The notes beneath the pieces are model-generated. The model was not told the DNA's origin, searched no databases, and saw only the letters and a list, made by a program, of their open reading frames with translations. A program made the translations under genes and the position numbers. Positions 1 to 64,000 of a stretch of 64,000 bases of DNA are shown one piece after another. Position 1 is the stretch's first letter. Each line of letters starts with the position of its first letter. Origin of the DNA: Aquimarina algiphila (GTDB lineage Bacteria > Bacteroidota > Bacteroidia > Flavobacteriales > Flavobacteriaceae); assembly GCF_007489275.1 (NCBI RefSeq), contig NZ_VLNR01000007.1, forward strand, positions 25,118 to 89,117. Direction: 5' to 3'.

Positions 1-103
1 TGCAACTTTAATTATGCCATCTACCCTACACAGAAGGCAAGAGAGTTTATTAAAAAACAAGCCTGCAATTTTTGAAATAGAAATATTAGAGTTATTAAAC
101 TAA
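1..103 (+). CDS. C-terminal end of a possible FKBP-type peptidyl-prolyl isomerase (partial)
   Basis: Frame 2 is open from the window edge to a TAA at 101-103 and encodes the last 33 residues of a protein. The end reads ...KPAIFEIEILELLN. This resembles the final beta strand of FKBP-type isomerases, where an 'IP.n..LiFeIeLLei' segment closes the domain, and the preceding IMPSTLH fits the 'iPs.laYG' stretch. Only a short fragment is visible and the YG of the active site is not obvious, so the family call is weak. Confidence 0.35.
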   Translation, partial: ATLIMPSTLHRRQESLLKNKPAIFEIEILELLN

Positions 104-404
104 ATAACAATTATAAGAATGCACAATACTCTCTTTTTAATTAAAATAGGAAAAAAAGCCACAGATGGCGACCCTAAAGCAATATTTCTTATAACTATGA
201 ATTAACATCACCATTATTACAGAATCCCGAAAAATGAAACTGGTACATCTTAATATTGCAATGAATAACAACACAAAATAATAACAAATAAAAATCCAAC
301 TTATGAAAACGATACCCTATTACACTCATTAGAAGAATCACATAATAAATCATAACATAGAAAAAAACAATAAGAGTATAGCGCTGTATTCAAGTTGTTG
401 ATCA

Positions 405-423
405 TAAAGGAGTTTCTCCTTTA
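405..423. terminator. Perfect 8-bp hairpin, possible terminator
   Basis: TAAAGGAG (405-412) pairs exactly with CTCCTTTA (416-423) around a TTT loop. It lies 300 bp after the stop at 103 with no long U-tract, so it may be a terminator, a processing site or chance. Confidence 0.35.
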
Positions 424-533
424 ATAGGCCTTATCATGACTTTAGGTCTGATGTTACCCCAATATAAAAATAATGCAAGTTCGATATAAGGTATTTGTAA
501 AATCAAGGCTTAATGTTTGGTTTGAATACTTTA

Positions 534-581
534 TGTCACACTGAGCCCTTCGACAAGCTCAGGACAGGCATTGTCGAAGTG
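534..581. repeat. Dispersed palindromic repeat (flavobacterial 'cttcgacaagctcag' family)
   Basis: cttcgacaa (548-556) and ttgtcgaag (571-579) form a perfect 9-bp inverted repeat, with tgtcacactgagccc on the left. A second, shorter copy of the same word in opposite orientation (cacttcgacaagctcagtgtgaca) lies at 32615-32638, so this is a family present at least twice in 64 kb. Such elements are common in intergenic DNA of marine Flavobacteriaceae. Confidence 0.7.
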
Positions 582-612
582 TAATTAATAACCATTTTTA
601 AATTATTACAAA

Positions 613-2181
613 ATGAACAAATCCATTATATGGGGCTTGCTATGTCTTGCCTTAACCTATGTGCAACCCACATTTGCACAACTCACAAAAACCGAATGCG
701 ATCAAAAAGCTGAAACTATAATAGAGTTAAAAAACAGCTTTAAAGATTTTCCTATTCCATTTATTGACGAATTAATTAGTTTTATTACTCCATGTGCTGA
801 AAGTGGCTACGGTAGGCTTAGCCCCGCATCTGCATATGCCGCAGGATTACTTCACCTTAGAAGAGGGGGGTATACTACTTTTCCTGGAGGTAGCGTTCAA
901 GAAACATCATATTTACACTTTTTTAGGGCGTCTTATTATAAATATCCCCCAGCAATGTTGGATCACGGCATTAATCTATTAACTAAGGGATATAGAGGAA
1001 GGCATTCTATTGCTTATGGAACTATAGCTAATAACCTTGAAGCCTTAGTTGCTCAAGATTATAAAAAAGATATAGCGCATTATATCCTAGGGTACCTTTA
1101 TTTAAAAAACCTGGTATCTAATGAGGATTTTACCAATGCTACTTTGGTTGCTAAAGCAAAAACAAATTTTGAAGCTAGTAATCACCCAATGGCAAAACAT
1201 TGGTTGGCGATCATGTATTATTTTGGATATGGTGCACCTCAAAATAAGGCACTGGCAATACAAATGCTTACCGATAATAACATTCTTAATAGTACTACTT
1301 TAATAGAAACACTACAAAATCAAAATAATGATTGGATTCCCATCTCGGCAGAGGAACGTTTGGCTTCTTTGGATAATTATGCTTCAAATAATAAAGAAAT
1401 TACAATTGTAGGAAATGGAACAACTACTTTTAAAGGGCATTTTATAGTATATGATTGGACTGCCGCAGGAGTAAAGCAATATGTCCCCGTTACCTTATCG
1501 ATAACCGAAAGAGAAGATCATGGTACATATAAAAATGTTAGTTACGAACTTATAATGAATGGAGAAACGGTGGTAAAAAATGCTCGTTATGCACAGGTTA
1601 ATACTTCCGTTAATGAATTTTATAGCGGTTTTGGTTCAAGCTTAACTCTTAAACTCCCACCACTAAAAAATGTACTGCAAGATCATCCTACTAAAAACAC
1701 AATAATTCATAGTCTTACAGGTCTATATTTTAAACAAGCTACCGTTGATGGAAAAGAAGCGCTAATAGTAAAAACACCTTCTGCAAGTCAAATTGTAGAG
1801 TTTAATGAAGAAATACATACGCCTATACGAATGGTTTTATATCCCGAAACTCCAACTCCTCCAACAGCAATAACCACTATTGCAGAAACAGACATAAAAA
1901 CATCAACACCTTTAGAACTGGATAAAAACTTTGCAACTATAGCACCTAATCCTATCGGCAATCAATTTGAGATCACCTATTCTTTAGATAAAGAAGCAGA
2001 AGTGCAGATTTCTATTTATGATTTATTCGGACAACAACGTTTGAGCTTACCTAGTCAAAACAACTCGAATAGTAGCTTACAATCTACAACTATAGATAGT
2101 AGTGCTCTACCTAGTGGTACATACATTGTGCAAATGAGGATAAACGGGCAGTATTTTACTAAAACTGTAATTAAAGAATAA
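613..2181 (+). CDS. T9SS-exported protein with Sel1-like repeat region
   Basis: A 522-aa exported protein. Residues 1-23 form a signal peptide ending in TFAQ. Around residues 185-220 the stretch AKHWLAIMYYFGYGAPQNK looks like a Sel1/TPR-like helical repeat. The last 80 residues, starting at about 'IAPNPIGNQFEI' and ending GQYFTKTVIKE, are a type IX secretion C-terminal sorting domain (PNP motif, SGTYIVQ strand), so the mature protein should be secreted or surface-anchored. The middle (residues 265-410) is beta-rich and unrecognised. The next gene starts 24 bp downstream on the same strand, so co-transcription is likely. The substrate or partner is unknown. Confidence 0.8.
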   Translation: MNKSIIWGLLCLALTYVQPTFAQLTKTECDQKAETIIELKNSFKDFPIPFIDELISFITPCAESGYGRLSPASAYAAGLLHLRRGGYTTFPGGSVQETSYLHFFRASYYKYPPAMLDHGINLLTKGYRGRHSIAYGTIANNLEALVAQDYKKDIAHYILGYLYLKNLVSNEDFTNATLVAKAKTNFEASNHPMAKHWLAIMYYFGYGAPQNKALAIQMLTDNNILNSTTLIETLQNQNNDWIPISAEERLASLDNYASNNKEITIVGNGTTTFKGHFIVYDWTAAGVKQYVPVTLSITEREDHGTYKNVSYELIMNGETVVKNARYAQVNTSVNEFYSGFGSSLTLKLPPLKNVLQDHPTKNTIIHSLTGLYFKQATVDGKEALIVKTPSASQIVEFNEEIHTPIRMVLYPETPTPPTAITTIAETDIKTSTPLELDKNFATIAPNPIGNQFEITYSLDKEAEVQISIYDLFGQQRLSLPSQNNSNSSLQSTTIDSSALPSGTYIVQMRINGQYFTKTVIKE

Positions 2182-2204
2182 GCTAACCATACAAGATAAT
2201 AATT

Positions 2205-4604
2205 ATGAAATTTATATATAAAATATTAGTATTAGGTATGGTCTGCCTAATATCAAACGCTACATACGCACAAATAGAACAATATTCAGATGACGGTACA
2301 GAAAGTTGTCTCGATTGTGAAGAAAAAAGTAGTGAAACTAGTGGCTGCCTTTGTACTCAATTATTTCATTTTAATGCCTTTAATCTTGCCATACCCATAA
2401 ATAACACAAAAGAAGAATGGTTGCGTGGTCAGGAAGGCTTGTTAAAAACAGCTATGAGTGGCTTACCCACTGAAAGTTTTACAGATGTTCAAAGGAACTA
2501 TTTTAAACGTGTTGAAACCAATCAACTTGCCTTAAATTATGTCTCTAGATTATCAGCGAGTATAGCTTCAATAGAAAACTATAATGAGGCGACATTACAA
2601 ACTTCTACTGCTGCTGTAAGTATATTAGATATCAGAAAAAGAAATGGTAATTATGGAGACTTAAAATTTCGCAACAGATATCTTAAAGACATAACAGACA
2701 ATGAAGTGAATTCTTTGTATAGCGAGCAGTTAGGGGTTAGAAATAGTCAACGCGAGGCAGCGAATAGATTTGGTGTTCGTAATAGTCGTTTATTGCGTAT
2801 GCAATCTGACGGATACATATCTAACTTTTTGGCAGGTAGTCTTGTTGTACATTATAATCATTTAGATTATGAACCTGCTATTCGTTTTATGACTACCTAT
2901 ATGATTCGTAATGCAACAGGGGTTGATGATGCACCAAAAAATTTAACAGATTTTGAAGGGAATCCACTTGTTTTTTTTAATGAAGCTGACGATTATAGTT
3001 TAACGGCAGAAGGCACTGAATCACAAAACTTACAGACACTTTTTGCAAGAACAGGCGCAAGCGCACAACCAACACAAGTAGGCTATTCTCCTCCTGTCTT
3101 TGGAAACACACCTTCGGACGATGAAGTATTGTTTAATTATGCAATAAATGGTTTTGACAACAATAACTTGCTTAATTTTTTTAACAGTCAACCTGATATA
3201 AGAAAAAGAGTTAAAGATTATTTAGGATATCAAGGTTATAAAGAAAACTCTTTAAATTTGTCAGAGAGCTTATTAAATGCGGTTAATGCGGACACTCCTT
3301 TTCCTCATGCTAATTATACATATAATTCTGTAACACCTGTTAATTTTCAAACAGCATCAAACCAAGATCTCGCTTTTAATATCAAAAGAAGCTTAACATC
3401 TAATAGAGAATATTATGGTTTAGCAAAAATGCTTGAGGCTTTAGATCAAGCAAACGTTAAACCTAATTTGGTAGGTCAATTTATACAAGAAATGGCTTCT
3501 GATAATGGTATCAATATGCAAGGTGTACTTAGTTATGAAGAAACGGCTTTATTATTTGATTTTCTCATAGAAGAACAATATTTCACATTACGAGAAGCTA
3601 CATATTGGTTAAACTTTAAAGGAAACATAGGAAGTGTTTTATGGGCAAATGGTTTAAGTTTCCCGTCAATGTTACAAATCCCTTATGCGGTTGAGGGAGC
3701 TTTAGCACTTGCCAGAGGTGAAACTTTTGACTTTGCTTTTAGAAAGAAAGTGTATGATATTGCTCAAGCACTTACTTTAAATCCTGCGCAACAAAACGAG
3801 TTGATTAATATGCCAACTGAAACTGGCTTAATTTTTGATTATTTAGATGCAAATAACTTTTCAGCAAATAGTATAGCTTTTGCAAATGAGGCAAGAATTG
3901 CATATTTGGCAGGGGAGTTTGTAGATTTGGATTTACAAATAGTAAGTGATGGATTAACGGGTAAAGCAAAATGCTTACATGAATTTCTTGCAGAAAAAGG
4001 GAGTAGTTTTATTAAAAATATTATGGCTAATTTTGAAGGGAATTCAAGATTTGGAATTAAAATTGTTTCAAAACCGACAGTGCCGGGTAATGATGGAAAT
4101 AAGGTAGGCGGAAGAACTTTTGCTCCAAAAGATGGAATAATTGTAATTGAAATAAGCACAGAAAGTGTAGCATCTCGTTCAGCATTAAGTGCTGCAAGAA
4201 CAATAATACATGAATATATACACGCAGATATGTATAGAAAAATCGAAGATACATCAATACACGACCAACAAGATGTTTCTGATTTTCTTTCAATTTATTA
4301 TGATTTTGACAACACTAAATTTGAGCCAAAACCACAACATCAAACAATGGCAAAATTATATGTTAATCAAATTGCAAACACCCTAAAGGAATTTCATAAA
4401 AACGTATTAGTTGGCGATTATAATTATCTAACTAATAATGGAACAATTTCTTTGGATGATTTTTATCAAGGTTTAGCTTGGAGTGGTTTAAGAAATCACA
4501 ATGTACAAGCGTGGATTGATTTAGGAGCTGTAGAACAACAAAAATTAATAGACGCTACTCAAGAGTATTTTCATGCTACAACCAAGACTTGTCCTACAAA
4601 TTAG
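2205..4604 (+). CDS. Exported protein with C-terminal zincin metallopeptidase-like domain
   Basis: A 799-aa protein with signal peptide MKFIYKILVLGMVCLISNATYAQ. A zinc-binding HExxH motif is visible as HEYIH at residues 669-673 inside AARTIIHEYIHADMYRK. Downstream sit QHQTMAKLYVNQIA and a YQGLAWSGL segment, an arrangement I associate with metallopeptidase domains at the C-termini of Bacteroidota surface and polymorphic-toxin proteins. The third zinc ligand is not certain; the His of PQHQTMA is a candidate. Residues 60-640 match nothing I recognise. No T9SS tail is present (it ends KTCPTN), so it is periplasmic or exported another way. It is followed 19 bp later by a TIMP-like gene, which may encode its inhibitor (inference). 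Confidence 0.65.
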   Translation: MKFIYKILVLGMVCLISNATYAQIEQYSDDGTESCLDCEEKSSETSGCLCTQLFHFNAFNLAIPINNTKEEWLRGQEGLLKTAMSGLPTESFTDVQRNYFKRVETNQLALNYVSRLSASIASIENYNEATLQTSTAAVSILDIRKRNGNYGDLKFRNRYLKDITDNEVNSLYSEQLGVRNSQREAANRFGVRNSRLLRMQSDGYISNFLAGSLVVHYNHLDYEPAIRFMTTYMIRNATGVDDAPKNLTDFEGNPLVFFNEADDYSLTAEGTESQNLQTLFARTGASAQPTQVGYSPPVFGNTPSDDEVLFNYAINGFDNNNLLNFFNSQPDIRKRVKDYLGYQGYKENSLNLSESLLNAVNADTPFPHANYTYNSVTPVNFQTASNQDLAFNIKRSLTSNREYYGLAKMLEALDQANVKPNLVGQFIQEMASDNGINMQGVLSYEETALLFDFLIEEQYFTLREATYWLNFKGNIGSVLWANGLSFPSMLQIPYAVEGALALARGETFDFAFRKKVYDIAQALTLNPAQQNELINMPTETGLIFDYLDANNFSANSIAFANEARIAYLAGEFVDLDLQIVSDGLTGKAKCLHEFLAEKGSSFIKNIMANFEGNSRFGIKIVSKPTVPGNDGNKVGGRTFAPKDGIIVIEISTESVASRSALSAARTIIHEYIHADMYRKIEDTSIHDQQDVSDFLSIYYDFDNTKFEPKPQHQTMAKLYVNQIANTLKEFHKNVLVGDYNYLTNNGTISLDDFYQGLAWSGLRNHNVQAWIDLGAVEQQKLIDATQEYFHATTKTCPTN

Positions 4605-4623
4605 TAACTTAAAACCTATAGAT

Positions 4624-5409
4624 ATGAAAACAATTCAGATAGTAACGGTAATCACATTTTTATTCTTTTCAAATTTTTTGTTCTCTTGTGATTGTGAGCC
4701 ACCGCGCCTTATTAATCGATTCATTTTTAGTGATTTTGTAGCTAGTGCGAAAATTTTGAAGGTGACAAAAGACAATAAATCAAATGATTATCATAACATT
4801 GAAGTTGAAATACTTGACTTGTATAAAGGAAAAAATACCACTTCTTTAAGAATATTTAGTGCATTAGGTTCTTCTTGTTCCTTTTTAACTCCGGAAAATT
4901 CTACATGGTTAATTTTTGCAGATTACAATAAAAAAGGACAGCTTGTTTTTAATTATTGTTCTGGAGCGCAACAAATTGATCAAAGATTTAATAAAGAGAT
5001 GTTCCCAAATGCACATGAAAATCATAAACGCTCTATAGAGTTACAAACACAAGTTTTACATTATCTCAAAAATCAAAAGCTCAATCTCAAGAATGAATAT
5101 AATTTAAAAGTAGGCGTTAGTTCTGAATGTTTAAAACAATTTAGAGGCGTACAAATTAAAAATGATAGATTTGCTCTTTACGAAGTAACAATTAACAAAG
5201 ACTTGTCTATAGAAAAAGTCCATTCAATAAAGAATTTTGATAATTTAGAAATTCAAGAACAATTAATGAAATGTCTGGAGGATAATGTAAAAGTATATAA
5301 TTATAGGTCGATATTGAAAATTCCAAAAAAGACAAAAATAATACTGCCGCTTTATTTTTATCCACCAGAAAAAAGCCATCCCGGTTTTATATCCAATTTT
5401 GACTTGTAG
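4624..5409 (+). CDS. TIMP-like (NTR-fold) exported protein
   Basis: An in-frame ATG at 4573 lies inside the preceding gene. I chose the ATG at 4624 because it gives a clean signal peptide, MKTIQIVTVITFLFFSNFLFS, followed by CDCEPPR. A mature CxCxPP start, then FxxSDFVASAKILKV and later ...YKGKNTTSLRIFSALGSSCSF, resembles tissue inhibitors of metalloproteinases, whose N-terminal Cys chelates the zinc of the target peptidase. The Cys after LFS could alternatively be a lipobox, though Phe at -2 is atypical. The first 130 residues are TIMP-like; the C-terminal part (about 170-262) is unrecognised. It sits directly behind a zincin gene. Confidence 0.6.
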   Translation: MKTIQIVTVITFLFFSNFLFSCDCEPPRLINRFIFSDFVASAKILKVTKDNKSNDYHNIEVEILDLYKGKNTTSLRIFSALGSSCSFLTPENSTWLIFADYNKKGQLVFNYCSGAQQIDQRFNKEMFPNAHENHKRSIELQTQVLHYLKNQKLNLKNEYNLKVGVSSECLKQFRGVQIKNDRFALYEVTINKDLSIEKVHSIKNFDNLEIQEQLMKCLEDNVKVYNYRSILKIPKKTKIILPLYFYPPEKSHPGFISNFDL

Positions 5410-5435
5410 TTTTAAAAGCAGGAAAATAATAAAAA

Positions 5436-6116
5436 ATGAAAGACTCGCAAAATCAGCTGCAAGAGGGGAAAAATGCCCTTAAATGTTTAGTGTTTTTAAC
5501 TTTGTTGTCGTTTACATCGTTTTCTCAAAATTTAAAGGGAACGTATTGCATGAATTTTAAAGGACAAAAAGTTGATAATTGTATTACTTTTTTAGAAAAT
5601 AATAAATTCATATACAAAGGGCATTGTCGATTTGGCGATGTTGGCTCTGATTATGGAGTTGGTCATTATGAAATCAATAAAAATTCATTACGATTACACT
5701 TTGATTTAACAAAAGAAAGTTACGGAAATTATCACAATATAGAACGAAAAAAAAACACTTCTGACTCTATATATGTTAGTATTAAGGTAGTTAATAAGGA
5801 GAATGAAGTAATTCCTAGTACGAATATTGACTTAGGTAGTGGAGTTGTTAAAACAGTAGGAGTTGATGGTGTCGTTAATTTTAAAGTTAAAAAGTCTCTT
5901 GTGCCAAAAAAATGCAATGTGTATGTTATTGGATATGAACAGTATGATTTTTATCTTAACTATAACGCTGATTATAATATTGTTGTAAACTTAAACACAT
6001 CTCATGGATGCAATATCATTGATGAATTGTGGAGTTATAAGATTATAGAAAAAGATGATAAAATTATTCTTAAAAGAAACAATAAAGAATTTAGACCAAC
6101 AATCAGGTCTAAATAA
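5436..6116 (+). CDS. Small exported hypothetical protein
   Basis: A 226-aa protein with a long hydrophilic start followed by a hydrophobic segment (CLVFLTLLSFTSFSQ), probably a signal peptide cleaved after about residue 31. Residues 33-110 (LKGTYCMNFKGQK..., then short alternating strands) look like a small beta-sandwich or lipocalin-like fold. Residues 120-185 resemble a carboxypeptidase-regulatory-like beta-sandwich, with IPSTNIDLG and VVKTVGVDGVVNFKV. No T9SS tail and no lipobox. It is the last gene of the + strand run and is followed by a hairpin terminator. Function unknown. Confidence 0.55.
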   Translation: MKDSQNQLQEGKNALKCLVFLTLLSFTSFSQNLKGTYCMNFKGQKVDNCITFLENNKFIYKGHCRFGDVGSDYGVGHYEINKNSLRLHFDLTKESYGNYHNIERKKNTSDSIYVSIKVVNKENEVIPSTNIDLGSGVVKTVGVDGVVNFKVKKSLVPKKCNVYVIGYEQYDFYLNYNADYNIVVNLNTSHGCNIIDELWSYKIIEKDDKIILKRNNKEFRPTIRSK

Positions 6117-6129
6117 TAGAATAAATCAT

Positions 6130-6159
6130 AAACTAAGCCTTGATTTCAGGGCTTAGTTT
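6130..6159 (+). terminator. Rho-independent terminator
   Basis: AAACTAAGCC (6130-6139) pairs perfectly with GGCTTAGTTT (6150-6159) around a 10-nt loop and is followed by T-rich sequence. It lies 14 bp after the stop of the small exported gene. Confidence 0.8.
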
Positions 6160-6204
6160 TAACACTTTACATCTATGAAATTAACAACCAAGACTTGCCT
6201 CTAG

Positions 6205-6274
6205 CTCCGCAAAGTCTCCCGACTTCGCGGAGTTTTATTGTTGATGTATGCTACAAAGTCAGGAGACTTCGTAG
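6205..6274. repeat. Pair of related imperfect hairpins
   Basis: The first hairpin is ctccgcaaagtc (6205-6216), a tccc loop, then gacttcgcggag (6221-6232). The second is ctacaaagtc (6251-6260), an agga loop, then gacttcgtag (6265-6274). Each has one mismatch at the same stem position (a opposite c), and both share the core CAAAGTC...GACTTCG, so they look like two diverged copies of one element. The first is followed by tttta and could terminate transcription. They sit between convergent genes. Confidence 0.6.
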
Positions 6275-6407
6275 AACTTGGTTTTAGGCTAAAATGGTAT
6301 TTTATGAAAAATCCTATTTTTAATAAAAAGATAATGGGATTAAAAAAATAACGAGAATAATCATAAGACTATTCTCGCTATTACCCAAATCTGAAACCAA
6401 CCTGATA

Positions 6408-9400
6408 TTAGTATCGTATTAAAAAATTACCTTTATATCTTTCTTTATTGTTACCTCTTATAGTATAATAGTATACTCCGGGAATAAGATCTCTGGTCTC
6501 AAAAGTTATTGTGTTTTGATTAGGAACTATACGTTCTTGTCTAACGGTTCTTCCTATAATATCAATAACTGTCATTTCTAATTCATTATGTACACCTGGT
6601 ACTGTGATCGTAGTTTGAGTACTAAATGGGTTAGGATAATTCATTAATCTGATGGTCTCAGGTTGTTCATCCATTACTTGTGCCACTTCATCATTTTCAT
6701 CATCTCCGGCATCTGGAGTTTCTGGATCAATTTCTGGACTTATACTTTTGGTACTTGTAAAGGCTAAATCAGAAACTTCTACATGAAATGGTGCAAAGTT
6801 TTGATAATCTCCCTGTATAGAGAATACTACACTTCTTACTTTTTGAAAAGTTTCATTTTCTTTACTACCATTGGTAAAGTCAGAGAACGAGATTGTATGC
6901 GTCTTTTTTTCTGAAGCTGCATAAATTTTGTATCTAAGTCTATTATTCCAGTTGGTAAGGCCTTCTGTTACCAATATCACTTCGACATCTTTATCATTAA
7001 ACATTTCGAATTGCAGCGCGTCATAATCAGATATATCTAATGTAAGTTCACCAGCTAAAATATTTCTGAATAGGTTTAATGTTTCTTTTACATTACCCTT
7101 TACAATACTATTACGCTCTACGATATATGTATTCTCTTTGGTTTCTTTATCATGTTCTATTACTTCAAAAGTATCAATAGTAACCCCTTGTTGTAAGTAG
7201 TCGATACCCCATGGTCCATCGGCCAAATACAATGCATCTAATTGTGGAGAGTTTTCTCCTGTAATCGAGAATCCTATATCAAACAGATATCCTGTATCTA
7301 TAGTTACCTGCTCGTGATACGCTCCAGATAATGTGATTGTTTTTGTAATGTTTTCTTCTGGGGATTGTTCTGTTTTTCTTACGTTTCCATTAAAATTGAT
7401 ATGGTTTGAACCATGTTTGTTAATAATATTTAACGTCAATTTACCATTAGTGTAAGATCCTTTTTCTACAAATACGGTTGGTACTCGATGACTCACTTTA
7501 TGACTTCTTAATGGTTTGTCTGTTGTAAACGAATTTAAGATATGATTGGCTATATTGGCTACCTGTGATACTGATCCTCCCCATACCTGGAAGTTTGTAT
7601 AATCGCCTTCAGGATAGTTTCCGATGTTCCATAAGCTATAGATTTCATTTTCAGAATCACCTTTCTTGATAGAGAACGTCAAGGCATATTCAATTTCTCC
7701 AGTAGCTCTTTCAATTCTAGTACTTACGATGGTATGATTTTTTATTTTTACCGTTCGTACATCTAATAATTTAGAACCATTTAATCGATCACATATCGTT
7801 TTTGAATGATCATAAATAGAACCCTTTGTTGAGGTAGCTAATGCTGCTGCTACTCTTTTACTTCCTTTGTAATAATCTACAGAGAAAATTGCATTTGCGT
7901 TGGTGATAGAAATTAGATCTTCTGGGCTAGATACATACGTAGTTTCTGTGCCAAATATTCCTGTTTTTGGGAAATATATACTTAAATCATCCTTGTTACC
8001 AGATGTATATGATTTTTTTCCTGGTTGAAATCTTTTTTGTGATTTTTTAGTATTAAAAATTGAATTTGTCTTTGTTCTTGTAAAGTTACGTTTTGCAATT
8101 AGGTTTGCTAAATCTCCGTTACTTTCTAACCCACCATCATTAGCAGAAGTTACATCAGTAGCAGTATCAATATCAACATAATTATCGGTAACTATGGCAG
8201 TGTATGGACTAGCTGTGATATAGAATAATGCATCATTAAAATCCTGATCGCAAGAAGCATAATCTCTTCTGATATCTTCAAAACCTAATATGATTCTTTC
8301 ATTTTCTGGATCAGATAATAATACATTGTGATATCTTAATTCTGGATCGGTTTCTGGATTATAATCAGGATTAGAATGTAATTGCCAGTTTCCTGTTCCT
8401 ACACAACCATCAGACCAAGCATTGGCTAGTAATACCCACCCTATTCCTGTGTTAGGAGGAAAGCTTCCAATATTTACTTTATCACCAACTTCTAATCCGC
8501 CTCCACTTCCAACAGCAGATACATTAGGGAAAATAATAGTAATATCTTCTGGGACAGGCATAGATGGTGATGGATTATTAATGTCATAGGTATAGAAACC
8601 TAAAGTGTTTTTATATCCTGCTCCTTCTCCTACAAAAGTTACCCAAATATCAGCTTGTTCTTGAACAACAACATCGGTATCATAGCCTGAAGAAATATAA
8701 TGTGGATTAAAATCTGGTACAGGGTATCCTTCTGGTAAAGCATCATTAATCATATCTATAGTTTCCTGACTCACTACGTCTTTTTCGTCAAAGTATAATG
8801 GGGTACCATCAGAAGAAAAATCTCCTAAGTAATTATATCGGTCACAAATTTCAGGAATTGGGAAACTGTTTGGGCTTTGTCCTCCATTTTCAGGAGCAAA
8901 ACTACTTTTTCTTAAGTCAAAACTATCATCTAACCCATCATTATCGTTATCTATTCCAGAAGCGGTTGTTTCTGCCACTCCATCACCATCACTATCATAA
9001 GCTTCTGTGCTGTCTAAAATACCGTTATTATCAGAATCAGTATCCAAATGATCATACCCATCTGTACCATCTGTATTTACCGTTCCGTTTGTTGTTCCGC
9101 CAAAATCAGTATCAAAAGCATCATCTAACCCATCTTTATCCTCATCAATATTAGAAAGACCAATGTATGCATTACTTTCTTGTCCTTCTATAATATCTAC
9201 AATTCCATCATTATCAGAATCAATATCATAACAATCATAGATGTTGTCGTTATCTGTATCTAAAGGAATAAAAGTAGTACCTGTTTGATCAGGATCAAAA
9301 GAATTAGCTATACCGTCATTATCTGTATCCTGAAAATTAGTGTCAGATCCATTATAAATTCCGTCGTTATTAGTGTCTTTATCTCCTTGACCAGCTTCTA

Positions 9401-10418
9401 CAATATCATAGATCCCATCATTATCTGAATCAATATCTAAGAAATCTGGATTGCCATCACCATCTCTATCAAAGGCGTCTTGTACCACATTGTCTCCATT
9501 ACCACTTATATCGTTATCCAAATAGTTATACATATCATCACCGTCATCATCTCCATAAGGATCTAGTCCGTTGCATTCTATGGTGTTAGCTATACCGTCA
9601 CCATCACAATCTGCATCCATAGAATCCAAAATACCATCTTGATCTTTGTCTAAAGGAGAGATGCCACTAGCACATTTAAATCCGTCATTAGAATTTGTAG
9701 TTTCTGTAAGGTTAAGTAACGTAGCTGTTGGGGTGTTACCCTCATAATCATTTATTAAGTATAACCCGCCATTATTATCAGATAAGTATAATCTGTTGTT
9801 AGCATCTGCATAGGCAGCACCAAAAGTACCTCTTGGAAGATTACTAACAGTCTTACTAGAAAATACAGGTGTACCAGATGAAAGATCCCATTTGTATAGC
9901 TTTCCTCTACTACCTCCATAAATGTTTCCGTTAATAAATGCAATATCCGCACATGTACTGGGAGAGGCTACATCAGCCTCGATCACCTCAAATACCGGAG
10001 ATGAAGAACCATTGTAATCTTTTAGGTTTGTTATTTTATGAAATGATTTTTTATTATTGTTCTGAAAAACCCAAAGATTACCATCTGTATCTACATCTGC
10101 TGCATATCCTCCTCCAAAAGCTGTAGTTCCTGACGGTGTTACTGCACCCAAGTCGATAACCATATCTTTGGCGATTCTTAAAAGGTGTTTATCACTATTT
10201 TTAATAGCATATAAATAATTATCTACTACATTATATCCTCCTGCATTATAGGAGGAATAGGTATGTAAAGCATCAGAATATGAACCTGTGATAGGATCAT
10301 AAGCTTTCATTACACCAGAAATAACCTGATAGAAATTACCTTCGTTACAATCAAAAGGCTGTTGAGCAAAGCCCAATGCTCCAAAACATAAAATCAAAAG
10401 AGTAATAATTTTTTTCAT
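6408..10418 (-). CDS. Large T9SS surface protein: beta-propeller, thrombospondin type 3 repeats, DUF4114
   Basis: A 1336-aa protein. A signal peptide ends at GFAQ. Residues about 25-245 look like a propeller (repeated NLYAIKNSD and GNIYGGSRGKLYKWD blades). Residues 255-505 are a run of calcium-binding thrombospondin type 3 repeats (DxDxDG, e.g. DKDQDGILDSMDADCDGDG). Residues about 600-735 match DUF4114, ending in the typical GFEDIRRDYASCDQDFNDALF. About residues 740-1230 are unassigned beta-rich sequence. The final 85 residues, from LMNYPNPFSTQTTI to GNFLIRY, are a T9SS sorting domain. Probably a calcium-stabilised adhesin or matrix protein. Monocistronic. Confidence 0.85.
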   Translation of the reverse strand: MKKIITLLILCFGALGFAQQPFDCNEGNFYQVISGVMKAYDPITGSYSDALHTYSSYNAGGYNVVDNYLYAIKNSDKHLLRIAKDMVIDLGAVTPSGTTAFGGGYAADVDTDGNLWVFQNNNKKSFHKITNLKDYNGSSSPVFEVIEADVASPSTCADIAFINGNIYGGSRGKLYKWDLSSGTPVFSSKTVSNLPRGTFGAAYADANNRLYLSDNNGGLYLINDYEGNTPTATLLNLTETTNSNDGFKCASGISPLDKDQDGILDSMDADCDGDGIANTIECNGLDPYGDDDGDDMYNYLDNDISGNGDNVVQDAFDRDGDGNPDFLDIDSDNDGIYDIVEAGQGDKDTNNDGIYNGSDTNFQDTDNDGIANSFDPDQTGTTFIPLDTDNDNIYDCYDIDSDNDGIVDIIEGQESNAYIGLSNIDEDKDGLDDAFDTDFGGTTNGTVNTDGTDGYDHLDTDSDNNGILDSTEAYDSDGDGVAETTASGIDNDNDGLDDSFDLRKSSFAPENGGQSPNSFPIPEICDRYNYLGDFSSDGTPLYFDEKDVVSQETIDMINDALPEGYPVPDFNPHYISSGYDTDVVVQEQADIWVTFVGEGAGYKNTLGFYTYDINNPSPSMPVPEDITIIFPNVSAVGSGGGLEVGDKVNIGSFPPNTGIGWVLLANAWSDGCVGTGNWQLHSNPDYNPETDPELRYHNVLLSDPENERIILGFEDIRRDYASCDQDFNDALFYITASPYTAIVTDNYVDIDTATDVTSANDGGLESNGDLANLIAKRNFTRTKTNSIFNTKKSQKRFQPGKKSYTSGNKDDLSIYFPKTGIFGTETTYVSSPEDLISITNANAIFSVDYYKGSKRVAAALATSTKGSIYDHSKTICDRLNGSKLLDVRTVKIKNHTIVSTRIERATGEIEYALTFSIKKGDSENEIYSLWNIGNYPEGDYTNFQVWGGSVSQVANIANHILNSFTTDKPLRSHKVSHRVPTVFVEKGSYTNGKLTLNIINKHGSNHINFNGNVRKTEQSPEENITKTITLSGAYHEQVTIDTGYLFDIGFSITGENSPQLDALYLADGPWGIDYLQQGVTIDTFEVIEHDKETKENTYIVERNSIVKGNVKETLNLFRNILAGELTLDISDYDALQFEMFNDKDVEVILVTEGLTNWNNRLRYKIYAASEKKTHTISFSDFTNGSKENETFQKVRSVVFSIQGDYQNFAPFHVEVSDLAFTSTKSISPEIDPETPDAGDDENDEVAQVMDEQPETIRLMNYPNPFSTQTTITVPGVHNELEMTVIDIIGRTVRQERIVPNQNTITFETRDLIPGVYYYTIRGNNKERYKGNFLIRY

Positions 10419-10718
10419 AGCGGTATAGTTTAAGTTTTCAGATGGTTAAAATTAATCTATACTTGTGCCTGATCATGGAGTTATTCGATCAGAGGTAATT
10501 TACTGTAGGTGAATGGATTTTGTATCAGGTTGTATCTGTCTATAGTATTATTGTACAGATTGATAAGAGTATTGTTTCAGATTATTTTTATACTATTCTG
10601 AGACCATTATATAATCATCTGTCAATATTTATTTCTATTTTTAACAAATCATGAAAAAAATGACGATCTATATAGTATGGTCAATTTAAATTTTTTATGA
10701 CTAAATTTTGTTTTAGCT
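10419..10718. other. Divergent intergenic region, 300 bp
   Basis: It separates the large surface protein (minus) from the LemA operon (plus) and should hold both promoters. A TAAATTTTG at 10702-10710 is one base off the TAnnTTTG consensus and lies very close to the LemA start. No exact TAnnTTTG was found. No small gene seen. Confidence 0.5.
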
Positions 10719-11285
10719 ATGAGTGGAATTATGATTATTGTTTTTATTGTTTTAGGTGGTGTTATCCTGTTGTTTTTGGCAGGGATTTCTATTTATAATA
10801 GTTTAGTTACTAAAAAGAACCTTATGGAAGAAGGATGGAGTAGTATTGATGTTTTTCTAAAAAAAAGAAATGACTTAATACCTAATTTGATGGAAACCGT
10901 TAAAGGGTATGCAAGTCATGAAAAAGAGCTTTTTGAAAACGTTACTGCGTCGAGAAACTTAGTTCAGAATGCTAATACGGTATCTGATCAGGGTAACGCA
11001 GAAAATGCACTAAAAAATTCTATGATGAATCTTTTTGCAATTGCAGAAAATTATCCAGAATTAAAAGCAAATCAGAATTTTATCGAAATGCAAAATGAAT
11101 TAAGTGCTATTGAAGAAGAGATTGAGATGGCTCGTCGATATTATAACGGTACCGTAAAAGAGAATAATATAGCAATAGAAAGTTTTCCTTCTAATATTAT
11201 TTCAAATATGTTCAACTTTAATAAGGGAACTTTTTTTGAAATCAAGGAAACATCACAGCGAGAGCCAACAAAAGTATCTTTTTAG
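10719..11285 (+). CDS. lemA: LemA family membrane protein
   Basis: A 188-aa protein with an N-out single transmembrane helix (residues about 4-26) followed by the long helical LemA domain. Family hallmarks are visible: YNSLVTKKNLMEEGWSSIDV, KKRNDLIPNLMETVKGYASHEKE, and AENYPELKANQNFIEMQNEL, then EIEMARRYYNGTVKENN. LemA proteins are widespread envelope proteins of poorly defined role. It is the first gene of a seven-gene operon; its TAG stop is followed immediately by the ATG of a glycosyltransferase, so translation is probably coupled. Linkage to three glycosyltransferases hints at a role in assembling or exporting a glycan (inference). Confidence 0.92.
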   Translation: MSGIMIIVFIVLGGVILLFLAGISIYNSLVTKKNLMEEGWSSIDVFLKKRNDLIPNLMETVKGYASHEKELFENVTASRNLVQNANTVSDQGNAENALKNSMMNLFAIAENYPELKANQNFIEMQNELSAIEEEIEMARRYYNGTVKENNIAIESFPSNIISNMFNFNKGTFFEIKETSQREPTKVSF

Positions 11286-12437
11286 ATGATGTTAAATGTT
11301 TATGCTGCTTATGATGTATTTCCTAGTTCTAAAGGATCATCTACACATATAAAAGAAATGATATCTGAGTTATCGACACATGGGGATGAACTTAGATTAT
11401 TATGTCTAAGGGGAAATGATAAGCTTCCCGCAGTACAAAAGCACGAAAATATCTTAATCAAGAGGTACTATTCTAATGAAAGATTAAATTATTTAGAAAA
11501 AGCCTCTCTGTTCTCTGAAGAAATATTTTTAGAAATTGAAAGAAATAAAAATAATATAGAAATAGCCCATTTCAGAGATATATGGAGTGGTATGGGAATC
11601 ATAGCTCATAAAAATATCAAGTCAGTTTTTGAAGTTAATGCACTTACTTCAATAGAATTGCCTTATCGATACCCCAATCTTACAGATGATTTTCTAAGTA
11701 AACTTAGGTTTTTAGAACAAAAATGTCTCGCAAATTCAGATGTCATTATTACACCTTCATATACAACAAAAAAGCTGTTAGTGTCTGAGTATAATGTTCT
11801 TGAAGATAAGATTAAAGTGATTCCTAACGGAGCATATATTCCTGAGTCTTTTGAAAGACCAAATGACGCTCCAGATAACTATATCATTTATTTTGGAGCT
11901 TTACAACGATGGCAGGGAATAGAAGTGCTTTTAAAAGCGATGACTTTTTTACAGGACTACGAAGATTTAAAATTAGTGATTTGCTCATCTGTAAAAGAAA
12001 AAGCGTTTAAACCATTACAAAAACTAATAGAAAAATTAGAAATTAACGAACGCGTTATAGTAAAGTCAAAATTACAAAGAGAAGAACTTTATAATTATAT
12101 ACATTTCGCAAAATTATCAATAGCCCCTTTAAAAGCATGCAATAGAAATATTATTCAAGGCTGTAATCCTTTAAAAATATTAGAATCTATGGCTTGCGGA
12201 ACTACGATTGTAGCATCAGATTTACCTGTAGTAAGAGAACTTGTATCTGACAAAGAAGCGATGTTAGTAGAACCAGACAGGGAGTTAGATCTAGCTCGAT
12301 GTATCCGTTTTTTACTGGATACTCCAGAAGAGCGTATAGCTTTGTCAGATAGAGCATTAAAGAAAATGAAAGAGGAGTTTACCTGGCAAATACAAGTAAA
12401 AAAGTTAAACCAAGTGTATGAGGATTTAAGAAATTAA
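11286..12437 (+). CDS. Glycosyltransferase family 4 protein (GT-B)
   Basis: A 383-aa protein of usual GT4 length. The N-terminal half has the acceptor-side VFPSSKGSSTHIKEM motif. The C-terminal half has the donor-binding pattern: KVIPNGAYIPESF, YFGALQRWQGIEVLLKA, and NPLKILESMACGTTIVASDLP at the E-x7-E region, although the first Glu is replaced in the usual position. Start: two ATGs lie in tandem directly after the LemA stop. The donor sugar cannot be told from sequence. Cytoplasmic or membrane-peripheral. The next gene begins 1 bp after its stop. Confidence 0.85.
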   Translation: MMLNVYAAYDVFPSSKGSSTHIKEMISELSTHGDELRLLCLRGNDKLPAVQKHENILIKRYYSNERLNYLEKASLFSEEIFLEIERNKNNIEIAHFRDIWSGMGIIAHKNIKSVFEVNALTSIELPYRYPNLTDDFLSKLRFLEQKCLANSDVIITPSYTTKKLLVSEYNVLEDKIKVIPNGAYIPESFERPNDAPDNYIIYFGALQRWQGIEVLLKAMTFLQDYEDLKLVICSSVKEKAFKPLQKLIEKLEINERVIVKSKLQREELYNYIHFAKLSIAPLKACNRNIIQGCNPLKILESMACGTTIVASDLPVVRELVSDKEAMLVEPDRELDLARCIRFLLDTPEERIALSDRALKKMKEEFTWQIQVKKLNQVYEDLRN

Positions 12438-12438
12438 T

Positions 12439-13368
12439 ATGAATAAACAAGGATCTGTTTTAACTGCCGAACAATTTAGTGGAGCTCCTATAGAAAGAGC
12501 ACATTTACATAGGGGCTTTACATCAAAAAAGACACCATTAAAATGGATTCGTTTTTTTAGAGCTTGTGTATTACAAAGAGAACATGCAAATAATAAAAAG
12601 AAAAAAGAAATTAAAAAAATATGGATTGGGGCAGTATCATTAATTGTTCTTGGGTTTATAATTAATTATTTTTATTATTTTCCCGTAGTCATATTGATTA
12701 TAGCAAGCATAGGTGGTGGAATACTACTTACTGTAAATGTTAATAGTAAGTTTAGGAAAAAATATACAGACGGGTTTGATTTTTTTTCAGATTATTTTTC
12801 TGCTTTTTTTACATTAATAGAAGAGGATTTACAACCTCAATCCAGAATTTCGTTAGAAGCTAATGTAAAAAACACAATGCAATCCACAAATTTGGTAAAA
12901 CAAGAAAAACATGAGGCAAACACTTCTGGGTTCATTTCGGGAAGTAATTATTATTATGAAAAAGAGATTAGTAAGGGATCTTGCTTTTTAAGTGACGGAT
13001 GCATGCTTTCCTTTAATTTTACAGAACGATTAAGAAATCGTATTATTACCAAAAGAGGGAGTGTAAGTGGTAAACGAAAAACAAAACGGAAGTATAAATC
13101 GGTATATCCTTTTGTATTAAAAATGAAAATTCCAAAAACGAAATATATACTTAAAAAAGAGGTGGATAAGTCTAATATACAGTTAGCAGAAGACACAAAC
13201 TTTTATATTGTTAAAACCACTAGAAAATTTGATATTAAAAATGAACACCCAGAAAAATATCAACCGTATTCATCAAGCTCTATAGAGATGTTTTCTTCTG
13301 ATTATTTTGCTTTAGAATTAATTAATTTGATAAACGTAAGTTATAGTTGTGTAACTCCAAGAGTGTAA
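12439..13368 (+). CDS. Hypothetical membrane protein (two-helix hairpin)
   Basis: A 309-aa protein. A cytoplasmic N-terminus rich in Lys/Arg (about 60 residues) is followed by two adjacent transmembrane helices (about 61-80 and 81-100). A basic, beta-rich C-terminal domain of some 200 residues contains many short strands (KSVYPFVLKMKIPKTKYILK). The layout recalls DUF3137-type proteins, which often accompany LemA, but I cannot confirm that from motifs. It sits between a glycosyltransferase and a zinc-ribbon-like gene in the LemA operon. Confidence 0.6.
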   Translation: MNKQGSVLTAEQFSGAPIERAHLHRGFTSKKTPLKWIRFFRACVLQREHANNKKKKEIKKIWIGAVSLIVLGFIINYFYYFPVVILIIASIGGGILLTVNVNSKFRKKYTDGFDFFSDYFSAFFTLIEEDLQPQSRISLEANVKNTMQSTNLVKQEKHEANTSGFISGSNYYYEKEISKGSCFLSDGCMLSFNFTERLRNRIITKRGSVSGKRKTKRKYKSVYPFVLKMKIPKTKYILKKEVDKSNIQLAEDTNFYIVKTTRKFDIKNEHPEKYQPYSSSSIEMFSSDYFALELINLINVSYSCVTPRV

Positions 13369-13374
13369 ACCTAT

Positions 13375-13761
13375 ATGGAAGAAAGAAAAAATTGCGAAGA
13401 GACTATCGGATTATTTGTTTTGCGAGCATGTGATACAACAATGGTTCATAATTGTAAAAGATGTGATAAACCCATATGTAATATTCATGCATTTAAGCCT
13501 TTAGAGAATACTAATGCAGAGATAGGAGCACAAAACTTATGTTTAACGTGTTTTACAGAGCAAGACACAAGATTAACCAAAGATATTGAGTTATACTCGA
13601 AAGACCGATATGTGTGGCGTAGAAAAATGATAGAACGTTTTCATAAAGAATATGAGTATATGACCTTTATTGCAGAGGATTATGGAGGACTATTTATGGT
13701 TGATGACTATTATGATAATTATGATGATACCGATGATGGAACTTCTTATTTTGATAGCTAA
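13375..13761 (+). CDS. Small cysteine-rich, probably zinc-binding protein
   Basis: A 128-aa protein with CxxC at residues 27-30 (CKRC), C35 and H38 (CNIH), and CxxC at 56-59 (CLTC), plus C19. This is the spacing of a B-box or zinc-ribbon-like site. The C-terminal 15 residues are strongly acidic (DDYYDNYDDTDDG). No signal peptide or membrane segment, so it is probably cytoplasmic. Its stop is directly followed by the ATG of the next glycosyltransferase. It may be an adaptor or regulatory partner for the enzymes of the operon (inference). Confidence 0.65.
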   Translation: MEERKNCEETIGLFVLRACDTTMVHNCKRCDKPICNIHAFKPLENTNAEIGAQNLCLTCFTEQDTRLTKDIELYSKDRYVWRRKMIERFHKEYEYMTFIAEDYGGLFMVDDYYDNYDDTDDGTSYFDS

Positions 13762-14865
13762 ATGAGCCTTCTTTTTATTACTCAACATTATCACCCTAGC
13801 AAAGGAGGGATGGCAGAATCTTGCGATCGATTAATTCGTAATTTCAGAAAGCATAAGGTAGATGTTCACGTCATTCACTTTACAAATAGAAGAAAAAAGT
13901 TTTACACAGAAGCTGCTGTACAAGGAAGTTATTCTGCGGTGCCAGTTTATAATTCAGAAGAGTTTACGCTTAATCTAGCTTCTCAATTTATAGAAGGATT
14001 ATCCATATTAAGTGATATAAAATATGTTGTTGCGTTTGGTGGACATCTGCCTATTGTTTTAGGACCAATTATTTCAAAATGGATAGATAAACCATTAATT
14101 ACTCTAATTAGAGGTAATGATTTTGATGAAGCAATTTTTTCTAAGAGACGCGAAGCTTTGTTATATACATTAAAACAATCTAAATTTATTTTCACAGTTA
14201 CCGATGAGAAAAGAGATAAAATTGTTAAACTAATACAACATCCAAATGTGTATTTTACGCATAATGGGATTAATTGTAAACTATGGGAACCTGGTAATAG
14301 TCAATTAATACAGATTGATGCATTAAAAAAGAATTCTGAGGAAAGAAAACGAATTGTTATCGTTGGACAATTAAAAGCCAAAAAGGGGATATTAGAATTT
14401 TCAACTACTTTTTCTTCTTTTAGTAATAAAGAAGAATATGAAATTTGGATGGTTGGTGATATAGAAGAGTCTGTCAAGGAATACATTAATCAACTCGATA
14501 TTAAAGTATGTTTTTTTTCATTTGTAAATAAAAATGAATTAATAATCTTTTATCATGCGGCAGATATTATTTTAATCCCTTCTTTTTATGATGGAATGCC
14601 AAATGTATTATTAGAAGCGGGAGCTTCAAAAAATGTGGTTATTGCCTCAAGAGTTGGAGGCATAAAAGATGTAATCGAGCATGAAAAAGATGGCTTTTTA
14701 TTTAATCCATTACAACCTTCGAGTCTTCTAGAAGTGCTCATGAAAGTACATAAATTAGATTCAGAAGCAAAAGCTGAAATTTCTAATCGTTTATTTAACA
14801 AAATAAACAATGAATATACCGAAGAAAAAGAGATCATAAATTATTTAACTAAACTGCAATTATGA
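13762..14865 (+). CDS. Glycosyltransferase family 4 protein (GT-B)
   Basis: A 367-aa protein. The N-terminus ITQHYHPSKGGMAESCDRLIRNF is the classic GT4 start (glycine-rich acceptor loop). Later come FTHNGINCKLW, IVIVGQLKAKKGILEF, and PSFYDGMPNVLLEAGASKNVVIASRVGGIKDVI, which contains the donor-binding E-x7-E-like stretch. It is a second GT4 in the operon with a sequence clearly different from the first, so the two probably add different residues. Its last four bases overlap the start of the following lipoprotein gene (ATGA). Confidence 0.87.
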   Translation: MSLLFITQHYHPSKGGMAESCDRLIRNFRKHKVDVHVIHFTNRRKKFYTEAAVQGSYSAVPVYNSEEFTLNLASQFIEGLSILSDIKYVVAFGGHLPIVLGPIISKWIDKPLITLIRGNDFDEAIFSKRREALLYTLKQSKFIFTVTDEKRDKIVKLIQHPNVYFTHNGINCKLWEPGNSQLIQIDALKKNSEERKRIVIVGQLKAKKGILEFSTTFSSFSNKEEYEIWMVGDIEESVKEYINQLDIKVCFFSFVNKNELIIFYHAADIILIPSFYDGMPNVLLEAGASKNVVIASRVGGIKDVIEHEKDGFLFNPLQPSSLLEVLMKVHKLDSEAKAEISNRLFNKINNEYTEEKEIINYLTKLQL

Positions 14866-15479
14866 AAAAGATATATACTGTAGCATTACTTTGCTTATTG
14901 TTAATCGCAAGTAGCTGTAAAACAAATACCGAAAATAATGCATCAAAAGAGACCGAAGCAAACCATGTTGTAGAAACAACTAATGTTGATGCTCAAATGG
15001 TTATTTCGACAGCAACAGGAGAAAAAATAGGAGGATTTACTCTGGATCCCTTAACGATTTATGCAGGAGGAAATAAGCATACAAGCAAGAACAAACCTGA
15101 TAAGCATAAGTTTTATACCAACGGGTCAATGGTGTATGAAGTTAAGTTTAAAAGTGAAGGTTTTAAATTAAGAGATAAAAATTCAGAGTTATTATGGAAA
15201 ATTAAAATATATCCAGATAAAATTAAGATATCAAACAATGAAGAAAATGAAAATGCTTTTGAAATCAAGAGATACGAAGATAAAATCAAAATAAAGCGTA
15301 ATGAAGAAGAACTGTACGCTATCCAATTAGGTTCTTCCTCGGTTATTATCAATGATGAAGCGCTATACCAATTGTCTTCTGATCAAGATAGCTATGCATA
15401 CGCCATTTTAGCTATAAAAGAAATCCCAGAAGATCAAAAAATATTCATTCTTGCAGAATTGTTGTCACAGCTACAATGA
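14862..15479 (+). CDS. Outer-membrane-type lipoprotein, hypothetical
   Basis: A 205-aa protein with a lipoprotein signal peptide: MKKIYTVALLCLLLIASSC, lipid Cys at residue 19, followed by KTNTENN. The residues after Cys do not match the acidic Bacteroidota surface-export signal, so a periplasm-facing location is likely. The rest (residues 50-205) consists of short charged beta strands with repeated KIKI and NEEN patterns (KLRDKNSELLWKIKIYPDKIKIS), a beta-helix- or sandwich-like repeat. It overlaps the upstream and downstream genes by 4 bp each, showing translational coupling within the LemA operon. Confidence 0.65.
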   Translation: MKKIYTVALLCLLLIASSCKTNTENNASKETEANHVVETTNVDAQMVISTATGEKIGGFTLDPLTIYAGGNKHTSKNKPDKHKFYTNGSMVYEVKFKSEGFKLRDKNSELLWKIKIYPDKIKISNNEENENAFEIKRYEDKIKIKRNEEELYAIQLGSSSVIINDEALYQLSSDQDSYAYAILAIKEIPEDQKIFILAELLSQLQ

Positions 15480-16282
15480 TCTTATTTTATGTATATGGAT
15501 CTGGATTAGGACACCTTAATAGAATACTTAGTTATATCAAGATTAGAAAAATAAAACTTTCATCTTGTATTATTCTAACCAATTCGCAGCATAAAAAATT
15601 TCTTCCGCAAGAAATAAAAATGATGTGTTATCCAGATTCTTTTTTTAAGGATCATGAGTTGTTTTTTAGTACACTTATTCGATGTATTGAAAAGTATGCT
15701 ATCTATGAACTTGTAGTTGATGTTTTTCCATGTGGTTTTTATGGAGAACTTAGTATTCTAGATAGAGTTAATGTAAAAAAAACAATAGTAACTCGTATTC
15801 TTAAAACATCTTATTTTGATAAATATAGTTGTCCTCATTATGACGATTTAATTTTACTAGAAAAGGGAATTGAGCTTGATTATTATAAGTATTCAAATCT
15901 AATATACCTATCTATTCAGGAAGGTTTTGAGTATTCAAAACAAAAACTACCATTAAAAGAACCATTCTTTTTTATTATTCATTCTGAACCTAAAGAAGAA
16001 GTGATTCAATTGTATAAACTGGCGCAGTTATATCAAAAAAACAATGAACATATTTATATTCAAACATTCAGTAAAATAACTGAATTTGATGAAAAAGATG
16101 TGACTTTTATTTTTTCTGAAAAACCAATTCTACCTTTACTTGAACGTTCTGTAAAATTTTTTACAGCTTGTGGATTTAATACTTTTTTTGCAACACAAGA
16201 CTATCGTCAAAAACAACATTTTTTACCCTTTAAAAGAAGGTTTGACGATCAATTTAAAAGAAAAAAATACAATCCATTATAA
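15476..16282 (+). CDS. MurG/GT28-like glycosyltransferase
   Basis: A 268-aa protein. The N-terminus FYVYGSGLGHLNR is the glycine-rich acceptor loop of MurG/GT28-type GT-B enzymes. Near the C-terminus ACGFNTFFATQDY followed by HFLPFKRRFDDQFKRK fits the 'GyNsf.E......P.....eQ..RA' donor-side pattern. At 268 residues it is shorter than typical GT28 proteins (about 350), so one Rossmann half is compact. It is the last gene of the LemA operon and its end overlaps the convergent LytTR gene by 6 bp, leaving no room for a conventional terminator. Confidence 0.65.
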   Translation: MILFYVYGSGLGHLNRILSYIKIRKIKLSSCIILTNSQHKKFLPQEIKMMCYPDSFFKDHELFFSTLIRCIEKYAIYELVVDVFPCGFYGELSILDRVNVKKTIVTRILKTSYFDKYSCPHYDDLILLEKGIELDYYKYSNLIYLSIQEGFEYSKQKLPLKEPFFFIIHSEPKEEVIQLYKLAQLYQKNNEHIYIQTFSKITEFDEKDVTFIFSEKPILPLLERSVKFFTACGFNTFFATQDYRQKQHFLPFKRRFDDQFKRKKYNPL

Positions 16283-16993
16283 CAAGTTTAATCTTCTCAT
16301 GAGTTCAGGTCGATTTGATCGACTTACTGGGATTACATCTTTAGCAATAAGGACACTATTATCTTCTATATCAATGATTTTTTTGATATTGATAATGTAG
16401 GAACGATGTACTTTTAAAAAAAGGTCATCAGGTAATTTTTCTTCAATCTTTTTTAATGTAGAATGAACCGTATAATTCTGTTTTTCAGTTTTAATTAGGA
16501 TATAATCTCCTTTTGCCTCAATTACATTAATAGTGGGAATATTAATTTTAATTAATCTTCTATCGATATTAATATAGAGTTCATTTTCTTCAGAAGTAGG
16601 GTTTAAAGAAGACTCCGTTTTTGTTTCAACTTTTGCCGAAACAGTAGCGTTTTCAGCTTTTTGAATTGCTTTAAGAAAACGAGGTAACGTTATTGGTTTT
16701 ACCAAATAATCTACAATACAGTCATATTCAAAAGCTTCTAGAGCAAAATTCTTGTCAGAGGTCGTTAAAATAATTTTTGGAGGGTTTTTTAGTGTATCAA
16801 TAAAATCAAAACCGGTAAAATCAGGCATGTGGATATCCAGAAATATAAGATCAACTTCTTCTTTATTTAAAAATTTTATAGCCTGAATTGCATTAGGAAA
16901 ATCCTGAATTACATGTAATTCATCAACTTGCGAACAAAGTTGTTGAATAATAGCTCTTGCAGTTTCTTCATCATCAATAATAATACAATTCAT
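16277..16993 (-). CDS. LytTR-family response regulator
   Basis: A 238-aa protein. The receiver domain (1-120) has an acidic pair (DDEE at 7-10), phospho-acceptor D53 in LIFLDIHMPDF, and K in YLVKPI. A LytTR DNA-binding domain occupies about residues 140-238 (RRLIKINIPTINVIEAKGDYILI, LFLKVHRSYIINIKKI). It is the last gene of the seven-gene NO-sensing operon and the only DNA-binding protein in it, so it is the likely transcriptional output. LytTR proteins bind paired direct repeats about 21 bp apart; such a pair lies upstream of this operon. Confidence 0.92.
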   Translation of the reverse strand: MNCIIIDDEETARAIIQQLCSQVDELHVIQDFPNAIQAIKFLNKEEVDLIFLDIHMPDFTGFDFIDTLKNPPKIILTTSDKNFALEAFEYDCIVDYLVKPITLPRFLKAIQKAENATVSAKVETKTESSLNPTSEENELYINIDRRLIKINIPTINVIEAKGDYILIKTEKQNYTVHSTLKKIEEKLPDDLFLKVHRSYIINIKKIIDIEDNSVLIAKDVIPVSRSNRPELMRRLNLL

Positions 16994-17006
16994 ATGATTT
17001 TGATTT

Positions 17007-17327
17007 TTAAATAGTTTTAAGAAATTGTTCTATGGATTCTAAAATTAACATAAATTTTGAATATAATGAAGGATCATTATCTTTTAGTCCCTCTTCAAAA
17101 TTTATTGCAGTCTGGTAACCTTCTTCATATCCAAACATACCAATTTTGTGTTTTAGTTTATGTACATTTTCTGCTGCTTTACTATAAGCATTTGTCGCAT
17201 AGTTGTTAAGGAATTCTTTTTTTTCTTCAGGAAATTCTCGTTTTACGATTCCTATTAACTTTTGTTCGAAAACAACTGAACCGGCAGCCAATTCTTTTAT
17301 ATATATAAGGTTAGGGGTTTCACTCAT
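17007..17327 (-). CDS. Hpt-domain phosphotransfer protein
   Basis: A 106-aa all-helical protein. Residues 56-66, HKLKHKIGMFG, fit the Hpt signature HxLKGxxxxxG, so H56 is the likely phosphorylated histidine. Length fits a stand-alone Hpt. It lies 3 bp after a histidine kinase gene and 13 bp before a LytTR response regulator gene. It therefore probably relays phosphate between the kinases and regulators of this operon. In Gammaproteobacterial H-NOX and NosP circuits several kinases converge on one Hpt; the same logic may apply here (inference). Confidence 0.82.
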   Translation of the reverse strand: MSETPNLIYIKELAAGSVVFEQKLIGIVKREFPEEKKEFLNNYATNAYSKAAENVHKLKHKIGMFGYEEGYQTAINFEEGLKDNDPSLYSKFMLILESIEQFLKTI

Positions 17328-17330
17328 TTC

Positions 17331-18401
17331 TTATTTTTTTAATGTAAAATAAAAAGTAGTACCAATCTCTTTTTCTGATTCTATCCAGATTTCACCATTA
17401 TAAAATTCCACTATCTTCTTCACAATCGATAATCCAATACCTGTTGAAACTTTTTTGTCATCAAGAGTTTGAAATATTTCAAATATCTTGTTATGGTATT
17501 TTTTAAGAATTCCTTTACCGTTATCTTGAATACCAAATTTCCAGAAATCAGGAAGTTCTTCAAAAAGAACTTCGATCTCTCCTTTTTCCTTATCAATTGC
17601 ATGTATGGCATTATTAATCAAATTCTGAAATATTTGTTTTATTCTGGAGGGATCTGCATGTATAATAGGAAGCGTATTGGGAATGCTAATAGTAATATGA
17701 TCTGAGATCGGTATTAAGTTTATGATTCCTTTAATCAAATCAATCAGATTAATATCAGATTCTAGATTTCTTGCTTTATCATCAATAACAGAATATTCTA
17801 AAATTCCGCTGATTAGATTATCCATTTTTTCAATGTTTTGATCAATCAAATTAAGATTGTTTTCTGTTGTGGTTTCAAGTTTCCCTTGATTGTCTTCTTT
17901 TATCCAGGTAATGAGTGTATTAATACTCCTAAGAGGAGATTTTAAATCATGAGAGACCACATGCGCATAATCATTAAGTTCTTTGTTACTTTTTTCAAGA
18001 TCTTTGAGTAGTAATTCTCTCTGTTTTTCTACTTCCGAAATTTGATTTGCTTGTTCTTCTATTAATGTTGCAAGTTCTATTCCGGTGAGCTCTTCTCCTT
18101 GATGATCTCCTTTTTGTTTTTTGAATGTTAATAATTGTAAAGTTTTGGTTGCGTCGGTTAGTCTGGTAATCACTTTTTTTTGTCGTTCTGCTTCTTGTTG
18201 GAGTTTTTGATTAGCCTCAAATAACTCCTGAGAGCTTATAGACATAGCTCTTTGCAACATGCTAAATTGATCTTCAAAATTATGATAAGATTTATCAATA
18301 GCACTAAGGAATTTTTCCATGTCCAGAAACTCTTTGGTGTCTGGATCGATATTCAAGAATTTTCTAATTTGTCTTACTAATAATGAATGCATATTATTCA
18401 C
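17331..18401 (-). CDS. Cytoplasmic sensor histidine kinase (FIST-linked)
   Basis: A 356-aa protein with no transmembrane segment. Residues 40-145 are coiled coil. The HisKA domain has H151 in YAHVVSHDLKSPLRS. The ATP-binding domain follows (NLINNAIHAID, DNGKGI, GIGLSIVKKIV) and ends GTTFYFTLKK. It has no receiver domain. Its start overlaps the end of the upstream FIST gene by 8 bp, pairing it with that sensor. The C-terminal half is clearly paralogous to the larger kinase two genes upstream. It probably signals through the Hpt protein encoded 3 bp downstream. Confidence 0.9.
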   Translation of the reverse strand: MNNMHSLLVRQIRKFLNIDPDTKEFLDMEKFLSAIDKSYHNFEDQFSMLQRAMSISSQELFEANQKLQQEAERQKKVITRLTDATKTLQLLTFKKQKGDHQGEELTGIELATLIEEQANQISEVEKQRELLLKDLEKSNKELNDYAHVVSHDLKSPLRSINTLITWIKEDNQGKLETTTENNLNLIDQNIEKMDNLISGILEYSVIDDKARNLESDINLIDLIKGIINLIPISDHITISIPNTLPIIHADPSRIKQIFQNLINNAIHAIDKEKGEIEVLFEELPDFWKFGIQDNGKGILKKYHNKIFEIFQTLDDKKVSTGIGLSIVKKIVEFYNGEIWIESEKEIGTTFYFTLKK

Positions 18402-19527
18402 TAAATAGGGTTAATGTCATAGTTTGATTATGTAATTCACAATTTACGTTTCCCGAAAAAGGAGCCAATTCGCCATAAGAATAAAACCCAGCTATAGTAG
18501 ATTGAGAGCCAATATGCTCCATGACTTCTTCTATCTCTTCTTCTACACGTTGATCCATAACTAATTTTCGACCTATACAGCTAACTAATAATGCTAATTC
18601 TGGTTTGTTTTTTCTGTTTTCCATACCTATTTCTGCTGCTCTTAATGCACCATCAACAATATGATCAATATTTGCCATCATCAATTGCACGACAGATCCT
18701 TCGGGAACATCACCAGCTAGTATCATAGCATTAGCTTCTTCATTAATGGTGAGGATAGTCCTTACAATAGACTCTTTTTTATCCTTTGATTTTACACTAA
18801 GAGGGTATAGTAATGCAGATTGAGGGAGCTCTGCAGCTTTATCGCCTAAATATTTTTTATATAAGTCTAAAGCAGGTTGATTGTCTAATTCGTAGAGAAT
18901 ATTTTGTTCAGACTTCGTAATAATTCGTTCTGGTCCAAATGGTGTCCAGCCACCATATTGAGCAAAACTAATTTCTAGAGACTCGCCATAAAATGCAATT
19001 AACACAACTTCACCTTCTTTTGGGTTTTCGTTATAACTAGCAAGGGTTTTTTCAAATCTCGAATCATCTCCGCACAAACCACCAGTTATAGCAATTTCGT
19101 CATGCATTGTTTCTAGACCTTCTATCAAAGCAGAGCCATTGATAAAACTCCCTTCTGAAACAATGAAAATATGCTTTAAACCTTGTTTGGGAACTTTTTT
19201 AATAAGTTTACGACCTATTTGTATAGCATCTTTGTTGTTATCCAAACTGTTTTCACGAAATATTGAATAGGTGCTTTTTTCAAATTCTATAGCAGTTAAT
19301 GTTATTGATTCATCTAGAACATTTCCTCCTATGATTTCTCCAGCAGTAGAACCAAAAATGATTTCTCCATCAGGAAATAAATCTTTAACTTCTTGATAAA
19401 TACTCTCTTTTTCTAATGCGTATCGATTTCCAAAAACTAAAACTAAAGGCTTTTTTAGTTTTGGTTGCGTATGATCTTTAATAGTCCACGTTTGGTTTTT
19501 TTTCTTTTCAAATTGTTGAAATTTCAT
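18394..19527 (-). CDS. FIST-domain sensor protein (NosP-type NO sensor candidate)
   Basis: A 377-aa protein made of FIST_N (about residues 25-215; FPDGEIIFGSTAGEIIGG, ITGGLCGDDSRF) and FIST_C (about 225-365; AGFYSYGELAPFSGNVN, LHNQTMTLTLF). No membrane segment. Some FIST proteins (NosP) are heme-based nitric-oxide sensors that control a co-transcribed kinase. Here the gene overlaps a histidine kinase gene and shares an operon with an H-NOX protein, which supports that role. I cannot identify the heme ligand from sequence alone, so heme binding is inference. Confidence 0.85.
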   Translation of the reverse strand: MKFQQFEKKKNQTWTIKDHTQPKLKKPLVLVFGNRYALEKESIYQEVKDLFPDGEIIFGSTAGEIIGGNVLDESITLTAIEFEKSTYSIFRENSLDNNKDAIQIGRKLIKKVPKQGLKHIFIVSEGSFINGSALIEGLETMHDEIAITGGLCGDDSRFEKTLASYNENPKEGEVVLIAFYGESLEISFAQYGGWTPFGPERIITKSEQNILYELDNQPALDLYKKYLGDKAAELPQSALLYPLSVKSKDKKESIVRTILTINEEANAMILAGDVPEGSVVQLMMANIDHIVDGALRAAEIGMENRKNKPELALLVSCIGRKLVMDQRVEEEIEEVMEHIGSQSTIAGFYSYGELAPFSGNVNCELHNQTMTLTLFSE

Positions 19528-19532
19528 AAGAC

Positions 19533-21128
19533 TTATTTTTTTAGTGTAAAGTAAAATGTAGTACCTATATCAGGAGTACTTTCCAGCCATATCTTTCCTT
19601 CATATAGATCCACTATCTTTTTGACTATAGCAAGTCCTATTCCTGAAGAATTTTCATTATCTCCAACAGATTCAAACATTTTAAATATTTTTTCATGATA
19701 TTCCTTTTTGATTCCAATACCATTATCTTTTATAGAAAAAAGATGGTGTGTTTTTTTATCCTTATGGTCTATTTCTATTTCCCCTTTTTCTTTATCCATA
19801 TAAATTACAGCATTACCAATTAGGTTTTGAAAAAGTTGTTGTATTCTTATCTCATCTCCATATATAATAGGTAACTGTTTTTTGCTAGAAACCACAATGT
19901 GTTCTGGAATTAGTACAATGCTTTTGATTTCATTTATGAGTCTATTAAGATCGATGTCTTTGCTTTTGAGGTTGTCTTTATTACTTACACTAGAATAACT
20001 AAGGATATCATTAATTAAGACTTCCATTTTTTCTAGTGTTTTTTCTATCATAGAAAGATGATCAAGTCCGCTCTTATCAAAGACAGTACTATAATCTTCC
20101 TTAATCCAATTCACAAGAGCATAAATGCTTCTCAATGGTGATTTTAGATCATGAGATACAATATGTGCATAATCTTTAAGCTCTTGGTTAGTTTTTTCGA
20201 GATCGGTTACCAACTTTTCTCTTTGTTTTTCAAACTCTAACTGCTCTGTAATATCCTCTATTAGTGCAACCTGATATTTTACACTTCCATTATGATTACG
20301 AACAGCGCCTACATTCGTTTTTGCCCAAAGTGTATTTCCGTCTTTTTTGAGATATCTTTTATTTACTGTAAAACTGTCAATCTCTCCATCATTTACTCGT
20401 TTCATATTATCTTCAGAGGCAACATATTCATCTTTTAAAGAAATATCTTTCACTTCCTTTTTTACGAGTTCTTTTTCAGAATATCCCAGTAAATTTTGAA
20501 AAGCTTTATTGGTTTGAATTATTTTACCTCCCTGGGTAAGCGCAATACCAAGAGATGAATTCTCGACAATAACAGATAATTGTTTTTTTTGTTCTTCAAA
20601 TATCTGTTTCTGCAGAAGTTCTTCAGTAATGTCTCTTACAATTCCTTGAGCTCCTATAGGGTTTTTGTTTTTATCTTTAATTATACTTGCATTAATATGT
20701 ACGGTTCTAATACCATTATTTTTTGTATATACTCTGGCTTGGTAATTAGAAAAAGAACCTTTAGTGATAAGTTCTTGAAAAGAGTTCATGGCGTATTGAT
20801 AATCTTCTTTGTAGATAAGAGTCATGACATTTAGAGTGTCCTTACTGATATCATATCCAAATAATTGATTGGCAGCATGATTCATTTCTAGTACATTGCC
20901 TGATATATCCATCAATACATAGGCGTCTACTAAGTTGTCAAAAACACCTTGTAATTCAGACTCTTTTTTGCCTACTAGGTACTCTAGTTTCTCATTAGTC
21001 TCTTTTAGTTCCTGGGTGATTTGGTAGAGTTCTAGTGATTTATCTTCTAGAATATTTTCTGCTTGTTTTCTAGCAGCTTTTTCTCTTTGAAGGGCTCTTT
21101 TTAGTATGTCTACATCTTCATTACTCAT
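19533..21128 (-). CDS. PAS-PAS histidine kinase (H-NOX-linked)
   Basis: A 531-aa cytoplasmic kinase. The N-terminal coiled coil (ILKRALQREKAARKQAENI) is followed by PAS 1 (about 60-170, ends VRDITEE) and PAS 2 (about 182-297, ends IEDITEQ). HisKA has H326 in YAHIVSHDLKSPLRS, followed by an HATPase_c domain with DNGIGI and SSGIGLAIVKKIV. No receiver. Its start codon overlaps the end of the H-NOX gene by 8 bp, the usual arrangement for an H-NOX-regulated kinase. PAS domains may add further input. Confidence 0.92.
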   Translation of the reverse strand: MSNEDVDILKRALQREKAARKQAENILEDKSLELYQITQELKETNEKLEYLVGKKESELQGVFDNLVDAYVLMDISGNVLEMNHAANQLFGYDISKDTLNVMTLIYKEDYQYAMNSFQELITKGSFSNYQARVYTKNNGIRTVHINASIIKDKNKNPIGAQGIVRDITEELLQKQIFEEQKKQLSVIVENSSLGIALTQGGKIIQTNKAFQNLLGYSEKELVKKEVKDISLKDEYVASEDNMKRVNDGEIDSFTVNKRYLKKDGNTLWAKTNVGAVRNHNGSVKYQVALIEDITEQLEFEKQREKLVTDLEKTNQELKDYAHIVSHDLKSPLRSIYALVNWIKEDYSTVFDKSGLDHLSMIEKTLEKMEVLINDILSYSSVSNKDNLKSKDIDLNRLINEIKSIVLIPEHIVVSSKKQLPIIYGDEIRIQQLFQNLIGNAVIYMDKEKGEIEIDHKDKKTHHLFSIKDNGIGIKKEYHEKIFKMFESVGDNENSSGIGLAIVKKIVDLYEGKIWLESTPDIGTTFYFTLKK

Positions 21129-21666
21129 TTGTTTTTACAATGCTAAATTTTACTTCCGTTCCATCTGATTTGAGTTTTTCGAAGGTAATCTTTGCAGTAG
21201 TGTCAAAGTGTTCAAAAGTTTTGTTCATTAGCCCCAATCCAAAACTATACATGGCTCTACTTGATTTATAAATCATGACCAATTTGGTGTCAGTTTTTTC
21301 TAATACTTCAAAGGTTGGTAGTTCGGCGTCAGGGTATATTTTTCGAACTTCTACATGTATATGGTTTTCAATAGAGGATAAAAGTTCTATAGGATCGTTG
21401 TATTTTTCGATCAAACCGGGATAACTACCTGCTAAAACGCTAAAAAAATGTTCTGCATAGACAAGAAGCAAGTCATCTATGCTCAATTGGGTATGTTCAC
21501 TTAAATGTTTAAGTAAACCTAACATTTCAGAGAAATCATAGGTGCCGATTGCAGTGTAGACTCCTTGAGATGGAAGGTTGGATTGTTGTATGATTTTATC
21601 AACGACTTCTAGTCCGAATTTATCTTCTACTAACTCTAAAAATTCAGTAAATACAATACCCTTCAT
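21121..21666 (-). CDS. H-NOX heme nitric-oxide sensor
   Basis: A 181-aa protein starting MKGIVFTEFLELVEDKFG. The family's heme signature H-x12-P-x15-YxSxR is complete: H104 (proximal ligand), P117, and Y133-K-S135-S-R137. The position equivalent to the distal Tyr140 of the oxygen-binding Thermoanaerobacter protein is F142, so a hydrophobic distal pocket and NO-selective, non-oxygen-binding behaviour are expected. It is second in the operon, after a CheY-like gene, and overlaps the PAS kinase gene by 8 bp. The expected role is to bind NO and alter that kinase's activity. Confidence 0.92.
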   Translation of the reverse strand: MKGIVFTEFLELVEDKFGLEVVDKIIQQSNLPSQGVYTAIGTYDFSEMLGLLKHLSEHTQLSIDDLLLVYAEHFFSVLAGSYPGLIEKYNDPIELLSSIENHIHVEVRKIYPDAELPTFEVLEKTDTKLVMIYKSSRAMYSFGLGLMNKTFEHFDTTAKITFEKLKSDGTEVKFSIVKTNE

Positions 21667-21686
21667 ATAATTATTATGTTTTTAGT

Positions 21687-22094
21687 TTATCCTTTTACAA
21701 GCTCATTTACAGTCCAATATTCGATAAGACATTTGATCTTGTGTACATAATCTTCATATTTTAATGGTTTGACAATATATCCTGAAGCACCAATTCTATA
21801 AGCCTCTTTAAGATCTTGATGATTGTTAGAAGTGCTTAATATGACTACAGGTAAATATTGTAAAGTTGCATCTGCCTTTAGTTCTTTTAAAAACTCCAAA
21901 CCGTTCATTTTTGGCATGTTTAAATCCAGAAAAATTAAATCTGGGAGTTTCTCTTTTTGAGCTAAAACATCTAGTGCTTCTTCACCATTAATAGCTTCAA
22001 TAATGTTGTGGGGGTAATTGTTTTTTTGCAAGACTCGTGCAAATTTTAATCGTTCTATTTCGTCATCGTCAATCAATAAAATGTTCAAGCCCAT
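21687..22094 (-). CDS. Single-domain receiver (CheY/Rcp1-like) response regulator
   Basis: A 135-aa receiver domain with no output domain. It has an acidic pair in LLIDDDEIER, phospho-acceptor D57 in LIFLDLNMPKMNG, T/S switch in VVILSTSN, and K in YIVKPLKYEDY. The DDDEIERLKFARVL start is typical of Rcp1-type receivers that pair with cytoplasmic kinases. It is the first gene of the NO-sensing operon, 20 bp before the H-NOX gene. Without an output domain it may act as a phosphate sink, a relay to the Hpt, or by protein contact. Confidence 0.9.
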   Translation of the reverse strand: MGLNILLIDDDEIERLKFARVLQKNNYPHNIIEAINGEEALDVLAQKEKLPDLIFLDLNMPKMNGLEFLKELKADATLQYLPVVILSTSNNHQDLKEAYRIGASGYIVKPLKYEDYVHKIKCLIEYWTVNELVKG

Positions 22095-22184
22095 TTCGTT
22101 TCAGTTTATTAAGTTAAGTTAAAAATTGTTTTTTAACAACAATAAAGATGTTCTTTTTATTGATGGATTTAGTATTTCTTTCGC

Positions 22185-22234
22185 CAAAACCTATTTTTAG
22201 TGTAGATGAATGGGAGTTTTCTATAGATGAATGG
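22185..22234 (-). promoter_or_regulatory. Putative LytTR-bound promoter of the NO-sensing operon
   Basis: TAGATGAATGG occurs at 22203-22213 and again, identically, at 22224-22234, a 21-bp period (two helical turns), as expected for LytTR dimers. On the minus strand a TAggtTTTG at 22193-22185 (one base longer than TAnnTTTG) lies 9 bp downstream of the repeats, so the repeats would cover the -33 region of an activator-dependent promoter. Which regulator binds is inference; the operon's own LytTR protein is the obvious candidate. Confidence 0.55.
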
Positions 22235-22424
22235 AAATTATTTTTTTTCTCATCAAGATATCAAAATGATCAAGATATAGAGAAGACTTAAACCTTCTCA
22301 AACTACCATTATTATTATGTTGATTGATTTTTAGGAGTTAATGTTTTGATAGCCATTCTTTTAAGAAAATAGAAGAATGATCTATTCTTTTTTCTTAACG
22401 ACGAATCAAAAAAATGAAAAAAGG

Positions 22425-22456
22425 TTTGGTTTATTTGATTTACTTATATAATTTTG
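22425..22456 (+). promoter_or_regulatory. Bacteroidota-type promoter of the ABC/GntR operon
   Basis: TTTG at 22425-22428, 20 bp, then TAatTTTG at 22449-22456, matching the -33/-7 consensus for the primary sigma factor of Bacteroidota. The start site would be near 22463, inside the palindrome at 22459-22480. Confidence 0.75.
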
Positions 22457-22458
22457 AA

Positions 22459-22480
22459 GTGTACTAGGTAACTAATACAC
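22459..22480 (+). promoter_or_regulatory. GntR (YtrA-type) operator palindrome
   Basis: GTGTACTAG (22459-22467), a 4-bp spacer gtaa, and CTAATACAC (22472-22480) form an inverted repeat with one mismatch per arm pair. It begins 2 bp after the -7 element and ends 5 bp before the ABC ATPase ATG, so binding would block transcription. YtrA-subfamily GntR repressors bind GTGTA...TACAC sites, and one is encoded third in this operon. Confidence 0.7.
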
Positions 22481-22485
22481 TAATC

Positions 22486-23337
22486 ATGATACATTTTAAA
22501 AACATAAGATTTTATTACCCAAAGGGAAAAACAATCCTTGATGATATTTCATTGGATTTTGTTCCTGGTAATATATATGGAGTATTTGGGAAAAATGGAG
22601 AAGGAAAAAGTACTTTGATGAAAATTGTAGCAGGGTTATTGTTTCCAAAGTCTGGTAAATATCATGTTATGGGAGAGGCTATGTCCAGAAATACAGTAAA
22701 GTATCTTCAGCATATGTTTATCGTACCAGAAGATTTTGAGTTACCGGGAATAAAGATTTCTAGTTATGAGCATATAAATTCTCCTTTTTATCCTGAGTTT
22801 TCGAGAGAGCAATTCTATGAATTGTTAAAAGAGTTTAAACTTTCACCTGACGAAAAGATATCTACGCTTTCATTTGGACAAAAGAAAAAAGTACTGATTG
22901 CATTTGGGGTTGCTACAAATACTAAGTTATTACTGATGGATGAGCCAACTAACGGTTTGGATATTCCATCAAAAAGTCAGTTTAGGAAAATTATGGCTTC
23001 AGTAGTAGATCAAGGTAAATGTGTTGTGATTTCAACCCATCAAATTCGGGATTTGCATAGTTTAATCAATCATATAGTGATTCTGGATCAGTCCAAAGTT
23101 GCTTTTGATCAACCGCTTTCAACTATTTCTGAATGCTTATGGTTTGGAAAAACCAGACGAGATAGCAATGAGTCTATTATTTACTCTGAAGCATCATTTG
23201 GAGGTAAAACCATACTCTCACGTCAGGATAAAGATGAAACAGAGGTTGATCTTGAGCTTTTATTTAATGCGGTATTAAATGAGCCTGTACGGATTAGTAA
23301 TGCTATTAAAAACACCCATCATGACTCAGCAGTTTAA
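22486..23337 (+). CDS. ABC transporter ATP-binding protein
   Basis: A 283-aa ABC ATPase. Walker A is GKNGEGKST (about residues 35-43), signature LSFGQKKK, Walker B LLLMDEPTNGLD, and H-loop VISTHQ. The last 70 residues extend past the nucleotide-binding domain. It forms a two-component exporter with the membrane protein encoded next, whose start overlaps it by 17 bp. The context with a GntR/YtrA regulator is typical for antibiotic- or envelope-stress-responsive YtrB-like transporters. Substrate unknown. Confidence 0.9.
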   Translation: MIHFKNIRFYYPKGKTILDDISLDFVPGNIYGVFGKNGEGKSTLMKIVAGLLFPKSGKYHVMGEAMSRNTVKYLQHMFIVPEDFELPGIKISSYEHINSPFYPEFSREQFYELLKEFKLSPDEKISTLSFGQKKKVLIAFGVATNTKLLLMDEPTNGLDIPSKSQFRKIMASVVDQGKCVVISTHQIRDLHSLINHIVILDQSKVAFDQPLSTISECLWFGKTRRDSNESIIYSEASFGGKTILSRQDKDETEVDLELLFNAVLNEPVRISNAIKNTHHDSAV

Positions 23338-24073
23338 TATTAGAAGAATAGGTAATTTTATCTATAGGGATATTGTATTACTTAGAAATACAATAATTAC
23401 AACCTTGTCTGTAGTTGGTGCACTTTTATTATTCTTTTTTTTATATGATTTAAGAGGAGATCATATAATATCAGAAGAAGAATTTGCAAGTAATTTTATG
23501 AAGTTTTATGTTGTATTGGGGATATTATTTACGTTCTCCATTTTTAGAGAGGCTCATCATAAGAAATCAAACCTTTTTTACTTTTCGCTTCCAATCTCAT
23601 CTTATGAAAGAGTAACTGCAATATGGTTAACGACTAGCGCTTTGTATACATTGCTATTTTCAGTATTCGGCTTTTTGATAGGGCAAGTAGCTATAGTTTT
23701 GGGTAGTATGTTTTCTGAAACTAATTTTCACCTATTACCAATATTTTCAGAAAGCTATTGGCAAGGTGTAACATTCTATTTTTTTATTCAACCTACTTTT
23801 TTATTGGGAGCCATACTATTTACCAAAAATAGAATTATAAAAACATTACTCTTTGTTGTATTGCTTGTTTTTGGGCTATTTATTTTTAATGGAATACTCT
23901 TTTCAATATTCAATATTGGATATGATATATTTTCTGAGGATCAGATAGTTTCTAATGCATTTTCCCTAGCAAGAGAGGACTTTTCGGGAATTGGAATATT
24001 CTTATTTGTGATTATTATGGTGCCAGTGATGCTTCTGGCTGCATATTTTAAGATAATTGAAAAGGAAGTTTGA
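23321..24073 (+). CDS. ABC transporter permease-like membrane protein
   Basis: I chose the ATG at 23321 (MTQQFNIRRIGNFIYRD), giving 250 residues. An earlier in-frame ATG at 23279 lies deep in the ATPase gene. Six or so hydrophobic helices are visible (ITTLSVVGALLLFFFLYD, VTAIWLTTSALYTLLFSVFGFLIG, TLLFVVLLVFGLFIFNGILF, GIFLFVIIMVPVMLLAAYF), consistent with an ABC-2-type membrane subunit. It partners with the upstream ATPase. Its stop lies just before the regulator gene's start. Confidence 0.8.
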   Translation: MTQQFNIRRIGNFIYRDIVLLRNTIITTLSVVGALLLFFFLYDLRGDHIISEEEFASNFMKFYVVLGILFTFSIFREAHHKKSNLFYFSLPISSYERVTAIWLTTSALYTLLFSVFGFLIGQVAIVLGSMFSETNFHLLPIFSESYWQGVTFYFFIQPTFLLGAILFTKNRIIKTLLFVVLLVFGLFIFNGILFSIFNIGYDIFSEDQIVSNAFSLAREDFSGIGIFLFVIIMVPVMLLAAYFKIIEKEV

Positions 24074-24075
24074 TC

Positions 24076-24456
24076 ATGGATTTTGATAATAGTAAACCTA
24101 TTTATTTACAAATCGTGGACTTTTTTTATGAAAATATCCTCTCAAAGAGATGGCCCGAAGAAGAGCGAATACCTTCTGTAAGAGAGATTGCAGTAATGGT
24201 AGAGGTTAATCCTAATACTGCCATTAGAGCTTTTAACCACCTACAGGAACTAGGGGTGATTTATAATAAAAGAGGAATAGGATATTTCGTTTCGGAAAAC
24301 GGATATAATACAGTTCTTAGTATTAAGAAAACAGAGTTTAAAGAAGAAATTCTTCCGGATATATTTAAAAAAATGGGACTCCTGGAGATAAAATTTGAAG
24401 AAGTAAAAGATGCTTTCAACCAATATCTAAATAATAAGGATAATGAAGAGAAGTAA
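24076..24456 (+). CDS. GntR family (YtrA subfamily) transcriptional regulator
   Basis: A 126-aa protein from the ATG at 24076; a TTG at 24070 is the only in-frame alternative. It has the winged-helix GntR domain (PIYLQIVDFFYENILSKRW, ERIPSVREIAVMVEVNPNTAIRAFNHLQELG, IYNKRGIGYFV) and a short C-terminal tail typical of YtrA, with no effector domain. It probably represses its own ABC operon through the palindrome at 22459-22480. Confidence 0.92.
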   Translation: MDFDNSKPIYLQIVDFFYENILSKRWPEEERIPSVREIAVMVEVNPNTAIRAFNHLQELGVIYNKRGIGYFVSENGYNTVLSIKKTEFKEEILPDIFKKMGLLEIKFEEVKDAFNQYLNNKDNEEK

Positions 24457-25012
24457 CCTGATCTTATTAAGTGTATTAATTGTCATTTTTTTCTTTTTTC
24501 TGGCATTTCAATTATCGGTACATCGATATGTGGTAAAAGAAGAGAGAGAAGAAAAAGAGATAGTGATTAATAGAAATGTTATAACTGAAAAAAGATCAAT
24601 TTTAGACTTTAGTAAAATATCAGTAAAACATGGAATTCAAGTTTTTTTTCACCAAGACAGTGTAATACAGTTGAAAGTTGAAACTCTGGAAAATTTGATG
24701 CCTTACGTTAAAACCGAAGTACAAGATGGAAAACTAGTAATAGAAAAAATTGAGAGGGTAAAACAAAAAGATACAATTAAAGTGTTTGTCTATGCAAATA
24801 AGTTAGAGGAGATTAACATGGGTACAGGAGTACATTTTGAAACCATAGGAAAAGTTTCAGGAAAAGATTTAAAACTAGAATTTAACGGCGATAATACTGG
24901 GAATTTAGAATTGTATTATGAGTCTGTGCAATGTAAAACTGCACCAGGTTGTAATGTAACGTTAACAGGAGATACAGAGGAAATAAACTTTACCACATAT
25001 CATGAAAAATAA
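24443..25012 (+). CDS. DUF2807-type (GIN domain) exported protein
   Basis: A 189-aa protein with an N-terminal membrane anchor or signal (LILLSVLIVIFFFFLAFQL) and a periplasmic beta-helix-like region. FSKISVKHGIQVFFHQDS and LKVETLENLMPYVKTEVQDGKLVIE are typical of the putative auto-transporter adhesin head GIN domain (DUF2807). It is shorter than usual for the family (about 230 or more). It overlaps the regulator gene by 14 bp, so it belongs to the same operon. Such genes often follow GntR/ABC cassettes in Bacteroidota. Confidence 0.75.
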   Translation: MKRSNLILLSVLIVIFFFFLAFQLSVHRYVVKEEREEKEIVINRNVITEKRSILDFSKISVKHGIQVFFHQDSVIQLKVETLENLMPYVKTEVQDGKLVIEKIERVKQKDTIKVFVYANKLEEINMGTGVHFETIGKVSGKDLKLEFNGDNTGNLELYYESVQCKTAPGCNVTLTGDTEEINFTTYHEK

Positions 25013-25034
25013 TGAAAATTAAATTTTAAAATAT

Positions 25035-25075
25035 AAAATCATCATCAATCAATCATCAATCAAAAAACGAACATT
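25035..25075 (+). repeat. Repeated 5' leader, copy 1
   Basis: Begins aaaatcatcatcaatc and ends AATCAAAAAACGAAcATT immediately before the DUF4386 ATG. Near-identical leaders precede the next two genes (25818-25847 and 26365-26396). This copy has an extra 'aatcatc' unit. Confidence 0.7.
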
Positions 25076-25765
25076 ATGGAATCACATAAAAAAATCGGAA
25101 AAATAGCAGGAGGTTTATTCTTGCTTATGATTATAACCGGTGCCACGGGTAATTCACTTAGAGGGTTGTCTTTGTCTCTTATAGCATCTCAAAATTTTTT
25201 TAACCAAGTTTTAGAAGATTTAATACAAATGAAAATAGCCATTCTTTTAGATTTAATTGCAAGTGGTATTGGAGTTTATATTGGTATCATACTATTTTCT
25301 ATTCTAAAACAATACAACAAAAAAATAGCTATTGGGTATGTTAGTGTATTGGTCGTAGGATTTACAATAACTGTAATGAGTAATATCACTCACCTATCTT
25401 TTATATCATTATGTCAGGAGTTAGCTAAAGGTGTAGCTCTGGATGAAAACTATTTAAGGGTGTTAAGTCTTCTAAAAGTAGAAGAATATTATTGGGCACA
25501 TTTTTTAATATTAATCACTTTTAGTTTAGGAGCTTCAATTTTATATTATGCGTTATTTAAAACAAAGTTGATTCCACGGTTTTTATCAATATGGGGGCTT
25601 ATTGCTGTTATACTGGTCTTTTCAGTATCGATGCTACAGGTTTTTGACTATGCGGTAAACTTTATTTTTTACGCTCAAAATGGAGTGTATCTATTATTTT
25701 TTTCTATATGGCTTATGGTTAAAGGATTTAATCCATCCGCAATTATTACTAAGTCTGCAACATAA
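25076..25765 (+). CDS. DUF4386 family integral membrane protein
   Basis: A 229-aa protein with six predicted transmembrane helices. It starts KIGKIAGGLFLLMIITGATG, the conserved DUF4386 opening, and ends with a PRFLSIWGLIAVILVFSVSML helix, also typical. The family's function is unknown. It is the first of three membrane-protein genes that share a repeated 5' leader, so they are probably co-regulated after transcription or arose near a copied leader. Confidence 0.8.
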   Translation: MESHKKIGKIAGGLFLLMIITGATGNSLRGLSLSLIASQNFFNQVLEDLIQMKIAILLDLIASGIGVYIGIILFSILKQYNKKIAIGYVSVLVVGFTITVMSNITHLSFISLCQELAKGVALDENYLRVLSLLKVEEYYWAHFLILITFSLGASILYYALFKTKLIPRFLSIWGLIAVILVFSVSMLQVFDYAVNFIFYAQNGVYLLFFSIWLMVKGFNPSAIITKSAT

Positions 25766-25817
25766 AGCGTAGAATATATTTAACATCATCAATACAATTG
25801 CTTTTTACAAGGCAGTT

Positions 25818-25847
25818 AAAATCATCATCAATCAAAAAACGAATATT
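25818..25847 (+). repeat. Repeated 5' leader, copy 2
   Basis: aaaatcatcatcaatc continues directly into AAAAAACGAAtATT before the ATG at 25848. It matches copy 1 except for the missing 'aatcatc' unit and one C-to-T change. Confidence 0.7.
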
Positions 25848-26300
25848 ATGACCACAAAAAATCAGGTTGTGGACACACAACAACGCAACCTTAAAAGTGA
25901 AAAAAAACTGTCAAAAATACGATTGTATTTAATGAGAGGACTCTACCTTCTTACGTTCTTGAGTTTAGGATACAATTCATGGTTAGAAATTATCATACCC
26001 AGTGAAAAATGGGGGCCTTATGATGGTATTACCTTTAGTTTTTGGGCAGCGTATGCCATTTTGATGGGTATTGGAATTCGATATCCGATAAAAATGCTAC
26101 CACTTTTATTACTTCAATTATTTTATAAATCGGTATGGTTAATAGGTATTGCATATCCTTTATGGTCGACGGATCAATTGGATTCGGTTTCAGCAGATTT
26201 TCTTAGACCATTTCTTATTGCAATTCCAGTAGATCTTATTGTGATTCCATGGGGATACGTATGGATACATTACATCAAGGGCTTTTTTAAGTTTAGATAA
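25848..26300 (+). CDS. Hypothetical integral membrane protein
   Basis: A 150-aa protein. A charged N-terminus of about 28 residues is followed by four hydrophobic helices: LYLMRGLYLLTFLSLGYNSW, ITFSFWAAYAILMGIGI, MLPLLLLQLFYKSVWLIGIAYPL, and FLIAIPVDLIVIPWGYVWIHY. I do not recognise a named family. It is flanked by DUF4386 and DUF2306 genes and carries the same 5' leader, so a related membrane role is likely. Confidence 0.65.
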   Translation: MTTKNQVVDTQQRNLKSEKKLSKIRLYLMRGLYLLTFLSLGYNSWLEIIIPSEKWGPYDGITFSFWAAYAILMGIGIRYPIKMLPLLLLQLFYKSVWLIGIAYPLWSTDQLDSVSADFLRPFLIAIPVDLIVIPWGYVWIHYIKGFFKFR

Positions 26301-26364
26301 TAAAAGTTATTTAGATATATACGTATTTAATTTAGGTTTTTGGTAAAATGACCAAGAACCGTTT

Positions 26365-26396
26365 CATCAATCATCATCAGTTAAAAAACGAATATT
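26365..26396 (+). repeat. Repeated 5' leader, copy 3
   Basis: catcaatcatcatcagtt then AAAAAACGAATATT before the ATG at 26397. The last 14 bases are identical to copy 2. Confidence 0.65.
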
Positions 26397-27227
26397 ATGA
26401 GTTTACAACATAGTGTTGTCGCTACACCGCAACGTAAAAAAAGAGGTGCAGATAAAGTACTTAATGCAACCGTTACTTTTTGGTTTACTGTTGCAGTAGC
26501 AGGTCAATGGTTATTTGCCTATTATGTAACTGCCTTTTATGGAGGAGCAGCTCTACAAGGCGACCTTATGAAATGGAATCAGGTATTACCACACGGATAC
26601 ACGCCAGGTGAAACCATGGGGAATCTTGCCGTAGCTATTCATCTTTTATTAGCTGTGATTATGATGGTAGGAGGTCCACTTCAGTTTATTCCGCAACTTA
26701 GAACTCGTGCAAGATCCTTTCACCGTTGGAATGGTCGATTATACATCATAACTGCTTTCGTGATTAGTTTTAGTGGAGTGTATATGGTTTTAAGCAAAGG
26801 AACTGTTAGCGGTTTGATAGGCGACATTAGTGTTAGTATTAATGGAATCCTTATTATGCTTTTTGCAGCACTTGCTTGGCGTACCGCTGTTGCCCGTAAG
26901 TTTGATGCGCATCGTCGGTGGGTACTTCGTCTGTTTTTAGTAGTAAATGGTGTTTGGTTTTTTCGTATAGGCCTAATGCTGTGGTTATTTATCCATGGTG
27001 GTCCTGTTGGATTTGATCCAGAAACCTTTAGAGGACCATTTCTTATTTTTCTTGGGTTTGGGCAATATGTGATTCCGCTTATTATTTTAGAACTCTATTT
27101 GTATGTGCAAAATAATTCAGGTGCACTTGGACGTATTCTTATGGCAACTGGTTTTGGAGTATTGACCATTTTAATGGGTATTGGGATTTTTGCTGCTACT
27201 ATGGGGATGTGGTTACCTCGTATATAA
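26397..27227 (+). CDS. DUF2306 family integral membrane protein
   Basis: A 276-aa protein with about seven hydrophobic helices. The diagnostic stretch GGPLQFIPQLRTRARSFHRWNGRLYI, followed by the KFDAHRRWVLRLFLVVNGVWFFR segment with conserved His and Arg, marks DUF2306. The two His/Arg clusters in adjacent helices could bind a cofactor, but none is known. It is third in the row of membrane proteins with the shared leader. Confidence 0.85.
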   Translation: MSLQHSVVATPQRKKRGADKVLNATVTFWFTVAVAGQWLFAYYVTAFYGGAALQGDLMKWNQVLPHGYTPGETMGNLAVAIHLLLAVIMMVGGPLQFIPQLRTRARSFHRWNGRLYIITAFVISFSGVYMVLSKGTVSGLIGDISVSINGILIMLFAALAWRTAVARKFDAHRRWVLRLFLVVNGVWFFRIGLMLWLFIHGGPVGFDPETFRGPFLIFLGFGQYVIPLIILELYLYVQNNSGALGRILMATGFGVLTILMGIGIFAATMGMWLPRI

Positions 27228-27275
27228 TAAAGGAGTTTCAATCAAAAACTAATTTTCTCTTAAAAATATTAGAAG

Positions 27276-28439
27276 ATGAATACGATAACAATCAAGAATA
27301 AACACGATAGAAAAATAAACGAATTAGAAAAAGTATGTATAAAACTCAGAGAATTTGAAAAGACTAAGGATTATAAAGCATTTTATACTTTTATAAAAAC
27401 TACACAAGTTCCCTTTATACCTTGTTATGAAAGAAAGGCAAAAGCGATTTATCAGGAATGTTTTGATACTTTGCATAGTATTGGTGGGATTTCAATTCCT
27501 GTTGCCGTAGCATTATCCATGCACTATTATGTTTTAGCATCTTTATCATCATATCCTTTTTCTATACAAAGTATGGAATATTGGAAAAGAGAAATGTTAT
27601 TAAAAAAAATTAGAAAAGAAAAATTGTTGATAGCTAACACGGGCTCGATACGAACATTTAAAGATACTTCTATAAATGAAAACATAATTACACAAATAGA
27701 AAAAGACAACTATATAGTTAATGGAGAAGCACCATTTATGTCTTTGTCTGAAGTTGCTGATTATATAGTGTTTACTGCTGAGTTATCAAAAGAGGATAAG
27801 CTCGTGTTTTTTGTGTCGTCAAATACTAATGGAATTACATTTCATGATGCTCCCTTCGGAGATGAAATGTTAGGATCATTTACAAAATCAGTAAGATTCG
27901 ATAATTTAAATGTTAATAGCAATAACGTTATTAAATTAAACAGTGCCAAAGAGGAAAAGTATGAGTTATTGATCTATCAAAGATCCTGGTTCCAGGGGCT
28001 GATATCTGCGCCTTATTTGGGAGCAGCGTTAAGTGTTATTTTGTGTTTGAAGGAATTTAGCAGGAAAAAAATCAGACATGATAAATTACTTTCTGAGTCA
28101 GATAATTTCCTGGATAGTATTGGAGAATTAATGATGAAGTATAAAACTGCAAATCAATTATGTAAATATACAGGGGTGTCAATTTCGAATTTTAAAAAAG
28201 GAGATACGGTACTATTAGAAAAGATGTTTGAAACTTCTGTGCTATCAAAATATTATTCTACACATATTGCTGAAGAAATTGTTACTAAAATCAGATCCTT
28301 AATGGGATCAAAGTTTCTATCTCCTGGTACAATAACCAATAAGATCTATAAAGAAATAGTATATGGGCCTTTACAGCCTATGACTGATCTGGATATCAAA
28401 AATTACTTTGGGACAAAAGTGATGCATCATGAAACTTAA
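27276..28439 (+). CDS. Acyl-CoA dehydrogenase-like protein
   Basis: A 387-aa protein of acyl-CoA dehydrogenase size. The central beta domain is recognisable: DNYIVNGEAPFMSLSEVADYIVFTAEL corresponds to the family's 'nG.K.fit.a..AD...v.a', and GSFTKSVRFDNLNVNSNNVI to the 'f..V.VP...vl' strand. A helical C-terminal domain follows (LGAALSVILCLKEF, ...). The usual flavin-contacting motifs and the catalytic Glu/Arg are not obvious, so activity is doubtful. No acyl-CoA metabolism genes are adjacent. A divergent family member is the best guess. Confidence 0.5.
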   Translation: MNTITIKNKHDRKINELEKVCIKLREFEKTKDYKAFYTFIKTTQVPFIPCYERKAKAIYQECFDTLHSIGGISIPVAVALSMHYYVLASLSSYPFSIQSMEYWKREMLLKKIRKEKLLIANTGSIRTFKDTSINENIITQIEKDNYIVNGEAPFMSLSEVADYIVFTAELSKEDKLVFFVSSNTNGITFHDAPFGDEMLGSFTKSVRFDNLNVNSNNVIKLNSAKEEKYELLIYQRSWFQGLISAPYLGAALSVILCLKEFSRKKIRHDKLLSESDNFLDSIGELMMKYKTANQLCKYTGVSISNFKKGDTVLLEKMFETSVLSKYYSTHIAEEIVTKIRSLMGSKFLSPGTITNKIYKEIVYGPLQPMTDLDIKNYFGTKVMHHET

Positions 28440-28448
28440 ATCCATGTT

Positions 28449-30185
28449 TTATTCGATCGTTTGTTGTATACTACCACAGGTGAGCATATTATTTCCAAAA
28501 TATGGATTGCGAATTTCTTTATCTAAACTTAACCAGGATGCTCCTTTGTTATTATTTGCCATAGGACAGAATTGACTATACACTTTTTGGGAAATACCAA
28601 AGGTTTGAATTGCATTGGTTAACCCTATCGACAAACCTATAAAATGATTTCTTTGTTCTTTTATATCAGGTGCGTTGATTATAGCATGTGTAGCTCGCTT
28701 AATTTGATCTTCTATTTGTATCCATTGATTCTGATTCGATATGTCGATAAGTAATTTTACATTGATGGCTTCTATATTTTTGATCATAGCAATCGACGCT
28801 TTTTTAGCTATATCGGCGTCGTCTTTTACCAAAGCATCTTTTAAAAGTATATACTCATCGAGTATTTTTTTTAATTGCTCTTGAAATTTTAACGATGTTT
28901 CATTCTTTGTCATTGCATTTGATACATCTACGGCATGATGCTCTTTTGTTTTTGAGTTTTTTGTACTCATCATAGATTTTTTGCCTTGTAATTGTGCAGC
29001 AGCATCAACCGTAAATGTACCATGAGTAACAATTTCATCTCCTGTATTTAAACCATCAACTATTACATAATGGTCACCTATTTTATTTCCTAAAGTAACT
29101 TCTCTCATTTCAAAAACAGGAGCGTTGAGGTCTGTTTTGAGATACACTACAGATCGTTTTCCCGTCCATAAAATAGCAGTCGAAGGAATACTTAATAGTT
29201 GCTTTTTGTTCATATTAATATCACCGCTAATGCTACCTTCAATAAACATTCCAGGTTTAAATTGAAGTGCTGTATTATCTAAAACAGCTCTTACTATTAC
29301 TGTTCTTGTTTTAGTATTCAAGACAGGATCTATAAATGATATTTTTGCATTAATAGTCGCATTTGGATTTGCATTTGTAGTAATCGATATAGGCTGGCCT
29401 TCTTTAAGTCCGGTAATTTGTTTTTCATAGGCATCAAAATTTGCCCAAACGGTATTTAAGTTTGCCACTTTCAAAAGAGGTTGCCCTTGTTTAACATAGC
29501 CACCTTGTTCTACTAGTTTTTCTGAAACTGTTCCAGAAACCGTAGCGTATACAGGAATATTCTCCTTTACCTGGCCTGATGTTTCTATGGTATTAATTTG
29601 ACGCTCAGAAAGTTTCCATAGTTTTAACTTATTGCGTACTGCTTTATATAATGCCGGTTGAGATGTTTTTAAAGAAGCAGCAGTTATCAATTCCTGTTGT
29701 GCTGCAAATAATTCTGGAGAATATATAGTTGCCAATAATTGACCTTTACGTACTTGATCTCCAGTGAAATTTATATTCAGACGTTCTATCCTTCCAGAAA
29801 AATAACTGACTTGCACTGTATTTGCTTCTTCATTTTCTACAATCTTACCAGACAGTTTTATGGTGTTACTTTCGACCTCATTATGACCAACAATAGATGT
29901 TTGAATATTGGCTAATGCCATTGCATTTTCTGTCAGTTTAAATTGATTTGCTAATAACCCGGAGTTTTCAGTATCAACAGGAATTAAATCCATTCCGCAA
30001 ACAGGACAATCTCCTGATTCAGGTAACATAATTTGTGGATGCATAGCACAAGTCCACATTTGATCGGTTTTCTCATGTTTATCATGACTATGAACAGTAC
30101 TTTCGTTAGAAGAGCTTCCAAAAAATAACCATCCAAAGAATAATCCGATAGCTAATATTATAATATATACGAGATAATTTTTCAT
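28449..30185 (-). CDS. Heavy-metal efflux RND periplasmic adaptor (CusB/CzcB-like)
   Basis: A 578-aa protein. An N-terminal membrane anchor is followed at residues 43-70 by a heavy-metal-binding domain (MWTCAMHPQIM...CPVCGMDLIP). The membrane-fusion core spans about 95-400 (barrel-sandwich hybrid, coiled hairpin, FVNLNTVWANFDAYEKQ-type strand and GLNTGDEIVTHGTFTVDAAAQ). The C-terminal 140 residues are a DUF3347-type domain (LDEYILLKDALVKDD, ...FCPMANNNKGASWLS). It connects the inner-membrane pump to the TolC-like protein. Last gene of the efflux operon. Substrate is Cu/Ag or another soft metal. Confidence 0.9.
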   Translation of the reverse strand: MKNYLVYIIILAIGLFFGWLFFGSSSNESTVHSHDKHEKTDQMWTCAMHPQIMLPESGDCPVCGMDLIPVDTENSGLLANQFKLTENAMALANIQTSIVGHNEVESNTIKLSGKIVENEEANTVQVSYFSGRIERLNINFTGDQVRKGQLLATIYSPELFAAQQELITAASLKTSQPALYKAVRNKLKLWKLSERQINTIETSGQVKENIPVYATVSGTVSEKLVEQGGYVKQGQPLLKVANLNTVWANFDAYEKQITGLKEGQPISITTNANPNATINAKISFIDPVLNTKTRTVIVRAVLDNTALQFKPGMFIEGSISGDINMNKKQLLSIPSTAILWTGKRSVVYLKTDLNAPVFEMREVTLGNKIGDHYVIVDGLNTGDEIVTHGTFTVDAAAQLQGKKSMMSTKNSKTKEHHAVDVSNAMTKNETSLKFQEQLKKILDEYILLKDALVKDDADIAKKASIAMIKNIEAINVKLLIDISNQNQWIQIEDQIKRATHAIINAPDIKEQRNHFIGLSIGLTNAIQTFGISQKVYSQFCPMANNNKGASWLSLDKEIRNPYFGNNMLTCGSIQQTIE

Positions 30186-30186
30186 C

Positions 30187-30921
30187 TTAAAAAATGTTTA
30201 ATAACATAAATATTGCCATAATGATCATAATAGCATTTTCTATAAATGTAGCTTCGGTCATAGGAAGTTTTAAAGCAGTACCCAGACAGGCACAGCGAAT
30301 TGTTTTTTTATCAAGAAGTGTTTTTGTAACACCGATTGTGGTAATACTCAAAATAACAAGTGTACTAATTAAAGCAATTTGTATTTCGAGTCGCATTAAA
30401 AACAAGATTCCCAAAGCGGTTTCGATAAATGGGTATATCCTACCATAGATAGGTAAACGTTTTGCTAATGGGTCATACATGCTAAAAGATGCGGGAAACC
30501 CTTTTAAATCCAGCATTTTAAAAAAGCTAAAAACAATGTAAAACAACCCCATGAAATCTAGCATTACCTCACTAACACTCCAGTTTTTATAATGTAACAA
30601 ATTACTAGCTACGGTAATGTACAAGAGAATTAGTAATAGTGGTTGTAGTTGTTGTAATTTATTTTTTTCTTTTACAAGGGTATTAGAATCTTGTTTAGGT
30701 TCGAAAATGTTTTTAGATTCTTTTTCTGCAATTGTATATTTTTCGGGTAACCCTTCTTGTAAGATTGAAGTTGGGATATGAGTATTCATTGTCACTTTGG
30801 CTTCAGCTTTTTCCAGATGTACTAAAACTTGAGTCACTCCATCGACTTTTCTCAAATATTTGTCAACAGAAGCTTTACATCCGCCGCAGGTCATTCCTTG
30901 TATTGTATATGTGTGTTCCAT
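30187..30921 (-). CDS. HMA-domain / MauE-like membrane fusion protein
   Basis: A 244-aa protein. Residues 1-65 are a heavy-metal-associated domain with metal-binding GMTCGGCKAS. A linker leads to four transmembrane helices (about 95-240) of the MauE/DoxX-like type, including RLPIYGRIYPFIETALGILFL and a CACLGTALKLPM loop with its own CxC. The fusion is found in Bacteroidota metal-resistance loci. Its likely role is metal sensing or chaperoning next to the efflux pump. It sits between the adaptor and TolC-like genes, 1 bp from the first and 4 bp from the second. Confidence 0.8.
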   Translation of the reverse strand: MEHTYTIQGMTCGGCKASVDKYLRKVDGVTQVLVHLEKAEAKVTMNTHIPTSILQEGLPEKYTIAEKESKNIFEPKQDSNTLVKEKNKLQQLQPLLLILLYITVASNLLHYKNWSVSEVMLDFMGLFYIVFSFFKMLDLKGFPASFSMYDPLAKRLPIYGRIYPFIETALGILFLMRLEIQIALISTLVILSITTIGVTKTLLDKKTIRCACLGTALKLPMTEATFIENAIMIIMAIFMLLNIF

Positions 30922-30925
30922 GTTT

Positions 30926-32197
30926 TTAATTGCTTAAATAATTGATGATGGTTGTAGCATTAAAATATGCTTTCACCGATGCTATTTGATTCATTTGAAA
31001 TTTTAGTTGTAATTCCTGAATGTCCAGAACATCATTAAAATCAATGGTTCCGGTTTCATAACTCTTTACCAATATTTCTTCTGCATCTTTTGCTTGCTTT
31101 AAATTTTTTGCTTGAGTATCAAAACGTATTCTTGCTGTTTTTCTATCTGTAATTGCTTTATCCAGTGCAGTTTTTAATGTATTAAGTCGTTCTTGTTTTT
31201 GAACCTTAATTTCTTGCTGCTTTAATTGATTTTGCTTTGTTTTTGATTTGTGTTTTTGATTGAAAAGAGGAATAGATAATGACACCATAGGCATTATAAT
31301 ATCTTTTCCATTATCGCTAAAATTCATATTTGGTCGTTCTGAAACGGCTATATAATCGATACCAAATCCAATCATAGGATTACTTTTCTTTTGATTCAAT
31401 AGTTCTGATTGCTCTACAGATTGGTATAATTTATCATATTTGATAAGTTCAGGATGTAATGCTAAAGTAGTAGAAGTAAAGGATACATTTTCTGAAGGAA
31501 TAGTTAATTCGTTTACGATCTGGATTTCTATAGACTTATCTCTATCTAAAAGGGTGTTGAATACGGTTTGCTCAGCAAGAAAGTCTTGTTCTGATACGGC
31601 CAATACCTGTGATAATTCGTTTTGTCTAATTTGCAAACGCAACACATCGACTGCTGAAGCTTTACCTATTTCTACAGCTGTTAGAGCCAGTGTTTCATAT
31701 GTTTTAAGTAATTCAATATGTTGTAGCAGGATTTTTTGTTGTGCATTAATCGTGTATAAATTGTAATAGGATTGTGAGACAGCAACGATTAATTTTCTTT
31801 TTGCAATGACAATATCCTCGTATTTGGCATTTGCAATAGCACTCGCATAACTTTCTCGCGCTGTTATAGAACCAAACCAGGGGATCATTTGTTTTATAGA
31901 TACTTTTGCTTTTTGAGCTCCTGTTCTGGTTTCAGGCTCACTCACAAAATATCCAACACCAATTTCTGTATTGGGGATGGTACGAACTTCATTTGTTTTC
32001 TCCGTTGTAATTTGATATTGCAGTTCGAATTTTTGAATTTCTGGACTATTTGCTAGTGCCTCTTCAATATAAGTTTCGAGTTGTTGACCACTAGTGAAGT
32101 GAAAAGTGAAAAGTGAACAACCGAAAACAACCACTCTTTTAGATAGAGAACAGAATATGAGATTACAAAAACCTGATATGTATTTTACTATTTTCAT
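30926..32197 (-). CDS. TolC family outer-membrane efflux protein
   Basis: A 423-aa protein with the repeated TolC architecture: two long helical hairpins (YEDIVIAKRKLIVAVSQSYYNLYTI, AEEILVKSYETGTIDFNDVLDIQELQLKFQMNQI). It is CusC-like in context. The N-terminus is odd: before the conserved QQLETYIEEALANSPEI there is a 37-residue stretch with a weak signal peptide and FTFHFTSG, encoded by the GTGAAAAGTGAA repeat tract at 32094-32117. That suggests the original signal peptide was replaced by an insertion. It overlaps the four-helix gene by 4 bp. Confidence 0.88.
   Translation of the reverse strand: MKIVKYISGFCNLIFCSLSKRVVVFGCSLFTFHFTSGQQLETYIEEALANSPEIQKFELQYQITTEKTNEVRTIPNTEIGVGYFVSEPETRTGAQKAKVSIKQMIPWFGSITARESYASAIANAKYEDIVIAKRKLIVAVSQSYYNLYTINAQQKILLQHIELLKTYETLALTAVEIGKASAVDVLRLQIRQNELSQVLAVSEQDFLAEQTVFNTLLDRDKSIEIQIVNELTIPSENVSFTSTTLALHPELIKYDKLYQSVEQSELLNQKKSNPMIGFGIDYIAVSERPNMNFSDNGKDIIMPMVSLSIPLFNQKHKSKTKQNQLKQQEIKVQKQERLNTLKTALDKAITDRKTARIRFDTQAKNLKQAKDAEEILVKSYETGTIDFNDVLDIQELQLKFQMNQIASVKAYFNATTIINYLSN
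32094..32117. repeat. GTGAA-rich tract, left flank of the four-helix cassette
   Basis: Repeated GTGAA/AAGTGAA units inside the 5' end of the TolC-like gene. The inverse, TTCACTTTTCACTCTTCAC, lies at 32700-32718 in the end of the RND pump gene, so the two tracts face each other across the four-helix-bundle gene. The cores (AAGTGAAAAGTGAA and GAGTGAAAAGTGAA) match at 13 of 14 bases. Confidence 0.55.
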
Positions 32198-32553
32198 TTT
32201 GAAATACTTGATTTTGAAGTTTTGATACTACTCACTAACATTGCCACTAATTCTTTGTTCTTTTGAAGAGATGCCTCATGTTGTTTTTTGTTAATGTAAC
32301 CCGTATCTTTTAGCAGGTCTATCCAATACATAGATTCGTTTGCTTCTTTAAGGGAAATACTCATTTTATGAATGAAATCGTTTTTACTTTGTGCAAACTC
32401 AGCTTCATGGATTAGAGCACCAATAGCTGTTCTGCTTCGTAATAATTGTTTGCTTAAAACATATTCTTTTTTTTCAGAAACTAAGAACTGAGATAACTTC
32501 ACAATTAAGATTACAAAGGCATAACTTTTATCTTTTAATATACTTTTACTCAT
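32194..32553 (-). CDS. Four-helix bundle (S23-type) protein
   Basis: A 119-aa all-helical protein with family hallmarks: YAFVILIVKLSQFL, LSKQLLRSRTAIGALIHEAEFAQSKNDFIHKMSISLKEANESMYWIDLL. Members occur in intervening sequences of 23S rRNA genes and scattered in Bacteroidota genomes, often flanked by repeats. Here it sits inside a metal-efflux operon between the TolC-like and RND genes and has no evident link to metal export. With the flanking inverted tracts it looks like an inserted cassette. Confidence 0.88.
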   Translation of the reverse strand: MSKSILKDKSYAFVILIVKLSQFLVSEKKEYVLSKQLLRSRTAIGALIHEAEFAQSKNDFIHKMSISLKEANESMYWIDLLKDTGYINKKQHEASLQKNKELVAMLVSSIKTSKSSISK

Positions 32554-32614
32554 AATTTCTGTTTTTTCATTTTCAACTTAACATTTTTCATTTCTAACTT
32601 TCCGTTTTCTGAAT

Positions 32615-32638
32615 CACTTCGACAAGCTCAGTGTGACA
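32615..32638. repeat. Second copy of the 'cttcgacaagctcag' repeat
   Basis: cacttcgacaagctcag followed by tgtgaca, the reverse orientation of the left part of the element at 534-581. It lies in the 148-bp gap between the four-helix and RND pump genes, within pyrimidine-rich low-complexity DNA. Confidence 0.65.
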
Positions 32639-32694
32639 ATACGTTTTTTAATACTTCTTATGTATTTCACTTTTAACTTTTAGTTTTCCATGTT

Positions 32695-32723
32695 TCATTC
32701 TTCACTTTTCACTCTTCACTTTC
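32695..32723. repeat. TTCAC-rich tract, right flank of the four-helix cassette
   Basis: Repeated TTCAC(T) units that encode the last residues (MKVKSEK) and run past the stop of the RND pump gene. Inverted relative to 32094-32117. Confidence 0.5.
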
Positions 32724-35700
32724 ATCTCTTCCCTCCAGCTGAATAGCACAGGTACTACAAAAAGTGTAATTAGAGCTATTAACATACCCCCAAAACTTGG
32801 TATCGCCATTGGTATCATAATATCGCTACCTCGTCCTGTCGAAGTAAGAATTGGTAACAAGGCCAAAATTGTTGTGGCTGTAGTCATTAAACAAGGTCTG
32901 ATACGTTTTTCTCCTGCTTCAATAATTGAAGCTCTAATCTCCTGTTTTGTTTTGGGTGTGTTTCTATCAAAAGTTTGGGTTAAATAGCTCGCCATGACCA
33001 CTCCGTCATCTGTGGCAATGCCAAATAGAGCAATAAAACCTACCCATACCGCAACGCTTAAATTAATAGGGTGCATTTGAAATATGTTTCTTACATTTTC
33101 ACCAAACACACTAAAATTCATGAACCAACCCTTACCATAGAGCCATATCATTACAAAACCACCTGCAAATGCTACGGCAATTCCTGTAAATACGATTAAT
33201 GAAGTTGTTGTAGATCTAAATTGGAAGTAGAGAATTAAAAAGATAATAAGCAATGCCAAAGGCACAACGATGGATAAGGTTTTTTCTGCCCTTAATTGAT
33301 TTTCATAGGATCCGGTAAATTGATAATTAATTCCTTTTGGAACTGTTAATTCCCCAGAATCAATCTTTTGTTGTAGTAATTTTTGTGCATTTTCCACTAC
33401 ATTAACCTCGGCAAAACCATCTAATTTATCAAACAATACATATCCTACTAAAAAAGTGTCTTCACTTTTTATAACCTGTGGACCTTGTTCATAGCGTATG
33501 GTGGCCAGTTCACTTAATGGAATTGGGTTGCCTTTTTGAACTGGAATATAAATATTTTCCAGATCTGTAGGAGTCGCTCTTAATTCCCTGGGATAGCGCA
33601 CTCTAATTCCATAGCGTTCTCGACCTTCAATCGTTTTGGTTAAAACCATTCCGCCAACGGCAACTTTTAATGTGTTTTGAACTTCATTAATAGAAATACC
33701 ATAACGTGCGATTTTTTCTCTATCTATATCGATTAGTAGATAGGGTTTGCCAACAATACGATCAGCAAAAACAGCTTCTTTTTTTACACCTTCGACTTGT
33801 TTTAAGATATGTTCTAATTGTAGACCAAAAGCTTCAATTTCTTTTAAATCTTGCCCTTTTACTTTTATTCCCATGGGAGCCCGCATTCCTGTTTGTAGCA
33901 TGATCAAACGAGTTTCTATGGGTTGTAATTTTGGAGCAGAAGTTACTCCGGGTAATTGAGTCACCTTAACAATTTCATTCCAAATATCATCTGGAGATTG
34001 AATATGAGGTCTCCAATTGCGAAAATATTCACCATCATGATCTGGAATCAATTTGTCTGCAGTTACAGGAAATGCTGTTGATGTATTATCTTCTTCTGTA
34101 TTTAGGTTTGGATTTTTTACAAATCCACCATTTTTTAATTCAAATAATCTGTCATCATTTACTTTATAGCGTTGTCTTTTTCCTTTGGAATTCAGCATAT
34201 ATTCTGGTTTATACTGAATCATGTTTTCATACATAGAAAGTGGAGCAGGATCCAGGGCAGAAGTTGTGCGTCCAGCTTTACCGACAACAGTCTTGATCTC
34301 AGGAATGCTAGCTACTGCCATATCCAATTGCTGAAGCACACGTTTATTTTCTTCTATTCCTGAATGCGGCATTGATGTAGGCATTAATAAGAATGAACCT
34401 TCATTTAGAGAAGGCATAAATTCTTTCCCTGTATTTTTCATAATGAGAAACCCACATATAACAATGGTAGAGGGTATTGAAAGAAATAGAATTTTGTTGC
34501 CTAATGCCCATTGAAGAATTTTAGTATAATACTTCCTGAATAGTGTAAATACGGTTAATAGACCAAAACATATTATACCTACAAAAATGAGATTCCAGAA
34601 TATATTTTTGTCTACCCCTAGGGGTCTCCAATATTCTGCTAACAGAAATATAATGGTTACCGCAGATATACATATGGTGATAAGATTTGCATGTTTTTCT
34701 GAGAGTTTATTACTTAATTTTAAAAATGTGATAACTCCAAATGCGACTAGTATGAGTCCAAGCCAATAACCAGAAATGATAGCAAACATTCCTAATAGTA
34801 TTAAAATACTATTCAGGGTGTACTGTACTGTGTTTTTTAAAGATCTTTTTTTGAATAAGAAAGCGGCAAAAGGAGGTATTAAGAATAACGCTACGATTAC
34901 AGATGCGGTTAAGGCAAAAGTTTTTGTAAATGCCAATGGTCTAAACAGTTTGCCTTCTGCTCCAGTCATAGTAAACACAGGAATAAAACTTATAATTGTG
35001 GTCAATACTGCTGTTAAAATTGCTCCTGACACCTCGGTAGTTGCGTTATAAACAATAGTATTTATAGGAAGGTTTTGTTTGTTTTCGTCTACATGTCTTA
35101 TGATGTTTTCTGAAAGGATCACTCCTATATCTACCATGGTGCCGATAGCAATTGCAATCCCTGATAAGGCTACAATATTTGCATCAACGTTAAAAAACTT
35201 CATAGCAATAAATACTATCAAAACAGCTACCGGTAATAATCCAGATATCAAGACAGAAGCTCTGAGATTAAAAACCATAATGATAATCACCAAAATAGTA
35301 ATTAATATCTCTAAAGTTAATGCTTCATTGAGAGTACCTAATGTCTCTTGAATAAGTTCTGTTCTATCATAAAATGGAACTATAGTAACTTGAGAAGTTC
35401 TACCGTATTTTAATACTTTTGATGGTAATCCAGCACTTAATTCATTAATTTTCTGTTTTATATTAGTAATGACTTCTAAAGGATTTGCACCATAACGAGC
35501 AACTACAACGGCACCAACAACTTCTGCTCCTTCTTTATCTAATATTCCTCTTCTAGTGGTCGGTCCCAAAGAAACTTTACCAATATCTTTAATTTTGATA
35601 GATGTATATAAAGATGAGGTAACAACAGCATTTTCTATATCTGAGGTTGATTTTATATATCCTAAACCGCGAACTAAATATTCTGCTTGATTAATTTCTA

Positions 35701-36418
35701 AAGTTTGCGCTCCAATATCCTCATTACTTTCTTTAACTGCTTTTACAACCTGATTCAATCCAATGTTATATTGACGCATCAGTTCTGGATTAACATCCAC
35801 TTGATATTCCTGTACATGCCCGCCAATAGAAGAAACTTCTGAAACACCATTTGCAGAGGACAACGCATATTTGACATAATAGTCCTGGATACTTCGTAGT
35901 TCTTGTAAATCCCAACCACCAGTTACATTCCCATTTTCATCACGACCTTCGAGTGTATACCAGAATATTTGACCTAATCCTGTGGCATCTGGTCCCAATG
36001 AAGGACGAACACCTTCGGGTAATAAGCTACTTGGGAGGGAATTCAGTTTTTCGAGGATTCGACTTCGACTCCAATAAAACTCTACATCTTCCTCGAATAT
36101 GATATAAATATTAGAAAAACCAAACATAGAAGAGCTACGAATAGTTTTTACTCCAGGAATCCCAAGTAAAGAAGCAGTTAATGGATAGGTAATTTGATCT
36201 TCAATATCTTGTGGTGAACGACCATCCCATTTTGTAAATACAATTTGTTGATTTTCTCCAATATCAGGTATAGCATCCACTGCTACCGGATTGTTTGGTA
36301 AGAAACTCAAATCGGTATTAAAGGGCGAATTAATACTTCCCCAACCTATAAAAAGGAGGAGTAATAGTACTGCTACCAGTTTGTTTTCTATTAAAAACTT
36401 GATGCTTTTATTGAGCAT
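32702..36418 (-). CDS. CusA/CzcA family heavy-metal RND efflux pump
   Basis: A 1238-aa inner-membrane proton/metal antiporter. The start MLNKSIKFLIENKLVAVLLLL, the TKWDGRSPQDIEDQITYPLTASLLGIPGVKTIRSSSMFG segment and GTMVDIGVILSENIIRH (TM4 acidic residue) are HME-RND hallmarks; FIALFGIATDDGVVMASY and PCLMTTATTILALLPIL complete the second repeat. It is about 200 residues longer than typical CusA. The extra length is additional membrane helices at about 530-640 and a loop around 765-835, as in other Bacteroidota homologues. It lies 107 bp downstream of a HYC_CC_PP gene. Confidence 0.93.
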   Translation of the reverse strand: MLNKSIKFLIENKLVAVLLLLLFIGWGSINSPFNTDLSFLPNNPVAVDAIPDIGENQQIVFTKWDGRSPQDIEDQITYPLTASLLGIPGVKTIRSSSMFGFSNIYIIFEEDVEFYWSRSRILEKLNSLPSSLLPEGVRPSLGPDATGLGQIFWYTLEGRDENGNVTGGWDLQELRSIQDYYVKYALSSANGVSEVSSIGGHVQEYQVDVNPELMRQYNIGLNQVVKAVKESNEDIGAQTLEINQAEYLVRGLGYIKSTSDIENAVVTSSLYTSIKIKDIGKVSLGPTTRRGILDKEGAEVVGAVVVARYGANPLEVITNIKQKINELSAGLPSKVLKYGRTSQVTIVPFYDRTELIQETLGTLNEALTLEILITILVIIIMVFNLRASVLISGLLPVAVLIVFIAMKFFNVDANIVALSGIAIAIGTMVDIGVILSENIIRHVDENKQNLPINTIVYNATTEVSGAILTAVLTTIISFIPVFTMTGAEGKLFRPLAFTKTFALTASVIVALFLIPPFAAFLFKKRSLKNTVQYTLNSILILLGMFAIISGYWLGLILVAFGVITFLKLSNKLSEKHANLITICISAVTIIFLLAEYWRPLGVDKNIFWNLIFVGIICFGLLTVFTLFRKYYTKILQWALGNKILFLSIPSTIVICGFLIMKNTGKEFMPSLNEGSFLLMPTSMPHSGIEENKRVLQQLDMAVASIPEIKTVVGKAGRTTSALDPAPLSMYENMIQYKPEYMLNSKGKRQRYKVNDDRLFELKNGGFVKNPNLNTEEDNTSTAFPVTADKLIPDHDGEYFRNWRPHIQSPDDIWNEIVKVTQLPGVTSAPKLQPIETRLIMLQTGMRAPMGIKVKGQDLKEIEAFGLQLEHILKQVEGVKKEAVFADRIVGKPYLLIDIDREKIARYGISINEVQNTLKVAVGGMVLTKTIEGRERYGIRVRYPRELRATPTDLENIYIPVQKGNPIPLSELATIRYEQGPQVIKSEDTFLVGYVLFDKLDGFAEVNVVENAQKLLQQKIDSGELTVPKGINYQFTGSYENQLRAEKTLSIVVPLALLIIFLILYFQFRSTTTSLIVFTGIAVAFAGGFVMIWLYGKGWFMNFSVFGENVRNIFQMHPINLSVAVWVGFIALFGIATDDGVVMASYLTQTFDRNTPKTKQEIRASIIEAGEKRIRPCLMTTATTILALLPILTSTGRGSDIMIPMAIPSFGGMLIALITLFVVPVLFSWREEMKVKSEK

Positions 36419-36525
36419 TTATTTGATTATTAAACAATTAGACGTGGGTGCGTAAAAACACCAAATACAAAGGGTTGACCTAATGGGGAAAAGTCCATTA
36501 GATACTGTAGTCTATTGTTTGAAAA

Positions 36526-36942
36526 TCAAATTAAATATACTTCGTCAAGTTGCTGAATGTTCCTGACGACCAGCGGAGGAGAATATTCCTTAAATGGAAC
36601 TATATGTTCTTCTAAACCTTCAAAAAGGTCAATGTATGCATTGTAAAAAGATGCTACAAAAATATATTGCTCCAAAGTGAACTTATCATATGAAATTTTA
36701 AGTTCATCCTGTCCTTCAAAATTTAGATGTTTATCAGAACAACAATTCTTTTTTGTCATAGCACAGGTGGTAGCTGTTTTTGATTTTTGCATTTCCATTC
36801 CGCAAGTTTTTGCTTCTTTGAAAAGTGAAACATCTACCAAAGTCTTTCCACAATAATGCATGTCTACAGTAAATGATAGTGTAGAAAATAACACTACAAA
36901 TGCTAAAAGGCATGCTGATATATTGTAAACTATTTTTTTCAT
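36526..36942 (-). CDS. HYC_CC_PP family small exported protein
   Basis: A 138-aa protein with an N-terminal hydrophobic signal (CLLAFVVLFSTLSFTVDM). The motifs that name the family are visible: HYCGK, then KKNCCSDK, then SPPLVVRNIQ near the C-terminus. It is probably a periplasmic metal-binding protein (Cys, His and Met clusters: CGMEMQ, TCAMTKKNCC). It is the first gene of the efflux operon. A minus-strand TAgtTTTG lies 9-16 bp upstream of its start. Confidence 0.87.
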   Translation of the reverse strand: MKKIVYNISACLLAFVVLFSTLSFTVDMHYCGKTLVDVSLFKEAKTCGMEMQKSKTATTCAMTKKNCCSDKHLNFEGQDELKISYDKFTLEQYIFVASFYNAYIDLFEGLEEHIVPFKEYSPPLVVRNIQQLDEVYLI

Positions 36943-36950
36943 CTGATATA

Positions 36951-36958
36951 CAAAACTA
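36951..36958 (-). promoter_or_regulatory. Candidate -7 element of the metal-efflux operon
   Basis: Reading the minus strand, TAGTTTTG matches TAnnTTTG exactly. No TTTG is seen at the -33 position, as would fit activator control. It lies only 9 bp before the start codon, so the transcript would be nearly leaderless. Confidence 0.4.
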
Positions 36959-37025
36959 CAAAAAATTAATATAAGAGATTTTTCTTTGATAAAAGTTTAA
37001 GGTATGACACATGATATATTAAATA

Positions 37026-37754
37026 TTATAAAGCATAATTTTTGATCAGGAATTGCTCTTTAAATCCAAGTTTTAAATATACATTTTTTCCCATGCTGGA
37101 TGCTTGTAGGGTCATAAAATCACTTTCGCCACCGATTGCTATATTGATTAGATGTTTCATAATTTCTGATGCAAAACCTCTTTTTCTCATTTCAGGAATG
37201 ATGCCTACACCATGAATTCCGATTGTTTTTTGTGTCTGGAATGTTATTGCAGTTCCTATGGGCTGGTTTTGATAATATGCTAAGAAATAGTGGATATCAT
37301 TCCAGGTGCTAGTGATTATTTTTTTAGGGATGCGATACCCAAATGCTCTTGGATAAAGAGCTGCCCATAATTCGGCTTGAGCTTCATTTGAAATATGAAC
37401 CATGGTCAAATTACTGCTAATTTTAAAGGTCTCTTCTAATTTTAGTAACATTGCAACCTGCTCAAATTGTAATTTGAAATCATTTTTTTCTAAGAGTTCA
37501 TATGCATTTTTAGTGTTAATATTAAAATATGGGATGGTGAGGGGAGAAGATAATGTAGATAGTTTCTTTTTTGCCATAACAATAGAACTCTGGTCTATTG
37601 GTTGATTAAACCACAATCTATTTGGCCAATCAGAATCTTTGACTTCACAATACTCAAAAACCGAGTTTTTAAAGTGGGAATCAAAAGGTGCACTAGCGGT
37701 TTTCCAAAGTGAAGTGAGGTTATTAATATTCTGTGTTATATGTTTATCTTTCAT
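37026..37754 (-). CDS. GNAT family N-acetyltransferase
   Basis: A 242-aa protein. The C-terminal half is a GNAT domain. The acetyl-CoA-binding motif is GVGIIPEMRKRGFASEIMKHLI (about residues 185-206), preceded by the AYYQNQPIGTAITF strand and followed by LQASSMGKNVYLKLGF. The N-terminal half (1-110) is a second, degenerate GNAT-like unit. The substrate is unknown. It is 4 bp downstream of the YdcZ-type gene and so in its operon. Confidence 0.8.
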   Translation of the reverse strand: MKDKHITQNINNLTSLWKTASAPFDSHFKNSVFEYCEVKDSDWPNRLWFNQPIDQSSIVMAKKKLSTLSSPLTIPYFNINTKNAYELLEKNDFKLQFEQVAMLLKLEETFKISSNLTMVHISNEAQAELWAALYPRAFGYRIPKKIITSTWNDIHYFLAYYQNQPIGTAITFQTQKTIGIHGVGIIPEMRKRGFASEIMKHLINIAIGGESDFMTLQASSMGKNVYLKLGFKEQFLIKNYAL

Positions 37755-37758
37755 GAGT

Positions 37759-38208
37759 TTATTTTAAATTGATTAGTATGATTCCGGCTATCATTGAAAT
37801 TGCTCCAATTATTTTTTTAATAGTAATAGGTTCGGTTGGTAAGCTTAACCATCCAAAGTGACCAGCAAGTATAGAGAATGTTAACTGTCCAAACAGACCA
37901 AGAGAGATCATGGTAGATATTCCTAATTTGGGAATAGTGTAATAATATAAACTAACACCTAATACACTAAATAACCCACCAGAAAACCAAAGGTAAACAG
38001 GGATCTCTTTTATATCCGTCCAAGTAGGAATATCCTTTACGGTTAACAGGATAAAGGTAACAGCAAAAATAGTGCTACAGAAAAATGCAACCACCGAAGC
38101 GAGTATTGGATTTTTAAGAAGAACACCTAAGTGGGCATTGAGACCTCCTTGAGCGGCTAAAAAGACACCTCCGATGAATGCTATAATAGATAATATATAT
38201 TGATTCAT
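37759..38208 (-). CDS. DMT superfamily transporter, YdcZ (DUF606) type
   Basis: A 149-aa protein with five transmembrane helices. It starts with the characteristic FIGGVFLAAQGGLNAHLG and includes NPILASVVAFFCSTIF and FGQLTFSILAGHFGW. These small membrane proteins are putative drug/metabolite transporters. Its start overlaps the nitroreductase stop by 4 bp. Confidence 0.85.
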   Translation of the reverse strand: MNQYILSIIAFIGGVFLAAQGGLNAHLGVLLKNPILASVVAFFCSTIFAVTFILLTVKDIPTWTDIKEIPVYLWFSGGLFSVLGVSLYYYTIPKLGISTMISLGLFGQLTFSILAGHFGWLSLPTEPITIKKIIGAISMIAGIILINLK

Positions 38209-38834
38209 AGTATTTCGAATATATGATCTATAGGTTTACGGATTTTTTTAAAATATTGAGACTTATCCTCTTTAGATCGATACCCAATGGCGGCAATAAC
38301 TGCGGCATTAAGATTTTTGTTTTTTAACCCTAATATTTGATTGTATTTATCATTTTCGAAGCCTTCCATTGGGCAGGCATCTATTTTTAATTCGGCACAA
38401 GCATTTAGTAAATTACCTAGTGCGAGATATGTTTGTCTTATGGTCCAATGATATAGTTCTATCTTAGTTTTTTCTTTAATTTTTTGTTTCATGAAATCTC
38501 CATAACCCTGCAAACTATCAATATTAATTTGCCTGGTTTTTGCTGTTAATTCTAAATAATCATCAATATGTTTATGTTGTACTTTGGTATAATTACAAAA
38601 CACAAAGAGTTGAGAAGCGTCTGTAATTTGGGATTGTCCCCATGAAGCAGATTTTAGCTGATGTCTAATTTCTGGATCTTCTATAATGAGTACCCTATAT
38701 AATTGAAGCCCATAGGAAGAGGTGGATAATTGAATTACTTCTTTTATTTTCTCAAGATTTTCAGGAGTAATTTTCTTAGAAGTATCGAATAATTTAGTCG
38801 CATAGCGCCATTTTGAGTTTTTTAATAAATGCAT
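38205..38834 (-). CDS. Nitroreductase family NAD(P)H-dependent oxidoreductase
   Basis: A 209-aa flavoprotein of NfsB-like type. The N-terminus WRYATKLFDTSKKITPENLEKI is typical of the family; QLSTSSYGLQLYRVLII and QTYLALGNLLNACAELKIDACPMEGFENDKY are the FMN- and dimer-contact regions. It probably reduces quinones or nitro compounds. It shares an operon with the YdcZ and GNAT genes, perhaps for xenobiotic handling, downstream of a Crp/Fnr-type regulator gene. Confidence 0.9.
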   Translation of the reverse strand: MHLLKNSKWRYATKLFDTSKKITPENLEKIKEVIQLSTSSYGLQLYRVLIIEDPEIRHQLKSASWGQSQITDASQLFVFCNYTKVQHKHIDDYLELTAKTRQINIDSLQGYGDFMKQKIKEKTKIELYHWTIRQTYLALGNLLNACAELKIDACPMEGFENDKYNQILGLKNKNLNAAVIAAIGYRSKEDKSQYFKKIRKPIDHIFEIL

Positions 38835-38903
38835 ATCACTTTTTTTTAAAGTTTACAGCAAAAATAAACTCAGCGGATAAGGTGTGCATTTACATATGTT
38901 GAT

Positions 38904-39515
38904 TCAGAGGTTTTTCTTTAAACTTTTTCTTATTCTGCTCAATTGTGTTGGAGTGATACCTAAATGTGAAGCAATATGTAATTGAGGTATTCTTTGATTG
39001 ATATCTGGATGTAGTGCAATAAGTTTACTATACCTTTCGGTAGCATTTTGCATTACTAATGAAATTTCTCTTTCTTCTTTTTCGATAACCCAATTTTTTT
39101 CGAGATAAGCGATGTAAAAGGCTTTTAAGTCATCATTTTCATTAATTACTTTTCTATAATTTGTATAATTAATATTGATGAGAACAGTATCTTCCAAAGC
39201 TTCTAAGGTAAAATTGGAAGGGGTTTTTTGAAGAAGAGAAACCTTAGAACCTGCCAGATCGTGTTCAAGAAAAATGTTTTTATTGTAAATGTTACCTTCA
39301 AAATCAGTAAAAAAAGCCCTTAAGGCTCCTTTGCAAACAAAATGAATGTTTTTTGCAACTTGTCCGTTTCTTAACAAAGTATCATCTTTTTTTAGAATTT
39401 GAAATGTAATCAACGACTCAATTTGTAACCAGGATTCCCGACTGATAGGAGCATAACTTTCAAATTTTGATTTTAGATCATCAATGTATTTTTCTTCATC
39501 CATTATCATTTTCAC
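38904..39515 (-). CDS. Crp/Fnr family transcriptional regulator
   Basis: A 203-aa protein. The cyclic-nucleotide-binding-like beta roll (LITFQILKKDDTLLRNGQVAKNIHFVCKGALRAF, LEHDLAGSKVSLL, LEALEDTVLININY) is followed by a C-terminal helix-turn-helix (IPQLHIASHLGITPTQLSRIRKSL). This is the compact Bacteroidota type with no FeS cysteines. The start may be at the second or third Met (MIMDEEK or MDEEK). A minus-strand TAttTTTG lies at 39553-39546. It may regulate the nitroreductase operon. Confidence 0.88.
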   Translation of the reverse strand: MKMIMDEEKYIDDLKSKFESYAPISRESWLQIESLITFQILKKDDTLLRNGQVAKNIHFVCKGALRAFFTDFEGNIYNKNIFLEHDLAGSKVSLLQKTPSNFTLEALEDTVLININYTNYRKVINENDDLKAFYIAYLEKNWVIEKEEREISLVMQNATERYSKLIALHPDINQRIPQLHIASHLGITPTQLSRIRKSLKKNL

Positions 39516-39710
39516 TTTTAAGTTTTATATCGGGCTAGTGTGATACAAAAATAATGGTATATCAATTACTTTTTGTAATGCATTGTTTCTTTTACACTAT
39601 GTATTAAGAAAATATAAAAGTAATGTTAGAAGAATACTAATTTATAGAGCCTTATAAATCCACGTCATTTTTTATCCGATTTACGTCATTTAATTATTTC
39701 TATGTAGCCA

Positions 39711-39749
39711 TAGTTTTGTGCTTTGCTTATTTAGACCAAATAAAAATAA
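39711..39749 (+). promoter_or_regulatory. Siderophore operon promoter with iron-box-like element
   Basis: TAgtTTTG at 39711-39718 matches the -7 consensus. After 8 bp comes TTATTTA (39727-39733), a 9-bp spacer and AAAATAA (39743-39749), ending 2 bp before the decarboxylase ATG. The same element, with exactly the same 8-bp offset from its -7 box, precedes the TonB receptor gene. A related copy lies between the flavodoxin gene and its divergent neighbour. Confidence 0.65.
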
Positions 39750-39751
39750 TT

Positions 39752-41257
39752 ATGTTATCAGAAACCCAACTTACTCTAAAACCTGACCTGGCGGTTGATT
39801 ATCTTTTTGATGCTCATTCTAAATATGAGTATGAAGCTCATATAGAGAAAGCAGTACAGTACATAAAAAACTTTTTAGACAATACCTCTTTTTATAGTGG
39901 AGCATCTGTAGAAGAATTGAGGTCTCGTAAAAGAAGTATTGCTGTAAATGCTAAAGAAAATATAACGTTGGATGACGCATTGCATGAAATTAAGGATGTA
40001 TTCCTTGATCATGCAATTTCATTTCATCATCCACATTATGTAGCACATCTCAATTGTCCTGTATTATTACCTGCGTTAGTGGGTGACCTTATAGCTTCAT
40101 CTGTTAATACGGCTATCGAAACCTGGGATCAAAGTACTTCTGCAACATTGATCGAACAGGAAATAATTCGTTGGATTTGCAATAAGATGAATTTCCCTAC
40201 ACAATCTGATGGTGTTTTTACCAGTGGAGGAACGCAATCAAATTTCAAAGCACTTTTGATGGCTCGGGATCATTATGCATTTACCCATTACGGAATAAAC
40301 CTGAAAGAGAATGGTTGGTCTGATGAAGTAAGCAAATTCCGTATTTTTTGTTCAGATAAAGCGCATTTTAGTATTAAAAAGAATGCTGCATTACTAGGTA
40401 TGGGATACGATTCTGTAATACCAATAGATACCGATGATAAACTAAAAATGAAGACGGATGCTCTGGTACAAGCTATTGAAAAAGAAAAGCAAAAAGGAAA
40501 TATACCGATTGCTATAGTAGCCACTGCAGGAACTACTGATTTTGGAAGTTTTGACCCTTTGGAAACGATTTCCAAAATAGCAAAAGAATATAAGATATGG
40601 TTTCATGTCGATGGTGCCTACGGCGGATGTTATGTGTTAACCGATACTCACAAAACCCAACTTAAAGGAATTGAATATGCAGATTCTATAACCATAGATT
40701 TTCATAAAACCTTGTTTCAACCTGTATGTTCTAGTGCTTTTCTAGTTAGAGATACTAAACATTTTCAATACGTATCTTACTATGCTGATTATCTAAATCC
40801 ATTAGAAAGTAGAGATGAAGAGTTTCCTAATCTAATCGAAAAATCCATTCAGACCACTCGTAGGTTTGATGCATTAAAATTGTGGTTCACTTTGAAGGTT
40901 ACAGGAGAGACAACATTAGGTTCTTTCCAGGAAAAGGTGCATCATCTGGCGCTGGATGTATATCACAATATTAAAGATGATATCTATTTTGAAGTAGCGC
41001 ATCAACCAGAACTAAGTACACTTGTATTTCGGTTTAAAATTCCTGGAATTGAAGATGATAAGATTTTGGATACTACAAATCTTTATATCAAGAATACACT
41101 TTTCAAATCTGGGAAAGCTTCTGTGGCTAGTACAAAACTAAATGGCAAAACCTATTTAAAATTTACGCTTTTAAATCCAAGAAGTACAAAAGAAGATCTT
41201 TTTGAGGTGATCAGAATGATTAAAGAACAAGGGTTAAACTATACTACAAATAATTAA
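39752..41257 (+). CDS. PLP-dependent group II decarboxylase (siderophore diamine formation)
   Basis: I chose the ATG at 39752 (MLSETQLTLKP; 501 aa). An in-frame ATG 36 bp earlier would place the promoter element inside the gene. The family fold is clear: HHPHYVAHLNCPVLLPALVGDL, GVFTSGGTQSNFKALLMARD, IVATAGTTDFGSFDPLETI, and VDGAYGGC. The PLP lysine is K319 in IDFHKTL. In hydroxamate NIS pathways such as desferrioxamine and bisucaberin, this enzyme converts lysine to cadaverine. Diaminobutyrate or ornithine as substrate cannot be excluded. First gene of the siderophore operon. Confidence 0.88.
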   Translation: MLSETQLTLKPDLAVDYLFDAHSKYEYEAHIEKAVQYIKNFLDNTSFYSGASVEELRSRKRSIAVNAKENITLDDALHEIKDVFLDHAISFHHPHYVAHLNCPVLLPALVGDLIASSVNTAIETWDQSTSATLIEQEIIRWICNKMNFPTQSDGVFTSGGTQSNFKALLMARDHYAFTHYGINLKENGWSDEVSKFRIFCSDKAHFSIKKNAALLGMGYDSVIPIDTDDKLKMKTDALVQAIEKEKQKGNIPIAIVATAGTTDFGSFDPLETISKIAKEYKIWFHVDGAYGGCYVLTDTHKTQLKGIEYADSITIDFHKTLFQPVCSSAFLVRDTKHFQYVSYYADYLNPLESRDEEFPNLIEKSIQTTRRFDALKLWFTLKVTGETTLGSFQEKVHHLALDVYHNIKDDIYFEVAHQPELSTLVFRFKIPGIEDDKILDTTNLYIKNTLFKSGKASVASTKLNGKTYLKFTLLNPRSTKEDLFEVIRMIKEQGLNYTTNN

Positions 41258-41270
41258 AAAAGATAAGATA

Positions 41271-42608
41271 ATGGTGAATGATAGTAAAATATTAGATTTT
41301 GTTGCAGTAGGTATTGGTCCTTTTAATCTGGGGTTGGCTTGTTTAACGAATCCAATTGATGATCTCAAAGGTGTTTTTTTAGACAAAAGCTCTGGTTTCG
41401 ATTGGCATCCCGGTATGTTACTTCAGGACACAACACTTCAGATTCCATTTATGGCAGATTTAGTGACTTTGGCAGATCCTACAAGCCCTTTTAGTTTTTT
41501 GAATTATAGTAAAGAACAAGGGCGTATGTATTCTTTTTATATTAAAGAAAATTTCTTGTTGCTTCGTAATGAATACAATCAGTATTGTCAATGGGCAATA
41601 CAAAAATTACCTAATTTATTTTTTAATACAGAGGTGATTCATACTCAATATGATGAAAGTGAGCAATGTTATATTATAACTTCTAGATGCACACAGACAG
41701 AAGAAATAAAAATATATAGAGCAAAGAAGTTGATTTTAGGAACAGGAACACATCCTTACGTTCCAGCATGCTGTAAAGAGTTAGAAGGAAAGGCAATTCA
41801 TTCTTCATCTTATTTGCAGTATAAATCAGATCTACAATCTAAAAAAGCTATAACGATATTGGGTAGCGGACAAAGTGCTGCCGAGATTTTTTATGATCTT
41901 CTTCAGGATATTGATACAAAAGGATATCATCTTAATTGGATTACAAGATCTCCAAGGTTTTTTCCATTGGAGTATTCTAAATTAACTTTAGAAATGACAT
42001 CTCCAGAATATGTTGATTATTTCTATAATCTATCGCAAATCAAAAAAGATGATTTGATTAAAAATCAAAAACATTTATATAAGGGTATTAATCAAAATCT
42101 TATTGCTGATATCTATGATATGATCTATACAAAGCAGTTGACTAATGATAATATCAAGATAGGTTTACGTACTAATTCTGAATTGACCAAAGCTAAATAT
42201 GAATACAATCAAGACGTTTTTAATTTAGAATTACACCAAACAGAACAGGATAAGATGTATAGACATCAAACTGAAGCATTAGTGCTAGCCACAGGTTATA
42301 CTTATAAAATGCCTGAGTTTATTGATGGTATCGCAGATCTAATTCAATGGGATGATCAAAGTCGATACGCTGTGCATCGCAATTATAGTATTGATAAACA
42401 AGCTAAAGACATTTTTGTGCAAAATGCAGAATTGCATACTCATGGGTTTGTAACTCCTGATTTGGGAATGGCATGTTATCGTAATTCTTTTATCATTAAA
42501 GAACTCACAGGAAAAGAATACTACGCTATAGAAAAGCGCATTGCTTTCCAACAGTTTGAAGTAACCAAGGAAGAAGAAATAACTATAGAAGAGCCCATTT
42601 TAAAATGA
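41271..42608 (+). CDS. Lysine/diamine N-hydroxylase (IucD/SidA-type flavin monooxygenase)
   Basis: A 445-aa protein. FAD-binding GIGPFNLGLACL (residues 14-25), the SGFDWHPGMLLQDTTLQIPFMADLVTLADPTSPFSFLNYSKEQGR stretch, the NADPH-binding LGSGQSAAEIFYDLL and the C-terminal LVLATGYTYKMP are all diagnostic of microbial N-hydroxylating monooxygenases. It would hydroxylate the amine of cadaverine (or a related amine) to make the hydroxamate precursor. It lies 13 bp after the decarboxylase gene. A strong hairpin follows. Confidence 0.93.
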   Translation: MVNDSKILDFVAVGIGPFNLGLACLTNPIDDLKGVFLDKSSGFDWHPGMLLQDTTLQIPFMADLVTLADPTSPFSFLNYSKEQGRMYSFYIKENFLLLRNEYNQYCQWAIQKLPNLFFNTEVIHTQYDESEQCYIITSRCTQTEEIKIYRAKKLILGTGTHPYVPACCKELEGKAIHSSSYLQYKSDLQSKKAITILGSGQSAAEIFYDLLQDIDTKGYHLNWITRSPRFFPLEYSKLTLEMTSPEYVDYFYNLSQIKKDDLIKNQKHLYKGINQNLIADIYDMIYTKQLTNDNIKIGLRTNSELTKAKYEYNQDVFNLELHQTEQDKMYRHQTEALVLATGYTYKMPEFIDGIADLIQWDDQSRYAVHRNYSIDKQAKDIFVQNAELHTHGFVTPDLGMACYRNSFIIKELTGKEYYAIEKRIAFQQFEVTKEEEITIEEPILK

Positions 42609-42617
42609 CAAATCTCT

Positions 42618-42650
42618 AAACCTCACTGATCTTTAAGATCTGTGAGGTTT
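42618..42650 (+). terminator. Long hairpin between siderophore genes (terminator or attenuator)
   Basis: AAACCTCAC (42618-42626) pairs with GTGAGGTTT (42642-42650), with an inner GATCT/AGATC stem. It is 10 bp after the hydroxylase stop and 63 bp before the MFS gene, inside a same-strand gene run. It probably ends or attenuates transcription there, or sets the relative level of the downstream genes. Confidence 0.7.
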
Positions 42651-42712
42651 AATACATTAGAAAAAATCGTAGAATAAAAGAAACTTATCAAGCCAGAGCT
42701 TTAAAATAACAA

Positions 42713-43900
42713 ATGAATCTTAAAAACTTTCTTATACTCATGACCTTGATAGCGGTGGTTAGCGATTATTTGCTTCACCCTTTCTATCCACAGTTTTTTG
42801 AAGCTCGTTTTGGGGTTACAAATCCAGAATATGTTGGCTATTATTTTGCTGCTATTTGTTTTATGGTGATGATTGCGTTTCCATTTTGGGCGTATATATC
42901 TAAAAAAGTCGCCGAACTTAATATCTTAAGTTATACACAATGTATAGCAGGGATATTGGCTTTATATTGCTATTGGACAACTTCTTATTTTAATTTCTGG
43001 ATAGTATCTCTAAGTATGGTTTTGTTTAAAGGGAGTTATCTTTTAGTATACCCTTATATTCTTAAAATTATTACTAAGGAAGAACACGTTAATACAATAG
43101 GAGTACTCTCTGTTGTGGTTCATTTAGGCGGTATTTTGGGAGCAGTAATCGGCGGTTTAACTGTTGATTTGATTGACGCCAGTTATATATTCTTGATTAT
43201 GGCGATAGGAGATTTTGTCCAAATGGGGATGAGTATATTTCTATTACAAAGTAAAAAATATAATACTGATAAGAGTATTACAAAAAAAATCACTCCTGAG
43301 ATTAAGGATAGAATTATCCCCAAAAGCTTTATCCTTAAGATTGGATTAGTGACCATGGTTTTATATTTCAGTGATTTTCTAATTCGTCCTTTTTTCTCTT
43401 TATACTGGGAAAGCATATCCTTATATAGTAGTAAAATAATTTCTGGGTTTGTATATGCTATACCTGGTTTCATTGCTTTGTTTGCATTATGGTATCAAAA
43501 AACACGAAGCCCAAAAGAGAAACACAGCGGTATTATATCTGCATTGTTTTTGGGAATAATTGGGGCATTACTTCAGGGTTTTCCTGTTGATGTAATTGTG
43601 ATCGCAGGCAGAATAATTTATGGGTGGGCAATTTTTCAAGCAGTAGTTCGCTTTGATGTATTACTATTCGAATTTAGTTCTCCGGATTCTTATGCAATTG
43701 ATTATAGTAAAGTACATTTTTTTCAAAACTTAGGTGTATTACTAGCTTCTTTTTCGGTTGGAATTCTTGTAGAGTTTCAGGGGCTCCAAATTCCATTTGT
43801 GATAACTAGCATAGGTTTTGTAATAGCTCTTGGAGTGTATTATTTCATATTTCATAGAGTATTTAGGCAAAAACAGGTGAAACAACTAGCAAAAACATAA
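42713..43900 (+). CDS. MFS transporter, probable siderophore exporter
   Basis: A 395-aa protein with about twelve transmembrane helices. It has DYLLHPFYPQFFEARFGV near the start and the GGILGAVIGGLTVDLI motif-C-like helix. Its place between the hydroxylase and synthetase genes points to siderophore export across the inner membrane, as for IucE- or AlcS-like proteins. It may have its own promoter because a hairpin separates it from the upstream pair, but I saw no clear TAnnTTTG. Confidence 0.85.
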   Translation: MNLKNFLILMTLIAVVSDYLLHPFYPQFFEARFGVTNPEYVGYYFAAICFMVMIAFPFWAYISKKVAELNILSYTQCIAGILALYCYWTTSYFNFWIVSLSMVLFKGSYLLVYPYILKIITKEEHVNTIGVLSVVVHLGGILGAVIGGLTVDLIDASYIFLIMAIGDFVQMGMSIFLLQSKKYNTDKSITKKITPEIKDRIIPKSFILKIGLVTMVLYFSDFLIRPFFSLYWESISLYSSKIISGFVYAIPGFIALFALWYQKTRSPKEKHSGIISALFLGIIGALLQGFPVDVIVIAGRIIYGWAIFQAVVRFDVLLFEFSSPDSYAIDYSKVHFFQNLGVLLASFSVGILVEFQGLQIPFVITSIGFVIALGVYYFIFHRVFRQKQVKQLAKT

Positions 43901-43907
43901 AGATTTT

Positions 43908-46367
43908 ATGTCAGTACAGCAACAAACAGATTTTGTAGCCGCGTCAAAAGAAGGGTATGAGTTTTCATCTACCTATGAAAACTTTGGAGACATCCATATA
44001 CGGCATTTTAATGTAGAAAAAGATAGCGTTGTATTACATGATTGGGTAAATCGTGATTATGCAATATTTTGGGGTATGCAGCACTATTCGATTGAACAGG
44101 TAAAAGTCGAATATGCTAAATTAATGACTCCAGATCATTATGATGTATTTGTAGGTATGTATAAAGAAGAACCTGTTTTTATAGTAGAGCGTTATCATCC
44201 TCAAAAAGATATCATTAAAGACTATTATCAAGCGCAGCAAAATGATTGCGGAATACATATCATCGTGGCTCCACGATCAGAAAATAAAATAAAGAACTTC
44301 ACCTGGTACATGTTCAATACGATCATGAATTTTATTTTTCAAAATCAACAAGTACATCGCATATTGGTAGAACCCGATATTAGAAATAAAAAAATGTTTG
44401 CGATATGCCAGCGAGTAGGATTTCAGCTTAATGCAATAGTAGAGCTCCCTCATAAAACGGCTCAGTTAGCATTCTTAACCAGACAAAAACACCAACAACT
44501 TAAATTAGTTCCACAAATCAATAAACGAAGTGCAATGAATACTTTAGATAACGCCGTTTCGCCCCAACAATCTGTTGCTCATATACAATCAAAATTATGG
44601 GTAAAAGTAAATACATTACTGATCAAAAAAGCAATCTGTGAGTTTAGTCACGAATTGCTTATACAACCTAAGATCATTGAAAAGCTAGAAGATGGATGGA
44701 ATCGATACCTTTTAAAAACAGATGATTCTACTATTCAATATGAATTTTGCGCAAAGCCTTTAGCATTAAATCATTTGTGGATTAATGAAATTTCTATTAA
44801 AAAGTATCAAGAGGCAATGACAATACAACTTGATGCTATCTTATTCATTAAAGAATTTAGAAAACAATTAGGAATTAAGGATAATGCAATGCCGGTTTAT
44901 CTGGAAGAAATCATTAGCACACTGTACGGAAGTGCTTTTAAGCATATCAAAGGAAATCCAGAAGCTAAAGATTTGGTAGCTGCAGATTTTCAAACCATAG
45001 AGCAATCTATGATGGAAGGGCATCCTGGTTTTGTAGCGAATAATGGTCGTATTGGGTTTGATAGTAGTGATTATAGATCGTATGCTCCCGAAGCCGGAAA
45101 TTCCTTTAGTCTTATCTGGTTAGCCGGGCATAAAAAAAATACGGTATATGCAGCTATAGAGGACTTGCCCTATGATAAATTAATTCAACAAGAATTAGAT
45201 CAGGAAACGATTTTAGCATTTAATACAGCAATAAAAAATAAAGGTTTTGATCCGGATGATTATTTCTTTATCCCAATGCATCCATGGCAATGGTTTAACA
45301 AACTAGCCAATATATTTTCACCAGAAATTGCTATGGGAAACCTAATCTGCTTAGGTTATGGGCCGGATCAATACCTTGCTCAACAATCTATCCGAACCCT
45401 ATTTAATATCTCTAATCCCCATAAACTATATACCAAAACGGCACTTTCTATTCTAAATATGGGATTCATGAGAGGATTACCATTATACTATTTGGGAACA
45501 GCTCCAAAAATGGCAGTGTGGTTAGAAAAATTATTATATAGTGACCCGTATATTCAGGAAACGGGCTTTAGAATGCTTGGTGAAATAGGATCGATTAGTT
45601 ATGTGAACCCATATTTTGAAGAGTTTGGTCCGCACAATGATTATAATAAAATGTTAGCCTCGTTGTGGAGAGAGAGTCCTATGTCTGCAATAGAAAAAGA
45701 ACAACAGCCGATGACCATGGCAGCTTTTTTACATATAGATCATCATGGAGAGGCATTTCTTCCTAAAATTATTGATACATCGGGACTGTCGATATCAGAC
45801 TGGTTACGTAATTATCTTAAAGCATATCTAAGTCCGCTATTACATTGCTTTTATCATTTTGATTTGGTATTCATGCCTCACGGTGAAAATATCATTATGG
45901 TTTTAGAAGATCATATTCCGGTAAAAGTATTACTTAAAGATATTACAGAAGAAGCTTGTATTCTTAGTCCTGATGTTGAATTACCAGAGCATTTAAAACG
46001 AATGTATGCTCCAGTTCCTGAAGATGTAAAGTTACTTTCGATCTTTACTGATGTTTTTGATGGTTTTTTTAGATTCATGTCGCATGTTCTGGTTGAGCAT
46101 GCCGAGTATACTGAAGAAAAATTCTGGAAACTTGTAGCAGAAAACATATGGGATTATCAGGATCGTTATCCAGAGAAGAAAGCAAAGTTTGAGCAATATG
46201 ATCTTTTTGCATCAGATTTTCATTTATCCTGCCTCAATCGACTTCAGTTAAATAATAATAAGCAAATGATTGATCTGGATGATCCCGTAGCACTACTTCA
46301 GTTTGCAGGAAGATTACAAAATCCGATTGCAACTTTTAAAAAAGAAGAATCTACATCACAAGTATAA
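43908..46367 (+). CDS. Fused N-acyltransferase / NIS siderophore synthetase
   Basis: An 819-aa two-domain protein. Residues about 20-205 are an IucB/DesC-type GNAT acyltransferase (GDIHIRHFNVEKDSVVLHDWV, FWGMQHYS, YYQAQQNDCGIHIIVAP, RILVEPDIRNKKMF) that would acylate the hydroxylamine. Residues about 230-800 are an IucA/IucC synthetase (CEFSHELL, HPGFVANNGRIGFDSSDY, PMHPWQWFNK, SIRTLFN, TKTALSILNMGFMRGL, FMPHGENIIMVLED). The same fusion is known from bisucaberin BibC. The following two genes repeat the pair in split form. Confidence 0.93.
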   Translation: MSVQQQTDFVAASKEGYEFSSTYENFGDIHIRHFNVEKDSVVLHDWVNRDYAIFWGMQHYSIEQVKVEYAKLMTPDHYDVFVGMYKEEPVFIVERYHPQKDIIKDYYQAQQNDCGIHIIVAPRSENKIKNFTWYMFNTIMNFIFQNQQVHRILVEPDIRNKKMFAICQRVGFQLNAIVELPHKTAQLAFLTRQKHQQLKLVPQINKRSAMNTLDNAVSPQQSVAHIQSKLWVKVNTLLIKKAICEFSHELLIQPKIIEKLEDGWNRYLLKTDDSTIQYEFCAKPLALNHLWINEISIKKYQEAMTIQLDAILFIKEFRKQLGIKDNAMPVYLEEIISTLYGSAFKHIKGNPEAKDLVAADFQTIEQSMMEGHPGFVANNGRIGFDSSDYRSYAPEAGNSFSLIWLAGHKKNTVYAAIEDLPYDKLIQQELDQETILAFNTAIKNKGFDPDDYFFIPMHPWQWFNKLANIFSPEIAMGNLICLGYGPDQYLAQQSIRTLFNISNPHKLYTKTALSILNMGFMRGLPLYYLGTAPKMAVWLEKLLYSDPYIQETGFRMLGEIGSISYVNPYFEEFGPHNDYNKMLASLWRESPMSAIEKEQQPMTMAAFLHIDHHGEAFLPKIIDTSGLSISDWLRNYLKAYLSPLLHCFYHFDLVFMPHGENIIMVLEDHIPVKVLLKDITEEACILSPDVELPEHLKRMYAPVPEDVKLLSIFTDVFDGFFRFMSHVLVEHAEYTEEKFWKLVAENIWDYQDRYPEKKAKFEQYDLFASDFHLSCLNRLQLNNNKQMIDLDDPVALLQFAGRLQNPIATFKKEESTSQV

Positions 46368-46378
46368 GTTACCTGTTT

Positions 46379-46999
46379 ATGAATAACACTGAGATCATAT
46401 CAAAACCTATCTTTTCTAAAACCATTCATGGTCTTGGAGATATACACCTGCGTTTTTTGGATTTAGAAAATGATATTGAAACCGTTCATGATTGGGTTAC
46501 CAGACCATACGCTTCTTATTGGGGTATGCAAGAATACCCTTTGGAAGAAGTAAGGATCGGGTACCAGGAAATTATTGAATCTGATTATCATGATGCATTT
46601 ATAGGAATATTAGATAATCAACCTATTTTTTTAATGGAACGGTATCAAGTTTCAGAAGATCCAATATCGACATATTATGATGTAAAAAAAGGAGATATTG
46701 GCATGCATATTCTTGTGAGTCCTCCACAAAAAAAGATCCCAAATTTTACATGGCACATATTTTCTACGATACTTGACTATTTATTTAGTGATATCCAGAC
46801 AGAACGTATTGTTGTAGAACCCGATGTGAGAAATGAAAAAATCCATGTGCTTAATAAAAGAGCCGGATTTCAATATCATAAGGAGATTCAATTACCTCAT
46901 AAAAAAGCAGCCCTTGCCTTCTGTAAAAGATCAGCATATAAGAAAGCACTTTTATTAGAAGAGAAGAAAAATAGTACTCTTAAAAACGAAAAGCCATGA
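46379..46999 (+). CDS. Stand-alone siderophore N-acyltransferase (GNAT, IucB/DesC-like)
   Basis: A 206-aa protein, colinear with the N-terminal domain of the preceding fused enzyme: GDIHLRFLDLENDIETVHDWV, YWGMQEYPLEEVRIGY, YYDVKKGDIGMHILVSP, RIVVEPDVRNEKI. It is a second acyltransferase in the pathway and may use a different acyl-CoA (for example succinyl rather than acetyl, or the reverse). Its TGA overlaps the ATG of the next synthetase (ATGA at 46996-46999), so the two are translated as a coupled unit. Confidence 0.9.
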   Translation: MNNTEIISKPIFSKTIHGLGDIHLRFLDLENDIETVHDWVTRPYASYWGMQEYPLEEVRIGYQEIIESDYHDAFIGILDNQPIFLMERYQVSEDPISTYYDVKKGDIGMHILVSPPQKKIPNFTWHIFSTILDYLFSDIQTERIVVEPDVRNEKIHVLNKRAGFQYHKEIQLPHKKAALAFCKRSAYKKALLLEEKKNSTLKNEKP

Positions 47000-48843
47000 G
47001 CGGTAAAAAATTAAATAGTTTACCCGTACATTTTGCTCATCTACAGCCCGAGATTTGGAAAAAAGTAAATCGAACTTTAGTCAAAAAAGCAATTAGTGAA
47101 TTTGCGCATGAACTACTTATAAAACCAAAACTACAATATCAGGAAAAGGATTGGGGACGTTATGTTTTGATTTCTGATATCCCCGGAATTACGTATGAAT
47201 TTTGCGCCAAAAAAAGGTGTTTGGATCATTGGAATATCAATGAAAATAGCATCATAAAAAGAAAAGATGGAAACCCAACAGTACTGGATGCATTACATTT
47301 TATTTGGGAATTTAATAGTACGTTGAAAATTCCAACAAATCTGCTACCTACTTATTTCGAAGAGATCACCAGTACACTATCTGGAGCTGCGTATAAATAT
47401 TGTAATAAAAGATATTCATCCTCAGAATTAGCGCAGGGCAGCTTTCAATTAATAGAACATGCTATGACAGAAGGAAATCCTTGTTTTGTTGCTAATAACG
47501 GAAGAATCGGTTTTGATGCAGAGGATTATATGAAGTATTCGCCAGAAGCTGATCACCCTTTTCAGATAATTTGGGTAGCAGGACATAAAACCAAAGCTAC
47601 ATTTACTGCAATAAAAGGATTTGAATATAAATCATTAATGCGGCGAGAACTTGGTGTTTCAACTATTGCAAAATTTAATACGATACTAGAAGATTTAGGC
47701 TTAGATCTGGATTCTTATATTTTTATACCTGTCCACCCTTGGCAATGGAATACTAAAATACTGCATGTTTTTGCTGCTGATATAGCAAATAATAACCTTG
47801 TGCTTTTAGGAAAAGGAGATGATCAATATTCAGCACAACAATCTATCCGAACATTATATAATAAAACCAATCCAGGTAAACTATACACCAAAACAGCACT
47901 ATCTATTTTAAATATGGGCTTCATGCGTGGTCTTTCTCCATATTACATGCAGAGTACTCCAAGTATTACAGCATGGATAACAACGTTATTGATGAGCGAT
48001 CAATATCTAAAGCAAACTGGTTTTACAATGTTAGGAGAAGTGGCTACAGTTGGATATAGGAACCTTAATTACGAAGTTTTAGGAAAAACAAATGCCCATA
48101 ATAAAATGCTCTCGGCATTATGGAGAGAATCACCAATGTCAAAAATTAAAGAAGGTCAACAATTAATGACAATGGCTGCTTTTTTACATATAGATGATGA
48201 GGGTACTTCTTTATTAAGTGAGTTGATAAAAGCATCTCCTTTTGATACGACGACTTGGTTAAAAAAATACTTGTATTGCTATCTGAGCCCCTTGATACAT
48301 TGCTTTTATACTTATGAGATGGTCTTTATGCCTCATGGAGAAAACCTAATTATGGTGATGGAACATCATACCCCTGTAAGAGTATTAATGAAAGATATAA
48401 CAGAAGAAGTTATTGTTTTTAATTCAGAATTAGATCTACCGGGAAAAGTCAAACGATTGTATACAGAAACTTCTGATAAAATGAAGGTGTTATCAATTTT
48501 TACAGATGTATTTGATTGTTTTTTTAGGTTTATGGGAGATATACTAGCAGAGCACGATGAATATCCCGAAGAACTATTTTGGGAACTGGTTGCTGATTGT
48601 ATTTTGAATTATCAGGAAGAACATCCTGAATTACAAGCAAAATTTGAGAGATATGATCTTTTTACACCAGAATTTGATCGATGCTGCCTGAATAGATTAC
48701 AACTGAGTAATACAAAACAAATGTTGAATTTGGCAGATCCAATAGAGAGTTTACAATTAGTAGGAACACTCAAAAACCCTATTGCAGCATATAAAACAAG
48801 AACAGTTGAAGCATCATTTTCTCAACATAATATAGTAAAATAA
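46996..48843 (+). CDS. NIS siderophore synthetase (IucA/IucC family)
   Basis: A 615-aa protein with the full family pattern: VKKAISEFAHELLIKPKL, NPCFVANNGRIGFDAEDY, IPVHPWQWN, SAQQSIRTLYN, TKTALSILNMGFMRGL, LGEVATVGYRN and FMPHGENLIMVMEHH. It is clearly paralogous to the synthetase half of the upstream fusion, with long identical blocks, so a tandem duplication of an acyltransferase-synthetase unit occurred. Two synthetases suggest either separate condensation steps or two products. ATP-dependent amide formation between N-acyl-hydroxylated diamines is expected. Confidence 0.93.
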   Translation: MSGKKLNSLPVHFAHLQPEIWKKVNRTLVKKAISEFAHELLIKPKLQYQEKDWGRYVLISDIPGITYEFCAKKRCLDHWNINENSIIKRKDGNPTVLDALHFIWEFNSTLKIPTNLLPTYFEEITSTLSGAAYKYCNKRYSSSELAQGSFQLIEHAMTEGNPCFVANNGRIGFDAEDYMKYSPEADHPFQIIWVAGHKTKATFTAIKGFEYKSLMRRELGVSTIAKFNTILEDLGLDLDSYIFIPVHPWQWNTKILHVFAADIANNNLVLLGKGDDQYSAQQSIRTLYNKTNPGKLYTKTALSILNMGFMRGLSPYYMQSTPSITAWITTLLMSDQYLKQTGFTMLGEVATVGYRNLNYEVLGKTNAHNKMLSALWRESPMSKIKEGQQLMTMAAFLHIDDEGTSLLSELIKASPFDTTTWLKKYLYCYLSPLIHCFYTYEMVFMPHGENLIMVMEHHTPVRVLMKDITEEVIVFNSELDLPGKVKRLYTETSDKMKVLSIFTDVFDCFFRFMGDILAEHDEYPEELFWELVADCILNYQEEHPELQAKFERYDLFTPEFDRCCLNRLQLSNTKQMLNLADPIESLQLVGTLKNPIAAYKTRTVEASFSQHNIVK

Positions 48844-48847
48844 TAGA

Positions 48848-49945
48848 ATGGAAAATAATAAAAGAATTTTAGCAATTGACTTTGCTAGGGGAGTAAGTGT
48901 ACTTATGGTCATCATGGTACATACGTTATGGATATATGGAGATTTATCTACACAAGGTGATACCTGGCTTGGAGAAGTAATACATTTTATAGGAAAAGGA
49001 ACGCCTATGTTTCTTCTGGCAATGGGAGTATCGTTTACATTATCTAGAAATCAAAATATGATATTGTCTATAAAAAGAGGAATCTATATTCTTTTGGCTG
49101 GGTATATTATGAATCTATTAAAGTTTGTTGTTCCAACTATTATAGGAACGACTCCTGATTCTTTTATAGAAGCTTATGGTTGGACATCTCCAGCCAATAT
49201 GGATAATATGCTTTTTATGTTATTAACCGGTGATATATTGCAACTGGCAGGAGTGTCACTATTATTTATGGGAGTGATAAATAAGTTGTCAAAAAATAAG
49301 TATGTTCCTTTGATTATTGCATTTTTAATAATACTTACTACCAAGGAAGTACACGGGTTTCAACTAGGGATACCAGGAGTGGATTATATATTTGATCTAA
49401 TGTGGGGAGCAGAATGGAATGTGTATTTTGCGGTATTTCCATGGTTTTCTTTTATACTTATTGGGATGTTCTTTGGAATGTGGTACAAAGAAAATAATAA
49501 AAGTGAACGATACATATTTGTTAGAATGTTACCGGCTGGAATTATTTTAATGCTGATAGGAGGTGGTTTATGCTATTATAATTTTGAATATCATTTCGGA
49601 GATTACTTTCATTTAGGCCCTGGAGGAGCAATCTATCTCACAGGTTTTAACTTGCTATTATTGCGATTTGCATTTATGATGGTCACTCGAATTCAACCTA
49701 ACAAGGTCTTTGATTTTCTGTATTACTGTAGTAAAAGGGTGACAACGATTTACATTATTCAATGGGTAATCATTTGTTGGGGAATGGGCATACTAGGATA
49801 TCAACAATTTGGAATAACTGGTGTTTTGATTTTGCTGCCGATATTTACGATAATTACACTTTTATTACAAAAGGGGTTAGATATACTTTTGACACCGAAA
49901 AAAGTAAAAAATAATAAGGTAATATCACGAAAGTCAATAGTATAA
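48848..49945 (+). CDS. Integral membrane acyltransferase-like protein (DUF1624/HGSNAT type)
   Basis: A 365-aa protein with about ten transmembrane helices. The start RILAIDFARGVSVLMVIMVHTLW and GKGTPMFLLAMGVSFTLSRN match the heparan-alpha-glucosaminide N-acetyltransferase-like/DUF1624 family, in which the FARG and a membrane His (MVHT) are conserved. It lies 4 bp after the second synthetase gene, so it belongs to the operon. It may acylate or otherwise modify the siderophore at the membrane (inference). An acyltransferase-3 type enzyme is an alternative. Confidence 0.75.
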   Translation: MENNKRILAIDFARGVSVLMVIMVHTLWIYGDLSTQGDTWLGEVIHFIGKGTPMFLLAMGVSFTLSRNQNMILSIKRGIYILLAGYIMNLLKFVVPTIIGTTPDSFIEAYGWTSPANMDNMLFMLLTGDILQLAGVSLLFMGVINKLSKNKYVPLIIAFLIILTTKEVHGFQLGIPGVDYIFDLMWGAEWNVYFAVFPWFSFILIGMFFGMWYKENNKSERYIFVRMLPAGIILMLIGGGLCYYNFEYHFGDYFHLGPGGAIYLTGFNLLLLRFAFMMVTRIQPNKVFDFLYYCSKRVTTIYIIQWVIICWGMGILGYQQFGITGVLILLPIFTIITLLLQKGLDILLTPKKVKNNKVISRKSIV

Positions 49946-49957
49946 AATACAGTAGTA

Positions 49958-50785
49958 ATGAGAAAGTTTAATTGTCTGAATGTAGAGTACTATAAAGAAC
50001 ACGAGGTATTACTTTGGAAAATAAAAGATACCGGAATGCCTAATTTTTGCTTAAAAGGGTTGCTGGAATTTAAAGAGTTTGCGATTTGGGTTAGAAGCTA
50101 TTTTTCTCATCCAGAAAGGCCTGTTAAATTTATTGTTTCTGCTTCAGAGCATGATGGTATTTATAATATGGGAGGTGATTTACCTTTTTTCGTTGAAAAT
50201 ATCAAATCTTGTAATAAGACTGCGCTAACACAATACGCACATTTGTGCATTGATGCTATTTATGAGATTTATACTTCATTTGGGCTTCAAGCTCTTACCA
50301 TTGCAATGGTTGAAGGAAATGCATATGGGGGAGGGTTTGAATGTGCCTTGAGCCATGATATTATTATTGCAGAAAGAAAAGCAAAATTCTGTTTGCCAGA
50401 GAATAAGTTTAACCTTTTTCCCGGTATGGGAGCGTATAGTTTACTCTACAGAAAATTAAACACAATAGATGCTAACACTGTTTTAAAGGCTGGAAAAATC
50501 TACCAAGCAGAAGAATTATATGATTTGGGATGTATTGATAAGTTGAGTAATGAAAACAAATCGATACAAACACTATTTTCTTATATAACCAAAACCAGAG
50601 AACGTTATAATTTTGAATATCATCATAATGTATGTAAGAAAAAGATTTTCCCGCTTGATAAAGCAGAATTAATAGATATTACAGATATCTGGGTTGATGC
50701 CTGTATGAAAGTAGAGTTATTCGACATAAGGAGAATGGAAATTCTTGCCAAAGCTCAATATAGAAAAACAAAAGTTGTACTCTAA
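49958..50785 (+). CDS. RpfF-like crotonase (DSF synthase family)
   Basis: A 275-aa crotonase-fold protein. Similarity to RpfF, the synthase of the cis-2-unsaturated diffusible signal factor, is seen in YNMGGDLPFF, EGNAYGGGFECALSHDIIIAE, LPENKFNLFPGMGAYS and ITDIWVDACM. The two catalytic glutamates of RpfF (E141 and E161) have counterparts E128 (GGGFE) and E148 (LPE), with the same 20-residue spacing. It is 12 bp downstream of the membrane acyltransferase gene, last in the siderophore operon. It may provide an unsaturated acyl chain for the siderophore or make a DSF-type signal (inference). Confidence 0.78.
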   Translation: MRKFNCLNVEYYKEHEVLLWKIKDTGMPNFCLKGLLEFKEFAIWVRSYFSHPERPVKFIVSASEHDGIYNMGGDLPFFVENIKSCNKTALTQYAHLCIDAIYEIYTSFGLQALTIAMVEGNAYGGGFECALSHDIIIAERKAKFCLPENKFNLFPGMGAYSLLYRKLNTIDANTVLKAGKIYQAEELYDLGCIDKLSNENKSIQTLFSYITKTRERYNFEYHHNVCKKKIFPLDKAELIDITDIWVDACMKVELFDIRRMEILAKAQYRKTKVVL

Positions 50786-50789
50786 TAGA

Positions 50790-51335
50790 TTAAAGAGTGA
50801 CTTCTTCTTTGGTCAAATAATGTTTTAACTCTAGCTTTATTTGATGCACCCATTTTTCTAATCGCTCATCACTTAATTGAGATTCATTATCATGGTCTAA
50901 GGCCAGGCCATAAAAATACCCTTCTTTTTCTTCTATCAAAGCAACAGAATCGGTAAAACGATATCCTTCTATAGGCCAATGACCTATAATTTCACCTCCA
51001 TTTTCTATGACAACTTTTGCCAAAATCCCTATTCCGTCAACAAAGTACTCACCATATCCTATCTGATCTCCTAATCCGTAAATTGCAACCACTTTGTTAC
51101 TGAAGTCAATTTCTTGAAAATCATCAAAAAAGGATTCCCAATCACTTTGTAGATCTCCATCATACCAGGTTGATAATCCAAAAATGAAAATTTCAAATTG
51201 ATCAAAGTCACTCTTGGATACATCTCCAATCTCTCTGATGTCTAAATTTTCATCTCCCCATATAGAAGAAAAATCTTTGGTGATATCATCTGTACACCCT
51301 GTATCTGATCCATAGAATAAAGCTATTTTTTTCAT
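50790..51335 (-). CDS. fldA: Long-chain flavodoxin
   Basis: A 181-aa protein. The FMN phosphate loop is GSDTGCTDDITK (residues 9-20) and the isoalloxazine loops STWYDGDLQSDW and YGLGDQIGYGEYFVDG are standard for long-chain flavodoxins, including the loop insertion around residue 120-140. Flavodoxin replaces ferredoxin under iron limitation. The gene's upstream region carries an iron-box-like element overlapping its promoter, shared with the divergent small gene. Confidence 0.95.
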   Translation of the reverse strand: MKKIALFYGSDTGCTDDITKDFSSIWGDENLDIREIGDVSKSDFDQFEIFIFGLSTWYDGDLQSDWESFFDDFQEIDFSNKVVAIYGLGDQIGYGEYFVDGIGILAKVVIENGGEIIGHWPIEGYRFTDSVALIEEKEGYFYGLALDHDNESQLSDERLEKWVHQIKLELKHYLTKEEVTL

Positions 51336-51359
51336 ATAAGTATCGATTAAATATTTCTA

Positions 51360-51411
51360 CAAAAATATATTATTTTTAATTATTCTAAATAAAAATAATA
51401 TAATAAATTTG
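51360..51411. promoter_or_regulatory. Divergent promoters around a shared iron-box-like element
   Basis: TTATTTT (51370-51376), a 9-bp spacer and TAAATAA (51386-51392) match, with one mismatch, the element at the siderophore and TonB promoters. A minus-strand TAttTTTG (51367-51360) faces flavodoxin and a plus-strand TAaaTTTG (51404-51411) faces the small cysteine-rich gene, so one bound regulator could silence both. Confidence 0.65.
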
Positions 51412-51430
51412 AATATTCAAATTTAGATGT

Positions 51431-51799
51431 ATGTATATTTTAGATCCATTATTTAAGAATAGCACAGGTTCTGCTTTTAGTATAAAAAATCCAGATATAA
51501 CAGGGGAAGTTAAAGAGAAAATACAATTGCAAATAGGTGATATTGCTATTTATATGGATATTATAGAAATAAAAGCATTTCTTACAGTTATTCGTTCGGC
51601 AAAGAAAGGTTGTCAATGTAAAGACTGTAATTGTAAGGCTCCATATAAAACAATAAAATGTAATACGCCACATGCAGAAATCAATTTTAAATTAACTCCA
51701 GAAATTTTGGATGGTTTAGAGGAACTGGTTTTAGGAATTTTGTTTTATGGAGAATATGACAATATTTTAAAAGATAATAGTATAAAAAATATGCGCTAA
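51431..51799 (+). CDS. Small hypothetical protein with cysteine cluster
   Basis: A 122-aa cytoplasmic protein. A cluster CQCKDCNCK with a further C about ten residues later (KTIKC) and one His nearby lies in the middle (about residues 60-82), suggesting metal or FeS binding. The flanking halves are mixed alpha/beta with no recognised family. It is transcribed divergently from flavodoxin from a promoter sharing the iron-box-like element, so it is probably induced in iron starvation. Function unknown. Confidence 0.6.
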   Translation: MYILDPLFKNSTGSAFSIKNPDITGEVKEKIQLQIGDIAIYMDIIEIKAFLTVIRSAKKGCQCKDCNCKAPYKTIKCNTPHAEINFKLTPEILDGLEELVLGILFYGEYDNILKDNSIKNMR

Positions 51800-51833
51800 A
51801 GATTTTTTTGTTTTCTTGAAAAGGAAGGTGTTG

Positions 51834-52844
51834 TCATGTAGTTTGTAGACCTTTTTGTCTGTATTTTTTTGGAGTAATACCTTCAATCTTTTTAAATGCT
51901 GCTGTAAAGTGCGTAGAGTTTTTATAACCTACCAATTCTGAAATTTCATAGATAGGTTTTTTACTATGGTTTAATAACTTTTTTGCTTTGGTCATTCTTA
52001 ATTGTAATGCATACTCGAAGATAGTAGTGGCAAAAACACGTTTAAACTCTTTCTTCAGCATAAAGTCATTAAGTCCAACTTTACGTGCTAATTCATGTAC
52101 TGAATATTGAATGGTGAGGTCCGAACTGATAATAAATTGAACTTCATATAGTTTTTTTATCAGATGATCTGTATTGGATACTTCAGTTTTGGTACCCTTA
52201 TCCATATCAAGATGTAGTGCTAGGAGCTCTAATACTTTTGATTCTAGAAATAGACGCTTTAATAATCCTTGTCTGGTATCGGTTAACAGTTCAGTAAGGA
52301 TTTCTTGCGTTTTAGAGCATAAAGGCTGAATAGAGTTTTGATCTATTTTATCTAACGCATATTTTTTACTGATTCCGTATGTCGAATTAAGCTTATGCTT
52401 TTGGATAAAATCAGGGTACATACGTATTTTGACTTCTTTAAAATATTTATTTTTGTGATATTGTATTGATCCAGACGCTTGAGTGATATAAACAAGATAA
52501 CTTTCCTGACTTTCGTATATAAAGTCATGATTTTTCCCATCAATTCTGATGATTTGTTCACCGTCAATAAGATACGATAGTTCTAAAGCGTTGATACTAC
52601 TTCTAGCATAAGTTTTAACATCCTTTTTTAAGGACACATCAAAAATTCCTATAAACAACCCATCAAAGTGATTATATTCAAAATATCCATCTCCAAATTC
52701 TGGAGAAAATTTAAATTTTCTAGAACGTACACCACAATGTTCTTGTGATTTAATAAGCTCGGTTACAGTTCGTAATGTGCATCTTTTTTGTTTCTCTAAA
52801 TGTAATGTTTTTGAACGCTCTTTATCGCGTCTTTTTTTATCCAT
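51834..52844 (-). CDS. AraC family transcriptional regulator
   Basis: A 336-aa protein. The N-terminal about 200 residues form a cupin-like sensing region (GIFDVSLKKDVKTYARSSINALELSYLIDG), and the C-terminal 100 residues are the double helix-turn-helix (VHELARKVGLNDFMLKKEFKRVFATTIFEYALQLRMTKAKKLL, ISELVGYKNSTHFTAAFKKIEGITPKKYR). The layout resembles PchR-type siderophore-responsive regulators. It is divergent from the TonB receptor gene (191 bp), so it probably activates that gene when the cognate siderophore is bound. Confidence 0.9.
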   Translation of the reverse strand: MDKKRRDKERSKTLHLEKQKRCTLRTVTELIKSQEHCGVRSRKFKFSPEFGDGYFEYNHFDGLFIGIFDVSLKKDVKTYARSSINALELSYLIDGEQIIRIDGKNHDFIYESQESYLVYITQASGSIQYHKNKYFKEVKIRMYPDFIQKHKLNSTYGISKKYALDKIDQNSIQPLCSKTQEILTELLTDTRQGLLKRLFLESKVLELLALHLDMDKGTKTEVSNTDHLIKKLYEVQFIISSDLTIQYSVHELARKVGLNDFMLKKEFKRVFATTIFEYALQLRMTKAKKLLNHSKKPIYEISELVGYKNSTHFTAAFKKIEGITPKKYRQKGLQTT

Positions 52845-52874
52845 AATGCGTCATTTTTCTCTTTCCCTAGACAC

Positions 52875-52913
52875 TAATTTTGCATTAAATTTATTTAGAT
52901 TAAATATAAATAA
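52875..52913 (+). promoter_or_regulatory. TonB receptor promoter with iron-box-like element
   Basis: TAatTTTG at 52875-52882, an 8-bp gap, then TTATTTA (52891-52897), 9 bp, and TAAATAA (52907-52913), a perfect 7-bp inverted repeat. The spacing to the -7 box equals that at the siderophore promoter. The start codon is at 53036, leaving a long leader. Confidence 0.68.
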
Positions 52914-53035
52914 CAAAGATAGTGAAATGAGAACGGATAAAACAAATCCTTATTTCAAAAAAGGAAACAAATCTTTTTTTAAGCGTAGATTTTGTTCTTG
53001 CCTTCACTTTTATATCAACAAAAATTACAATCAAA

Positions 53036-55468
53036 ATGAAAAAAGTAAACTGGCTATTTGCAATAGCTTTTTTGTGTGCTTCTAACTTTATTTTAGCACA
53101 ATCCGGAATCATCAATGGGAAAGTGATTTCGAATACAGGAAATATACTGGAAAACGTAAATGTAGCTTTAAAGAATACAAATCTAGGGGCCAAAACAATA
53201 GCAGATGGTACATTCGAAATTTCTAATGTACCTGTAGGAACATACACACTTACAATAAGTTTTATTGGATATACTTCAAAACAAATTTCGGTTACAGCTA
53301 CCGAAGGTCAGACTAGTACTATGGGTGATATTGTTTTAAATAAATCTGTTCAGTCATTAGATGAAGTAATGGTTAATGGCGATAGAGTAAATAAATTTTC
53401 CAGAAAAGAGAGTATAGCAGTGTCAAAACTTCCTTTAGGAAATCTTGAAAATACTCAGGTGTATAATACAGTGAGTGCAGAATTAATAAAAGATCAGGTA
53501 GTGACAACTTTTGATGATGCATTAAATAATGTTGCTGGATTAGATAGATTATGGGAATCTACAGGTAGAGCTAATGATGGGGCAGGATACTTCGTTCTTA
53601 GAGGTTTTGAGGCTCAACCTAATTTTTCTAATGGCTTACCGGCACTTACAAATGGTAGTCCAGATCCAATTAACATAGACAAGATAGAAGTAATAAAAGG
53701 ACCTTCGGGAACCTTATATGGAGGACCTTTAACTAACTATGGAGGGTTAATCAATATTTCGACCAAAAAGCCATATCAAGGTTTTGGAGGTGAAGTATCG
53801 TATACAACCGGAACCTATGGGTTAAATAGAATAACGGCAGATATTAATACCAATCTTGATGAAGAAGGGAAATACTTATTTCGACTAACTAGTGCTTACG
53901 AGTACAGAGGAAGTTGGCAAGATGCTGGTTTTAAAAGATCTTTTTTTGTGGCACCTACATTATCATATCGAGCCAATGATAGATTATCATTTTTGATAGT
54001 GGCAGAATATAAAAATGGAGAACAAACAAATCAACCGTTTATTTTTCTAAACAGAGCTACTCCATCAGCGGTGCTCAATGCAGATGATGTTGGTATTAAT
54101 AGAGATAGATCTTTTACTAGTAATGATCTTACATTAAAAAATCCAACCTTCAATTTACAAGCTCAAATGAATTATAAAATTTCTGAGCATTGGAATTCTC
54201 AGACAGCGGTTTCTCGCGGAGTAACAAAATCAACAGGGTATTACTCTTTCTTATTTGATGTTGATGGTCAGTTTAACTTTGCACAATTCATTAAGCAAGA
54301 AAATTCGACTACAGAAACAACTAATATTCAACAAAATTTCAGAGGTGATTTCACCCTAGGAGGTTTACGAAACAAAGTGTTGATTGGGGTTGATTACTTT
54401 AATCGTACTATAACGAATAATAGTGATACGAATTTTGTTACTATTGGGAGTTTTCGTCCTGATGGAACAGCTGGGCCTACTAATCTACCATTAAATCGTT
54501 CTTCTGTAGATGGAGCATTAGTAAATAATCCTATTAATAACATAAAAACCAAAGAACATGTATATGGATTTTATGCTTCAGATCAATTAGATATATTACC
54601 AGAAGAAAGTACTCAAAAACTTTCGGTTATGGCAAGTTTACGAGTAGATATTTTTGATAATGAAGGTGATCAATTTAATGAAGATGATGATTATGATCAA
54701 ACTGCAGTATCTCCAAAGTTTGGATTGGTCTACCAGCCGATTAAAGATCAGGTGTCAATTTTTGGAAACTATCAAAACAGTTTTAGAAATGTAGCTCCTA
54801 ATACTTCTGCTACTGGAGAATTAATAACTTTTGATCCAGAGCAAGGAAATCAATATGAATTTGGGGTAAAAACAGACCTATTTGATAAGAAACTTTCTGC
54901 AACGGTAAGTTATTATAATATAAAAGTTAAAGATAGAGTATTCCAAAATGTTATTTTGGACAATACAGGAACTCCTATAGGTTTTGAATTCGTTCAGGGA
55001 GGAGAAGTAGAAAGTAAAGGGTTCGAATTAGAGATTGTAGCGAATCCTGTTCCAGGGCTTAATATTATTGCCGGATACAGTCATAACGATAGTGAAATTT
55101 TAACATCTACAAATAATCCAGGACCATTTGATGAAGTAGGAAGAAGACCAGATAATGCAGGTCCTGAGGATTTAGCTAACCTATGGGCGAGTTATACATT
55201 CCAGGAATCATCTGCCTTAAAAGGTTTTGGATTAGGTGCAGGATTCAATTATGCAAGTGATAGAAAAACATTAGATAGTTCGATAACCGATACGTTTATT
55301 ATTCCAAGTTATACCATAGTGAATACTTCATTATTCTATCAGAACAAAGATTATCGAGTGGCACTAAAACTTAATAATGCATTTGATAAGGAATATTTTA
55401 GAGGTTGGTCTACCCTTAATGCGCAACAACCAAGAAGCTTATTAGCTAGTGTCTCTTATAGATTTTAA
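53036..55468 (+). CDS. TonB-dependent siderophore receptor
   Basis: An 810-aa outer-membrane receptor. The signal peptide ends in ILAQ (residue 22). Residues 24-110 are a carboxypeptidase-regulatory-like beta-sandwich, common in Bacteroidota receptors. The plug follows (about 120-250; FDDALNNVAGLDRLWESTGR, GYFVLRGFEAQP, IDKIEVIKGPSGTLYGG), then the beta barrel with the ferric-siderophore motif FGNYQNSFRNVAPN and terminal ASVSYRF. It should import the ferric siderophore made by the upstream operon. The DUF4198 and PepSY genes follow in the same operon. Confidence 0.95.
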   Translation: MKKVNWLFAIAFLCASNFILAQSGIINGKVISNTGNILENVNVALKNTNLGAKTIADGTFEISNVPVGTYTLTISFIGYTSKQISVTATEGQTSTMGDIVLNKSVQSLDEVMVNGDRVNKFSRKESIAVSKLPLGNLENTQVYNTVSAELIKDQVVTTFDDALNNVAGLDRLWESTGRANDGAGYFVLRGFEAQPNFSNGLPALTNGSPDPINIDKIEVIKGPSGTLYGGPLTNYGGLINISTKKPYQGFGGEVSYTTGTYGLNRITADINTNLDEEGKYLFRLTSAYEYRGSWQDAGFKRSFFVAPTLSYRANDRLSFLIVAEYKNGEQTNQPFIFLNRATPSAVLNADDVGINRDRSFTSNDLTLKNPTFNLQAQMNYKISEHWNSQTAVSRGVTKSTGYYSFLFDVDGQFNFAQFIKQENSTTETTNIQQNFRGDFTLGGLRNKVLIGVDYFNRTITNNSDTNFVTIGSFRPDGTAGPTNLPLNRSSVDGALVNNPINNIKTKEHVYGFYASDQLDILPEESTQKLSVMASLRVDIFDNEGDQFNEDDDYDQTAVSPKFGLVYQPIKDQVSIFGNYQNSFRNVAPNTSATGELITFDPEQGNQYEFGVKTDLFDKKLSATVSYYNIKVKDRVFQNVILDNTGTPIGFEFVQGGEVESKGFELEIVANPVPGLNIIAGYSHNDSEILTSTNNPGPFDEVGRRPDNAGPEDLANLWASYTFQESSALKGFGLGAGFNYASDRKTLDSSITDTFIIPSYTIVNTSLFYQNKDYRVALKLNNAFDKEYFRGWSTLNAQQPRSLLASVSYRF

Positions 55469-55482
55469 ATAAGATCATAAAA

Positions 55483-56211
55483 ATGAAAAGAACACTTAAA
55501 ATAGCATTACTATTGTTATTGATCAGCACAAAATCTTTTGCACATTTCTTTTGGATAGAAACAAATACTAAAGGGACTATTAACAAAGAACATGAAGTAC
55601 GAATCTATTTTGGAGAATTTGGAAGTAATGTCGTAGAAAAAACCAATGGCGAAGTTTTTCAAGATGCTAAACATTTTATAGTTTGGGTTATTGATCAAAA
55701 AGGCAATAAAACAGAACTGAAGACCACTGCAACCGAATCTTATTATACAGGTAAGTTTATACCAAAATTAGAGGGTACATATTCTATAATCCTTGATAAT
55801 AAGAAATATAAAGTTCTGGATTATACTAAGTATGATTATGGAATCTTTAGACCTCAATACCATTCGATTACTAAGGTAGAGATAGGCAATAATATTGAAC
55901 ATAAAACGGCTGCTGTTAATCCAGAAAGCATTACAATAATTGATCTTTCTTCAGAAAAAGAAAAGGTAAAAATCCAAGTGCTCTTTAAAGAGCAACCTCT
56001 AGCAGAAGCAGAAGTTACTGTATTTATGAAAGATAATTGGTCAAAGAAGATAAATACCGATAAAAACGGAATGATAGTTTTTAACCTCCCATTTAAAACC
56101 AGGTATGTAATCGAAGCAACTCATGAAGACAAAATACCAGGAAGTTATAATGGTTTGAAATATCAATTTACATGGCATTGTGCAGTCTTAACTGTCAATG
56201 AATCTTTTTAA
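55483..56211 (+). CDS. DUF4198 family periplasmic protein
   Basis: A 242-aa exported protein. Signal peptide LLLLLISTKSFA is followed by HFFWIETN, the conserved DUF4198 start (His after cleavage). Two beta-sandwich parts are visible; the second (ITIIDLSSEKEKVKIQVLFKEQPLAEAEVTVFMKD...KINTDKNGMIVFNLP) is a carboxypeptidase-regulatory-like fold. DUF4198/NikM-like proteins accompany metal-uptake systems. It sits 15 bp after the receptor gene, and the N-terminal His may bind a metal. Confidence 0.85.
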   Translation: MKRTLKIALLLLLISTKSFAHFFWIETNTKGTINKEHEVRIYFGEFGSNVVEKTNGEVFQDAKHFIVWVIDQKGNKTELKTTATESYYTGKFIPKLEGTYSIILDNKKYKVLDYTKYDYGIFRPQYHSITKVEIGNNIEHKTAAVNPESITIIDLSSEKEKVKIQVLFKEQPLAEAEVTVFMKDNWSKKINTDKNGMIVFNLPFKTRYVIEATHEDKIPGSYNGLKYQFTWHCAVLTVNESF

Positions 56212-56227
56212 AATTACCTAATATATT

Positions 56228-57787
56228 GTGAAAAACACGTTTAAAAAAACGATTCGATTTATCCATTTATGGCTAGGCCTTACTACAGGCCTAGTCGTAT
56301 TTATTGTTTGTCTTACCGGATCTATTTATGCATTTCAAAAAGAAATTAAATTATTGGTATACCCATACTATCAAGTTGAGGAAAGTGCAAAAGGTAGATT
56401 AGCATTATCTGATCTTGTACATGCTTATGAAGAACAATCCGAGCATCAGGTATTGCGAATTTATGATTTTAAGGAACCATCTCGATCAACAATGCTGCTC
56501 ACTATAGAGAATAAAGCATATTATTATTCTTTCATTAATCCATATACCGGAGAAATATTAAATGAAGTATTTCTGGCAAGAGACTTCTTTACCATTATTC
56601 TTTATATTCATATGAATTTGTTGTTAGGAGAGATTGGCACTCAAATCATAGGTTGGTCTGTTATCGTGTTTATTATATCGCTAATTAGTGGTTTGATTCT
56701 TTGGTTTCCTAAGAATAACAGAGTTTTTAAAAATAAGAAAGGGAGAAAATCACAATTCGGGATAAAAATTAATGCTCCAAAAAAGAAACTTACTTATGAT
56801 CTACATAAGGTTTTGGGGTTTTATGCTGCTTCCATTTTAATAGTACTTGCAATAACGGGTATTGCATGGACATTTACCTGGGTTGATAATGCTTTGTATA
56901 CAGCAGTTACTTTTGAGAAGAAAAAAGAAGAAAAACCTATTGCAATCGATAGCACTAATTTTAGAACAACATCGCTAGATGCATTAAAAGAGTATGTTCT
57001 ACCGCAGAGAGAAGATAAAGATCTCTTTATTTATTTTTTACCTAATACAAACACCGAACCTGTTCGTGTGATGAGCTCTCCCGGAGATGATCGTTTTGGG
57101 AATAGCGATAATTATTATGCAGATCCCAGTTCTGGATCGATTATTTCTACCAAGTTCGATGAAGAAAAAAATGCAGGCCAGAAATTGAACAGTTTATATT
57201 ATGATATACACACAGGAAGTTTATTAGGATTAGGGGGCAAAATATTAGTATTTCTGGCTGGACTTATAGGAGCATCATTACCTGTGACTGGAGTTATGCT
57301 TTATATGAATCGAAGAAAAAAAAGAAAAAAGAAAAAAAGAATTGTAACCGAAACAATTCAAAATGAAGAGATAATAGAACAAAAACATGAAGAAATGAAG
57401 AATAAAATAGCACTATTATGGTTATTTCTTGCAGTAGGTTTCATACTGCATCATATTTATGGATTAGCAGGTATTTATTTTGGTAAAGAACTAGCTATAG
57501 AAGGGGCTAATGGAGAAACCCCGGGATGGGCACACTATTACAGAATATTATTTGAAATTATTATTTTGATATTATCACTCGCCAGTCTTGAACTCACTAA
57601 AAAATGGTTTAAAATAACTTCTTTTGTATGGGCAATACTGCTTGGGTTATTTAATACATATCACGTTGTTGAAGCGATTTTATATGAAGCTTCAAATACG
57701 TCAGAGATTATTCTTTTAGGATGGATGGTTGCGGTTAGTATACTGTTGATTTTGTCCCTTAACAAATGGAAAAAGATTAAAAATTAA
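56228..57787 (+). CDS. PepSY-associated TM protein (PiuB-type siderophore reductase candidate)
   Basis: A 519-aa inner-membrane protein; it starts with GTG at 56228. It begins IRFIHLWLGLTTGLVVFIVCLTGSIYAF, and LTYDLHKVLGFYAASILIVLAITGIAWTF repeats the PepSY_TM signature with transmembrane His residues. The PepSY ectodomain lies between. The last 130 residues add further helices. Such proteins follow TonB siderophore receptors and are thought to reduce the ferric siderophore, with heme in the membrane His pairs. It is 17 bp after the DUF4198 gene. Confidence 0.88.
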   Translation: MKNTFKKTIRFIHLWLGLTTGLVVFIVCLTGSIYAFQKEIKLLVYPYYQVEESAKGRLALSDLVHAYEEQSEHQVLRIYDFKEPSRSTMLLTIENKAYYYSFINPYTGEILNEVFLARDFFTIILYIHMNLLLGEIGTQIIGWSVIVFIISLISGLILWFPKNNRVFKNKKGRKSQFGIKINAPKKKLTYDLHKVLGFYAASILIVLAITGIAWTFTWVDNALYTAVTFEKKKEEKPIAIDSTNFRTTSLDALKEYVLPQREDKDLFIYFLPNTNTEPVRVMSSPGDDRFGNSDNYYADPSSGSIISTKFDEEKNAGQKLNSLYYDIHTGSLLGLGGKILVFLAGLIGASLPVTGVMLYMNRRKKRKKKKRIVTETIQNEEIIEQKHEEMKNKIALLWLFLAVGFILHHIYGLAGIYFGKELAIEGANGETPGWAHYYRILFEIIILILSLASLELTKKWFKITSFVWAILLGLFNTYHVVEAILYEASNTSEIILLGWMVAVSILLILSLNKWKKIKN

Positions 57788-57876
57788 TGCATCGATAATA
57801 TCAAGATAATAGTTCTGAGCCTATCGTTCGCGTAACCAATAGTGACAATTTTGATAGAAATGATTATCTTTTTGGG

Positions 57877-58293
57877 ATGAAAACCAGAACAGGATATTCA
57901 GGAAAACCGTTATACCAAAAATTAGGAATCAAAGAAGATTATAAAGTTCTTTTTTATAATGAACCAGAAGCGTATTATCAATGGCTCGAAATACCATTTC
58001 AACCAACAAAAGTATCAGGAGAAGATTTGGCAGATATGATGCACATTTTTGCTAAGGATAAAGAAAAACTTAGAGAGTACCTTGTAAATGGTATTTCGCA
58101 AATACAACAAAATGGAATGATTTGGGTATCCTGGCCTAAAAAAACTTCAAAAGTAGAGACAAATATTACAGAAGACACCATTAGAGAAATAGCATTCCCT
58201 TTGGGACTTGTCGATATAAAGGTATGTAGTGTAAGTGTTGTTTGGTCAGGTCTGAAAATCGTTATCAGAAAAGAAAATAGAAGGATAGTTTAA
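57877..58293 (+). CDS. DUF3052 family protein
   Basis: A 138-aa soluble protein. The start TRTGYSGKPLYQKLGIKEDYKVLF, then NGISQIQQNGMIWVSWPKKTSK, ITEDTIREIAFPLGLVDIKVCSVSVVWSGLKIVIRKE, is typical of the DUF3052 family. Function unknown. It is 90 bp after the PepSY gene, near the right edge of the iron island, and may be independent. Confidence 0.85.
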   Translation: MKTRTGYSGKPLYQKLGIKEDYKVLFYNEPEAYYQWLEIPFQPTKVSGEDLADMMHIFAKDKEKLREYLVNGISQIQQNGMIWVSWPKKTSKVETNITEDTIREIAFPLGLVDIKVCSVSVVWSGLKIVIRKENRRIV

Positions 58294-58473
58294 CTCGTTT
58301 GAGAATGATATCCTTAATCGTTTTCACAATATTAATATTGAGATAAGAGTTTATCTTTAGATAAAATAGAATGCTTTGTTTTTTAACAAAAAACAAATCT
58401 GTGATTTGATATGGCTTGTAACGGTTCATATTGAAAACCATCCCAAAGCAATATTATAAACTATATAATACAA

Positions 58474-58504
58474 AATAATATTAATCCTTATGGTTAATAT
58501 TATT
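58474..58504. repeat. Perfect 11-bp inverted repeat
   Basis: AATAATATTAA (58474-58484) and TTAATATTATT (58494-58504) around a 9-bp spacer. It may be a weak terminator after the DUF3052 gene or an operator for the eCIS regulator. Confidence 0.6.
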
Positions 58505-58566
58505 GTTAATGAAGTTTTTATATAGCATAGATTTTCAGGTAATTGTATTGAAAAATCAAAATAATT

Positions 58567-58627
58567 TTAAGGTATTTTCCTTAAGCTTTAGGGTGTTTTA
58601 CCCTTGTCTTTCAGTTATTTAATTTTG
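58567..58627 (+). promoter_or_regulatory. Putative activator-dependent promoter of the eCIS regulator gene
   Basis: TAatTTTG at 58620-58627 is an exact -7 element with no TTTG at -33. Instead, TTAAGG-tatttt-CCTTAA (58567-58584) and AGGGT-gtttt-ACCCT (58590-58604) lie upstream. As direct repeats, AAGGTATTTTCC at 58569 and AGGGTGTTTTAC at 58590 are 21 bp apart, the spacing expected for LytTR binding. The leader to the ATG at 58915 is nearly 280 nt. Confidence 0.5.
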
Positions 58628-58914
58628 TATATTTAGATAAGCTTAATGAAAGCAATTTCTATACTGTTTTCATCTAAAAATTGAATTGAATAATAAAACT
58701 TACCCCAATTAGACTGTTTCTTTTTGAAGCTTAGGAATTATATGATATATCAGGCTATTTAGGATATAAATGTAATTTCTTAGCAAGGAAAATAATTTTG
58801 ATAATATCGGTTATTAGTAAAAGAAGGTTCTGATACAATTCATAGTTTAATAAACAGAGACTATTACTTCAGAATATTTATCATAAATGAGAGAACATAA
58901 TTTAACTAAAAATT

Positions 58915-59826
58915 ATGGCAACAAAATACATTTATAAAGATGAGATGAGTAGAATTTCTACTCCTGTATCAGATATGGAAACAATGATTCCCCCTTTGAC
59001 TGGTTATAATGAAAAGGCTTGGGATAAAAAACATATTCACTATAAAGATTCACAGAAAATCACCTCTCTCCTCATTGATTCCGATATAAATGCATGTAAT
59101 ATTCTAGAGAACATGCTCAACTATCACTGTCCATATGTTACTATAACGGGAAAACTCAATAGTGTAGACCAAGCAAAGACATGGATTGATACGAAATCTT
59201 TGGATTTGGTATTTTTTGGCATAGGCACTGAACAGAAAAACGAATTTAGTGCATTGAAAAAAACAGGTAATACAAACTTTGAAGTCATTTATATTACCGA
59301 AAAAGAATATTTAAATGTAGCAACTTTACAACAAAATGTTTTTGGTTATTTACGTAAACCCATTCAAGAAATTCAATTATTGAATGTTGTAAAGGATGTA
59401 CAACAAAAGATCATACAGCAAAAGGATAGGATAAAAAAAAGCAAAGAGTTATTAGAGAATACTTTTAGAATAGGATCTCAAAAAGATATCATTGGGATTC
59501 CAACATTAGAAGGTTATGAATTTTTGCCTATTGAGAATATTATTTGTTGTCAAGGTATGCAGAAGTGCACCAAACTTATTACAAATAACGAATCGAATTT
59601 GATTAGTTCTTATAATATTGGAGAGTTTGTAAAATTACTTCAGCCTTTTGGTTTTTTCTCTACACATAAATCTTTTCTCATCAATCTATCAAAAATTAGA
59701 AAATACTATAAAGAAGGTTCTATTATTATGAATAGTGGGCATCATATACCTCTTGCTCGAAGAAGAAAAGAATTGTTTTTACAGAGTATTAAAAGAGATT
59801 TGAAGTTTCCTATTATTCCTCGGTAG
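58915..59826 (+). CDS. LytTR regulator with degenerate receiver domain
   Basis: A 303-aa protein. A 50-residue N-terminal extension is followed by a receiver-like domain (TSLLIDSDINACNILENML...). The phospho-acceptor Asp is replaced by Gly: LDLVFFGIG at 96-104 (G102) where LVFLDI is expected; the KP of YLRKPI is kept. The C-terminal LytTR domain (about 205-300) is intact: YEFLPIENIICCQGMQKCTKLIT, FFSTHKSFLINLSKIRKYYKEGS, ARRRKELFLQSI. It cannot be phosphorylated conventionally. It lies 241 bp upstream of the eCIS genes and is probably their activator. Confidence 0.85.
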   Translation: MATKYIYKDEMSRISTPVSDMETMIPPLTGYNEKAWDKKHIHYKDSQKITSLLIDSDINACNILENMLNYHCPYVTITGKLNSVDQAKTWIDTKSLDLVFFGIGTEQKNEFSALKKTGNTNFEVIYITEKEYLNVATLQQNVFGYLRKPIQEIQLLNVVKDVQQKIIQQKDRIKKSKELLENTFRIGSQKDIIGIPTLEGYEFLPIENIICCQGMQKCTKLITNNESNLISSYNIGEFVKLLQPFGFFSTHKSFLINLSKIRKYYKEGSIIMNSGHHIPLARRRKELFLQSIKRDLKFPIIPR

Positions 59827-59949
59827 TAAACGTTGCTTCCTAATTCTAAACCGATAGTCAGATCAGTGTTGTAAAACTGATAGAAATCATTCAATTTAGA
59901 GGTAGAATTATTTTAACCAACGTATTACATATGCTATAAATGCATTTCA

Positions 59950-59975
59950 TAGAATAGAAAATAGATGTTATTCTA
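59950..59975. repeat. 7-bp inverted repeat between regulator and eCIS genes
   Basis: TAGAATA (59950-59956) and TATTCTA (59969-59975) around a 12-bp spacer, in the 241-bp gap (59827-60067). No TAnnTTTG element was found in the gap. It could be chance in AT-rich DNA. Confidence 0.3.
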
Positions 59976-60067
59976 TTGATAATTACTATGTAAAGTAAAG
60001 TGTAAAATAATTCTATACCCACCCCAGAAAGAGTTTTACAATAATACATGCAGTTCATAGCTATATT

Positions 60068-60703
60068 ATGATTCGAACAATTTTACAATTACTAGTTAAT
60101 CAATTAACCTCCTATATACTTCAAGTAAATGAAGATATAGAAGAACCTCCGGTAGTACTCGGAAATATAGGACTATCTAATGCTTTAGGAGGAAGTGAAT
60201 CCTATATGCAGGATAAAATTGTTTTGAGTTTGGTAAATCTTATAGAAGAGACTACGATGAAAAACTCATCTCCATATCGTAGCGCATCTTTTCAGCCAGA
60301 AGTAGAAAACCCTCCTATTTTTGTTAATCTTTTTTTATTGTTTACATCGAATTTTACTAGTCCACAAGGAGCAGGAAGCAGTAGTCAAATTCCATATAAT
60401 AATGGGATTACTTTATTGTCTACGGTAATTGAATTTTTTCAAAGTCAAAATATTTTTACAGCACAAAATTCTCCTGCTATGGATATTATTCAGAACCCAT
60501 CACTTCAGGATATACGAATTGCTGTTGACCTCTATCCTCTAACTTTTGAGCAAGTAAATCACTTATGGGGATCACTTGGTGGAAAACAAATGCCTTTTGT
60601 AATGTACAAAGCTCGTGTATTACCACTCAAAAGAGAAAAGATTACTGCACGAGGAGGCCTAATTCAAGATGTTCAAACCAAAATAAACCATATCCATGAG
60701 TAG
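60068..60703 (+). CDS. DUF4255 / Pvc16-type eCIS tail-terminator protein
   Basis: A 211-aa protein. It opens with an IRTILQLLVNQLTSYI helix, then PPVVLGNIG, KIVLSLVNLIEETTMKN, PPIFVNLFLLFTSNF, SLQDIRIAVDLYPLTFEQVNHLWGSLGGKQMPFVMYKARVLPLKREKI. The NLYLLFTA..Y-like strand and the 'WG.LGGKq.PfvmYK.R' end are hallmarks of DUF4255, the cap protein (Pvc16/Afp16) of extracellular contractile injection systems. It would close the distal end of the inner tube and sheath. It overlaps the next gene by 8 bp. Confidence 0.92.
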   Translation: MIRTILQLLVNQLTSYILQVNEDIEEPPVVLGNIGLSNALGGSESYMQDKIVLSLVNLIEETTMKNSSPYRSASFQPEVENPPIFVNLFLLFTSNFTSPQGAGSSSQIPYNNGITLLSTVIEFFQSQNIFTAQNSPAMDIIQNPSLQDIRIAVDLYPLTFEQVNHLWGSLGGKQMPFVMYKARVLPLKREKITARGGLIQDVQTKINHIHE

Positions 60704-62018
60704 CCTCTTTCAATATCGTCCTCTTTTTTCAGTTCAACTGCTTATAGATTATTATTTGACAGAAGAAGCTGGATTATATCAAAATACACCAGAGAATCTA
60801 ATGGAAGATGTACTCGAAAATCAGGTGAATACATATAATATTGAGCGTGACCTCTATATAGAACCCATCGATACGACTAAAAAACTATTAAAGGATAACC
60901 GTTTAATTTTTAAAAGAAATAGTCGAGGTTTTTTTGTTTCAGGTCAAGTCAGTCCATTAGCAAGTGATTTGTTTACTCCCTTTATTCCATTGGATGAACC
61001 GTTTAGTTTACAGTTTGCTGTTTATATACAAAACCCTTATTTCTATAACTTTACAAATGTTCGATTAGAAAGTGATCTGGAAAACAAAGATCAATTCATA
61101 TATTATTTTTCAAATAGAGTAAATAATGTAGTGAATAATGAAACTCTATATCTAAGCAGCCCCGTTTCAGATTTTAATGATTCCTACGCTTATGAAGCCA
61201 GTGAGATATTTATTGATGCTGATGCTCTTCCAAATCCGATTATGTTAGAAGCGATTGAGAATAATGGACCTGGGGCCTTCAATGCTGATAATTGGAGAGA
61301 AATATTTGAAGATGTAAATCCATTATTTCAATTTGTAACTAATACAGATAGAATAGTATCCAGGCCATCTATATTTAAAATTAATGTAGAAAATGTAGCA
61401 GAAGAGATACTAGTCTTTTTTATCAACGATCACAATGGAAATTTAGCAAAGAGAATAAGGTATAATACACCTGATACAGGAACGCCATTGATAGAATGTG
61501 AGTTGAATTTGAGAATGTTGGATTCAGGATGTTACCATATTGAAGTACAAGACGCAATTGGAAATTCTTTGCCAGAGTTATCATTGACTTTTTTCATGGA
61601 CGATAATATATATCAACAACGTCCTTTTGCAATTATAGAATGTTTTCATGAGCCAGATGGTAGTTTGGGAGAGTATAGATGGTTGGATCAGAATAATCAA
61701 AACCGTTTGCTTTCCCCTGAATATACTATTAGATGGAAAAACCGGGCTACCTGGTGGAGATACTACTACGAAACAGCTCCCGATCTAACATCAAGTGTAC
61801 TTGAAAACCTAGACCCCAATGTAAATTCACCTAATAACAGAATTTTAATTTCTACGAGTCCATTAGCGTTAACCCAAATAGGACGAGAAATACCGGTCAT
61901 TTTAGGCAATGGAGATTCGCAATTATTCCCTAACCCTGATATACAGATGATTTATCCTGAAAATGGAAGAATATATTCAGAACTCAATATGGGAGGTGGT
62001 TTAGGCCCTCCTGAATAG
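60696..62018 (+). CDS. eCIS-associated protein of unknown function
   Basis: A 440-aa soluble protein with no signal peptide or membrane helix. Residues 1-130 (SLFQYRPLFSVQLLIDYYLTEEAG, FKRNSRGFFVSGQ) and 220-320 (RPSIFKINVENVAEEILVFFIND, SGCYHIEVQDAIGNSLPELSLTFFMDD) look like two beta-rich domains. The C-terminus ends in GGGLGPPE. I recognise no named family. It sits between the cap and sheath genes, overlapping the first by 8 bp and lying 33 bp from the second, so it should be a structural or assembly part of the particle. Confidence 0.7.
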   Translation: MSSLFQYRPLFSVQLLIDYYLTEEAGLYQNTPENLMEDVLENQVNTYNIERDLYIEPIDTTKKLLKDNRLIFKRNSRGFFVSGQVSPLASDLFTPFIPLDEPFSLQFAVYIQNPYFYNFTNVRLESDLENKDQFIYYFSNRVNNVVNNETLYLSSPVSDFNDSYAYEASEIFIDADALPNPIMLEAIENNGPGAFNADNWREIFEDVNPLFQFVTNTDRIVSRPSIFKINVENVAEEILVFFINDHNGNLAKRIRYNTPDTGTPLIECELNLRMLDSGCYHIEVQDAIGNSLPELSLTFFMDDNIYQQRPFAIIECFHEPDGSLGEYRWLDQNNQNRLLSPEYTIRWKNRATWWRYYYETAPDLTSSVLENLDPNVNSPNNRILISTSPLALTQIGREIPVILGNGDSQLFPNPDIQMIYPENGRIYSELNMGGGLGPPE

Positions 62019-62051
62019 GAAACGAGCATGTTTAATTAAAAAAAAAGTATT

Positions 62052-64000
62052 ATGCAATACAAAACACCAGGTGTATATGTTGAAGAAATTTCAAAATTTC
62101 CACCATCTGTTGCTGAGGTAGCAACTGCAATTCCGGCGTTTATTGGTTATACCCAAAAGGCGCAAAAATTAGTTCCAGGGGATCTTGATGGAGTTCCTAC
62201 CAAGGTTCGTTCTTTACTCGAATACGAAGAATTTTTTGGATTTGGGCCTTCTATGCAAGTAACTGCGGTAAACATTGATGAAAATAATGTGTTAACTGGG
62301 AGTGATATGTCTAGAGCTAATTATTTATACGATAGTATACGTATGTTCTATGCCAATGGCGGAGGTAACTGTTATATCGTTTCCATAGGTTCATACGAAG
62401 ATCCTAATGTACAGGGGGATTATACAGATGCGTTAACGACACTCGAAAAATATGATGAACCCACTTTAATTTTGTTTCCAGATGCGATAGGATTAGGAAC
62501 TAATTTATATAATGTTCAAAGAGATGCAATAGCACATTGTGCCAAAATGCAAGATCGTTTTACGGTTCTTGATTTGATAGAAAACAGGGATGATGATATT
62601 GCTTTTGATTGGGAAACCGGCGTTCAGGAATTTAGAGACAATATCGGGATTAATGATCTTAAATATGCTGCCGCCTATACTCCCCATCTTATAAGCAACT
62701 TAGGGATCACCTTAAATTATAGAGATATTAGAGATCGTGTATTTCGTGGAGGTATACTTGTAGATTTGGCTACACTAACAGATAGTACAGATGCACAAAC
62801 GATTTTAACGAATCTTAATAATGCCATCGATGATAATGATCGAATAACAGGCGAAGTATCCTCATTAGGAGCAAATGGAGTTAGAGAAGAATTTCTTTCA
62901 CTGGTGGATACGTTTCGTAATACAAATAATGAAGGTACTGCCACTGCAAATTTTAGAGCAGTAATAGATTATATTTACAATATAATTGATACTATTGATA
63001 GTTGGGTTCCAGGGCCAGGTAATACACCAGTAGATAACTCAGATTTAGTAACAGATACTATAAACCTAATAACAGACAGTTTAGGGACTTCTGTTTCAAA
63101 TTTAGTTGCTTTTGATAAAGGAGCAAATTCAGAACTTACAGCAGCATATAATCGTTTTGCCGATCCAATATTTACTTTTAATGCTACAGAATGGGGAGAT
63201 ACTTTTAATCCTGCGAATCCTCCAGGGCCTGAACCTAATATAATTCCTTTTACGGGTGCTAATGATCCCGAAAGAAGGTTAAATTCATTATCTACATTAC
63301 TTGATTTGTTTGAACAAATCTATACTGCTTTTGCTTCACTAACCGTTGCTTCAAGAAATTATGAAAGTGAAGGCGAAGAGGCTCTTTTTAATACACATGT
63401 CGTATATCGTTCTCTTATTACAGAACTTCGTAATTCTACCACAGTGTTACCTCCAAGTGGAGCTATGGTAGGAGTTTATGCAAAAACAGATAACGATCGT
63501 GGAGTTTTTAAAGCTCCGGCAAATGTAAGTGTTAACGGTGCTATTGGGCTTAGTTATGCGATCGACCAACCAGAACAAGATGAACTTAATGTCAATACTG
63601 TATCAGGAAAATCTATTAATGCAATTCGCACATTTACCGGAAAAGGAATTTTGGTATGGGGATCACGAACCCTGGCAGGTAATGATAACGAATGGAGATA
63701 TGTACCAGTACGTAGGTTTTTCATTTTTGCTGAAGAATCCATCAAAAAAGCAACAGAACCTTTTGTTTTTGAGCCAAATGATGCAAATACATGGACCAAG
63801 ATCAAGTCAATGATTTCGAACTTCTTAACGCTTCAATGGCGTGCGGGCGCATTGGCAGGAGCTAACCCTGATCAAGCCTTTTTTGTGAAAATCGGGTTGG
63901 GCGAAACCATGACAGCATTAGATATTCTCGAAGGCAGAATGATTATAGAAATAGGAATGGCAGTAGTACGTCCGGCAGAGTTTATCATCTTGAAATTCTC
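62052..64000 (+). CDS. eCIS / phage-type contractile tail sheath protein (truncated by window end)
   Basis: 649 codons are visible from the ATG at 62052 and the frame is still open at the edge. The start MQYKTPGVYVEEISKFPPSVAEVATAIPAFIGYT is the classic sheath N-terminus. Later stretches SIRMFYANGGGNCYIVSIG, LPPSGAMVGVYAKTDNDRGVFKAPANVSVNGAIGLSYAI, INAIRTFTGKGILVWGSRTLAGNDNEWRYVPVRRFF are the conserved sheath core that forms the extended or contracted tube. The region from about residue 250 to 470 is a low-conservation insertion, probably surface-exposed. It is downstream of the cap and unknown proteins. Confidence 0.95.
   Translation, partial: MQYKTPGVYVEEISKFPPSVAEVATAIPAFIGYTQKAQKLVPGDLDGVPTKVRSLLEYEEFFGFGPSMQVTAVNIDENNVLTGSDMSRANYLYDSIRMFYANGGGNCYIVSIGSYEDPNVQGDYTDALTTLEKYDEPTLILFPDAIGLGTNLYNVQRDAIAHCAKMQDRFTVLDLIENRDDDIAFDWETGVQEFRDNIGINDLKYAAAYTPHLISNLGITLNYRDIRDRVFRGGILVDLATLTDSTDAQTILTNLNNAIDDNDRITGEVSSLGANGVREEFLSLVDTFRNTNNEGTATANFRAVIDYIYNIIDTIDSWVPGPGNTPVDNSDLVTDTINLITDSLGTSVSNLVAFDKGANSELTAAYNRFADPIFTFNATEWGDTFNPANPPGPEPNIIPFTGANDPERRLNSLSTLLDLFEQIYTAFASLTVASRNYESEGEEALFNTHVVYRSLITELRNSTTVLPPSGAMVGVYAKTDNDRGVFKAPANVSVNGAIGLSYAIDQPEQDELNVNTVSGKSINAIRTFTGKGILVWGSRTLAGNDNEWRYVPVRRFFIFAEESIKKATEPFVFEPNDANTWTKIKSMISNFLTLQWRAGALAGANPDQAFFVKIGLGETMTALDILEGRMIIEIGMAVVRPAEFIILKF

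Follow-up and report, generated by a model that had tools for sequence, protein, structure and literature searches.

A predicted H-NOX and FIST phosphorelay operon of Flavobacteriaceae carries a LytTR-type tandem site that recurs at matrix and adhesin genes

Given that a single operon of Aquimarina algiphila combines genes for an H-NOX protein and a FIST protein with two histidine kinases, a phosphotransfer protein and two response regulators, we asked what such an arrangement senses, whether its two sensor branches belong together and which genes it controls. The analysis was computational throughout and started from a stretch of 64,000 nucleotides, referred to here as the window, which belongs to a 7.0-Mb assembly holding one H-NOX gene and one FIST gene. 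The operon comprises the following genes.

21687..22094, minus strand: stand-alone CheY-like receiver, gene 1 of the operon (Pfam Response_reg, 92 bits)
21121..21666, minus strand: H-NOX, heme nitric-oxide sensor by family (HNOB, 134.8 bits; match to PDB 6bdd, 283.8 bits)
19533..21128, minus strand: kinase 1, the presumed H-NOX partner, with two PAS domains, HisKA and HATPase (Pfam)
18394..19527, minus strand: FIST protein, NosP-like, the presumed second sensor (FIST_N, 148.4 bits; FIST_C, 123.8 bits)
17331..18392, minus strand: kinase 2, the presumed FIST partner, with its own N-terminal region, HisKA and HATPase (Pfam; start placed from relatives)
17007..17327, minus strand: Hpt phosphotransfer protein (Pfam Hpt, 24.6 bits, exactly the Pfam cut-off)
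16277..16993, minus strand: LytTR response regulator (REC and LytTR), the presumed transcriptional output (Pfam LytTR, 73.9 bits; Response_reg, 66.6 bits)

Open reading frames and Pfam domains confirmed the seven same-strand genes, in this order, that a sequence-only reading had proposed. That reading had also described an 8-bp overlap between each sensor gene and a kinase gene. The overlap stood for H-NOX and kinase 1; for FIST and kinase 2 it holds only if translation begins at the listed GTG at 18401. The alternative ATG at 18392, three codons downstream, aligns with the start of kinase 2 in relatives (e.g. L077 and L088) and is the likely start, which leaves a 1-bp gap instead of a firm overlap.

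The H-NOX protein contains the HNOB domain with its proximal histidine, and the motif H104-x12-P117-x15-Y133-x-S-x-R137 was complete, as first read; H104 and Y133 were invariant in all 99 aligned loci. The window protein matched PDB 6bdd over its full length, and this entry is the H-NOX of Kordia algicida, whose heme site was studied for gas binding (PMC7356049). Because this solved relative is so close, the window H-NOX probably binds heme and nitric oxide.

Subsequently, the distribution of the operon was traced. Among 397 genomes of the family Flavobacteriaceae, H-NOX occurred in 146, FIST in 116 and both in 93. On one strand and no more than 15 kb apart, the two genes were found in at least 75 genomes, a lower bound because the count was taken from 106 FIST places and three further loci (L140, L147, L156) come in addition; FIST was downstream in 74 of the 75, G253 being the exception. 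We fetched all 75 co-located places as well as 25 from among the remaining 75 with H-NOX, and the window H-NOX protein was matched in 99 of these 100 loci, with a CheY-type gene 5′ of H-NOX in 98 of the 99. Across 395 genomes of the phylum, 27 had H-NOX, 15 of them Flavobacteriaceae. One of 13 regions from outside the family (L263 of genome G544) held the whole operon, the upstream site described below and a secreted DUF6923 gene, and six of seven further family regions held FIST with kinase 2. The same gene order thus recurs in other Bacteroidota, mostly in this family, and the operon is not unique to this genome; the arrangement first called unusual is common within Flavobacteriaceae and unusual only against other groups. 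The proximity of FIST genes to 'group 1' H-NOX genes had been noted as a neighbourhood-network statistic in PMC8738867, and our search of the open-access literature found no earlier study of the operon, the site or the regulon.

The two sensor branches differed in constancy. FIST and kinase 2 were both present in 74 of the 99 H-NOX loci and both absent from 22, in the remaining three a divergent FIST was accompanied by a different kinase, and no mixed cases occurred; FIST and kinase 2 are thus one cassette, gained or lost as a unit over a constant core. A histidine kinase followed FIST in all 77 FIST-bearing operons. Within its own genome, kinase 2 found kinase 1 as its best match (52% identity, 243.6 bits), ahead of the next of 33 matches (39%, 115.6 bits), which bears out the earlier suspicion that the kinases are paralogous: they are each other's nearest relatives in this genome. 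A comparison of kinase cores used one outgroup kinase, so that the claim of paralogy is carried by the own-genome search. Next to the divergent FIST of L147 and L156, the kinase shares a core 56-57% identical to that of kinase 2 and has an unrelated N-terminal region, and two other family loci (L270, L272) have a third kinase ahead of Hpt. The distance from H-NOX to FIST fell into classes of 1332-1353 bp (6 loci), 1706-1756 bp (19), 2096-2137 bp (26) and 2476-2518 bp (20), the rest of the 75 being at 2231-2239 bp (2), at 2716 bp (1) or inverted (G253). Each step of ~380 bp is about what a single PAS domain would take up, and kinase 1 of the window has two. We read these patterns as an exchange of sensor-kinase front ends on top of a single relay.

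Both kinases retained the phosphoacceptor histidine (...SHDLKSPLRS...) and both receivers the acceptor aspartate (...FLD...), and Hpt His56 was conserved in 96 of 96 aligned proteins. Since the kinase cores are paralogous, both kinases would be expected to phosphorylate the shared Hpt. The kinase paralogy and the joint inheritance of FIST and kinase 2 support the proposal that two pairs of sensor and kinase supply a shared Hpt and a LytTR output; this support does not extend to nitric-oxide sensing by FIST.

That question turns on whether the FIST protein is a NosP. It has FIST_N and FIST_C domains and an adjoining histidine kinase, so the family assignment of the first reading stands; against the NosP equivalog model (NCBIfam NF041558) it scored 72.7 bits with a cut-off of 450, which rules out a certified NosP and leaves a second nitric-oxide input unproven. 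A role as sensor is suggested by the linkage to kinase 2 and the analogy to NosP. Its nearest relative, among the best 80 of 537 confirmed relatives ranked by likeness, was from Aquimarina sp. AU474 (89% identity). A tentative but serious alternative is that H-NOX alone senses nitric oxide, that FIST contributes another signal (a different ligand or redox state) and that the operon integrates both. The NosP score is consistent with this, as are the absence of FIST from the 22 loci, the lack of any related solved structure in a sequence search, and the three loci L140, L147 and L156, where a FIST only ~20% identical, without C363 and H366, occupies the slot alongside a kinase with a different N-terminal region, which argues that the slot accepts other sensors. 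However, the NosP model has a narrow reach: a FIST of Azospirillum, encoded next to a kinase, likewise stayed below the cut-off (50.4 bits), so failing it says little about heme. Furthermore, the CxLHNQ motif with its histidine was retained in 74 of 77 FIST proteins (C317 in 77 of 77; C363 and H366 in 74 of 77), and the FIST protein may bind heme.

The output side was approached through the DNA ahead of the operon, where the following element was found.

22200..22239, minus strand: tandem LytTR-type site, a direct repeat of CCATTCATC, 21 bp start to start (PWM 41.6; profile E 2.1e-6)

Its pattern occurred once in the window and in none of 100 shuffles, and once in the 7.0-Mb genome, where the reversed pattern did not occur. 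An exact CRTTCRTC tandem preceded the first gene in 15 loci, and a position weight matrix (PWM) built up from these 15, hence trained on operon promoters only, exceeded a score of 8 in 92 of 98 loci, with a single orientation throughout and a 21 bp period. The consensus was CCATTCGTC[GT]ACACTTAA-N4-CCATTCGTC[TG]ACAC. Known LytTR sites consist of two direct repeats of 9-11 nt with a spacer of 11-13 nt, as given in PMC4847170, and the 9-nt CCATTCRTC repeated 21 bp start to start across a 12-nt spacer has this architecture. Moreover, the site was linked to the LytTR gene: both were present in 89 loci, the site only in three, the LytTR gene only in one and neither in five (Fisher p 4.8e-6 with the non-operon locus L162 excluded; p overstates independence, given that the loci are related). 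The loci without a site were L084, L086, L089, L098 and L124, all without a LytTR gene, and L154, which has one, and those with a site and no LytTR gene in range were L070, L141 and L145, of which L145 lies at the end of a contig. Five genomes whose operon had neither LytTR nor the site had a pair of CheY and LytTR genes elsewhere (L216-L220) with a site scoring 33-50, and a flippase gene adjoined it in three of the five. From the architecture and this linkage, we infer that LytTR binds the tandem site directly.

Past the site, TAnnTTT was most frequent at an offset of 47-48 bp (27 of 60 occurrences) and lay at 44-50 bp in 31 of 80 loci, and a weak third half-site followed 21 bp past the second. 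The full Bacteroidota -7 box, TAnnTTTG, was only weakly enriched (11, where shuffling gave 4.8 on average and at most 10). Judged from these spacings, the position of the site suggests an activator.

A second site in the window lies ahead of a gene for a large secreted protein.

10482..10521, minus strand: second tandem site, second repeat weak, 63 bp ahead of the secreted-protein gene start (PWM 22.5; genome-wide profile E 0.0022)
6408..10418, minus strand: 1336-aa T9SS-secreted protein with DUF6923, predicted regulon member (DUF6923, 90.2 bits; Por_Secre_tail, 32.8 bits; TIGR04183)

These two are the only strong sites of the window genome. A third, weak one (E 0.048) on contig C250 precedes a GT2 gene, which is divergent from genes of 1028, 410 and 515 aa, its companions in relatives, and two further matches (E > 0.4) were without a clear target. 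To extend the view, a profile from 50 operon sites was run on 80 genomes with E up to 0.5. It found 374 sites in 70 of 70 operon genomes (5.3 each) versus seven in ten H-NOX-less controls (0.7 each); many of the 70 had supplied training sites, so at least one match each is expected and the excess is what counts. Weak matches occurred in five of the ten controls, the best at E 0.014. In 120 loci (2.06 Mb), picked for the operon or for sites and therefore no genome census, 248 placements reached a PWM score of at least 20, and the column-reversed PWM gave none; these are placements, adjacent registers 21 bp apart being counted twice, and some loci used in clustering overlap. The placements preceded CheY-type genes (105), genes for secreted DUF6923-type proteins (35), GT1 (17), STAS (15), GT2 (13), flippase (6), UDP-glucose dehydrogenase (1) and a chain-length-type protein (1); 55 had no interpretable target, 27 without a gene start within 350 bp and 28 with an unlabelled one. 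Pfam supported the targets with DUF6923 and a T9SS tail, Glycos_transf_1, STAS, Polysacc_synt_3, a receiver fused to Glycos_transf_2, and UDP-glucose dehydrogenase; the chain-length-type protein was under the cut-off and the 1028-aa membrane protein matched no family. No nitric-oxide detoxification genes were recognised among the recurring downstream clusters, which were inspected by means other than family search, and such genes were dropped as candidate targets. The new element here is a site of LytTR architecture that stands before the operon and recurs at matrix and adhesin genes.

It is unlikely, in our judgment, that a different LytTR regulator uses the site, or that the site marks autoregulation only, with matrix genes carrying it through adjacency to the operon. 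Many matrix sites do lie <30 kb from the operon, and the CheY-type genes make up the largest class of placements. However, sites at separate loci precede GT2 genes in G196 and in the window genome and a secreted-protein gene in G213, the site had moved together with LytTR in the five genomes above, and the PWM had seen operon promoters only. Among six distant sites inspected, one preceded a receiver-GT2 gene, one a secreted-protein gene and one a polymerase-like membrane protein gene (judged by eye), and three had no convincing target.

Nitric-oxide control of biofilms is usually attributed to c-di-GMP. A census confined to GGDEF domains, among the enzymes of cyclic di-nucleotides, found none in 40 operon genomes, the window genome included, and matches in 8 of 14 controls, which makes it unlikely that nitric oxide acts here along the classical pathway of diguanylate cyclases.

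Collectively, we think it probable, with reservations, that the operon encodes a multi-input His-Asp phosphorelay that lets nitric oxide regulate the transcription of matrix and adhesin genes independently of c-di-GMP. H-NOX would bind nitric oxide and control kinase 1, FIST would control kinase 2 in parallel, and phosphate from both kinases would travel via the single Hpt to the LytTR regulator as well as to the small receiver. Phosphorylated LytTR would then bind the tandem CCATTCRTC repeats 5′ of its own operon and those 5′ of genes that serve to make and export exopolysaccharide or that encode STAS proteins and the large T9SS-secreted surface proteins. By analogy with the majority of H-NOX and NosP systems characterised so far, where kinase activity drops in response to nitric oxide, the gas would turn matrix and adhesin genes down, presumably with a biofilm phenotype. 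That the operon senses mainly oxygen or redox state is improbable: the PAS number of kinase 1 varies (spacing ~1350, 1730, 2110 and 2500 bp), so this kinase may have inputs of its own, and some H-NOX proteins sense redox via a zinc-cysteine site according to PMC8738867, but the window H-NOX has no cysteine and its nearest solved relative is the Kordia protein, the heme site of which was studied for gas binding. In its wider form, the proposed phosphorelay is an even bet: a c-di-GMP-free nitric-oxide matrix switch, widespread in marine Flavobacteriaceae, in which interchangeable sensor-kinase cassettes (H-NOX with kinase 1, FIST with kinase 2, or a divergent FIST and the kinase that goes with it) sit on a constant Hpt-LytTR core, which uses one tandem site to govern genes for exopolysaccharide and secreted adhesins and, in some genomes, a receiver-fused glycosyltransferase as well.

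In a large marine family in which no diguanylate cyclases were detected, the nitric-oxide sensors would be connected to a regulator whose DNA site can be recognised at matrix genes. If true, the nitric-oxide behaviour of seaweed- and particle-attached bacteria becomes directly testable, a Bacteroidota LytTR regulator acquires a defined regulon, and the family supplies naturally occurring variants (with FIST, without it or with a replacement; with a single PAS domain or several) in which the addition of sensors to a relay can be studied.

Several known systems share parts of this design. The Kordia algicida H-NOX (PDB 6bdd, 6bde) is a full-length relative of the window protein, and the open-access literature searched held no study of its operon or regulon. 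With the Gammaproteobacteria relays of Vibrio and Shewanella, the operon shares an H-NOX gene adjoining a histidine kinase gene. Known outputs of H-NOX phosphorelays are c-di-GMP enzymes or quorum sensing, whereas the output here would be a LytTR regulator, in genomes without detected GGDEF domains. Passage from an H-NOX-linked kinase to an Hpt protein is known, namely LuxU in Vibrio (PMC8738867). NosP/NahK (NosK) systems share a FIST gene adjoining a histidine kinase gene; here, by contrast, the FIST protein is under the NosP cut-off, the kinase is non-hybrid, the operon is common to H-NOX and the output is LytTR. NosP is an inhibitor of NahK or NosK, and HptB receives phosphate from NahK (PMC11784011 and PMC12570481), while a Legionella NosP stimulates its kinase (PMC8738867), so that either sign of the nitric-oxide effect is possible. 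On the output side, AlgR of Pseudomonas aeruginosa is a LytTR regulator of exopolysaccharide genes with the 9-bp core CCGTTCGTC, as stated in PMC4064291. This core is one base from the CCATTCGTC of the operon site, a likeness that may be convergent; in contrast to AlgR, the present system has a strict 21 bp tandem spacing, belongs to another phylum and is predicted to be fed by an Hpt and gas-sensor kinases.

Two genes, each preceded by a LytTR-type site, combine a receiver domain with a glycosyltransferase:
9552-10736 in locus L207, fusion of a receiver domain with a family 2 glycosyltransferase
428-1630 in locus L364, the same kind of fusion (receiver domain and family 2 glycosyltransferase)
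Relatives of these two genes share both the build and the upstream site, and the fusion is possibly a matrix enzyme under direct phosphorylation control. The window itself holds a gene run between its two LytTR-type sites:
10719-16282, plus strand, gene run between the sites
This run includes one or more glycosyltransferase genes as well as a gene for LemA; its genes showed no kinship to the labelled genes of the predicted regulon.

Several genomes (G247, G069, G101, G225, G261 and others) carry arrays in which two to four divergent FIST genes lie in tandem, and these genomes either lack H-NOX or carry it apart from the array. On an Azospirillum lipoferum plasmid (alphaproteobacterium; locus L277), the genes that come after a FIST gene (38% identical) encode a PAS kinase and a response regulator. 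Genome G253 has an H-NOX/FIST arrangement of another type, wherein FIST (12511-13650 in locus L063), adjoined by a 1156-aa kinase, lies upstream of a divergent H-NOX.
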